NCBI GenBank assembly: GCA_012523135.1
Contig: JAAYJD010000023.1
Span: 1 to 35,994 of the forward strand
Length of the DNA stretch: 35,994 nucleotides
DNA from: Clostridiaceae bacterium
GTDB taxonomy: Bacteria > Bacillota > Clostridia > Saccharofermentanales > UBA5734
Reading direction: 5' to 3'
The position numbers and the translations under genes are program-made. Positions 1 to 35,994 of the stretch are shown piece after piece. The notes beneath the pieces were generated by a model that was not told the origin of the DNA, did no database searches, and saw only the letters and a program-made list of their open reading frames with translations. Positions within the stretch are counted from its first letter, which is position 1. Each line of letters begins with the position of its first letter.

Positions 1-1926
1 AATGGCTTCAACTACCAGACGTTTCTCTACAACCCGAATGGCGTCCCGGCCAAGTTCGGGGAGGAGCTGGGCAGCTTTCAGGACGTGATGGTCTATAATT
101 GCCTGCTCGATATGTATGCCAACCGGGTCAATCTGGAGATCAACGCCGAGGTTGCCGTCGACCTGTTCCTGAAGAACCGGGTCAAGGTCAAGCTGTACAC
201 CAACAAGGAAGATAACGCCGACGGGCCTAAGGGCAAATTCCTCTGCTCGGTCGCTCCGACAAAAATCGAGCAGGGCATCGCCGAAGGGATCGATGTCACG
301 ATCGACGGCGGCTGGCTCAAGCCGGACGGCATGCACTTCAACGGCGCTTTTACCGTCGTGTCGGACGAGGTTTCAACCTCGGGTCCGCTGGCGTTCACCG
401 ACATGGTGGTGCCGGCCAACAAGAAAACGATCAACGGGCTGGACGCGGCAGGCGGACAGCTGGCCGCGGCGGAACTGGACAAGCCGGTCAACGTCGATTT
501 CCAGGGCTTCACGATGGAGATCCGGGCCATCGACCTCGGCTACAGGCCCCGCGCCAGCGAAGTGCCGGGCCAGGGCTCCGTCTGGATGGTCCTGATGGGC
601 TCGACCCTGCTGTCGGAAAACATCCCGCTTTCGACAGAGACGACCGACAACCTGATCATCGAGTGCCCCAACCAGCTCGGCCTGCCCGTCGTCATCTACG
701 AGCAGTCCCAGTCCGTCCTGACGGCCAATTTCGACGGCTGTGTCGATGTCAGCGGCGTGCTCGTGCCCGAATTGACCGAGTCCGGGGCAGCGGCCAGGGC
801 CGGGCGGCGCAACGCCTCGCTCGGGCCGGTCTTCGTCAGTTCGCCGGTCTCAAGCTCCGGCGATGGCCTGGTCGAATTCGATACCGACACGCTGCTGCTC
901 GGGTTCCTGGGCGGGCTGAATACCCTCGATATCGACGCGGTCACCCGTTTCGGCTACGACATGAACAACAACCGCTGCTACTTCGCGGTCGGCCTCCTGC
1001 CCGCCTCCGACGACGGCGCGATCAACTTCGGCGCCGGCGACGTCGAGGATTTCACCGGTATGGTCGTCTACAACATGGTGATGGGCCGGGACGAGCAGAA
1101 CCGTTTCGCCTTCCCGGACGACCCCGGCCAGATCGCCGGCTACGTGGAGAACCTGCCCGTGCACACGGCGCCGGACACCTTCTTCGGCGCCGGCATCAAG
1201 GGGCTGCTCCGGATCTCCGATTTCTGCGAAATCCGAGACCTGTATTTCGGCTTTGGCAGCGGCCCGGTCGTCGATGCCAGCGGCGGCCTTTGGCTGCCGC
1301 TCGATGTCCCCGGCATGATCGCCGGCAATGGGTTCAAGAAAGTCGGTTCGGTCGCGATCACCTACAACCACCCGGAGCGCTACTTCTCGTTCAGCATGAC
1401 GATCGACGACATAGACATCGTGGTGGCCAAGGTCGGCGGCAGCATCGGCTTCGAGTTCAGCCCGCACCTGTTCGGTGTCTACATCGGCTACCCCGAGACA
1501 CTGGCCGGCAACATCTCCATTTTCCGGGTCGGCGTGGGCCTCGGGTTCCGGGTCGACACCGAAGGCGAATCACTCATCAAGGCCAAAATTGAATTTGGTG
1601 TCGAAAAAGATCTAACGATCCTGATCGTCTACATCCGCGGCTACCTCTACGCCGGCGCCGACGGGGCCTACTACTTCGGCGGCGAAGGCGGCGACCGCTT
1701 CGTGCTCGAGCTCTACCTGAAAGGCGGCATCGAAGGCGGCATCATCGTCAGCGGCAACCGCTACAACATCATCGGCTTCTACCTGGACGCCCGAGGCCGG
1801 CTGGAATCCAGGGCCAACGACGCCTGGCTGCTCTACTGCTCCTGCGAGGTTTCCTACAGCCTGGACCTCTGGCTGTTCTCGGTCGAAGGATCCATCTCTG
1901 CCTCCTTTGACACGACGATCGGCTGA
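1..1926 (+). CDS. large beta-rich protein of unknown family (5' end outside window)
   Basis: The reading frame is open from the first base of the window to the TGA at 1924-1926, so this is the C-terminal part (at least 641 residues) of a larger protein; the true start lies upstream. I do not recognise the family. The sequence is rich in Gly and in alternating hydrophobic/polar residues, especially the last 250 residues, which suggests many beta strands (a barrel, solenoid or fibre-like fold). No transmembrane helix, sorting signal or catalytic motif is apparent in the visible part. Cysteines are few. It converges on the Fpg-like gene with only five bases between stop codons and no visible terminator. 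The call as a real gene rests on length, codon use like its neighbours and the absence of a better frame. A phage-like or surface-structural role is possible but not supported. Confidence 0.75.
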   Translation, partial: NGFNYQTFLYNPNGVPAKFGEELGSFQDVMVYNCLLDMYANRVNLEINAEVAVDLFLKNRVKVKLYTNKEDNADGPKGKFLCSVAPTKIEQGIAEGIDVTIDGGWLKPDGMHFNGAFTVVSDEVSTSGPLAFTDMVVPANKKTINGLDAAGGQLAAAELDKPVNVDFQGFTMEIRAIDLGYRPRASEVPGQGSVWMVLMGSTLLSENIPLSTETTDNLIIECPNQLGLPVVIYEQSQSVLTANFDGCVDVSGVLVPELTESGAAARAGRRNASLGPVFVSSPVSSSGDGLVEFDTDTLLLGFLGGLNTLDIDAVTRFGYDMNNNRCYFAVGLLPASDDGAINFGAGDVEDFTGMVVYNMVMGRDEQNRFAFPDDPGQIAGYVENLPVHTAPDTFFGAGIKGLLRISDFCEIRDLYFGFGSGPVVDASGGLWLPLDVPGMIAGNGFKKVGSVAITYNHPERYFSFSMTIDDIDIVVAKVGGSIGFEFSPHLFGVYIGYPETLAGNISIFRVGVGLGFRVDTEGESLIKAKIEFGVEKDLTILIVYIRGYLYAGADGAYYFGGEGGDRFVLELYLKGGIEGGIIVSGNRYNIIGFYLDARGRLESRANDAWLLYCSCEVSYSLDLWLFSVEGSISASFDTTIG

Positions 1927-1931
1927 CGCAG

Positions 1932-2762
1932 CTACTTCCGCTGGCGCTGGCAGGACGGGCAGTATGTGTCGCTGCCGCCCAGGTAGGCTTCCTGGACGAT
2001 GGGCGAGCCGCAAACGCGGCAGGGCAACCCCTTGCGTTTGGCCGACATCTGCGTCGGGTAGCCGCCGGGGGCGCCGAACAGGTCTTTTTCCGTATCGCGC
2101 CCGCCGCCATCGGCCATCGCCCGTAACGTTTGTCGGATTGCCCAATACAGGCTGGCCCGCTCGGCAGCGTCCAGCAGGACTAAACGTGTTTTAGGATGCT
2201 GGCCGGCCGCGAAGAGGATATCCTGCAAAACACCGTTGCCCAGCCCCGGAATGCGCTGCCGGGTGGCCAGAAAGGCCTTCAGCGACAGCTTTTCGTCCTC
2301 AGGAGCCCAAAGGGTGCCAAAGTAGCCCAGGTCAAACGAATCGCCCAGCGGATCCGGCTTTTCCAGTGCCGTTTGGATGTAGGGGTTGTCGTTTTCCCCG
2401 TCCCGGAAAGCCCACAGACCGCCGTACATCTGGACCGTGCCGGTCAGCGAAGATCCGTTGTCAAAACCAAGCAGAAGCTGGTGGCGCTGCGGCAGCGCCT
2501 GTCCCGGTGCCCAACAGCGCAGGTTGACGCCGTCACCGAAAACCAAACGCATCCCCTCGGCCTCGATGGCGACAAAGCCGCCGAACGACGCGGCGCCGAC
2601 GATTCTCCGGCCTGCCAGCCGGGACGGGTAATCCGCCGGGTCCCCGCTGAACCAGGCGAACTTGTGCGCAGTCTGCTGAGCCACGACCTGCCGGATCGTC
2701 CGGCCGGTCAGGGCCTGGCCGATCTGTCTGGCCAGAACGAAACTCTCGGGTCGTTCAATCAT
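1932..2762 (-). CDS. Fpg/Nei-fold DNA glycosylase-like protein lacking canonical catalytic residues
   Basis: A 276-residue protein with the full Fpg/endonuclease VIII layout: N-terminal beta domain, helix-two-turn-helix with the PGLGN signature near residues 175-180, and a C-terminal zinc finger with Cys248, Cys251, Cys268 and Cys271. In true Fpg/Nei the residue after Met is the nucleophile Pro, followed by Glu; here the start reads MIERPE, so Ile replaces Pro while Glu3 stays. The position of the usual catalytic Lys (about 57) is not a Lys, and the zinc-finger Arg appears replaced by Gly (around 262). Classical base excision with beta/delta-lyase activity is therefore doubtful; DNA binding is likely retained. 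I recall relatives in Firmicutes starting MIE-PE, so this is probably a subfamily rather than a decayed gene. An AGGAGG site precedes the ATG. It is the last gene of the long minus-strand train. Confidence 0.85.
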   Translation of the reverse strand: MIERPESFVLARQIGQALTGRTIRQVVAQQTAHKFAWFSGDPADYPSRLAGRRIVGAASFGGFVAIEAEGMRLVFGDGVNLRCWAPGQALPQRHQLLLGFDNGSSLTGTVQMYGGLWAFRDGENDNPYIQTALEKPDPLGDSFDLGYFGTLWAPEDEKLSLKAFLATRQRIPGLGNGVLQDILFAAGQHPKTRLVLLDAAERASLYWAIRQTLRAMADGGGRDTEKDLFGAPGGYPTQMSAKRKGLPCRVCGSPIVQEAYLGGSDTYCPSCQRQRK

Positions 2763-2792
2763 CCGATCACCCTCCTTGCCTGCAAACGGCAG

Positions 2793-4238
2793 TCAAAAAA
2801 TCTCCACGCGATGTTCCTGACTTGTTATAACATGGAAGGACAGCGCCCAGGTGACGCGGCCAGCCGGTGCGAAACGCAATTCAGAACAGGCGACCCGCCG
2901 CCTGTCTGCCGCCGGCACCGAAACGAACAATGCTGTGCAGCCGTCAGCCCGCCCGATCGCATTGCCGTTGCGGCCGCGTCGGGGTGGATCACCCGGGTTG
3001 GCGTCATGTACGGACAGGACCCCTGCAGGCAAATCCGGTTCGAGAATATAGGCCAGTTGGGTGAAGCAGCGCGGCCAGTCTGAACCATCGTCTGGGAAAC
3101 GGCCCTCCGGCAAGGTTTCCCGCGTTGTGTCCAGAACGGTCATGACATGCGTCTGGCCCGAGACCGGGTGGACCAGGTCATAGGTCTGGCCAGACTGGGG
3201 ATCGGCCAGCTGCGGACCCGGAAAAAATGTGGGCAGCGGCTCCAAAATGAGTTCCAGGGTTCGAATCCTGGGTTTTCGCTTACCCGGCCAGGCAAATGAT
3301 GCCCGCAAAAACATCCAGCCGGACGGGTCGCTGCAGCCGTAATGGAGCCGCGCGGCCTCGGCCTCGGCGCTGTTGGCCGCATCCTCCCCCAGGCCAGGCA
3401 ACCAGACGACGGAACAGGAGCCGCTTTCCGGCAGGAGCGTTCCGTTCAGTTCGGCGCGCACCCGAACCGCCGCGTGGAGCGGGTTCTCGGCCTCCATCTG
3501 TTCCCGCAGCGCCCGTGATGGTTTCGGGCGGTCCTGCGCCGTCTCCCATTTGGCGCGATAGGCCCCGATCCGTTCCGCGTCCGCCTCAAGACACACGTCG
3601 ACGACCAGCCCGGCCCGGCACAGGTAAAGGGACGGGACACGCCAGTCCTGACCGTCCCAGGCAAACCGCTTGTCGACAGCCACTTCCCTGCCGGGTCGTT
3701 CGCGGGTTTCCTGACCGAAAAAGCTGTCGAACGTGACCTGCCAAGTTGGTTTACGCTGAGTCTTTGGCTGGGGAAAACGAAGTGACTGCGCGTCGAAGGC
3801 GTCCTGCAGCGTCCTGACATATCGGTATGGCTCGGGCATGGGATCGAGCGACCAGGTCTGCCGGATGGTATCCAGAACGGCCTGCTGCTCCGGGACGACC
3901 GCCGCTTCGGCAACCGCGTCAACCCAGCGCGCTTCATCCCAGTCCGGGATTTGCTCGAGGATCGTGGCGCTGTGGCTGGCCAGGACCAGGCGCAAAAAAT
4001 CACGGAAAGTACGTGCCAGCAAACGCACATACGGCGGACCCGCCCGGGACGGACTGACGGCGAAAACCATCCCGCCATGCCCGCGCACAAAACAGAAATG
4101 GATCCCGTCACTGCCGGCCCAGCCGATCACGCGCGCGCCTCTGGGCGTACAAAAATACCCGCCAGTCGTGCTGCCCGTCCCCAGACCGATCCAGGATAAA
4201 TCCAAATTCAAAGTGCAAAACTGCCGGTATGCTGACAT
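2793..4238 (-). CDS. conserved hypothetical protein, 481 aa
   Basis: I do not recognise a named domain. The protein looks soluble, with no signal peptide or membrane segment. The N-terminal 100 residues carry motifs (GYFCTPRGA, then GSDGIHFCFVRG and MVFAVSP) that I associate with an unnamed clostridial family. The C-terminal half is rich in beta strands and Pro, and includes a stretch of short conserved Trp/Pro segments. The ATG at 4238 has a GAGG site six to seven bases upstream and lies 12 bases after the stop of the mtlD-like gene; the Fpg-like gene follows after 30 bases, so all three are probably cotranscribed. No catalytic signature was seen. The function is unknown; the context does not show whether it belongs to sugar metabolism or to the Fpg-like protein. 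Confidence 0.8.
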   Translation of the reverse strand: MSAYRQFCTLNLDLSWIGLGTGSTTGGYFCTPRGARVIGWAGSDGIHFCFVRGHGGMVFAVSPSRAGPPYVRLLARTFRDFLRLVLASHSATILEQIPDWDEARWVDAVAEAAVVPEQQAVLDTIRQTWSLDPMPEPYRYVRTLQDAFDAQSLRFPQPKTQRKPTWQVTFDSFFGQETRERPGREVAVDKRFAWDGQDWRVPSLYLCRAGLVVDVCLEADAERIGAYRAKWETAQDRPKPSRALREQMEAENPLHAAVRVRAELNGTLLPESGSCSVVWLPGLGEDAANSAEAEAARLHYGCSDPSGWMFLRASFAWPGKRKPRIRTLELILEPLPTFFPGPQLADPQSGQTYDLVHPVSGQTHVMTVLDTTRETLPEGRFPDDGSDWPRCFTQLAYILEPDLPAGVLSVHDANPGDPPRRGRNGNAIGRADGCTALFVSVPAADRRRVACSELRFAPAGRVTWALSFHVITSQEHRVEIF

Positions 4239-4250
4239 GGGCGGCCTCGC

Positions 4251-5465
4251 TCAGACGACGTCGGGTGCGCTGTCTGCCTGCAGCTGCGCGGCCAGGCGGC
4301 GCAGCTCGCCCAGCGGCCGGCCGGCCGCCAGCAACTGGTAAAACCGGATCGCCGTCTCCGCGAGCGGATCGCCGGCCGGCAATTGCGCTATGTCGCTGAG
4401 CGCCTGCCTGGCCAATTCGGCCGACTGCGGCTGGTTTTGTTCGCCGATCAGCCGGTAGAGCGCACCGGCGATGCCCACCGCGATCCAGACCGGTGAAACC
4501 CCGGCCTGTTGGCAGAACAAGGCGGCACCGACCAGGCGGTCCTCCGGCATCAGCTTGCGCTTCGGGTCAGCCCCGACACGCTCGCAGGTGTCCTTGAGGG
4601 CGGCGTTGCCGAAACGGCGCAGCAGATCGTCGCCGTGTTCGAGCAGTGGTTCGAGCGGCATTTGGTAGGCGCGGGCCAGCGCCCGGGCACTGGACAGCAT
4701 CGCCCGCTGCACGATCGCCAGGATCTCCGCCTGGTCGATCGCCTCGCTGATCGTTGCCAGCGACGCATACGCGCCCAGATAGGCGCAGATCGCATGCGCC
4801 ATGTTATGCAGGTACAGCTTGCGCTTGATGTAATAGGCGAACGGCGCAAACGGCACCAGGCGGGGGATGGGGGGAATCTCACCCTTGAAAGCGGCTTGGT
4901 CGACCGGCAAAAAGCCATAGCGTTCGACGCAGACCCTCAGCGGGTCGCCATCTTGCATGGCGGGCGTCTGGATCGGCACCATGCGCCCGATCGACGTCTC
5001 AACCAGGCCGACCTGGCGGTCAAAAGCCGGGTGATCCGCCGGATCGAGCTCCGCTTTGAGGTGGCGGGCCAGCACCTGGTCCGCGTGCATCAGGTTCTCG
5101 CAGATCAGGATGTTCAGCGGCGTGTCTCCCGCTGCCAGGCGCCGGGCCAGGCCGGCCGCAAGCGCAGGTGCGATCCGGCCGAGATTATGAGCGCCGACCG
5201 CCGTCGCCGCCAGGTCCGCCCCGGCGACCGCCTCAGCCACCGCGGCACTGTCACGCGCGTCAATGGCGCTGACATGACAGATAAGTTGGTCTTCATGGCC
5301 CTCGCTGGAGACGATACGCACCGGGTAGCGCCCGGCGCGGTTGAGACTTTCGACCAGGCTGGCCGCGACATCGATAAAGGTGACGTGGTAGCCCGCCTGG
5401 CTCAGGAGGGCGCCGATAAACCCGCGCCCGATGTTGCCGGCACCAAAAATGACCGCTTGTTTCAT
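4251..5465 (-). CDS. mtlD: mannitol-1-phosphate 5-dehydrogenase-like protein
   Basis: A 404-residue member of the polyol-specific long-chain dehydrogenase family. The NAD-binding motif FGAGNIGRGFIG sits at residues 7-18, and the catalytic signature K-x4-N-x2-H is formed by Lys216, Asn221 and His224. Family members interconvert mannitol-1-phosphate and fructose-6-phosphate with NAD in the cytoplasm. The length is slightly above the usual 380. There is no mannitol PTS gene beside it; instead its ATG overlaps the stop of the FGGY kinase by four bases (ATGA), so it is translationally coupled to the kinase. This suggests it acts on the sugar phosphate or polyol phosphate of the same pathway, and the real substrate may not be mannitol-1-phosphate. 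Family assignment is firm, substrate is inferred. Confidence 0.85.
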   Translation of the reverse strand: MKQAVIFGAGNIGRGFIGALLSQAGYHVTFIDVAASLVESLNRAGRYPVRIVSSEGHEDQLICHVSAIDARDSAAVAEAVAGADLAATAVGAHNLGRIAPALAAGLARRLAAGDTPLNILICENLMHADQVLARHLKAELDPADHPAFDRQVGLVETSIGRMVPIQTPAMQDGDPLRVCVERYGFLPVDQAAFKGEIPPIPRLVPFAPFAYYIKRKLYLHNMAHAICAYLGAYASLATISEAIDQAEILAIVQRAMLSSARALARAYQMPLEPLLEHGDDLLRRFGNAALKDTCERVGADPKRKLMPEDRLVGAALFCQQAGVSPVWIAVGIAGALYRLIGEQNQPQSAELARQALSDIAQLPAGDPLAETAIRFYQLLAAGRPLGELRRLAAQLQADSAPDVV

Positions 5466-6994
5466 GAGATCCTCCCCTGCGCCTCTTTGTCCTGCTGCAG
5501 CTCCTGCATGAGCGGATACAGCTTCTTGTAGGTTGAAAACCGCGCCTGGTATTTTGCGTACTGCTGCGGATCGGGTTCATAAACGCGCTTTTTCCTGACC
5601 AGGCCGGCGACCGCCTCCTGGTGCGAGCGGAAGGCACCGCACGCGGTTCCGGCCAGGATGGCCACGCCCAGCGTGCCGGCCTCCGATACGAGCAGACTGG
5701 TGACCGGTTTGCCCATCATGTCGGCTTTTAGCTGCAGGAACGTTTCAGAACGGGCCATGCCGCCGACAGCCGCCAGCTCATCGATGGCGACGCCGGCGCC
5801 GGCCAGTCTTTCGACGTTGATCATGATCTCGAACGTGATGCCCTCCAGGATACCCCGGATCATCTCCTCAGGTCTTGTGTCGATCGTCAGGCCGGCCATC
5901 AGGCCCTGCGCGCCCGCATCCATGTAGGGGGTCGCGGCACCGGCGAAATGCGGCAGGACCAGGAGCGGCGACGGGCCCGGCGTTTGGAGCGCACGCTCGA
6001 TCATCAGCGTGTAGGCGCTGATCCCGAGCTGATCCGCTTCCTGCCGGAAGGGCAGGCCCAGGCGGTCGCGGTACCACTTGAGCACGCTGCCGCTGGTAAA
6101 GGTGAACGCGTAGGTGACATACAGACCAGGCAGCACATGCGGCACGGAGGCGAAGTGATTGCCGGCCATGGCCGGGGTCAAGATCGGCTGGGCGAAAGCC
6201 GGCGTGATGCACTCAGTCGAACCCAGGCCGTCAACCGCCAGTCCCGGCCGGATGACGCCGGCACCGAGCGCGGCGCACGCCTGGTCGTGGCCGCCGGCCA
6301 CCAGCAGGACATCCCCAGGCAGGCCGAGCGTCCCGGCCAGGCTGCCCGCAAGCTGCCCGAGCACGGTTCCAGACGGCACCGGCTCAGCGAATTTATCCCC
6401 GTCGACACCGGCTGCGTCCAGCAAGTCCTGCGACCAGTCTTTTTGCCGGATGTCAAAGGCCATGGTGCGGGCTGCCAGCGAGTAGTCGGTGGCCGGCCGG
6501 GCGCCGAGCCGAAATAAAATGAAATCGGCGAACAGCAGGAATTTCCAGGTCCGGCGGTATATCTCCGGCCGGTTTTCTTTCAGCCACATGATTTTGCACA
6601 GGCTGTACATCGGCTGGACGTAGGTGCCGGCAATCGCCAGCACCCTGGCATCGCCCGGATCAGTCCTGAGCCTGGCCGCTTCCGCCTGGCCGCGGCTGTC
6701 GATATAAAGCATGCTGTTGCCTAACACGCGGCCGTCCTGGTCGATGGCCACGACGGCTTCGCCGAAGGAGGACACCCCGATCGCGCGGATCTTGTCGCCG
6801 CGATACCCGGCCATGACCTGCCGGATCACGGCCTGGACCGCTGCCCAGACGGCTTCCGGGTCCAGCTCCTCCCAACCGGGGCGGGGTGAGTGCAGGGGAT
6901 ATTCCCGGCCGGCCTGGGCCAGGACCGCGCCGTCAACGGCGACGATGGTCGCCTTGCAGCCGGATGTGCCGATGTCAAGCCCCAGGATACACAT
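5462..6994 (-). CDS. FGGY-family carbohydrate kinase (xylulokinase-like)
   Basis: A 510-residue sugar kinase of the FGGY/actin-fold superfamily. The N-terminal phosphate-binding loop DIGTSGCKA is at residues 7-15. The likely catalytic base is Asp237 in the motif GGHDQ, and the second ATPase domain holds a GGMARSE segment of the kind that contacts the adenosine. Family members phosphorylate pentoses, hexoses, ketoses or polyols with ATP. GGHDQ differs from typical gluconokinase and glycerol kinase motifs, so substrate cannot be read from sequence. The ATG has no good Shine-Dalgarno sequence and lies nine bases after the aldolase stop, suggesting translational coupling. The context (isomerase, aldolase) suggests a ketose as substrate, giving a ketose phosphate for the aldolase. 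Confidence 0.85.
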   Translation of the reverse strand: MCILGLDIGTSGCKATIVAVDGAVLAQAGREYPLHSPRPGWEELDPEAVWAAVQAVIRQVMAGYRGDKIRAIGVSSFGEAVVAIDQDGRVLGNSMLYIDSRGQAEAARLRTDPGDARVLAIAGTYVQPMYSLCKIMWLKENRPEIYRRTWKFLLFADFILFRLGARPATDYSLAARTMAFDIRQKDWSQDLLDAAGVDGDKFAEPVPSGTVLGQLAGSLAGTLGLPGDVLLVAGGHDQACAALGAGVIRPGLAVDGLGSTECITPAFAQPILTPAMAGNHFASVPHVLPGLYVTYAFTFTSGSVLKWYRDRLGLPFRQEADQLGISAYTLMIERALQTPGPSPLLVLPHFAGAATPYMDAGAQGLMAGLTIDTRPEEMIRGILEGITFEIMINVERLAGAGVAIDELAAVGGMARSETFLQLKADMMGKPVTSLLVSEAGTLGVAILAGTACGAFRSHQEAVAGLVRKKRVYEPDPQQYAKYQARFSTYKKLYPLMQELQQDKEAQGRIS

Positions 6995-7003
6995 GGACGC
7001 GGC

Positions 7004-8026
7004 CTAGCGGGCCGGCCGCGCCGGCCGGTACCATTGCGCCAGGTATCCGCCGACGATGCGCCTCATCGCCTGGAATACGACCGTTTGCCGGTAAACGGTC
7101 GTGAAGAAGTCGATCGACAGGCCGCGGTCCTCGCGGCAGGCCGGTCCCAGCAAGCCGGCCGCCTTGAGTTCGGCGACCGCCTGGCTGCCCGCGGCCTGGT
7201 CGGCATGCGCCACCAGTTCCCGGAACAAAACAGGCGACGCGTCACGCTCGAGCGCCGTCCAAAGATTGACTTTGCACACGCCGTCATCGGCCAGGCCGGC
7301 GATCTGGCCGGCCGGCACAGACGAGGCGCCATGCAGGACGATGCGCGGCCCGACCTTTTCCCGGATACGGCGGGCGTGGTCGCCGTGGTAGGTCAGGTTG
7401 CCCGCGGCTGCCCGGTGTTCGGTGCCCAGGTTGGCGACGATCAGGTCGACACCCGTTCCGTCAAGGTATGCCTGGGCCTTTTCAGCCGTCGTCAGCTCGC
7501 AGCGGATATCACCGGTCGCGTCGACGATCTCGTCACATGCCCCCTCGATGACAATCTTGCTGCCCTCCCGGATGACGAATTGGCGGGTCCGGCGGATGTT
7601 TTCGTCCAGCGGCACGCTGGAGGCGTCGAACATGATCGACGAAAATGCGTTCATGTCCCACTGCAGCAGAGCCTCGTCCGCATCGAACTGGGTGTGGTCG
7701 AGATGGATCAGGATCCTCAGCTGGCTGTAGGGCGAATCCTCGCCGGCCAGGACGTGCAAATCGGCGAGGAACAGCTTGAGGCCGATGTCCCAGCGGCGGG
7801 TCTGGGTGTAGTTGGCTGACTGGCTGCGATGCGCGTAGCGGTTGGTCACAGCCAGGCTGATCGGCAGGTCCGGTTCGCCAATGGCCGCGCCGTGCGCCAG
7901 AACCGCGTCCAGGATGGCTTCGGTCGTGGTCAGATTCTCCGTGCAGAAGCAGGGCAGCACCCGTTTTCTGGCTGCGGCTTCCCGGTAGATGGCCAGGACA
8001 GCCTGGCGGTCAGTGATAATAGGCAT
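7004..8026 (-). CDS. class II (zinc) ketose-bisphosphate aldolase family protein
   Basis: A 340-residue protein of the fructose/tagatose-bisphosphate class II aldolase family. Visible active-site features are the HLDH motif with Asp110 and His111, a Glu-containing EGACDE segment at 161-166, His204 in GTEH, His232 in LHGASS, and KVN at 252-254. His111, His204 and His232 match the three zinc ligands, and Asp110 the catalytic acid/base. The usual Gly after the second zinc histidine is Arg here, and the region is divergent from standard FbaA, so the substrate is probably not fructose-1,6-bisphosphate. An AAGGAG site overlaps the stop region of the isomerase gene upstream. Expected reaction: retro-aldol cleavage of a ketose phosphate to dihydroxyacetone phosphate and an aldehyde. 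Confidence 0.85.
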   Translation of the reverse strand: MPIITDRQAVLAIYREAAARKRVLPCFCTENLTTTEAILDAVLAHGAAIGEPDLPISLAVTNRYAHRSQSANYTQTRRWDIGLKLFLADLHVLAGEDSPYSQLRILIHLDHTQFDADEALLQWDMNAFSSIMFDASSVPLDENIRRTRQFVIREGSKIVIEGACDEIVDATGDIRCELTTAEKAQAYLDGTGVDLIVANLGTEHRAAAGNLTYHGDHARRIREKVGPRIVLHGASSVPAGQIAGLADDGVCKVNLWTALERDASPVLFRELVAHADQAAGSQAVAELKAAGLLGPACREDRGLSIDFFTTVYRQTVVFQAMRRIVGGYLAQWYRPARPAR

Positions 8027-8036
8027 AGCAGACTCC

Positions 8037-9443
8037 TTATTCGAGCTCGAACAGCTCGTACTTGAGGTAGGTGCGGAAAGCTTCTTCGAGAATCGCCTTC
8101 ATCCGGCCGACCCCGACTGTCGTGTGGTGGCGGAAACCCTGGCGGCCGATCCGGAGCAGGATCTGCTGCAGGTTCGCGATCCGGGCCACGCCGCCGCAGC
8201 CAAAAAAGCCGTCCGGGATCACATCTTCGGTGAACGCGCCTTCGCCGATGTAGAACGTCAGGCGGCCGTCTTCGGTCTTGCAGTTGGAAAAGGTCATCGG
8301 GAAAGCCCGGATGCGCCCTTCGTCGCTGCCCCAGCCCTGATCCGGCTGGTTCTTGGAAAACATTTTGTGATCCGTCACGGTCCCGCGGCAGGCCATCAGG
8401 GATTCGGCGATGGGGCCGCAGTGGAAGAGGATGACTTTGTCCTCGTCCTCACCGTAGTTGTTGTTCCAGTCGACGCAGGCGGTCGGCTGTTCAGAAGCCA
8501 GCTTCATCGCCTGCATGCTGATCGCCGAGCACAGGTCGGTCTCGCACGAGGCGACGATGCCGCGATCGTTCAATTCACCGAGCAGCACACAGGGGGCGAT
8601 GCCGTACCAGGACTGCAGTTCTTCCCAGCAGCGCAGCGACAGGGCATCGAGCTGGTACTCGGCAATATAGTCGTCGAGCACCACCGACAGCTTGGCCAGG
8701 CTGAGCAGTTTGGCAGGCGGGACATGGGACACATCCGTATAGTCCCGGAGCCGTTCGATTTTGGCCGTGACCGCCGCGTGATCGTCCTGCAGCTGGCCGA
8801 TCCGGTGCACGACGGCGGACAGGTCGAAGGACTCCACCGTGATGCCGTGTGCCTGCAGCGTGATCTCGTCGAAGCGCACCGTCTTGAAGGCGGTGGTGCG
8901 GGCGCCGAAGCAGCCGATCGTCAGCCGGCGCATGCCGCGCACCACGCGGCAGACCGCGGCAAAGTCGTGCAACTGGCATCTGAAGGCGGCAGACAGCGGG
9001 TGGACGACATGCGGCGGGAAGACGGTAAACGGGATGCGGTACTGGTGGAAAACATCTTCGATGCTGAACTTGCCGCAGAACGCGTCGCGACGGAAAGCAA
9101 AATCCATCTTGTCCAGCTCGTCCGGATAAGCCTGGATCAGGATCGGCACGCCGGCGTCGCGCAGGGCCGCCACCGCACCGTTCTCATCGCTGAAATTGGG
9201 CATGCAGAGGATGACCCCGTCAAAACGGCCGCGCAGCACCTGGAGCCAGTCGGCGTAGCGGCGGCCGTCGGCGCGTGTTTCGACACCGCCAAACGGCGTC
9301 GCCTGCTCGTCGAGCAGCAGGGCGTCGTAACCGCAAGCCGTAACGGCCTGGACCATCTCCGCCCGGGCGGCGGTGATCAGGGTCTCCGGCATGAAGCCGC
9401 GATTACCAAAATAGAGGGCGAAAGTCATTTTTCTTTTTTCCAT
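8037..9443 (-). CDS. L-fucose/L-arabinose isomerase-like protein
   Basis: A 468-residue member of the FucI/AraA-like isomerase superfamily: an N-terminal Rossmann-like half and a C-terminal metal-binding half. Candidate manganese ligands are Glu301 (SCETD), Asp325 (VDWNN) and His341 (FHCG), which match the Glu/Asp/His pattern of the family. Such enzymes interconvert an aldose with its ketose. The protein is shorter than E. coli FucI (about 590) and is closer in size to AraA and to the many uncharacterised FucI-like proteins. It is the first gene of the minus-strand sugar cluster, with a GAGG site before the ATG; a second in-frame ATG lies five codons in. There is no transporter or regulator in the cluster. 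Superfamily assignment is good; substrate unknown. Confidence 0.82.
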   Translation of the reverse strand: MEKRKMTFALYFGNRGFMPETLITAARAEMVQAVTACGYDALLLDEQATPFGGVETRADGRRYADWLQVLRGRFDGVILCMPNFSDENGAVAALRDAGVPILIQAYPDELDKMDFAFRRDAFCGKFSIEDVFHQYRIPFTVFPPHVVHPLSAAFRCQLHDFAAVCRVVRGMRRLTIGCFGARTTAFKTVRFDEITLQAHGITVESFDLSAVVHRIGQLQDDHAAVTAKIERLRDYTDVSHVPPAKLLSLAKLSVVLDDYIAEYQLDALSLRCWEELQSWYGIAPCVLLGELNDRGIVASCETDLCSAISMQAMKLASEQPTACVDWNNNYGEDEDKVILFHCGPIAESLMACRGTVTDHKMFSKNQPDQGWGSDEGRIRAFPMTFSNCKTEDGRLTFYIGEGAFTEDVIPDGFFGCGGVARIANLQQILLRIGRQGFRHHTTVGVGRMKAILEEAFRTYLKYELFELE

Positions 9444-9553
9444 ATCCGAAACCTCACTATCGACGTATCTTTCCCTCTTATTGTACCCGCCATTCCTCTT
9501 TTCTGCTATGGAAAAACATCAGCAGGCAGGTAAAATCGTCCGGATATTATTGC

Positions 9554-9580
9554 GTTACTTAAAAGTTAGTCATAGGTAAC
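9554..9580. promoter_or_regulatory. inverted repeat in the divergent isomerase/sodA region (possible operator)
   Basis: GTTACTTA (9554-9561) faces TAGGTAAC (9573-9580), matching at 7 of 8 positions with an 11-base spacer. A further CATAGGT copy follows directly. It lies just upstream of the sodA promoter and about 70 bases upstream of a possible TACAAT -10 (9480-9485, minus strand) for the sugar cluster. Nothing identifies the binding protein. Apart from this repeat and the promoters, the 250-base gap 9444-9696 shows no feature. Confidence 0.35.
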
Positions 9581-9587
9581 ATAGGTC

Positions 9588-9616
9588 ACTGCACCCGGAT
9601 GGCAGCAACGTATAAT
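9588..9616 (+). promoter_or_regulatory. sodA promoter
   Basis: A perfect TATAAT lies at 9611-9616, with a poor -35 (actgca, 9588-9593) at 17-base spacing. The weak -35 suggests that an activator, perhaps using the inverted repeat just upstream, may be needed. The leader to the sodA start is about 75 bases. Confidence 0.55.
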
Positions 9617-9696
9617 GATAGCAAGCTACGTGAATAAGCTGGCCGGGACAAGCCTTTGTCAGTCCTTGCGGCCAGAGACGAATGGGAGGTCTTACC

Positions 9697-10302
9697 ATGA
9701 CACACACACTGCCGAAACTGACTTATGCGTATGACGCGCTCGAACCGTATATCGACGCGCGCACGATGGAAATTCACCATACCAAGCACCACCAGGCCTA
9801 CATCGACAAGCTGAACGCCGCTTTGGCGGGTCGTTCAGATCTGGCCGACAAGCCGCTTGAAGCGCTGCTGGCCGACCTTGATGCGCTGCCGGCCGAGATC
9901 CGTACGGCCGTACGCAACCATGGCGGCGGACACGCCAACCATACGCTGTTCTGGACCGTGATCGGGCCGGGTCAGGGCGGCCGGCCGGAAGGCGAGCTGG
10001 CCGCGGCGATCGACCGCGATTTTGGCAGCTTCGACGCGTTCAAGACCCAATTCGCAGACGCGGCCGCCGGCCGTTTTGGCAGCGGCTGGGCCTGGCTGGT
10101 CAAGGATAAAGGCGGCAAACTGCACATCGAATCGACCGCCAACCAGGATTCGCCGCTGATGGAGGGCAAAAAGCCGCTGCTCGGCCTGGATGTCTGGGAG
10201 CACGCCTATTATCTAAAATACCAGAACAGGCGGCCGGAATACATCGGAGCCTTCTGGAATATCGTCAACTGGCCGCAGGTGGCTGCCAACTTTAAACGCT
10301 GA
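9697..10302 (+). CDS. sodA: superoxide dismutase, Mn type
   Basis: A 201-residue Fe/Mn superoxide dismutase that converts superoxide to hydrogen peroxide and oxygen in the cytoplasm. Metal ligands are His27, His82, Asp165 and His169, and the gateway Tyr is Tyr35. Gln150 in the TANQD segment and the Gly-rich GGGHANH segment are typical of Mn-specific or cambialistic enzymes rather than Fe-specific ones. The start at 9697 is chosen because GGAGGT (9685-9690) lies six bases upstream; an ATG at 9682 is in frame but overlaps that site. The gene is monocistronic, with its own promoter and a strong terminator. Confidence 0.96.
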
Positions 10303-10332
10303 TCTCATGCACCGCTGACCGCCGACCAGCAC

Positions 10333-10365
10333 CGGAACGCTTCGCCGAAGCGTTCCGTTTTTTTT
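10333..10365 (+). terminator. rho-independent terminator of sodA
   Basis: A 12-base perfect stem (CGGAACGCTTCG, 10333-10344, with CGAAGCGTTCCG, 10346-10357) is followed by eight T. There is no T-run on the other strand, so it acts on sodA only and ends right at the stop of the convergent 611-residue gene. Confidence 0.93.
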
Positions 10366-10366
10366 C

Positions 10367-12202
10367 CTATTCGTAGCTGACTGTGCGCAGGTGGCGGGGC
10401 AGCGAGCCGACCACGATCAGGCGCTTGTCCTTGTCGTAGAGAAAATAGATGCGCAGCAGATGCCCGGTCTTGTCCCCGATGCGCAAGTGGCGGTCTAGCA
10501 GGCTTTCGACCGGCTTGCCCTTGTGCCCGGCATAGTACTTGATCTTGTAGTCGGTCGGATACATGTCGACGGAGACACCTTTGACCGGGGCGACATCGAA
10601 ACCCCGCCCGTATTTTTGCGCGCAGAGCAGGTGCTCGTCGTCTTCGCCGATCACGCCAAGCAGCAGGTCACGGTATTCGCAGGCCAAAAACTCCAGGGCA
10701 TCGCACAGCAGCGGCAGATTGACCTCGTCCGGGGCGACATCTGTCAGTTCGCGCAGGGCCCGCGTGTGCAGCAGCAGCTTGCCGGCAAAGAACCGCCTGA
10801 CCCAGTCGGGCAGCTCGTCCAGGCAGGCGGGCCGGTCGGCCAGGGTCTCCAGGCGCTGGATACGCGCGTCTTTTTTGCCAAGCTCAGCCAGGTAGTGCTG
10901 TTCCAGCTCCTCTTTTTCCTGCCGCAGCGCCGCCGCGTCCTCCGCCTGGCTCTTGATCTGCTCTGTGAGCTTTTTGATTTTTGTCTCTTTCAGGTCGAAC
11001 ATCGCCTGCAGCCGGCGCATGTCGTCGGTATGGCGCAGCAGCAGGGCCTGCTCGCGCTCCTCGCCGGCCCGCAGGATCTCTTCCTTGCTGTGGTGGATGT
11101 CCAGAACCTGCTTGCGCTCGATGGCCTTGGCTTCGGGCAGGAACACGACGGACTTGAAAACCACCGGCTTCTGCTTCGGGTAATCCTGCAGCCAGGCATC
11201 CAGCCGGACCCGCTCACCGGCCGGATTGTGCCGGATCTGGTCGTACGGGACATGCATGTGATCCTGGCCGAAGGCGAGCGGTTCGACCACCAGGGCTTCG
11301 CCGGGGTACAACGCATAGCCGCAGGTTTTCTGGAAGGCCGCCTGCTGCGCGGCCGGAACGAAGAAAAATTGGCCATAGCCCATCTTGTCGTGCGCCAGCC
11401 GGTCCAGATCGAGCGCGGCCGGCGGTTCGGGGTCCGGGATGATCGGCGGCGGCAGGATGCCGCTTGCCGGCAGCCGGCTGAGCCTGGCGATGAGTTCGTC
11501 GGGTGTGGGCAGCTGTTCCGGTCCGGGCAACTCCGGCAAAGCTTCGGCGACGATGACAGCGGGCAGCATCCGGTCCGGATGTTTCAGCCACGCCTTCAGG
11601 TTGTGCAGGACGACCGCCCGGTCCAGCGTGATCGGCTCGTAGCGGATCGGCCAGCCGTGCTCCAGACCGAGGCGCGGGTTGCGGACCAGCTGGCCGACCA
11701 AGGCCAGGCGATAGACTTCGCAGGGCGCCGTTGTGCCCTGCGGTTCCGACACCAGGGTGCGAAAGCCGCAGATTACGCGGCCGTTCAGCAGGCGGAAAGC
11801 GACATGGGTTTCAAACAGCCGACCGGCCACAGGCGGCCGGTCCTGGTTTTTGGCGCCCGGATTTGGGCCCAGGTCGGGCTCTGTCAGCTGCATGGCCCAG
11901 ATCTGCTCCCGGGACAGCCAGATCACGTCCAGCGAATAACCCGTGTCGAGACGAAAAGAATGGAAACGGTTAAGGCTGACCGTCTCCGCCGCATCCGGCT
12001 CAGGCCAGTCCAGTTCGGGCGGGATGCCGAACTGGCAAAAGCGCTTGCGCAGCCAGCTGAACGTCTCCAGCACCGCACAGACGAGGGCCGCGGCAGGGTC
12101 TGCCCGGCCCGTCTCAGCCAACAGCTGGTACGACGGGTAGATGACATTGCGCAGCAGCGGCAAAGGCTGGTGGCGGTGTGGCATCTGCTGTGACGCGGTC
12201 AT
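10367..12202 (-). CDS. 611-aa protein: unknown N-terminal domain, coiled coil, RelE-like C-terminal segment
   Basis: I know of no characterised homologue. Residues 1-225 form a globular domain with motifs such as QLTEPDLG and PVAGRLFETH. A Pro-rich linker (about 225-262) and a second globular region follow. Residues about 372-455 are charged and heptad-like and should form a coiled coil. The last 65 residues resemble a RelE/ParE-type fold, with a basic, strand-rich pattern ending LIVVGSLPRHL. No signal peptide or membrane segment is seen, so it should be cytoplasmic. The ATG at 12202 has a GGAG/AGGT-rich region upstream and the gene follows the C_GCAxxG_C_C gene after 48 bases, so the two probably share a transcript. 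A toxin or nucleic-acid-binding role is possible from the C-terminus only; this is inference. I recall related hypotheticals in Clostridia. Confidence 0.8.
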   Translation of the reverse strand: MTASQQMPHRHQPLPLLRNVIYPSYQLLAETGRADPAAALVCAVLETFSWLRKRFCQFGIPPELDWPEPDAAETVSLNRFHSFRLDTGYSLDVIWLSREQIWAMQLTEPDLGPNPGAKNQDRPPVAGRLFETHVAFRLLNGRVICGFRTLVSEPQGTTAPCEVYRLALVGQLVRNPRLGLEHGWPIRYEPITLDRAVVLHNLKAWLKHPDRMLPAVIVAEALPELPGPEQLPTPDELIARLSRLPASGILPPPIIPDPEPPAALDLDRLAHDKMGYGQFFFVPAAQQAAFQKTCGYALYPGEALVVEPLAFGQDHMHVPYDQIRHNPAGERVRLDAWLQDYPKQKPVVFKSVVFLPEAKAIERKQVLDIHHSKEEILRAGEEREQALLLRHTDDMRRLQAMFDLKETKIKKLTEQIKSQAEDAAALRQEKEELEQHYLAELGKKDARIQRLETLADRPACLDELPDWVRRFFAGKLLLHTRALRELTDVAPDEVNLPLLCDALEFLACEYRDLLLGVIGEDDEHLLCAQKYGRGFDVAPVKGVSVDMYPTDYKIKYYAGHKGKPVESLLDRHLRIGDKTGHLLRIYFLYDKDKRLIVVGSLPRHLRTVSYE

Positions 12203-12250
12203 ACCTGCTCCTCTCCGATGTCGGCGGCCGCTTTGGGCTTGATCGGCCGC

Positions 12251-12685
12251 CTAAAAACCCATGGTCTCCAGGATGACGACGGCTCTTTCGATGGCCTGGT
12301 TGCAGATCGCGCGTTTGCGTTCCGGCGCCATGGCCTGGCCCGCTTTTTCATCCCGCACATCGTAGCCGAGCAGGTCGCGGCACAGAACCGTGTCCTGCTC
12401 CTGGCGGAACTGGTCCATGAACGCGATCGTCATGCGGTTGCATTGCTCTTTGGAAGCCTTGTCGGCCGCATCGGTCTGGCCGTATTTGAGGCCGATCGCC
12501 ATGACCGCGCCGCTGACGGCACCGCAGACTTCACCGGAACGCAGTCCGCCGCCGAAACCGCCGGCAAAACGCAGGGCGGCTTCCCGGTCCATCCCCAGGC
12601 TGTCGGCAAAGGCCGCGATCACCGCCTGGGCACAGTTGTAGCCTTGTCCGAAGACAGCCAGGGCTTGTGTCACTTTCTCAGACAT
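12251..12685 (-). CDS. C_GCAxxG_C_C family (redox-type) protein
   Basis: A 144-residue protein with the cysteine pattern that names the family: a Cys in GYNCAQA, then CGAVSG, then two further Cys in CNRM and VLCRDLLG. The family is often described as probable redox or metal-cluster proteins, but function is not established. The start at 12685 is chosen over longer frames because AGAGGA lies just upstream and the family start aligns there; a TTG-started extension to 12877 overlaps the MFS gene and is not credible. It lies 64 bases after the MFS transporter gene and 48 bases before the 611-residue gene on the same strand. Confidence 0.88.
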   Translation of the reverse strand: MSEKVTQALAVFGQGYNCAQAVIAAFADSLGMDREAALRFAGGFGGGLRSGEVCGAVSGAVMAIGLKYGQTDAADKASKEQCNRMTIAFMDQFRQEQDTVLCRDLLGYDVRDEKAGQAMAPERKRAICNQAIERAVVILETMGF

Positions 12686-12749
12686 ACCTGATCCTCTTTT
12701 TCCTGGTTTTTTGCGGCTGGGCCGCCTCTTCATTGTAACACAAGCCAGG

Positions 12750-14096
12750 TCAGGCCGGGTCCTCATCCGGATCAGGCTGGATATGCGGGATGACACGACG
12801 GATGTAAAGGCAAAGCCCCAGCAACAGAAAGCCCTTGATGACAACCAGGAACTGCGACCCGTAGAAGGGCAGGCCAAGGAAATACCAGGGGGCGTGCGGC
12901 TCGGTCAGGGACAAAAACCAGGTGCCGAACGCCGAACCGAACAGGACGCTGATGTTGGCTGAGAAGTTCCAGAACGTGATATACAAGTCGGTGTTGCCCT
13001 TGGGCAGGTTGACATAGAACAGGTTGGCGAAGACCAGGCTGGTTCCGACCGAGATGAAGCCCTGCACGATGCTGACCAGGACATAGACCCATTTTGTCTG
13101 GCTGGTGGCGAACGCGATCGGGAATTCCATCAGGGCCGTCATGAAGACAACCAGCAGCAGCAGGGTCGACCAGGAGTGCAAGCTGATCGCACGGCGCCAG
13201 TAACGCAGCAGGAAAGCGCTGCATACGGCGTTGACGATCGACCCGATGTAGACATAGGTGTAGCCGACCTGGACGGTGTTCAGGACATAATAGATCCAGG
13301 TACTGGCGTTGACATTGGCAAAGCAGCTCCAGAGCATCACGATCAGGGCGGTCAGGAGAAATTTGCGCGACCGGACCGGGATGCGGATGATGTCCCAGAC
13401 GGCCACCTTGCTGCCCAGGTTCTTGTAGGGAAACTCGCGCGGGATCGTGTAAAGCAGCACGGCGCTGAGAATCAAAAGGCCGGCTGCCACGTAACGCGCG
13501 CTCGTGATCACCTGGGCCTGCAGCGGGGATCCGGCCAGGGCGTCCGCGACCAAAGATGCCGTAATCGCGACGCCGGTGCCCACGGTCGCGCTGATCAGGT
13601 TGGCGTAGGAAAAATAAATGTTGCGGTCATCGCCCCGGGGCAGAAAATGGATATGCCAGGCAGCCGATCCGGAGCCGAACAGGGCGTTGGATGTGTTGCC
13701 TAAAAACAGCAGGATGCCAAACCAGACCGTCCGGCCGACGTAATCGCTGACAAAATGGGGCATGATCGTCGTGGCGATCACGACGGTCGCATAGTAGAAC
13801 AGGACATTGAAGATCATGATCGCCCGCCGTTTGCGGAACTTGCTCATGATCACGGGTGACAGCAGGCTGAACGCCCAGGCGACGTACGGGATAAAGGCGA
13901 TGATGCCGACGCGGACGATGTCGATGCCGTTCAAGCTCAAGAAGCCGGTGTAAAAGACGCCGGTGATAAAGACATTGGCAATGCTGGAAATCAGGGTGTT
14001 CAGCAAGAGGAAACTTCTGCCCTTGGTCAGCTCGTCTTTGAAATTGAAAACCCGGAAAAAATCCGAGTACCGGATTCGATCGCGAACAGAGATCAC
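12750..14096 (-). CDS. MFS-type transporter
   Basis: A 448-residue integral membrane protein with about 12 hydrophobic helices, a cytoplasmic N-terminus of about 25 residues and a short acidic C-terminal tail. The hydrophobic layout and a basic SKFRKRR loop between helices 2 and 3 fit a major facilitator protein. Substrate is unknown; no closely related characterised carrier is recognised. The start is GTG at 14096, because the frame is closed by TGA two codons upstream and a GCAGGT site precedes it. It may be cotranscribed with the C_GCAxxG_C_C and 611-residue genes downstream. A weak promoter candidate (TTGACT on the minus strand, 14170-14175) has a poor -10. Confidence 0.8.
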   Translation of the reverse strand: MISVRDRIRYSDFFRVFNFKDELTKGRSFLLLNTLISSIANVFITGVFYTGFLSLNGIDIVRVGIIAFIPYVAWAFSLLSPVIMSKFRKRRAIMIFNVLFYYATVVIATTIMPHFVSDYVGRTVWFGILLFLGNTSNALFGSGSAAWHIHFLPRGDDRNIYFSYANLISATVGTGVAITASLVADALAGSPLQAQVITSARYVAAGLLILSAVLLYTIPREFPYKNLGSKVAVWDIIRIPVRSRKFLLTALIVMLWSCFANVNASTWIYYVLNTVQVGYTYVYIGSIVNAVCSAFLLRYWRRAISLHSWSTLLLLVVFMTALMEFPIAFATSQTKWVYVLVSIVQGFISVGTSLVFANLFYVNLPKGNTDLYITFWNFSANISVLFGSAFGTWFLSLTEPHAPWYFLGLPFYGSQFLVVIKGFLLLGLCLYIRRVIPHIQPDPDEDPA

Positions 14097-14223
14097 CAGT
14101 CAACCTGCTTTCTGCGTCACTTATGCCAGCTGGCCTGATCGCCTCTAGTTTGACAGCACGATAGATGAAAGTCAATCAGCCGCCAACCAGGTCCAGCGCT
14201 CCTTTTTAGTCAGTTGAACAGGT

Positions 14224-14242
14224 TTTGCCGGAGCGCGGCAAA
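14224..14242. promoter_or_regulatory. inverted repeat upstream of the gap promoter
   Basis: TTTGCCG and CGGCAAA form a perfect seven-base inverted repeat around a five-base centre, in the gap between the divergent MFS and gap genes. It may be an operator or a short hairpin; there is no T-run, so it is not a terminator. Confidence 0.35.
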
Positions 14243-14262
14243 GATATTTCTACGGGGACACC

Positions 14263-14278
14263 ACAACGTTTACGTTGT
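14263..14278. promoter_or_regulatory. palindromic operator candidate over the gap -35 element
   Basis: ACAACGT-TT-ACGTTGT is a perfect seven-base palindrome with a two-base centre. It overlaps the first four bases of the gap -35 element, so a bound protein should block RNA polymerase. A CggR/DeoR- or LacI-type glycolytic regulator would be a natural candidate, but no regulator gene is adjacent. Confidence 0.5.
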
Positions 14279-14303
14279 AATTTAGGCCAATTTCCGATAG
14301 AAT
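14275..14303 (+). promoter_or_regulatory. gap promoter
   Basis: TTGTAA (14275-14280), 17-base spacer, TAGAAT (14298-14303). Both elements are close to consensus, as expected for a highly expressed glycolytic gene. The leader is about 45 bases and contains AGGAGG at 14344-14349. Confidence 0.7.
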
Positions 14304-14311
14304 TGTAATGA

Positions 14312-15430
<1,119 letters not shown>

Positions 15431-15464
15431 GACCTGCTGACAAAACACCAACACATAAAAACAA

Positions 15465-15506
15465 GGCGGCCCTTTGCCTATTCAGGTCAAGGGCCGCTTT
15501 CTCTTT
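15465..15506. terminator. bidirectional terminator between gap and kbl
   Basis: The stem of GCGGCCCTT and AAGGGCCGC encloses a loop that contains a further CCT/AGG pairing. On the plus strand it is followed by TTTCTCTTTT, and on the minus strand by TTGTTTTT, so it can serve both convergent genes. Confidence 0.85.
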
Positions 15507-15528
15507 TCGTCCGCCAGGTTCTGCCCGG

Positions 15529-16710
15529 TCAGGCTTCTTTTTTCAGCTCGGCAAAGCAGCGGGCGGCGGTGGCCAGCTGCTCCCGGGTGTGGGCCGCCGA
15601 TACCTGCGTCCGGATGCGCGCCTTGCCCAGCGGCACGACCGGGTAGGTGAAGCCGATCACGTAGATGCCCATCTCCAGCAGGCGGTCGGCCATGCGCAAG
15701 GTTTTGGGTTCATCGTAGATCATGACCGGGACGATCGGGTGCTCGCCCGGCAGGACATCCAAACCGCTTTCCGCCATCCGGGCCCGGAAAAAGCGTGTGT
15801 TCTCCCGCAGGCGGGACAGGATGGCCGTATCGGTCTCAAGCAGCCGGATCACCGCCAGTGCCGCAGCCGCAATAACCGGGGCCAGCGTGTTGGAAAACAG
15901 GTAGGGACGGCTGCGCTGACGCAGCAGATCGACGACAATCCGGCTGGCGCTGGTGTAACCGCCGCTGCCGCCGCCGAGCGCCTTGCCGAAGGTCCCGGTC
16001 AGGATATCGACGCGGTCGCTGACGCCGAAATGCTCCGGGGTCCCCCGCCCGTGTTCACCGACAACGCCGACGGCGTGGCTGTCGTCGACCATGACCAGGG
16101 CGTCGAAGCGATCGGCCAGGTCGCAGATGGCCGGCAAGTCGGCATAAGTCCCGTCCATGGAAAAGACACCGTCGGTGGCGATCAGGACCAGGCGGGCGCC
16201 GTTGTCCCGGGCCAGCGTCAGCTGGCGGAGCAGATCCGCCATGTCGTTGTTGCGATAGCGGTAGCGTTTCGCCTTGCACAGGCGGATGCCGTCGATGATG
16301 CTGGCGTGGTTCAGTTCGTCGCTGATCACGGCATCGGCATCCGTCAGCAGCGTTTCGAACAGGCCGCCGTTGGCGTCAAAGCAAGAAGAATACAAGATCG
16401 TGTCTTCTTGGCCCAGAAACGCGCTGACCGCGGCCTCCAGCTGCTTGTGCAGGCTTTGTGTCCCGCAGATGAAGCGAACCGAAGACAAGCCGAACCCCCA
16501 GGTCTCAAGGCTGTCGCGGGCGGCCTGGATGACCCGCGGATCCGCGGAGAGCCCCAGGTAGTTGTTGGCACACAGGTTGATTACCGGCTTGTGGCCGACC
16601 GGCGCGATCACGGTGCCCTGCGGGCCTGACAGAACGCGTTCGCTCTTTTTCAGCCCCTTGGCCTCAATCTCGTCCAGCATCTTTTCATACAAAGCATACG
16701 CTGTTTTCAT
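15529..16710 (-). CDS. kbl: glycine C-acetyltransferase (2-amino-3-ketobutyrate CoA ligase)
   Basis: A 393-residue PLP enzyme of the alpha-oxoamine synthase family. The PLP lysine is Lys243 in [10 protein letters not shown], His135 should stack on the cofactor ring, and Asp209 and His212 contact it. It cleaves 2-amino-3-ketobutyrate with CoA to glycine and acetyl-CoA. It lies 18 bases after tdh on the same strand, with AAGGAGG before its ATG, giving the classic tdh-kbl threonine catabolic operon. The length matches the E. coli enzyme (398). Confidence 0.95.
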
Positions 16711-16728
16711 GGCTTCCTCCTTGTGTGG

Positions 16729-17772
16729 CTAGGACCAGCGCTGCCAGTCCAGGATCACTTTGCCGGATTGCCCGGAGCGCATGATCGCAAAAGCGTCGGC
16801 ATAGTCGCTGGCCGGCAGCCGGTGCGTGATCACGGGGTCGATGGTGAGGCCGCTTTGCAGCATGGTTGTCATCTTGTACCAGGTCTCGAACATCTCACGG
16901 CCGTAAATGCCCTTGATCGTCAGGCCGTTGAAGACGACTTTGTTCCAGTCGATCAGCGTTTCATTTTTGGGAATCCCCAGCAAGGCGATCTTGCCGCCAT
17001 GGTACATCGCGTTGATCATGTCGTTGAAAGCCGCGGGACTGCCGGACATCTCCAGCCCGACATCGAAGCCCTCTTTCATTTTCAGTTCCTGGACGACGTC
17101 CTTCAGCTGGGTGCGTGCGACATTGACCGCGCGGGTGGCACCCATCCGCCGCGCCAGGTCCAGCCGGTAGTCGTTGACATCCGTCACCACGACATGACGG
17201 GCACCGACGTGGCGGCAGATCGCCGCCGCCATGATTCCGATCGGACCCGCTCCGGTGATCAGGACATCCTCGCCGACCATGTCGTAGGTCAGGGCGGTGT
17301 GGGTCGCGTTGCCCAGAGGGTCGAAACAGGCGATCAGGTCGTCTGGCAAATCAGGGGCGCAGCGCCAGACATTGCTGCTGGGTAAAACCAGGTACTCCGC
17401 GAAGGCGCCGTCCCGGTTGACGCCGATGCCCTGGGTGTTTTTGCACAGGTGGCGGCGGCCGGCCAGGCAATTGCGGCAGGAACCGCAAACGATGTGGCCT
17501 TCGCCCGAGACGCGCTCGCCGACTTCAAACCCGCTGACATTCTCCCCGACCGCGTCGATCAGGCCGACAAACTCATGCCCGATCACGATGCCGGGCGGAA
17601 TCGTTCGCTGAGCCCAGTCGTCCCACTGCTCGATGTGCACATCGGTACCGCAGATAGCCGTTTTCAGGATCCGGATGCGGAGGTCGTTCTTGCCCGGAAC
17701 CGGAACCGGCACCTGCCTCAGCCAGATCCCTGGCTCCGCTTTGTCTTTCACCAGCGCACGCATGGTATCCAT
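16729..17772 (-). CDS. tdh: L-threonine 3-dehydrogenase
   Basis: A 347-residue zinc medium-chain dehydrogenase that oxidises L-threonine to 2-amino-3-ketobutyrate with NAD. Catalytic zinc residues are Cys41, His66 and Glu67. Structural zinc cysteines are Cys96, Cys99, Cys102 and Cys110. The Rossmann motif GAGPIG lies near residue 174. The length equals that of typical Tdh (about 341-347). The ATG at 17772 has AAGGTGA seven bases upstream; a second in-frame ATG lies three codons later. Being followed by kbl makes the threonine assignment firm. It is first in the operon, behind a strong promoter. Confidence 0.95.
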
Positions 17773-17827
17773 AGCCGCTCACCTTCTGTCCGTCATTCAT
17801 ATTTGTCCACCAACGGTGCACATCTAA

Positions 17828-17856
17828 ATTATGACAAATCTTGCCGTCAATTTCAA
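17828..17856 (-). promoter_or_regulatory. tdh-kbl promoter
   Basis: Read on the minus strand: TTGAAA (17851-17856), 17-base spacer, CATAAT (17828-17833). Each element matches 5 of 6 consensus positions. The leader to tdh is about 50 bases. Confidence 0.75.
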
Positions 17857-17895
17857 GTCTTGAGCGCCAGCGATGCACACCGAATCATGTGCGCA

Positions 17896-17922
17896 ATATT
17901 GTCAGATACTGTCTAACAATAT
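17896..17922. promoter_or_regulatory. 27-bp imperfect palindrome upstream of tdh
   Basis: ATATTGT (17896-17902) and ACAATAT (17916-17922) form a perfect outer arm, and inner AGA/TCT pairs extend it to 11 of 13 pairs around a single-base centre. It lies about 40 bases upstream of the tdh -35. An overlapping hairpin ATATCC-N10-GGATAT (17919-17940) could form as an alternative. The rest of the 343-base gap 17773-18115 holds only a 10-base direct repeat (GAACGCACGG at 18007 and 18067) and no gene I can support. Confidence 0.5.
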
Positions 17923-18115
17923 CCTTTTGTATGAGGATATATATCGTGAGTGATTATTCTTTTTGTTATATCTATGCCATGTTGAAACTGTCTTCGAAAA
18001 TCATTGGAACGCACGGGGAGCCGGCTCCGCCGTCTGTCCTCCGCTCGCGGACATCCGTTTCTGGCAGAACGCACGGTCTGTACGCATGGCGAAGACATTT
18101 GCGCGTCGTGCAGCG

Positions 18116-18502
18116 TTACGCGTCCGGACCGCCGCTGTCTTCGACCTGGCCCCAGGTCGCGCCCCATACCTTCATCGCCTTGATGATCGGCTTCAGGCTG
18201 CGGCCCTTCTCGGTCAGGCTGTACTGGACGGTCGGCGGGATGGTTGCGAACGCCTCGCGCGTGACGATGTGCTTCTTTTCCAGGTCGCGCAGGCGGGCCG
18301 ACAGCGTCTTGGGACTGACATTGCCCAGCGATGTGCGCAGCTCGCCGAAACGGCGCGTCCCTTCGAACAGGTCGCGGATAATCAAAAAGGTCCATTTGCC
18401 GCCCAGGACATCGAGGGCCTTTTCAATGGAGCAGGCGACCTCGCCCGTACAGGGCGGACGGGTTTCTTTTTGGGTTTCAGTTTCGGTTTTTTGCTGCAAC
18501 AT
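18116..18502 (-). CDS. HxlR-family transcriptional regulator
   Basis: A 128-residue winged-helix protein of the HxlR/MarR-like family. The typical order is visible: a Cys in the ACSIEKALDVLGGKW segment, then LIIRDLFEGTRRFGEL, then the recognition helix region SPKTLSARLRDLE, then the wing with VQYSLTEKG. HxlR proteins often respond to electrophiles or redox signals and regulate the adjacent divergent gene, here the Fe-S aldo/keto reductase. The start at 18502 is preferred because GGAGG lies nine bases upstream; the ATG at 18511 touches that site. Eight charged/Gln-rich residues precede the conserved domain. Confidence 0.92.
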   Translation of the reverse strand: MLQQKTETETQKETRPPCTGEVACSIEKALDVLGGKWTFLIIRDLFEGTRRFGELRTSLGNVSPKTLSARLRDLEKKHIVTREAFATIPPTVQYSLTEKGRSLKPIIKAMKVWGATWGQVEDSGGPDA

Positions 18503-18549
18503 GATGGGCATCCTCCAGATGGGGTGATGGAAACGGCCTGTTCGCGCTA

Positions 18550-18578
18550 ATTGTATCTTTTGTGAAACTATATGTCAA
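18550..18578 (-). promoter_or_regulatory. promoter of the HxlR regulator gene
   Basis: On the minus strand TTGACA (18573-18578), 17-base spacer, TACAAT (18550-18555): a near-perfect sigma-70-type promoter. It is divergent from the aldo/keto reductase promoter, with about 35 bases between them, so one bound regulator could control both. Confidence 0.85.
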
Positions 18579-18590
18579 TGATGTAACTAC

Positions 18591-18619
18591 TTTATTTATG
18601 ATAGCCAATATGCTATAGT
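18591..18619 (+). promoter_or_regulatory. promoter of the aldo/keto reductase gene
   Basis: An extended -10 TGCTATAGT (18611-18619) lies with a weak -35 (TTTATT, 18591-18596). The inverted repeat ATAGC-N6-GCTAT (18601-18616) covers the spacer and -10 and is a possible HxlR operator. Confidence 0.6.
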
Positions 18620-18643
18620 ACTCCTGTAAAAAGGAGGATGAAC

Positions 18644-19798
18644 ATGGACTATCGAAAAATTGGCCGCGATCAGGTCGCAACATCACTGTTTGGCATGGGC
18701 TGCATGCGTTTGCCGCTCGAGGTACAGCCGGATGGCAGCAAGCAGTATGGCAAGATCGACGAAGACGAAGCGATTCGCATGATTCGTTATGCGATTGACC
18801 ACGGCGTTACCTATCTCGACACCGCGTATCCTTATCACCAGGGCAACAGTGAACGGGTTGTGGGCAAAGCGCTCACCGGCGGCTACCGGGATAAGGTGCT
18901 CCTGGCGACCAAGATGCCAGTCTGGCAAGTCAAAAAAGCAGCGGACTTTGAGCGGCTGCTCAACGAACAGCTGGAAAAGCTGCAGACGACCTGGATCGAT
19001 TTTTACTTGCTGCACGCCTTGAATGAAGATTCCTGGAAAAAGGTCAAGCAGCTCGGTGTGCTCGATTTTCTCGAAAAAGCCCGCCAGGCCGGGAAGATCC
19101 GTCACATCGCGTTTTCTTTCCACGACCAGCTGCCGGTCTTCAAGGAAATTATCGACAGCTTCGCCTGGGACATGTGCCAGATTCAGCTCAACCTGCTCGA
19201 CGAGCACTACCAGGCGGGCCTTGAGGGCATGCACTACGCAGCTGATCGCGGAATCAGCATCGTGGTCATGGAACCGCTGCGCGGCGGTGCCTTGGCCCAG
19301 AAAGTCCCGCAGGACATCAAAGCGGTCTGGGAGCAGGCACCGGTCAAGCGCAGCCCGGCCGAATGGGCCTTCCGCTATCTGACCGACTACCCGCAAGTCA
19401 GCGTCATCCTGAGTGGCGTCACCACGATGGAGCAGCTTGTCGACAACATCCGCAGCTTCGCAGATGCCAAACCCGATTCCCTGACCGAACAGGAAAAGGA
19501 TCTGATCGGGCAAGTGCAGACCCTCTACCGCGACAAAATCAAGGTGGGCTGCACGGGCTGCAACTATTGCATGCCGTGTCCGTCGGGCGTCTCCATCCCG
19601 GATGTCTTCCGGATCTACAACCAGGCCTTTCTCTACGAGGATCTCGAAGCCAGCCGCAAGCAGTACCAGTCGCTGATCAGCAAGCAGCATGACGCCAGCC
19701 AGTGCGTATCCTGCGGTCAGTGCGAACCGCAATGTCCGCAGAACATCCCGATCATCGCCAAGCTGGCCGAAGCACACGCCTTCTTGTCCCGCACCTGA
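18644..19798 (+). CDS. aldo/keto reductase with C-terminal double [4Fe-4S] domain
   Basis: A 384-residue protein. The N-terminal TIM barrel is an aldo/keto reductase with the catalytic tetrad Asp59, Tyr64, Lys90 and His124. The C-terminal part binds two iron-sulfur clusters: Cys303, Cys306, Cys309, Cys312 and Cys354, Cys357, Cys360, Cys364. This fused form is common in anaerobes; electron donor and substrate are generally unknown. The start at 18644 is chosen because AGGAGG (18632-18637) is six bases upstream; an ATG at 18638 directly abuts that site. It is divergent from the HxlR gene, which probably regulates it in response to reactive carbonyls or redox stress (inference). Confidence 0.93.
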   Translation: MDYRKIGRDQVATSLFGMGCMRLPLEVQPDGSKQYGKIDEDEAIRMIRYAIDHGVTYLDTAYPYHQGNSERVVGKALTGGYRDKVLLATKMPVWQVKKAADFERLLNEQLEKLQTTWIDFYLLHALNEDSWKKVKQLGVLDFLEKARQAGKIRHIAFSFHDQLPVFKEIIDSFAWDMCQIQLNLLDEHYQAGLEGMHYAADRGISIVVMEPLRGGALAQKVPQDIKAVWEQAPVKRSPAEWAFRYLTDYPQVSVILSGVTTMEQLVDNIRSFADAKPDSLTEQEKDLIGQVQTLYRDKIKVGCTGCNYCMPCPSGVSIPDVFRIYNQAFLYEDLEASRKQYQSLISKQHDASQCVSCGQCEPQCPQNIPIIAKLAEAHAFLSRT

Positions 19799-19820
19799 AA
19801 GCAGGCACCATCAAGACAGC

Positions 19821-19850
19821 AACAAGCCGGTCAGTGATGGCCGGCTTGTT
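19821..19850. terminator. hairpin between aldo/keto reductase and bioY (weak terminator)
   Basis: AACAAGCCGG (19821-19830) pairs perfectly with CCGGCTTGTT (19841-19850) around a ten-base loop. It ends at the bioY stop codon. Neither strand has a clean T-run, so termination may be modest; the place between convergent genes supports the role. Confidence 0.5.
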
Positions 19851-20416
19851 CATGCCGGGAAGAATCGCCGGGTCGCCCGGCGCAGATGAGGTGCGGCCGA
19901 CGCCGTCAGCAGGGCGTAGAGGGCATCGGTGCCAAGATACGGGATCAGGCCGATCTGCAGGACACGGACGAAACTGATTGTGTCGCCGCTGACGATGTTT
20001 TTCAGCACATACAGGTAAGCGACGCCGCACAGGTAGATGACAACCAGACCGGCCAGATTGATCGCCAGCGCAGTCAGCCGCTTCAGGCCGTTCCGCTGCG
20101 GGTCCGCCCGGTCAGCCAGGCAGCCGATCAACCCCGCCGCCAGCAGCATGCCGGGCAGATAACCAAAAGAAGGCTGCAGGATATAAGCCGGTCCGCCGCC
20201 AGCCGCAAAGACCGGTAATCCGGCCAGGCCCATGAACAGGTACAGGCCCTGGGCCGTCAGCGCCCGCCGCGAGCCCAGCAGCAGGCCGGTCAGGAAACAG
20301 ACGGCGGTCTGCAAAGTGAAGGGGATGGTGCCCACCGGAATGACCAATTTGCCGCCGATAACGGCCAAACCGCTGAAAATGGCGCATATAGCCAGGTTGA
20401 AAAGATTCTTGCGCAT
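19850..20416 (-). CDS. bioY: biotin transporter BioY (ECF S-component)
   Basis: A 188-residue membrane protein with about six hydrophobic helices and the BioY signatures VPVGTIPFTLQT-like segment near the N-terminus (here IPVGTIPFTLQT) and GGPAYILQPSFGYLPG in the middle. It binds biotin and imports it with an ECF energising module; the fused EcfA and EcfT are encoded about 10 kb away in this window. The start at 20416 is chosen over 20440 because GGGAG lies just upstream and the family start aligns there. It lies directly downstream of birA on the same strand, with its own promoter in between. Confidence 0.95.
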   Translation of the reverse strand: MRKNLFNLAICAIFSGLAVIGGKLVIPVGTIPFTLQTAVCFLTGLLLGSRRALTAQGLYLFMGLAGLPVFAAGGGPAYILQPSFGYLPGMLLAAGLIGCLADRADPQRNGLKRLTALAINLAGLVVIYLCGVAYLYVLKNIVSGDTISFVRVLQIGLIPYLGTDALYALLTASAAPHLRRATRRFFPA

Positions 20417-20450
20417 ACATACTCCCTGATCGCGCCGCATTCAGGCGTTG

Positions 20451-20470
20451 CCCGGTGTTTGCGCACCGGG
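20451..20470 (-). promoter_or_regulatory. hairpin at the 5' end of the bioY transcript
   Basis: CCCGGTG (20451-20457) and CACCGGG (20464-20470) form a seven-base perfect stem with a six-base loop. It begins only a few bases after the expected bioY transcription start. It may stabilise the mRNA; there is no T-run, so it is not an attenuator. Confidence 0.4.
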
Positions 20471-20481
20471 GATTTGCGGTC

Positions 20482-20509
20482 AGTATAGCAGGCTGCGCCG
20501 ATTTGTCAA
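20482..20509 (-). promoter_or_regulatory. bioY promoter
   Basis: On the minus strand TTGACA (20504-20509), 16-base spacer, TATACT (20482-20487) with an extended TG. The -35 is part of the BirA-type half-site, so BirA binding should exclude RNA polymerase. Confidence 0.82.
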
Positions 20510-20545
20510 CCTGCATCTGCAATTATTTAGTTTTTTGGTTGACAA
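20503..20545. promoter_or_regulatory. BirA-type inverted repeat (biotin operator candidate)
   Basis: TTGTCAACC (20503-20511) and GGTTGACAA (20537-20545) are exact nine-base inverted copies, resembling the BirA box halves TTGTAAACC/GGTTTACAA. The spacer is 25 bases, against about 14-16 in known boxes. The left half covers the bioY -35 and the right half lies in the last codons of birA. Confidence 0.65.
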
Positions 20546-21563
20546 TATCTTCTGCCGGCGGATGATAGCCCATCAGGCCGCGCACCGATACGGCTCCGGA
20601 ACGAACCGTTTGGCGCTGGCCCTGGACGTCGCGCACGACCAGTTCTCCTTCTTCGTCCAGATCCACCGCCTGGCCGATCCAAGGCGGCCGGCCGGCTTCA
20701 AGGATGCGCACCGGCTTCCCCAGGGTCAACAGCAAGTCGCGATAGGCATCCATCCAGGCCGGACGGTCTGCCAGATACGTCTCCAGAGCCCTGAAACGCT
20801 GCAAAACAGCCGCGAGCACATCCAGCCGCCTGAAGAGGCGGTTGCATTCGAGCCGCAGCGAGGTCGCGGATGCCGCCAGGTCCTCGTCAAATCGGGTCTG
20901 GTTCAGATTCAGCCCGATGCCGATCACCAGATAGGCGACCCGGTTTTCTTCCATGGCGGTCTCCGTCAGGATCCCGCCCAATTTTTTCCCGCTGGCTTTT
21001 GCGATCAGGTCGTTGGGCCACTTGATGCCGGCAGCCGCACCTTGGCCGGCTTGCTTGATCGCATGGTTCAGTCCCTGGGCAGCGCACAAGCCGGCAAACA
21101 GCGTGGCGCTGGCGATGTCGCGCGCATCGGCATCGGGACGCAGCAGCAGGGAAAACGTCAGGCCAAGGTCGGCTTGCGCGACCCACGCGTGACCGCGGCG
21201 GCCACGGCCGGCGGTCTGGTAACGGGCGATGAAAAGGCTCCTGTCCGGGGCTTGAGCCGCCGCGGCCCGCTTGGCCATCTCGTTCGTGGAATCCGTCTCA
21301 TCGGCAAAATCAACCACCTGGAGCCATTCGGCCAGGCCGCTGTCAGCCAGGGCATCCAGCAAGGTCTGCCGGGTCAGCATATCCGCCTCATAGACCAGGC
21401 AGTAGCCCTGGCGTGTCTTCGCTTCGATCTGGTGGCCGTCCCGACGCAGCTGCTGCATGTGCTTCCAGACAGCGGAACGCGAGATACCGACCCGGTCGCT
21501 GATCTCATGCCCGGATCTATAACCGGGTCGTTCCTTCAATATGGCCAGGATCTTGTTTTTCAC
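20523..21563 (-). CDS. birA: bifunctional biotin ligase / biotin operon repressor
   Basis: A 346-residue protein with an N-terminal winged helix-turn-helix (residues about 1-65, SRSAVWKHMQQLRR), a central ligase domain with the biotinoyl-AMP loop GRGRRGHAW and the KWPNDL motif, and a C-terminal SH3-like domain. It makes biotinyl-AMP from biotin and ATP, transfers biotin to carboxylases or decarboxylases, and in the HTH form represses biotin genes. The last Arg of the usual GRGRRGR loop is His here. The GTG at 21563 is chosen because GGAGG lies six bases upstream; ATG at 21581 is an alternative adding six residues. bioY follows on the same strand. Confidence 0.93.
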   Translation of the reverse strand: MKNKILAILKERPGYRSGHEISDRVGISRSAVWKHMQQLRRDGHQIEAKTRQGYCLVYEADMLTRQTLLDALADSGLAEWLQVVDFADETDSTNEMAKRAAAAQAPDRSLFIARYQTAGRGRRGHAWVAQADLGLTFSLLLRPDADARDIASATLFAGLCAAQGLNHAIKQAGQGAAAGIKWPNDLIAKASGKKLGGILTETAMEENRVAYLVIGIGLNLNQTRFDEDLAASATSLRLECNRLFRRLDVLAAVLQRFRALETYLADRPAWMDAYRDLLLTLGKPVRILEAGRPPWIGQAVDLDEEGELVVRDVQGQRQTVRSGAVSVRGLMGYHPPAEDIVNQKTK

Positions 21564-21625
21564 GGGGGGCCTCCGGTGCATGTGCGCGCGTTCTCCGCGT
21601 CCGCTTCGCTCAGGCAAACAAATAG

Positions 21626-21638
21626 TTTGAAGTTCAAA
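21626..21638. promoter_or_regulatory. 13-bp palindrome in the birA leader
   Basis: TTTGAA-G-TTCAAA is a perfect palindrome between the divergent birA and plsC starts, downstream of the birA promoter. It could be an operator or a short mRNA hairpin; it does not resemble the BirA half-sites. Confidence 0.3.
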
Positions 21639-21666
21639 AAAACAAGTGCCATGTCGGCGTCTTTCC

Positions 21667-21674
21667 ATTATACT
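21667..21674. promoter_or_regulatory. overlapping divergent -10 elements for birA and plsC
   Basis: TATAAT on the minus strand (21667-21672) and TATACT on the plus strand (21669-21674) share four bases. The -35 regions on both sides are poor (TGATCA-like and GTGCCA-like). If both are used, polymerases would compete for the same DNA. Confidence 0.45.
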
Positions 21675-21718
21675 GTATCTAGCACCTTTTGATCAGAGCA
21701 GGGGGGCACGGGCAGCAC

Positions 21719-22960
21719 ATGATCAAACGCCGTTACAATTTTGTTTTCACGGTCATGCGACCATTTTTTCGTCTTTATACCCGCCTGGCTTACGCTTTCC
21801 AGGCGCTGCCGGCTCCGGTTTTGGCAGAAGGCGAGCCTGCCCTGATTTTATCGAATCACAATGCCGCTGTGGATCCTTTTTTTGTGGCGATCAGCTTCAA
21901 GCGGCCGATTTTCTTTGTGGCCAGCGACCATATCTTCCGTCTGGGTTTGGTCAGCCGCGTCATCCGCTACCTGGTCGCGCCGATTCCGATCGTCAAGTCC
22001 CAGATGGATCTGCGCACCTTGCGCCAGATCCGCGAGACCATCCGCGACGGCGGCCTGGTCGGTCTTTTCCCGGAAGGCAACCGCTCGTTTCACGGCCGGA
22101 CCATGTTCATCCCCCCTTCGACAGGGAAGCTGGTCAAGCAGCTGGGCTGTACGGTGCTGCTCTATCGCCTTGACGGCGGCTACCTGACCTCGCCGCGCTG
22201 GGCCCTTCACCGCCGCAAAGGCTTCCTGCAGGGCCAGGTGGTGCGGCGAATCGACCCGCCGGAGCTGGCCAGCCTGACGCCGGAGGCCATCTACCAGATC
22301 ATGAAGGAAGCCCTGGATGTCGACGCTTTTGCCTGGCAACGGCAAAAGCTGATCCCCTACAAGGGGCGGCATCTCGCCGAAGGCCTGGAACGGACTTTAT
22401 TTGTCTGCCCCAAGTGCCATAGCCTGGCGACGCTGACCAGCCGCAACGACCGCTTTTCCTGTGCGTGCGGCCTTTCCGTCCGCTACACGACGCTGGGCTT
22501 TTTTGCCCCCTGCGACGCATGGTCGCAGCAACAGGAAGCAAACGGCACTTTTCTGGACAGTGTGTCGGCCTGGGACACCTGGCAGCGGTCTGCGCTGCCG
22601 GACATCCTGTTCGGCCCCGGTTTCCCGGCGGAGGGCATCTGCCTGCAGGATAGCCAGCAGCAGCTGGTCAGCAGCGAACGTGCCAGCCGGTCGCACGTCC
22701 TGGCCAGCGGACAGCTGCAGCTGTTCCGCGACCGGCTGGTTTTTGACAGCACGGACGGCCAGCCGAAGCACGAGTTCCCAGTCCTGTCAATCAGCCGGAT
22801 GATCGTCCACGGGCCGCAGACACTCCAGTTCACCACACGCGACAACCAGGTCTGGGAGGTCCGGTCAAAGGCTGTCCGTTCCGCCTACAAGTACCTGCTG
22901 GTCTTTCACCTGCTGCAACAGCACCTGAAGGGAGAACCTTATGGATTTTTCGGCATCTAA
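21719..22960 (+). CDS. PlsC-type acyltransferase with zinc ribbon and C-terminal extra domain
   Basis: A 413-residue protein. The N-terminal 200 residues are a lysophosphatidic acid acyltransferase domain with the HX4D motif at His47/Asp52 and FPEGNRS at 117-123. A zinc ribbon follows (Cys230, Cys233, Cys248, Cys250). The C-terminal 110 residues form a beta-rich domain, perhaps PH-like. The first part should acylate lysophosphatidate or a similar acceptor at the membrane; the substrate may differ. The start at 21719 is chosen over a TTG at 21689 because the domain begins there; the AGGGGGG site is rather far upstream (12 bases). The 3' end overlaps the start of the symporter by 20 bases, so the two are cotranscribed. 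Confidence 0.88.
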   Translation: MIKRRYNFVFTVMRPFFRLYTRLAYAFQALPAPVLAEGEPALILSNHNAAVDPFFVAISFKRPIFFVASDHIFRLGLVSRVIRYLVAPIPIVKSQMDLRTLRQIRETIRDGGLVGLFPEGNRSFHGRTMFIPPSTGKLVKQLGCTVLLYRLDGGYLTSPRWALHRRKGFLQGQVVRRIDPPELASLTPEAIYQIMKEALDVDAFAWQRQKLIPYKGRHLAEGLERTLFVCPKCHSLATLTSRNDRFSCACGLSVRYTTLGFFAPCDAWSQQQEANGTFLDSVSAWDTWQRSALPDILFGPGFPAEGICLQDSQQQLVSSERASRSHVLASGQLQLFRDRLVFDSTDGQPKHEFPVLSISRMIVHGPQTLQFTTRDNQVWEVRSKAVRSAYKYLLVFHLLQQHLKGEPYGFFGI

Positions 22961-24341
22961 CATCGCCTTGTGGCATTCCCTGATCCAGCTGGGCCTGATC
23001 GGCCTGGTCATGCTGACCGGCAACTTGATGCGGCGCAAGATCAAGCCGCTGCGCTTGTCCTTGCTGCCGACCGCGGTCATCGGCGGCTTTATCGCGCTCT
23101 TTTTGCGCCAGATGGGCTACCTGCCTTTCGACAAGCCGTTCCTGGAGAGCCTGACCTACCACATGACGGCCATCGGCTTCATCGCGCTGGGACTGCGGGC
23201 ACCGGCCCGCAGCGAGCGCAGCGTCAGCCGCGAGCTGGCTCGGGACGGCGTCAACAGCGGCGCCTTTATCGTCAGCAACTACCTGATCCAGGGCATCATC
23301 GGCATCCTGGTGATGACGGTTCTGAGCGCGACGCTGATGCCGGACTTGTTCAGGGCCGGCGGCCTGATCCTGCCGATGGGCTTCGGCCAGGGGCCCGGCC
23401 AGGCGTTCAATGTCGGCAACACCTACGAACAGGCGTACGGGTTTGCCGGCGGCGCGTCGTTCGGCCTGGCCATCGCCGCGATGGGCATGCTCTGGGCCTG
23501 CATCGGCGGCATCATCTACCTGAACATCCAGGCCCGCAAGAAGAAGCAGGCCGTCAGCAACGCGGAACAGCACCTGATCGACCATGCCCAGGAACCGGTT
23601 GCCGACGAAGGCGAGATCCCGCTGACCGAAGCCGTCGACAAGTTCACGATCCAGGTCGCGCTGGTCCTTTTGGTCTACCTGGCCACTTACCTGACTGCGC
23701 GCGGACTGACCCAGCTGTTTACGCTGCCTGCTCTGGCCGGGCTGCAGAAATCGATTGTCCCGCTGATCTGGGGTTTTAATTTCCTGATCGGATCATCGTT
23801 GGCGCTGGGTTTAAGGGGCGTGCTGGCCGGACTGCGCCGGACGCGCCTGATGAACCGGAAATACACCAACAACTACATGCTTAACCGCATATCGGGTTCG
23901 GCATTCGACATCATGATCTTTGCCAGTATCTGTGCGATCGACATCGCCGATTTACGCCGCCTCTGGGTCCCCTTCCTGATTGTCACAACGATCGGCGGCC
24001 TGGTCACGCTGTTCTACATCCGCTGGATGTCGCACCGGCTCTATCCCGGCTACCAGCTGGAAGGCATGCTGGCCATGTATGGCATGATGACCGGCACGGT
24101 CAGCACCGGAATCCTTTTGCTGCGCGAGGTCGATCCGGCTTTCCGGACGCCGGCCGCCAACAACCTGGTCATCGGCAGCTCGATGGCCATCGTCCTGGGC
24201 TTTCCCATGCTGCTGCTGGTCGGTCTGGCCCCGCGCTCCGACAGCATGCTCTGGACCACCCTGATCGTCTGCGCGGTCTATGCGGCCGCCCTGATCCTGT
24301 TTATGCTGCGGCGGCAGCTGTTCGGCCGCAAAAAGGGCTGA
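22941..24341 (+). CDS. GltS-family sodium:glutamate-type symporter
   Basis: A 466-residue membrane protein with about 10-12 hydrophobic helices and two glycine-rich half-repeats (around GGLILPMGFGQGPGQA and later GMMTGTVSTGILLLRE). This arrangement is that of the ESS/GltS sodium:glutamate symporters. It is longer than E. coli GltS (401) through a charged cytoplasmic loop at about residues 195-230. The substrate may be another carboxylate. The ATG lies inside the end of the acyltransferase gene, with GGGAG upstream. It converges with the DUF4432 gene, with five bases between stops. Confidence 0.85.
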   Translation: MDFSASNIALWHSLIQLGLIGLVMLTGNLMRRKIKPLRLSLLPTAVIGGFIALFLRQMGYLPFDKPFLESLTYHMTAIGFIALGLRAPARSERSVSRELARDGVNSGAFIVSNYLIQGIIGILVMTVLSATLMPDLFRAGGLILPMGFGQGPGQAFNVGNTYEQAYGFAGGASFGLAIAAMGMLWACIGGIIYLNIQARKKKQAVSNAEQHLIDHAQEPVADEGEIPLTEAVDKFTIQVALVLLVYLATYLTARGLTQLFTLPALAGLQKSIVPLIWGFNFLIGSSLALGLRGVLAGLRRTRLMNRKYTNNYMLNRISGSAFDIMIFASICAIDIADLRRLWVPFLIVTTIGGLVTLFYIRWMSHRLYPGYQLEGMLAMYGMMTGTVSTGILLLREVDPAFRTPAANNLVIGSSMAIVLGFPMLLLVGLAPRSDSMLWTTLIVCAVYAAALILFMLRRQLFGRKKG

Positions 24342-24346
24342 ACGAG

Positions 24347-25366
24347 TCAGTCCAGACTTTCCATCGCCAAATGGAGATGGAATTGCCATTGGTCATAAGG
24401 CTTGATGATCTGGTCGTAGCCGGCCAGCATTTCCTGCTCCCGGCCCCTGATCCGGCTGGTGCTCGGTTCGATGCCGAGGGCATAGTCGCCTGATTTCATC
24501 GATTTCCACTGGACCAGCCAGGGCAGTTCGCTGCGCAGCCAGGTCAAAGAAGCGGCCATGCGCAGGTCTGGACGCACCAGGCGGACGGTTTCCTCCGGTT
24601 TGCTGCCCGGCAGCGGCTGGTGGAAGAAGACCTGTTCCGGGCAGCCGTCAACCGGTTCGCTAATCTGGTCATGTTCGGCCAGGCCGCGTGCCGCCTCATC
24701 GGTGCGGGGAATCACCTCGCCGGGCGCGAACTGCAGCTGCAGTTCCGGGCTCAGGAAAGGATAGCCGAAATTGAAATGGTAGAGGAGAAACAGCGGTTCG
24801 GGCTCCGCCGCTTCATTTTGCACGGTATCCTCCCAGCGGATTGACGAGCCGAAAAGCGGCAGGATCAGTTTGCGTTTCAACAGCAGGTTATGCCCGAAAA
24901 GCGCGGATTCACGCATCTGGCCGGAAAGGGTCACGGTCCCCTGCTCCGGATCCAGCTGGACGCTCACCTGCTCGGCGGGCATGGCGCCGATCTGGCCGTG
25001 AATCGGGTGATAGGTGTTGTTGTACTCACAATCAGGTCCGGTGTTTCTAAGGCCGCAAGTCGCCAGCATGCCGCCTGGCCAGCTGGCTGCGAACGTGTCG
25101 CAGCCTGGCACCACGCGGCCGCTCAGCAGGCCGTTTTTGCTGCCAAAGCCGATGTTGACCCCCTTGAAGCGGAGCTCGTACAAGTCGAGCGCCCGGCTCT
25201 CCAGAAAGAGCGCCTGCAAGCCGCCAGCTGTCTGGACCTCGATCAGGCGCATCTGGTCGCCGCCGCCCTCGCTCAGCTGCAGGCGGCGAACGCTGTACAG
25301 CTGGTCAGATGATCCCGTGTAGCGTTTCTGGTCCCGGTAGCCGAGCGGCAGAACAGACCGGCTCAT
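24347..25366 (-). CDS. DUF4432 family aldose 1-epimerase-like protein
   Basis: A 339-residue protein of the galactose mutarotase-like superfamily, DUF4432 branch. Family features are a CGLRNTGP segment, the HPIHGQIGAMPAE motif around residues 118-130, and a beta-sandwich pattern with LYHFNFGYPFLSPE. These proteins bind sugars or sugar phosphates; the reaction is not established for this branch. The ATG lies one base after the cyclophilin stop, so the two genes are cotranslated. No transporter or kinase beside it hints at a particular sugar. Confidence 0.85.
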   Translation of the reverse strand: MSRSVLPLGYRDQKRYTGSSDQLYSVRRLQLSEGGGDQMRLIEVQTAGGLQALFLESRALDLYELRFKGVNIGFGSKNGLLSGRVVPGCDTFAASWPGGMLATCGLRNTGPDCEYNNTYHPIHGQIGAMPAEQVSVQLDPEQGTVTLSGQMRESALFGHNLLLKRKLILPLFGSSIRWEDTVQNEAAEPEPLFLLYHFNFGYPFLSPELQLQFAPGEVIPRTDEAARGLAEHDQISEPVDGCPEQVFFHQPLPGSKPEETVRLVRPDLRMAASLTWLRSELPWLVQWKSMKSGDYALGIEPSTSRIRGREQEMLAGYDQIIKPYDQWQFHLHLAMESLD

Positions 25367-25367
25367 C

Positions 25368-25880
25368 TCAGGTCACCTCGATCGTGACGGAGGCGATCTT
25401 CTGTTCGGCAACCGGCCGGTCCTGGCGGCCAGTCTGGACCGCAGCGATCCGGTCAACGACGTCGAGGCCTTCGATGACATGGCCGAACGCCGCATACTGG
25501 CCGTCCAGGTGCGTCGCATCGCCGTGCATGATGAAGAACTGTGAGCCGGCCGAATCCGGGTTCATGGCGCGGGCCATGGAAATCACGCCGCGCTTGTGGC
25601 GGATTGTGTTGGCGACGCCGTTGGCCGAGAACTCGCCCTTGATCTGGTAACCGGGGCCCCCCATTCCGGTGCCGTCCGGGCAGCCGCCCTGGATCATGAA
25701 TCCGGGGATGACCCGGTGAAAGATCAGGCCGTCGTAAAAGCCGCTTTGGGCCAGCTTGACAAAATTCTCCGTGGTCAGCGGCGCCTGCGCGCGATCCAGC
25801 TCGAGGACGATTCTGCCGCCCTCCTCCATGGTCAGGATGGCTTTTGTTGTCGTCGTTTCATTTGTGTTCTGGGTTGGCAT
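25368..25880 (-). CDS. ppiB: cyclophilin-type peptidyl-prolyl cis-trans isomerase
   Basis: A 170-residue single-domain cyclophilin without signal peptide. The core motifs FHRVIPGFMIQGG (active-site Arg in FHR) and GSQFFIMHGD are intact, and the tail VVDRIAAV is typical. It speeds isomerisation of prolyl peptide bonds in the cytoplasm. The N-terminus is a short Thr-rich extension. The ATG has AAAGGA upstream. It lies 63 bases after pncB and is followed at once by the DUF4432 gene. Confidence 0.94.
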   Translation of the reverse strand: MPTQNTNETTTTKAILTMEEGGRIVLELDRAQAPLTTENFVKLAQSGFYDGLIFHRVIPGFMIQGGCPDGTGMGGPGYQIKGEFSANGVANTIRHKRGVISMARAMNPDSAGSQFFIMHGDATHLDGQYAAFGHVIEGLDVVDRIAAVQTGRQDRPVAEQKIASVTIEVT

Positions 25881-25943
25881 CTCAAGTCCTTTCCGCCTGG
25901 AGGCCCAGGCTGGCGTGTTGTTCCGGCGTCGGCAGGCGGCGCC

Positions 25944-27407
25944 TTAAATCAGCTGCTTGTTGGCGTGGAGCAGCGCATCCTTGATATCCCAGAGTTTCTG
26001 GGACAAATCGACATAATATTCCTGCGGGTTTTCGAAGCGCTTCAGGGAATCCCAAAGCAGGTCGACCTCGCGGGCGCAATATTGGCGGGACGCTTCGATC
26101 GACACCCGCTGGTAGACCAGCTTGCCCTGGATAAAGATGGGCTCGAGCAGGCGGCGGGCCCGAAATCCGGTGACCAGCTTGCGCTTCCAGGTATGCAGCG
26201 GATCGAACAGCTCGTATGGCTGTTGGTCGTCGATGGTCTCATCGGCCAGCGTAATCAGGTCGGCGATCGCCTTGCCGGTCGCCAGGTCATAGAACCGCCA
26301 GACCTCTTTGCTGCTTGGGTTGGTGATCTTGCCGGCATTTTCCGAGAATTTCATACGCGGCTGGATTTTGCCGTCCTGCTCGATCGCGGCCAGCTTGTAA
26401 ACACCGCCGAAAACCGGCTCGTTTCGCGAGGTGATCAGGCGTTCGCCGACCCCAAAGGTGTCGATGGCCGCTCCTTGCGCGATCAGGTCACGGATGAGGT
26501 ACTCGTCCAGGGCGTTGCTGACCGTGATGCGGCAATCCGTAAGACCTGCCCGGTCCAGCATGTCCCGGGCTTTCACGGTCAAGTAGGTCAGGTCGCCGCT
26601 GTCGATGCGAATCCCCTTCAGGCGATGCCCCATCGGTTCAAGCACGTTCTTGGCGGTCTGGATGGCGTTCGGGATGCCTGATTTCAGCACATTATAGGTA
26701 TCGACCAGGAGGACCGTGCTGTCCGGGAACGAACGGGCATAGGCACTGAACGCGTCATACTCCGACTCAAAGGCCTGGACCCAGCTGTGGGCCATGGTCC
26801 CGACCAGCGGAACCCCGAAGTGTTCGCCGCTGATCGTGCAGGAGGTGCCGCTGACCCCGGCAATGTAGGCGGCGCGTGAGCCAAGCACGGCGGCATCGTA
26901 GCCCTGGGCCCGGCGCGCGCCGAACTCGAAGACCGGCCGGCCCTGGGCGGCGCGGACGATGCGGGAGGTCTTGGTGGCGATCAGGCTCTGGTGGTTGATC
27001 GTGACCAGCAGCATGGTCTCGATCATCTGGGCCTGGATCAGGGGACCGCGCACTTTGACAATCGGTTCGTTGGGGAAAATCGGCGTTCCCTCCGGGATCG
27101 CCCAGATATCGCAGGCAAATGTGAAGTGGCGCAGATAATCGAGAAAACGGTCGTCGAACTTACCGGTCGAAGCCAGGTAGTCCAGGTTCTCCTCGGTGAA
27201 CTGGAGGGTCTTCAGATAATCGATCATCTGCTCGACACCGGCCATGATCGCATAGCCGCCGTCTTCCGGAATTGAACGGAAAAACAAGTCAAACCAGGCG
27301 ATGGTATCGGCCATGCCATGCTCCAGATACCCTTTGGACATGGTCAGCTCATAAAAATCAGTCAGCATGCTCATGTTGGTTCTGTCATTCCAACGCAACG
27401 TGTACAT
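25944..27407 (-). CDS. pncB: nicotinate phosphoribosyltransferase
   Basis: A 487-residue type II phosphoribosyltransferase of NAD salvage: nicotinate, PRPP and ATP give nicotinate mononucleotide. The N-terminal DFYELTMSKGY signature, the active-site His in GTMAHSWVQAF, and the RIDSGDLTYL phosphate-binding segment are present. The ATG at 27407 has AAGGTGA just upstream; a GTG at 27416 adds three residues and is less well placed. The start overlaps the end of truA by 23 bases, so the genes are coupled. The length fits the long bacterial PncB form. Confidence 0.94.
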   Translation of the reverse strand: MYTLRWNDRTNMSMLTDFYELTMSKGYLEHGMADTIAWFDLFFRSIPEDGGYAIMAGVEQMIDYLKTLQFTEENLDYLASTGKFDDRFLDYLRHFTFACDIWAIPEGTPIFPNEPIVKVRGPLIQAQMIETMLLVTINHQSLIATKTSRIVRAAQGRPVFEFGARRAQGYDAAVLGSRAAYIAGVSGTSCTISGEHFGVPLVGTMAHSWVQAFESEYDAFSAYARSFPDSTVLLVDTYNVLKSGIPNAIQTAKNVLEPMGHRLKGIRIDSGDLTYLTVKARDMLDRAGLTDCRITVSNALDEYLIRDLIAQGAAIDTFGVGERLITSRNEPVFGGVYKLAAIEQDGKIQPRMKFSENAGKITNPSSKEVWRFYDLATGKAIADLITLADETIDDQQPYELFDPLHTWKRKLVTGFRARRLLEPIFIQGKLVYQRVSIEASRQYCAREVDLLWDSLKRFENPQEYYVDLSQKLWDIKDALLHANKQLI

Positions 27408-28209
27408 CCCATTCACCTTCTTCTTTCACCGGTTCCCGCCAGGGGCCGAAAACGGCCGGCTGGTACTGGACATGCTCCAGGCACAAGCCTTCGGGCGGCA
27501 TGGTTTTCCCGGCCTTGCGCCGGTCACCTGATTCTATGATAGCAGTCATTTGACAGGCTGTCAGCTTGCCTTCGGCAACAGCCAGCAGCGTGCCGGTCAG
27601 GATACGCATCATGTGGTACAAGAAGCCGTCGCCCTGGACATACAAGGTGACCAGGGGCCCCCTGGAGATCAGGCGCAGCGCCTGGATCGTGCGCATCGTC
27701 GTCAGGGCGGGGCTGCCGGCATCGCAGAGCGCGCGGAAATCGCGCCGGCCCAGCAGCAGCGGCAGCGCCCCGGCCATCGCATCGAGATCGAGGCGGCCCG
27801 GGACATGGGCACAGGTCCGGCGCAGGATAGCCGGCCTGGCGGCCGGGCGCCAGATGGTGTAACTGTAAATTTTGCCGCGGGCGTCGCGGCGCGCGTTGAA
27901 TGCTTCCGGCACCGTCGCCGCGGCCTGGACGCTGATGTCCGGCGGCAGGACGCTGTTCAGGGCTAGCGGCCACTTTTCCGGAACAATTCTGGAACAGGCG
28001 CTGAAACTGCTGACATGACCGCGGGCGTGCACGCCGGCGTCGGTCCGGCTGCATCCGGTCAGCCGGATGTCTTCTCCCGTTAAGGTCCGGATGGCATCGC
28101 GCAGCACCGCCTGCACCGTGCGCTGGCGAGGCTGGATCTGCCAGCCTGAAAACGCGCTGCCGTCATATTCCGTCAGCAATGCCAGGTATTGGCGCGGTTT
28201 GTCCGGCAT
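27385..28209 (-). CDS. truA: tRNA pseudouridine synthase A
   Basis: A 274-residue TruA, making pseudouridine at positions 38-40 of tRNA anticodon arms. The catalytic Asp is Asp57 in the CSRTDAGVHA motif; the YDGSAFSGWQ start and the GDGFLYHMMR segment are typical. TruA follows ecfT in many Firmicutes, as here, though a glucokinase gene lies in between. The start ATG is five bases after the glucokinase stop. The C-terminus is a little longer and acidic. Confidence 0.95.
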   Translation of the reverse strand: MPDKPRQYLALLTEYDGSAFSGWQIQPRQRTVQAVLRDAIRTLTGEDIRLTGCSRTDAGVHARGHVSSFSACSRIVPEKWPLALNSVLPPDISVQAAATVPEAFNARRDARGKIYSYTIWRPAARPAILRRTCAHVPGRLDLDAMAGALPLLLGRRDFRALCDAGSPALTTMRTIQALRLISRGPLVTLYVQGDGFLYHMMRILTGTLLAVAEGKLTACQMTAIIESGDRRKAGKTMPPEGLCLEHVQYQPAVFGPWREPVKEEGEWDVHVALE

Positions 28210-28214
28210 CGTGC

Positions 28215-29192
28215 TCAGCCGGCCAGACCTTCCTGAAGGCAGCTGGCTGCCATCATGGCCGCGCCGATGATGCCGGCGTCGTTGCCCATTTCGGCCAGCA
28301 CGATACGGGGCTGCGGCACGCCGCGGCCCAGGTAGGAGCGCTCGATGGCCTTCTTGCGTACAGGTACGAGCAACGCGTCGCCTTCGTTGCAGACCCCGCC
28401 GCCGATGGCGATGACTTCAGGCATGAAGCAGTTGATCACGTTGGCCAGGCCTTCGGCCAGCATCTCGATGTAGTCCTCAACGACTGCGGTCGCGGCCGCA
28501 TCACCCTGGCGCATGCCGATAAAGGCGGTCCGGCCGTCGGCCTGGCCGCCATTGTCCGCGATCAGCCGGTTCAGCTGGGAATCCGGGTGCTCACGGGCGG
28601 CCCGTTCGGTTTCGCGGATCAGGCCGGTGGCTGAGGCGTATGACTCGAAGCAGCCGTGCCGGCCGCAGGTGCAATCTTCGCCGCCTGCCTTGATCACCAT
28701 GTGGCCGATCTCACAGCCGGCGTTGTTGAAGCCGCTGTAGATCTGGCCGTTGACGACAACACCGCCGCCGACGCCGGTCCCCAGGGTGATGGTGACCGAA
28801 TGGCGGGTGCCGCGCGCAGCGCCGGCGACACTTTCAGCCAGCGCCGCGACATTGGCGTCGTTGTCGATATAGACGGGCAGATCATAGACGCCGCGGATGA
28901 CCTGACGCATCGGGGCATCGTCAAACGGCAGATTATTGGCGTAGATCAGGGTGCCGGCAACATTGTTGGGCGTTCCCGGCGCGCCGATGCCGATGGCCAG
29001 GATGTCTCCGGCCGGAACGCCGGCGTCCTGGGCAACCTGCCTGGCCAGCAGCCCCATGTCGCGGATAATGTCGGTCTGTGCGCGCTCGGTATGCGTCTTG
29101 ATGCTGCTCTTGCCGATCAGGGTCCCCTGCTCGTCGACGACACCCGCCTTGATGTTTGTGCCGCCCAGATCGATACCCACATAATATTTCAT
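28215..29192 (-). CDS. glcK: ROK-family glucokinase
   Basis: A 325-residue ROK kinase phosphorylating glucose (or a related hexose) with ATP. The ATP loop DLGGTNIKAG is at residues 8-17, the catalytic Asp lies in DNDANVAA, and the zinc site is formed by the GHMV histidine and the CTCGRHGCFE cysteines. The pattern and length fit the Gram-positive glucokinase group. The start at 29192 has AGGAGG just upstream; a TTG-started frame to 29282 runs through the promoter and is rejected. It sits between ecfT and truA and has its own promoter. Confidence 0.93.
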   Translation of the reverse strand: MKYYVGIDLGGTNIKAGVVDEQGTLIGKSSIKTHTERAQTDIIRDMGLLARQVAQDAGVPAGDILAIGIGAPGTPNNVAGTLIYANNLPFDDAPMRQVIRGVYDLPVYIDNDANVAALAESVAGAARGTRHSVTITLGTGVGGGVVVNGQIYSGFNNAGCEIGHMVIKAGGEDCTCGRHGCFESYASATGLIRETERAAREHPDSQLNRLIADNGGQADGRTAFIGMRQGDAAATAVVEDYIEMLAEGLANVINCFMPEVIAIGGGVCNEGDALLVPVRKKAIERSYLGRGVPQPRIVLAEMGNDAGIIGAAMMAASCLQEGLAG

Positions 29193-29252
29193 CTTGCAGT
29201 CCTCCTGGTTCGCCCGGCCATCGCTAGCGCGGCCAGATCGTCGTTGCTCTCC

Positions 29253-29282
29253 ATTATAGACCAGGCGGGAACGGCAGTTCAA
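29253..29282 (-). promoter_or_regulatory. glcK promoter
   Basis: On the minus strand TTGAAC (29277-29282), 18-base spacer, perfect TATAAT (29253-29258). It gives glcK, and probably truA and pncB, a start independent of the ribosomal operon. Confidence 0.72.
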
Positions 29283-29311
29283 GCGTCAGGCGAAGGCGGT
29301 GCGGATCGGCC

Positions 29312-30112
29312 TCAAAGGTACTGGACGAGCAGTATGGCTGTACAGCAGACAACCAGCAGGCAGGCAAAGACGATGTCCATGGGCGTATAGCGCATGACCT
29401 TGAGGCGGGTGCGCCCTTCGCCGCCGCGGTAGCAGCGGGCCTCCATGGCGATCGCCAGTTCCTCGGCCCGCTTGAACGCGCTGACAAACAGCGGGATCAG
29501 GACCGATACCAGGCCCCTGGCTTTGGCGATCAGGCCGCCGGTGTCGTAGTCAGCCCCGCGCGAGGACTGCGCTTTCATGATCTTCTCGGTCTCCTCAAGC
29601 AAGGTGGGGACAAAGCGCAGCGCGATGGACATCATCATGGCCATCTCGTGGGCCGGGAAGCCGATCCGGCGCAGTGGATTCAGCAGATGCTCGATCGCAT
29701 CCGCCACCAGGATCGGGGTTGTGGTCAAGGTTAGAAAAAGTGTGGTGCTGATGATCAGCAGCATCAGGCGAACAGCCATGCGCACCGCCGTCTCAAGCCC
29801 CTGTTCGGAGATCGTGACAGGCCCGATGGTCACCAGCTCGTCACCCTTGATGGTCAGCAGGTTGATCACGAAAGCGAAAATCAGAATAAACAGGATGGGC
29901 TTCAGGCTGCCGATGATGTGGCGCATGGGCACTTGTGAGAGCAGCATCAGGACCAGGGTCAACAAGCCCAAGAGCAGCATGGGCAGCGGTTTCTGCACCA
30001 GGAAGATGACGACCATGTAGAAAAACGACAGGAGGATCTTGGCCCGGGGATCGAGCCGGTGCAGCATGGAGCGGCCGGGATAATAGCGGCCGAGCGAGAT
30101 TTGCTTCAGCAT
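29312..30112 (-). CDS. ecfT: ECF transporter transmembrane component EcfT
   Basis: A 266-residue membrane protein with about five to six helices. The two coupling-helix Arg-Gly motifs are visible: SSRGADY near residue 185 and a second in ARCYRGG near 227. These contact the two ATPases. EcfT links the ATPases to exchangeable S-components for vitamins such as biotin (BioY, encoded here). Its ATG is three bases after the stop of the ATPase gene, so expression is coupled. Confidence 0.95.
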   Translation of the reverse strand: MLKQISLGRYYPGRSMLHRLDPRAKILLSFFYMVVIFLVQKPLPMLLLGLLTLVLMLLSQVPMRHIIGSLKPILFILIFAFVINLLTIKGDELVTIGPVTISEQGLETAVRMAVRLMLLIISTTLFLTLTTTPILVADAIEHLLNPLRRIGFPAHEMAMMMSIALRFVPTLLEETEKIMKAQSSRGADYDTGGLIAKARGLVSVLIPLFVSAFKRAEELAIAMEARCYRGGEGRTRLKVMRYTPMDIVFACLLVVCCTAILLVQYL

Positions 30113-30115
30113 CGC

Positions 30116-31915
30116 CTACACCGTCCTTTCCGCGCCGATAGATAGGCCCATGCCGGCTGCGACAATGCGGGCCGCCGCATCTTCAGGCTTGAAACAATGC
30201 CAGTCCAAAGCCGGCAGGTCATCACATAAGGATTTGAGGAAAGCGGTGGTGCGCGGCAGGGACAAGCCGGCGCGAACAAGCTGCTCTTCCTGGCTGAACA
30301 CGTCGGCGGTCCTGCCGAACGCGTGGACGCGCCCCTGGCGCAGAACCAGGACGCGGTCGGCCAGGCGGGCGATGTCCTCCATGCTGTGCGAGACCAGGAT
30401 GATCGTGACGCCCATTTGGCGCAGCTGGGCGGCATAATCGAGGATCTCGTCCCGGCCGGCGGGGTCAAGGCCGGCAGCCGGTTCATCCAGAATCAGAATT
30501 TCCGGCTCCATGGCCAGGACGCCGGCGATAGCGGCGCGCCGCTTCTGGCCGCCGGACAGTTCAAAGGGCGACCGCTCTAGTTCCTCGTCCTGCAGGCCGA
30601 CAATACGGGCTGCCTTGAGCACGCGGGGTTCGATTTGGGCCATGTCCAGCCCCATGCGCTTGGGACCGAACGCGATGTCCTGAAAGACCGTCTCCTCGAA
30701 CAGCTGGTGTTCGGGATACTGGAACAGCAAGCCGACGCGCTGGCGTATTTTCCTGATGTCCGCATTGGTCGAGCCATCCATGCCCAGAACCGTGACCTGG
30801 CCTTTGTGGCCGCGCAGCAACCCGTTGAGGTGCTGGATCAGGGTCGATTTGCCGGATCCGCTGTGCCCGATAATGCCGAGCAGTTCGCCCTTGTGCACAT
30901 CGAAGCTGACCTGGTCCAGCGCGCGCGTTTCCATCGCGGTCCCCGGGGCGTACACATAGGAAAGCTGTTTGACTTGAACCACCGTTTCCACGCCTTCCAG
31001 ATCCATGGGGGTGTTTGCGGGGGGCAGCGCAGGACGCCAGTTTGTTTGTGCCGCACGGCGCTTCGCCGCGTCCAACAGGCGCAGGATGGCCAGGCGCGAA
31101 CTGTCCCAGCTGGCGGCTTCCAGCGGCTGGAGCTGGTCATCGAGCAGGCTGGCCACCGCGTGCGCGATCTCGGTATGGTCCGGAACATCCAGGCCTTCGC
31201 GGCGCACCAGGCTGACCTGGTCGAAAACCTCGGCCGGGGTGCCTGAGGTGACCACGCGTCCGCCCGACATCACATAAACAAAGTCGGCCAGCAGCACTTC
31301 TTCCATATGGTGGGTGATGTTGACAACGGTCATGTTCTGGTCGTGGACCAGCGTCTCAACCAGCTGCATGAAATCGTGCCGGCTGACCGGATCGAGCATG
31401 GAGGTTGCCTCATCCAGGATCAGGCAGGAGGGCTTCATCGCCAGAATGCCGGCGATGGCCAGCTTTTGTTTCTGGCCGCCGGAAAGCAGGTGCGGCGGTT
31501 TTTGCGCGTCATCGGACAAGCCGACATAAGCCAGTGCCTCATCAACGGCCAGCCGGATGTCCGGCTGGGGGAAGCCCAGGTTCTCAGGCCCGAAGGCGAC
31601 ATCCTCCTCGACGGTGGTGCCGACGATCTGGTTGTCCGGGTTCTGGAAGACCATGCCGCAAAGCCGGCGGATCTCCCAGACGTTTTCCTCCTGGGCCGTG
31701 TTGCGGCCTGAAACGAGCACGATGCCCTGGCTGGGCTGTTCCAGGGCGTTGATCAGGCGGGCCAGCGTCGACTTGCCCGAGCCGTTTCGTCCCAGGATCG
31801 CCACATGGCTGCCGGCCGCGATCTGCAAACTGACATCCTGAACAGCCAGGAGCGGATCCTGGTTGCTCTGCCGGTAGCTGAAATGCACCTTGCTGATGTC
31901 GATAAAAGCCTGCAT
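30116..31915 (-). CDS. ecfA: fused ECF transporter ATPase (EcfA1-EcfA2 in one chain)
   Basis: A 599-residue protein holding two complete ABC ATPase domains. Domain 1 (about 4-255) has Walker A GRNGSGKST at 42-50, signature LSGGQKQ, and Walker B with Glu169; its FQNPDNQ loop is EcfA1-like. Domain 2 (about 312-560) has Walker A GHSGSGKST at 350-358, signature LSGGQKRR, and Walker B with Glu478; its FQYPEHQLFEETV loop is EcfA2-like. A linker of about 55 residues joins them. In most Firmicutes these are separate adjacent genes at this very place after rplQ. The start at 31915 follows AGGAGA; a longer frame to 32002 runs through a terminator hairpin and is rejected. Confidence 0.95.
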   Translation of the reverse strand: MQAFIDISKVHFSYRQSNQDPLLAVQDVSLQIAAGSHVAILGRNGSGKSTLARLINALEQPSQGIVLVSGRNTAQEENVWEIRRLCGMVFQNPDNQIVGTTVEEDVAFGPENLGFPQPDIRLAVDEALAYVGLSDDAQKPPHLLSGGQKQKLAIAGILAMKPSCLILDEATSMLDPVSRHDFMQLVETLVHDQNMTVVNITHHMEEVLLADFVYVMSGGRVVTSGTPAEVFDQVSLVRREGLDVPDHTEIAHAVASLLDDQLQPLEAASWDSSRLAILRLLDAAKRRAAQTNWRPALPPANTPMDLEGVETVVQVKQLSYVYAPGTAMETRALDQVSFDVHKGELLGIIGHSGSGKSTLIQHLNGLLRGHKGQVTVLGMDGSTNADIRKIRQRVGLLFQYPEHQLFEETVFQDIAFGPKRMGLDMAQIEPRVLKAARIVGLQDEELERSPFELSGGQKRRAAIAGVLAMEPEILILDEPAAGLDPAGRDEILDYAAQLRQMGVTIILVSHSMEDIARLADRVLVLRQGRVHAFGRTADVFSQEEQLVRAGLSLPRTTAFLKSLCDDLPALDWHCFKPEDAAARIVAAGMGLSIGAERTV

Positions 31916-31932
31916 GCTTCTCCTGTTCTCCC

Positions 31933-31964
31933 AAAAAACAAGGACCGGCTTGCGCCCGTCCCTG
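31933..31964 (-). terminator. terminator/attenuator between rplQ and the ECF ATPase gene
   Basis: On the minus strand an imperfect stem of about ten pairs (31955-31964 with 31941-31950, one mismatch, GCAA loop) is followed by TTGTTTTTT. It should end most ribosomal-operon transcripts and let some read through into the ECF genes. No separate promoter was seen after it. Confidence 0.65.
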
Positions 31965-32025
31965 CTGGTTGGCTTTTCTGTCTGACCGGCGGACCGGGCC
32001 ACCTGACATGGATTTAGGTCATTCG

Positions 32026-32550
32026 TCAGATCAGTTCCAGAACGGCCATTTCTGCGGCGTCGCCGCGGCGAGGCCCGATCTTGACGATGCGGGTGTAGCC
32101 GCCGGCGCGGTCTTCGTACTTGGCCGCGACCGTGTCAAACAGGATATTGACCGGGTTGACGGTCTTGCCGTTCTCGTCATGGCTCTTGTTCAGCCACTGG
32201 ATGGCCCGACGACGGGCGGCCAGGCGGGACGGCTCATCGACCTGGGACATGTCCGTCTTCAGCTCGCGGCTGACAACATCATACTTGTTCCCGTTTTTCG
32301 ATGTGACCGACTTGAGGATTTTGCGGCCTTTGCCATCTAATTTTGCGCTTGAAACCAGCAATCCCCGGGTCGTAAAATTATTTTTTTCGCGTACAGCCAT
32401 CGTGATCAGCTTTTCGGCGATCCGCTTGACTTCCTTGGCGCGTGCCTCGGTTGTTTCGATCCTGCCCTTGACCACGAGGGTGGTGACCAGCCCTCTGAGA
32501 ATGGACAGCCTCATATCCGTGGCACGTCCAAGTTTTCTCTGTGCAGGCAT
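32026..32550 (-). CDS. rplQ: 50S ribosomal protein L17 (long form)
   Basis: A 174-residue L17, against about 113-127 in most bacteria. The N-terminal part (residues 1-56, with RLSILRGLVTTLV and TTEARAKEVKRIAEKLI) and the C-terminal part (YTRIVKIGPRRGDAAEMAVLEL) are standard. An insertion of roughly 50 lysine-rich residues lies at about 57-107. Long L17 proteins are known from clostridial groups. AGGAGG precedes the ATG. It is the last gene of the alpha operon before the terminator. Confidence 0.97.
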   Translation of the reverse strand: MPAQRKLGRATDMRLSILRGLVTTLVVKGRIETTEARAKEVKRIAEKLITMAVREKNNFTTRGLLVSSAKLDGKGRKILKSVTSKNGNKYDVVSRELKTDMSQVDEPSRLAARRRAIQWLNKSHDENGKTVNPVNILFDTVAAKYEDRAGGYTRIVKIGPRRGDAAEMAVLELI

Positions 32551-32588
32551 GTGAGATACCTCCTAACTGTTCAGGGTCCTGTGCGCGC

Positions 32589-33542
32589 TCACTCTTCGTG
32601 AGCAGCCAGCGACAAACCCATTTCCTCTAGTTTCTGAATCACTTCTTCCAGGGATTTTTTCCCCAGGTTGCGTACTTTCATCATGTCTTCCTCACTCCGC
32701 GCTACCAGGTCGCCGATCGTGTTGATGCCGGCGCGCTTGAGGCAATTGTACGTGCGGACCGAAAAATCAAGATCCTCAATCACGATGTCCAGGGGTTTAT
32801 CCTTTGCACCGGTCGGTTCTTTTTGTTTGAACCCGGGCCCGTCGACAGTCTCGGCCAGGGCCATGAACAAGCTGAGATGATCGTCCAGGATCGCAGCTCC
32901 GGAACTCAGGGCTTCGGTCACTTCGATGGTCGCATCCGTCCAGATTTCCAGCGTCAGCTTGTCGTAATCGGTAAACTGGCCAACGCGGGTGTTCTCAATC
33001 GAGAAGTTGACCTTGGTGACCGGGGTGAAGATCGCGTCGATCGGAATGACACCGATCGGCTGATTGGACCACTTGTTGCGCTCCGCGGTGTTGTAGCCGC
33101 GGCCTTTGTTCAGGGTCAGTTCCATGAAGAGGCGGCCTTCGCCGTTCAGGGTGGCGATCGGATGATCCGGATTCATGATCTCGACTTCCTCGTCGCGGAC
33201 AATGTCCCCGGCTGTCACAACGCCAGTGCGCCCTTCATCGGTGCTGATGTAAACGGTCTTCGGTCCGTCGACATGCAGTTTGGCCCGGATACCTTTGACG
33301 TTCAGAATGATCTCGGTCAGATCCTCAATAACGCCCTTGATGGTTGAAAACTCGTGGTAGACACCGTCAACCCTGATCGCCGTCACGGCAGCGCCCGGAA
33401 GAGATGACAACAAAACACGCCTGAGCGAATTACCCAAGGTGATGCCGAAACCACGTTCCAGCGGCTCAACGACAAACTTACCATACGAACCATCATCCTG
33501 ACGATCAACGCATTCGATCATCGGCTTCTTGATTTCAATCAT
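32589..33542 (-). CDS. rpoA: DNA-directed RNA polymerase subunit alpha
   Basis: A 317-residue RNA polymerase alpha subunit. The N-terminal assembly domain ([23 protein letters not shown] near residues 28-50) and the C-terminal DNA- and activator-binding domain ([30 protein letters not shown]) are both complete. AGGAGG lies before the ATG. It has the usual place between rpsD and rplQ. Confidence 0.98.
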
Positions 33543-33587
33543 CTTTTTCCTCCTTTATGCACCTGGGCCATGCAATCAAACCGCAGA

Positions 33588-34202
33588 TCACTTGGAGTAC
33601 AGCTCGACAATGAGGGTTTCCTTGACCTCAATGTCGACATCGGCACGGACAGGAAGCTGAACCACCGTACCGCTGAGCGCGTCGGCATTGAACGAGAGCC
33701 AGGCTGGCACCGGACGACTGGCCAGGTCCTGGAATTTGGGCGATTTGCGGGAGCTTTCCCTGACAGCGATGACTTCATTGGCCTTGGTGATGTAAGACGG
33801 AATGTTGACCTTCTTGCCATTCACGGTAAAGTGGCCGTGGGTCACCAGCTGGCGTGCTTCGGCGCGCGAGGAAGCCAGTCCGAGCCGATAAACGACGTTA
33901 TCCAAGCGCAGTTCAAGCATTTGGAGTAGATTTTCACCACTCTTGCCCTTCATGCGCGACGCTTTTTCAAAGGTATTGTGGAATTGTTTCTCCAGAACAC
34001 CGTAAAAGCGCTTGGTCTTTTGCTTCTCACGCAACTGCGTGCCGTATTCGGATACTTTTTTCCTGCCTTGACCATGCTGACCGGGAACAAAGCTCCTTCT
34101 GGCAATGGCACATTTTCCTGTATAGCAACGCTGGCCCTTAAGGAAAAGCTTTTCGCCTTCCCTGCGGCAAAGCCTGCATACTGCTTCTGTATATCTGGCC
34201 AT
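33588..34202 (-). CDS. rpsD: 30S ribosomal protein S4 (zinc-binding form)
   Basis: A 204-residue S4 that binds 16S rRNA early in 30S assembly. The N-terminus holds four cysteines (Cys9, Cys12, Cys26, Cys31), the zinc-binding form. The S4 RNA-binding domain follows ([26 protein letters not shown]). GGAGG precedes the ATG. In this operon S4 may also act as translational repressor, but no target site was identified. Confidence 0.98.
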
Positions 34203-34219
34203 GCTTTACACCTCCGGAA

Positions 34220-34624
34220 TCAGACTCTTCTTCTCTTTGGCGGTCTGCAGCCATTATGTGGAATCGGGGTCACGTCCTTGATCAGCGTCACGTCCAGGCC
34301 AGCAGCCTGCAGGGAACGGATCGCGGCTTCACGGCCGGCGCCGGGTCCCTTGACGAAAACCTCAACAGAACGCATCCCATGGTCGATTGCCGTCTTGGCA
34401 GCAGCTTCTGCGGCCATCTGGGCGGCGAACGGTGTTCCCTTACGGGAGCCCTTCATGCCCATGCCGCCGGCGCTGGACCAGGCAATCGCATTGCCGGCCG
34501 GATCGGCGATCGTCACGATCGTGTTGTTGAACGAAGAGTGAATATGCGCCGCACCGCGGTCAATGTTCTTGCGTTCTCTTCTCTTGGGCCTTGCAGCGGT
34601 CTTTTTTGCTGTCGCTTTAGCCAT
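34220..34624 (-). CDS. rpsK: 30S ribosomal protein S11
   Basis: A 134-residue S11 of the 30S platform. The characteristic [13 protein letters not shown] segment, [20 protein letters not shown] and the [11 protein letters not shown] tail are intact. The N-terminus is Lys/Ala-rich. AAGGAGG precedes the ATG, 12 bases after rpsM. Confidence 0.98.
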
Positions 34625-34636
34625 GCTGTTGCCTCC

Positions 34637-35005
34637 TTATTTTCTCTTGCCTGCCGTGGTGCGTTTGGGACCCTTGCGGGTGCGGGCATTGGTTTTGGTG
34701 CGCTGTCCGCGTACCGGCAAGCCGAGCCTGTGGCGGCGACCGCGGTAGCAGCCGATCTCCGTCAGGCGTTTGATGTTCATGGCGATGGTCCTTCTCAGGT
34801 CACCTTCGACCATGTAGCCGTTCTCAATGGTATCCCTGATCTTCGAGACATCGTCTTCGCTAAGATCTTTTGCGCGTGTATCAGGATTCACGCCGCAGGT
34901 AGCCAGAATTTTTTTGGACAGTGTCCTGCCGATGCCATAGATATAGCAAAGCGCTATCTCTACGCGCTTTTCATTGGGCAGATCCACTCCGGCAATTCGT
35001 GCCAT
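34637..35005 (-). CDS. rpsM: 30S ribosomal protein S13
   Basis: A 122-residue S13 of the 30S head, starting [14 protein letters not shown], with the GIG motif and the basic tail [19 protein letters not shown] lies before the ATG. A 126-base gap separates it from rpmJ upstream. Confidence 0.98.
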
Positions 35006-35131
35006 CAGTTTGCACCTCCATCGTACAAGGGGTCAAATGTTTCTCTATCTTCAACACGTAGGAGTATTGTCCGGCCGTTAAGCCAGAGCAGCCGCACCCC
35101 TGCGCCGTGCGTAACTGAAGAAGGCTGTTGG
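35006..35131 (-). promoter_or_regulatory. leader region between rpmJ and rpsM
   Basis: This 126-base gap is unusually long for the operon. Its upstream edge holds a hairpin AAGGCTG-loop-CAGCCTT (35121-35139) that overlaps the rpmJ stop, followed by a GC-rich stretch. It lies where S4 binds the alpha-operon leader in E. coli; I cannot confirm a pseudoknot from reading alone. Confidence 0.3.
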
Positions 35132-35341
<210 letters not shown>

Positions 35342-35356
35342 TTATTTTTAACCGCC

Positions 35357-35575
35357 CTACTTGGCGCGCCAGGTGATTCGTCCCCTGGTCAGGTCATAGG
35401 GCGACAACTCGAGTGTTACACGGTCTCCGGTCAGGATTTTGATGTAGTTCTGACGGAGCTTGCCGGAAATATGCGCGGTTATTTCATGGCCGTTTTCCAG
35501 ACGGACCTTGAAAACAGCGTTGGGCAGGGTATCCGTCACGATGCCTTCGACTTCGATGGTGTCTTCTTTGGACAT
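35357..35575 (-). CDS. infA: translation initiation factor IF-1
   Basis: A 72-residue IF-1 with an OB fold; the start [11 protein letters not shown] and the tail [11 protein letters not shown] are typical. It binds the 30S A site during initiation. Its ATG follows the stop of the KOW gene directly, with GGAGG inside that gene's end. Confidence 0.98.
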
Positions 35576-35899
35576 TCAGGTTCCTCCTTCGTTGCGGGCA
35601 GGATTAAGTGGGTGCTTCAGGTTATAGGGACTCAGCAGCTGGCGGATCCGGGCGTTTTTTTGCCCGTCATCACCCAGTTTCTGCAGGTCTTCCAGGAATT
35701 CGGTCTGCTCGTCCGGATCGACAATCCGGACGTGGCGGACATTCTTGAGCTTGAGCTTGCTGACCGGCCTGGACGATCCGTCGCAGAGCCAGACGCGGTC
35801 GGCAGCGGTTTGCAGGACCAGGTAGCTGCTGTTCTTGTCATGTCCGGCGACTGAACGGACGACCATGCCCGGACGGATGTCATGCACGAATGATGTCAT
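35576..35899 (-). CDS. KOW-domain RNA-binding protein (L14e-like)
   Basis: A 107-residue protein with an N-terminal KOW-like segment ([19 protein letters not shown]) followed by strands [18 protein letters not shown]. Proteins of this kind lie between map and infA in many Clostridia and are thought to bind ribosomal RNA; the role is not established. Its ATG overlaps the map stop by four bases (ATGA) and its stop touches the infA ATG. Confidence 0.9.
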
Positions 35900-35994
35900 G
35901 CCGGCTGTTCTCCCGGCCAGGTTGTCAAGACCTTGGGGCCGTCGTCTGTCACCGCAAAGGTGTTTTCGTAATGGGCGGACGGCTTGTTATCTGC
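35896..35994 (-). CDS. map: methionine aminopeptidase, C-terminal end (5' end outside window)
   Basis: The last 32 codons of a type I methionine aminopeptidase. The segment [19 protein letters not shown] is the family's C-terminal signature, holding one of the active-site Glu residues (in YEN the Glu binds metal). The gene begins beyond the window edge. It is the first visible gene of the alpha-operon block, overlapping the KOW gene by four bases. Confidence 0.93.

Follow-up and report, generated by a model that had tools for sequence, protein, structure and literature searches.

Which sugar is degraded, and by what route, by four adjacent genes whose products belong to an isomerase, an aldolase, a sugar kinase and a polyol dehydrogenase family? 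In the window (the whole stretch of DNA analysed, 35,994 nucleotides), all four open reading frames are intact and lie on the minus strand. Gene 1 of the putative operon, ISO (8037..9443; 468 aa), encodes an aldose-ketose isomerase of the AraA/FucI superfamily with the metal residues Glu301, Asp325, His341, and His440. ALD (7004..8026; 340 aa) encodes a class II aldolase of the FBA/TBPA fold that lacks the DPR motif and is a predicted ketose-1-phosphate aldolase, KIN (5462..6994; 510 aa) a XylB-like FGGY sugar kinase with the catalytic residue Asp237 and predicted to phosphorylate O1 of the ketose, and MTLD (4251..5465; 404 aa) an NAD enzyme resembling mannitol-1-phosphate dehydrogenase, which keeps Lys216, Asn221, and the following His (KxxxxNxxH). 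The genes are partly coupled, as the earlier note had it: the gaps are 10 (ISO/ALD), 9 (ALD/KIN), and −4 bases (KIN/MTLD), the KIN-MTLD overlap being ATGA, and stretches resembling ribosome binding sites (GGAG or GGGGAGG) precede ALD and MTLD. Most likely, the four genes form one operon. Promoter-like sites 5′ of ISO were no more frequent than in shuffled sequence. With Pfam, ISO matched the C-domain PF02952 (Fucose_iso_C), ALD only PF01116 (F_bP_aldolase), KIN only FGGY_N and FGGY_C, and MTLD Mannitol_dh and Mannitol_dh_C; none of the four proteins attained the cut-off of a named equivalog in NCBIfam. By these matches, the generic family labels of the four genes hold good, whereas the NCBIfam scores leave more specific names undecided. 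A 481-aa ORF (2793-4238, minus strand) located 12 bases behind MTLD was considered as a fifth operon gene but left out, as it has no Pfam match and its relatives are confined to the genus (73% identical in genome G004 and 42% in G003, the latter containing just distant ISO paralogs). A tRNA-like hairpin suspected at 3253-3272 was not confirmed. Two other ORFs of the window, at 10367-12202 (minus strand, 611 aa) and 85-1926 (plus strand, 613 aa), also have no Pfam match.

Relatives of ISO were sought in 84,980 species genomes and found at 37 loci (48–91% identity) from five named phyla (Clostridia/Bacillota, Bacteroidota, Lentisphaerota, Verrucomicrobiota, and Abditibacteriota), the carriers including uncultured Clostridia, Lentisphaerota, and Bacteroidota of rumen, gut, environmental, or reactor samples. 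Neighbours were counted on maps showing the four proteins and recurrent neighbours at these 37 loci. KIN lay directly downstream of ISO at 32 of them (one locus ends just past ISO) and a class II aldolase within the cluster at 24; of the 13 loci where a linked aldolase was missing, some are truncated, L029, L047, L051, and L056 not obviously so. MTLD was found at 8 loci, a GH36 glycosidase at 7, and a DUF4432 gene (aldose-1-epimerase-like; nearest PDB entry 3ty1) at 15. The four-gene order of the window is repeated in L024 and, up to the contig end that truncates MTLD, in L022; elsewhere in the same taxonomic order and family, the arrangement varies but the content is kept (ISO-KIN-DUF4432-ALD in G030; ALD near ISO-KIN in G006). 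Chance does not account for the grouping, as these genes are found side by side in other families and phyla as well. The core consists of ISO, KIN, and a class II aldolase; MTLD is accessory. Thus, the comparison of neighbourhoods suggested in the earlier note revealed a conserved set, although what recurs as a unit is the three-gene core rather than all four genes. That note had also remarked on the absence of a transporter or regulator, and neither adjoins the four genes of the window, but an AraC-type regulator is encoded upstream at 20 of the 37 loci (17 of these are of the PocR type). No naming of the cluster was found in full-text literature on tagatose or L-ribulose 1-phosphate pathways, D-fuculose catabolism, or DUF4432. 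A DUF4432 gene of the window (24347-25366, minus strand) was tried as the missing mutarotase partner and left out, as its neighbours are unrelated and its product is 28–33% identical to the DUF4432 proteins of the clusters. At two loci (L045:9715-11844 and L048:6273-8402), a divergent MtlD-like dehydrogenase and a DUF4432 (aldose-1-epimerase-like) domain are fused in a single gene, which suggests that both steps are coupled.

ALD keeps Asp110, the zinc histidines His111, His204, and His232, as well as Glu161 and Asn254. The divergence near the zinc site that had been noticed earlier is real: where VEAELG is the usual motif, ALD reads IEGACDE, with Ala163 in place of the second Glu, and Trp256 is a further departure. 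The AlphaFold model of ALD (pLDDT 87) matched structures of class II FBA, TBPA, and SqiA with Z of about 27–30; the best match among PDB sequences was SqiA (8q58, E 3e-15), and the best NCBIfam score, 81.3 bits versus a cut-off of 343 (TIGR01859), does not reach the FBP/TBP equivalog. ALD was ruled out as the glycolytic FBA of the genome, which encodes a separate canonical FBA on another contig (G000:C360, 348 bits). In the PF01116 alignment and PDB sequences, DPR near the C-terminus was present in 10 of 10 1,6-bisphosphate aldolases compared (GatY, KbaY, FbaA, 2fjk, 1rv8, 4to8, and four FBAs of the window's genome and its relatives, these four being the DPR-bearing ones). It was absent from all 27 cluster aldolases, ALD included, from YdjI, from SqiA (8q57/8q58), and from an aldolase encoded outside the cluster in another genome of the same genus (L090 in G004). 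The arginine of DPR corresponds to R331 of E. coli FBA, presumably the binder of the C6 phosphate, and SqiA and YdjI are two class II aldolases known for ketose 1-phosphates. Because the cluster aldolases share the lack of DPR with these two enzymes, and the bisphosphate aldolases possess it, ALD is read as part of a ketose-1-phosphate route. SqiA lacks DPR despite the fact that its substrate bears a 6-sulfonate, so loss of the motif is compatible with a charged group at C6. As an annotation rule, DPR could separate ketose-1-phosphate from bisphosphate aldolases within PF01116.

A maximum-likelihood tree resolves the cluster aldolases into four or more lineages, interspersed with GatY, KbaY, FbaA, and housekeeping enzymes. 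Placed on the ISO tree, the aldolase type changes about 12 times (minimum 6; shuffled mean 21.9). Aldolase lineages have replaced one another in the same operon role, which makes the conserved cluster a clean natural case of non-orthologous displacement. The placing of different aldolases in one operon slot also argues that DHAP-type aldol cleavage of the product of KIN is real.

From the computed data (gene order, conservation, folds, catalytic residues, the loss of DPR, and the repeated aldolase replacement), we infer each enzymatic step, C1 as the position of phosphorylation, and the kind of sugar. It is likely that the operon converts an aldose via a ketose and a ketose 1-phosphate to DHAP and an unphosphorylated aldehyde. 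To judge by its fold and metal residues, ISO would convert the aldose to the ketose by metal-assisted enediol isomerisation. KIN, a kinase by family, would form the ketose 1-phosphate, the C1 position being suggested solely by the aldolase. ALD, a zinc-dependent class II enzyme that would have no site for a second (C6) phosphate, is predicted from its fold, its kept catalytic residues, and the DPR loss to release DHAP and the free aldehyde. DHAP would then enter glycolysis, with MTLD catalysing a side step. The earlier note had derived a route to DHAP and an aldehyde from the gene set, and the conserved aldolase slot speaks for it together with the same folds and residues.

The affiliation of KIN counts against phosphorylation at C1, as its closest families, xylulokinase and AI-2 kinase, phosphorylate C5. 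Its xylulokinase score (314 bits) lies below the cut-off of TIGR01312 (380), and that of MTLD for mannitol-1-phosphate 5-dehydrogenase (267 bits) below the cut-off of NF002652 (356), the catalytic K, N, and H being kept. The two scores would fit a scheme in which KIN feeds the pentose phosphate pathway with a ketopentose 5-phosphate, MTLD links this product reversibly to a polyol phosphate, and ALD catalyses an unrelated reaction. Such a scheme appears unlikely, since the third gene that keeps returning beside those of ISO and KIN encodes a class II aldolase; its recruitment from four or more lineages would be hard to understand if it had nothing to do with these two enzymes. With the ketose-1-phosphate route, MTLD would most simply be a polyol/ketose oxidoreductase, which may work in one direction or the other. 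The polyol-phosphate branch of the earlier note is not supported because the phosphate would sit at C1; in mannitol 1-phosphate and fructose 6-phosphate, it is located at the far end.

The earlier note could not match the gene combination to any known pathway; its layout does, however, match that of sulfo-EMP2, in which a PF02952 isomerase (SqvD), a kinase (SqiK), and a PF01116 aldolase (SqiA) lead to cleavage of a ketose 1-phosphate into DHAP and an aldehyde (PMC9594981). SqiA and ALD, whose activity is a predicted one, share both the Pfam family and the lack of DPR. The kinases differ, SqiK being a PfkA-type enzyme (PF00365) and KIN an FGGY enzyme, and so do the neighbours, which are GH31 and DUF4867 proteins in sulfo-EMP2 and GH36 or GH2 glycosidases and DUF4432 proteins in the present clusters. 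The operon might even degrade sulfoquinovose itself, via sulfofructose and sulfofructose 1-phosphate to DHAP and sulfolactaldehyde, with an FGGY kinase replacing SqiK; sulfoquinovose isomerase (NF048012) is the only NCBIfam match of ISO, and SqiA is the top PDB sequence match of ALD. We consider this very unlikely. The score of ISO is 78.7 bits versus a cut-off of 700, and since apiose-type paralogs score equally high or higher (77–119 bits), the match marks no more than the superfamily. Furthermore, the glycosidases that recur belong to GH36 and GH2, and among the proteins inspected and 25 of the 132 neighbour families there was no SqvB-like DUF4867 protein (PF16161), no GH31 enzyme or sulfoquinovosidase, and no sulfolactaldehyde enzyme.

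The L-fucose/D-arabinose pathway proceeds through FucI, FucK (an FGGY kinase acting at C1), and FucA to DHAP and an aldehyde. It shares with the operon the isomerase superfamily, the FGGY kinase, and a DHAP-yielding aldolase, but FucA belongs to PF00596 and ALD to PF01116 only. E. coli YdjH/YdjI (octuluronate kinase and 1-phosphate aldolase) provides another parallel, YdjI being a PF01116 enzyme devoid of DPR and annotated for a ketose 1-phosphate; the ydj cluster serves another sugar, however, and the cluster shown contains no PF02952 isomerase. The operon thus resembles sulfo-EMP2 and FucI-FucK-FucA in its working but is a member of neither: not of the former because isomerase and kinase differ from those of that pathway, and not of the latter because the aldolase is of a different family. 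The chances are evenly balanced that it represents a new catabolic pathway, combining a FucI/AraA-type isomerase, an FGGY C1-kinase, and an FBA-type ketose-1-phosphate aldolase, that has drawn its aldolase from four or more lineages and is spread over at least five phyla.

Searches of ISO against PDB sequences, by phmmer or with a profile, gave no match; only fold comparison did. The ISO model (pLDDT 92) matched L-arabinose isomerases at Z 30–32 (30.5–32.2, over 438–447 residues) and L-fucose (FucI)/D-arabinose isomerases at Z 28–29, the fold matches spanning about 430–447 residues and unrelated folds beginning at Z 11. Glu301, Asp325, His341, and His440 align with conserved residues of FucI and AraA. 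ISO had no Pfam match to the N-terminal AraA domain (PF02610), and its identity to FucI is 17% (468 versus 591 aa). The label “FucI-like” given earlier therefore names the correct superfamily, but the fold places L-arabinose isomerases slightly above FucI, and the nearest relatives that can be assigned by context lie in apiose-type clusters. These relatives form a side family, 35–37% identical to ISO, whose genes lie beside those of a split transketolase and an FGGY kinase, in one cluster also adjoining apiosidase-like PF13204 proteins. Because paralogs of this identity occur in transketolase/apiosidase clusters, ISO is a sister of a presumed apiose-pathway isomerase, with an aldolase downstream in place of the transketolase.

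The transketolase pair of one side-family cluster is 72.5% identical at the DNA level to a pair found in 629 E. coli genomes, which fits the aptAB pair of an apiose cluster studied by growth tests, in which its carriers grew on D-apiose (PMC13001218). A D-apiose-related route for the operon, drawn from these relatives by their context (one of them next to two PF13204 proteins), is nevertheless highly improbable, since AptA/AptB transketolase takes the place of the aldolase there and no two-part transketolase lies beside the four genes of the window, the kinases differ (GlpK-like there, XylB-like here), and retro-aldol cleavage of D-apulose 1-phosphate would, on chemical grounds, give formaldehyde, which is not useful. 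The clusters at L068:1602-9174 (in G012, with two apiosidase-like proteins) and L081:7181-11978, both comprising the split transketolase, an FGGY kinase, and a 35–37% identical ISO paralog, probably serve to degrade D-apiose; their carriers are uncultured Clostridia and a Sodalis plasmid. A further locus, L080:6008-11523 (G056), has genes for an FGGY kinase, a DUF4867 protein (SqvB family), an isomerase similar to ISO, and a two-part transketolase in a row; it resembles a variant of a sulfo-TK or apiose cluster in which the kinase is of the FGGY type.

As for the sugar entering the proposed ketose-1-phosphate route, the glycosidases offer a hint. Six of the seven GH36 loci scored 400–477 bits against the model of β-L-arabinopyranosidase (cut-off 1100) and L049 134 bits, compared with 102 bits for an annotated α-galactosidase from Pediococcus; the cluster GH36 proteins read DAGW where the latter has DDGW. 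In a tree of GH36 subfamily I, β-L-arabinopyranosidases stand apart from α-galactosidases (PMC10688797). The GH2 neighbours (L023, L042, and L058) scored highest, below cut-off, against the GalA/GalB models of β-galactosidase. Because of these GH36 and GH2 neighbours, the sugar is probably of galacto/arabino configuration at C2–C4, that is, L-arabinose, D-fucose, or D-galactose. L-Arabinose is a tentative candidate, D-fucose and D-galactose are each doubtful, and a different sugar has a somewhat less than even chance. The fold of ISO makes L-arabinose attractive, as does the lack of AraA in 15 of the 27 cluster-bearing genomes, some of which may be incomplete. Two findings make it less so: the window's genome encodes a canonical AraA on a separate contig (C161), and an AraBAD-like operon (named by inspection) lies beside the cluster in L024. 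The presence of AraA was discarded as an arbiter of the sugar, the enzyme being encoded in the window's genome and absent from the 15 others. If the sugar were L-arabinose, the operon would encode a route from L-ribulose 1-phosphate to DHAP and glycolaldehyde, for which we know of no natural example. Galactokinase (TIGR00131), looked for as a marker of the Leloir route, gave only matches below cut-off, at best about 120–140 bits, in eight of eight genomes. Identifying the sugar would assign a function to four subgroups now carrying generic names. The window's genome contains a second isomerase cluster (L075:2550-7187; G000:C89), in which a GH2 glycosidase gene and one that probably encodes a transcriptional regulator adjoin that of a distant ISO paralog (24% identical).

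Follow-up and report, generated by a model that had tools for sequence, protein, structure and literature searches.

Does a pair of BirA half-sites lying 25 bp apart between birA and bioY form a genuine biotin operator, and if so, how did its spacing come to differ from that of known operators? The BirA operator consensus is given as TTGTAAACC-[N14/15]-GGTTTACAA (Rodionov et al. 2002, quoted in PMC545781), and half-sites of the form TTGTcAACC and GGTTgACAA are listed for Geobacter and Desulfuromonas in PMC545781. The site considered here lies in the window, i.e. the whole stretch of 35,994 nucleotides analysed (contig JAAYJD010000023.1 of a Clostridiaceae bacterium, genome G000), with the following features:

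19850-20416, minus strand: bioY, encoding the biotin-uptake S component of an ECF transporter (PF02632, E 3e-36)
20482-20487, minus strand: -10 hexamer TATACT of the predicted bioY promoter, 16 bases past the -35 (same spacing in G001 and G002)
20503-20511, minus strand: half-site nearer the promoter (proximal), with minus-strand sequence GGTTGACAA
20504-20509, minus strand: -35 hexamer TTGACA of the predicted bioY promoter, inside the proximal half-site
20512-20536, no strand: A+T-rich spacer of 25 bp, holding the birA stop codon (20523-20525)
20537-20545, minus strand: half-site farther from the promoter (distal), with minus-strand sequence TTGTCAACC, within the last birA codons
20523-21668, minus strand: birA, group II biotin protein ligase/repressor by domain matches and predicted structure

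Read along the minus strand, birA comes first, then the operator, then bioY, and the site reads TTGTCAACC-N25-GGTTGACAA (20503-20545). The preliminary description of it is confirmed by the window: the half-sites are exact inverted copies (20503-20511 versus 20537-20545), one of them covers the bioY -35 (TTGACA, 20509-20504), and the other is inside the birA coding sequence, the end of which (...D-I-V-N-Q-K-T-K-stop) reads through 20537-20545 and stops in the spacer at 20525-20523. The inverted half-sites TTGTNAACC and GGTTNACAA expected of a BirA operator are present, exact on both sides, and the site overlaps the -35 of a predicted promoter for a biotin uptake gene, this promoter (TTGACA-16-TATACT) being a strong match with 11 of 12 consensus positions. 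The spacer, described beforehand as 25 rather than about 14-16 bases, is indeed 25 bp, constant in four species, and falls outside the usual 14-15 (12-17 in the phylum); the site is therefore classed as a variant BirA operator and not as a standard member. The usual length given in the preliminary description is correct as well, the published consensus being N14/15 and the most frequent spacer in the phylum sample 14. Shuffling the window 100 times never produced the half-site pair. A scan of the whole genome (3,419,112 bases) with TTGTNAACC-N8-33-GGTTNACAA returned one site, that at 20503-20545, and the reversed control pattern returned none; a relaxed pattern likewise found only the bioY operator in G000, with no second site. 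No Rfam element, riboswitches included, was detected in 19700-21800. Between the bioY promoter and the start codon, a G+C-rich hairpin-like repeat (CCCGGTG ... CACCGGG, window 20451-20470, minus strand) is present, without a T run after it.

The BirA protein has an N-terminal winged helix-turn-helix, a ligase and a C-terminal domain, as expected of group II, with HTH_11 (PF08279), BPL_LplA_LipB (PF03099) and BPL_C (PF02237) all over cut-off; the ligase model TIGR00121 was also over its cut-off, and TIGR00122 and the PRK11886-type BirA models were below theirs. An AlphaFold2 model (mean pLDDT 87.7, residues 337-352 below 50) matched S. aureus BirA best among solved structures (Z 32.8, 317 residues, rmsd 4.2), with a Z of 29.4 for E. 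coli BirA (2ewn; rmsd 7.7, 312 residues). By its domains and predicted fold, the protein belongs with the ordinary BirAs of group II. Relatives end sooner than the window protein, which carries a C-terminal extension (PAEDIVNQKTK, window 20526-20560) that runs on into the operator and is predicted to be disordered. Although the longest ORF opens at 21668, a GTG at 21563 preceded by GGAGG at 21570-21574 (window 21561-21574) is the likelier start, and the BirA of a near relative (locus L007) begins with the same VKNKILAIL as the window BirA read from this GTG. In L007, nested inverted repeats with arms of 30 and 20 nt (L007:1090-1196), absent from the matching window stretch, separate an acyltransferase gene from birA and are possibly a small inserted element.

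Loss of the half-sites in relatives had been named beforehand as an outcome that would speak against the operator, and a search for the same geometry before the biotin genes of relatives as a way to check it. In four of the five genomes of the genus (G000, G001, G002 and G003), both halves were found between birA and bioY with a gap of exactly 25 bp. Across these four species, 8 of the 9 positions of each half-site are invariant, as against 4 of 25 in the spacer (A+T 0.80) and 4 of 90 in the flanks (1 among 30 bases upstream and 3 among 60 downstream). G001 departs from the strict pattern by 1 base, and G003 has a weak -10 (AAAACT at 17). In G001 the birA stop lies upstream of the operator, so that the distal half, coding in G000, is non-coding there and has been kept without coding constraint; from this comparison of the two loci, the overlap of the operator with birA is incidental. 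That four related species retain the wide spacing points to a variant that works and not to an accident. The relaxed pattern was matched in all five genomes of the genus. In the fifth (G004, 73% complete), neither birA nor bioY was found, so that it neither supports nor contradicts the wide spacing; its 26-bp match was rejected as a relative of the operator, since it lies inside a frame resembling an ABC-type sugar permease (name read from the translation). A 22-bp match in G003 (C17) was set aside as well, its locus having no birA or bioY match.

Outside the genus, the spacing is narrow. Sister genera with the order birA-operator-bioY have spacers of 14 bp (G013) or 13 bp (G015, G021 and G022, and, with three mismatches, G020). 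G008 has its own 15-bp site before bioY with 2 mismatches. For eight of the 20 family loci (G016, G017, G019, G018, G010, G005, G011 and G006), no pair was found upstream of bioY at up to 3 mismatches or bioY itself was not matched; rescanning these loci whole gave no convincing pair apart from that of G016, a 13-bp pair with 2 mismatches between birA and bioY, elsewhere on the locus than the upstream stretch first scanned. Wide matches in G008 (27) and G018 (28) were dropped, as neither was accompanied by a birA or bioY match.

Three wider samples were scanned with strict sites: 1) the order (188 genomes), with spacers of 12 (1 site), 13 (3), 14 (6), 16 (1), 25 (3, all in the window's own genus) and 30 (1); 2) the phylum (398 genomes), with 69 sites in 63 genomes and spacers of 10 (3), 12 (2), 13 (9), 14 (38), 15 (9), 16 (3) and 17 (1), mostly 12-17 with the mode at 14, plus wide spacers of 25 (the window) and of 32, 34 and 38 (1 each); and 3) the class (391 genomes), scanned for spacers of 17-37 only, with 17 (2), 22, 25 (the window), 26, 32 and 33. 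Among the 946 genomes of these scans, counted by handle, strict 25-bp sites occurred only in G000, G002 and G003, all of one genus. Of 46 loci fetched outside the genus, 26 had a birA or bioY match, as called by tblastn with our own queries, which can miss distant relatives, and their spacers were 13 (3), 14 (20), 15 (1) and 17 (2) bp. None of the five strict wide matches on these loci (22, 26, 30, 32 and 33 bp) was near birA or bioY; the 34- and 38-bp matches lie outside this set. Some genomes of the class and phylum samples contain matches to the reversed control pattern too, so isolated wide matches are no more than chance would give. Two of the loci, L049 and L050, carry bioY genes of the class with 17-bp operator spacers, the widest ordinary ones seen; in another, L048 (G329, about 1501-1544), two copies of TTGTAAACCATCTTT in direct repeat precede GGTTTACAA and yield a match at 26 bp, with neither birA nor bioY nearby.

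With the half-sites and the 25-bp gap kept in four species and 13-14 bp in the sister genera, the prediction of a BirA operator made in the preliminary description is supported. The half-sites, their orientation and the kind of adjoining target gene are those of the published BirA operator as quoted in PMC545781, but the spacer is 25 instead of 14/15, longer by one helical turn. BirA operators of B. subtilis are stated to differ in spacing from those of E. coli (PMC4016012), and our full-text searches turned up no wide-spaced BirA operator. For GlcC motifs of Proteobacteria (excerpt of PMC5343134), the half-site spacer length of one regulator varies between lineages, although GlcC belongs to a regulator family other than BirA.

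The direction of the change can be read from the parts that stayed constant. The loci of G013, G015, G021 and G022 share with the window the gene order and the proximal half on the -35, but have spacers of 13-14 bp and, where aligned or measured, BirA proteins without the longer loop before KWPND described below. Since wide and narrow loci alike keep the -35-bearing proximal half in place, it is the distal half that has moved, by 11-12 bp upstream, i.e. about one helical turn. On a tree of 19 BioY proteins, rooted at the midpoint only, the wide state needs one change, with modest branch support (62/80; 61% of 200 bootstrap trees). Taken together, the best reading of these sequences is a genuine bioY operator whose geometry is derived and wider by one helical turn.

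We consider it probable that this bioY operator is spanned by one BirA dimer across a distal half set one turn further out. BirA charged with biotinyl-AMP would dimerize and occupy both half-sites; as the proximal half covers the -35, RNA polymerase would be shut out and biotin uptake lowered when biotin is plentiful. Compared with the sister genera, the distal half is 11-12 bp further upstream, and because this shift is about one helical turn, the half-sites would still be on the same helix face. The dimer may span the extra turn through bending of the A+T-rich spacer, through a different placement of its DNA-binding heads, or both.

An arrangement to which we give a minor but real share of the probability is that BirA binds without one dimer spanning the site: two monomers or two dimers would cooperate, either by bending the DNA or within a higher-order complex. 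The half-site centres are 34 bp apart versus about 23, long for the known BirA dimer, same-face phasing would fit cooperation of separate units, and in S. aureus, BirA monomers can assemble on DNA one at a time, with a dimerization-impaired mutant still able to bind (PMC6391492). However, B. subtilis BirA failed to bind a single half-site (excerpt of PMC4016012), the architecture of the window BirA is usual, and the sequence demands nothing beyond a dimer. It is unlikely that BirA depends on the proximal half alone, with the distal one kept for another protein or reason. The -35 alone would be enough to conserve part of the proximal half, but the distal half is conserved to the same degree, forms its inverted copy at a constant distance of 25 bp, and has been kept both where it is non-coding (G001) and where it is coding (G000). 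Nor did a search of the spacer for a hidden half-site at normal spacing (11-18 bp) yield a candidate better than chance, the mismatches (5, 4, 3 and 4 of 8) being at the level of random A+T-rich sequence. A functionless chance palindrome is very improbable: wide-gap patterns do arise by chance, as the reversed controls and the five wide matches examined outside the genus indicate, but the position, genes and exact spacing are common to four species and the genome of 3.4 Mb holds one site against zero control matches.

A longer arm does not explain a wider reach of BirA, since the linker between the helix-turn-helix and the ligase domain is 42 residues in three of the wide-operator proteins, as in three narrow family members for which it was measured. 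All four wide-operator species have a loop before KWPND that is 5-15 residues longer: the distance between RP and KWPND is 44 (G000), 44 (G001), 54 (G002) and about 53 (G003, by eye) residues, versus 38-40 in narrow-operator BirAs (9 measurable of 11 tried). As the genus is one clade, this insertion counts as a single correlated event. In S. aureus BirA, the KWPND lysine belongs to a bonding network proposed to influence the alignment of the central and DNA-binding domains (excerpt of PMC6391492), which makes the inserted loop a reasonable suspect. We therefore put forward, tentatively and as a less than even prospect, that the operator shifted by exactly one helical turn together with a matching change in BirA, the longer loop by KWPND re-setting the dimer's DNA-binding heads.

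Each of the four bioY-bearing genomes of the genus has one birA, that of G003 being split over two contigs. None of the 23 family genomes had a bioB gene over the model cut-off (the best score in G000 was 84 bits versus 225), so dependence on biotin uptake is probable in these bacteria and, with a single birA, bioY may be BirA's sole target. A lone target would ease a joint change of BirA and its operator. Across the sampled genomes, the gap between BirA half-sites is about 12-17 bp, and a natural, conserved jump of one turn stands out against it. The narrow-spaced sisters at the same locus offer a ready comparison for the rigidity of the BirA dimer and for how repressor and operator change shape jointly; if the matching change in BirA is real, a single-target regulon would have let the two shift together.
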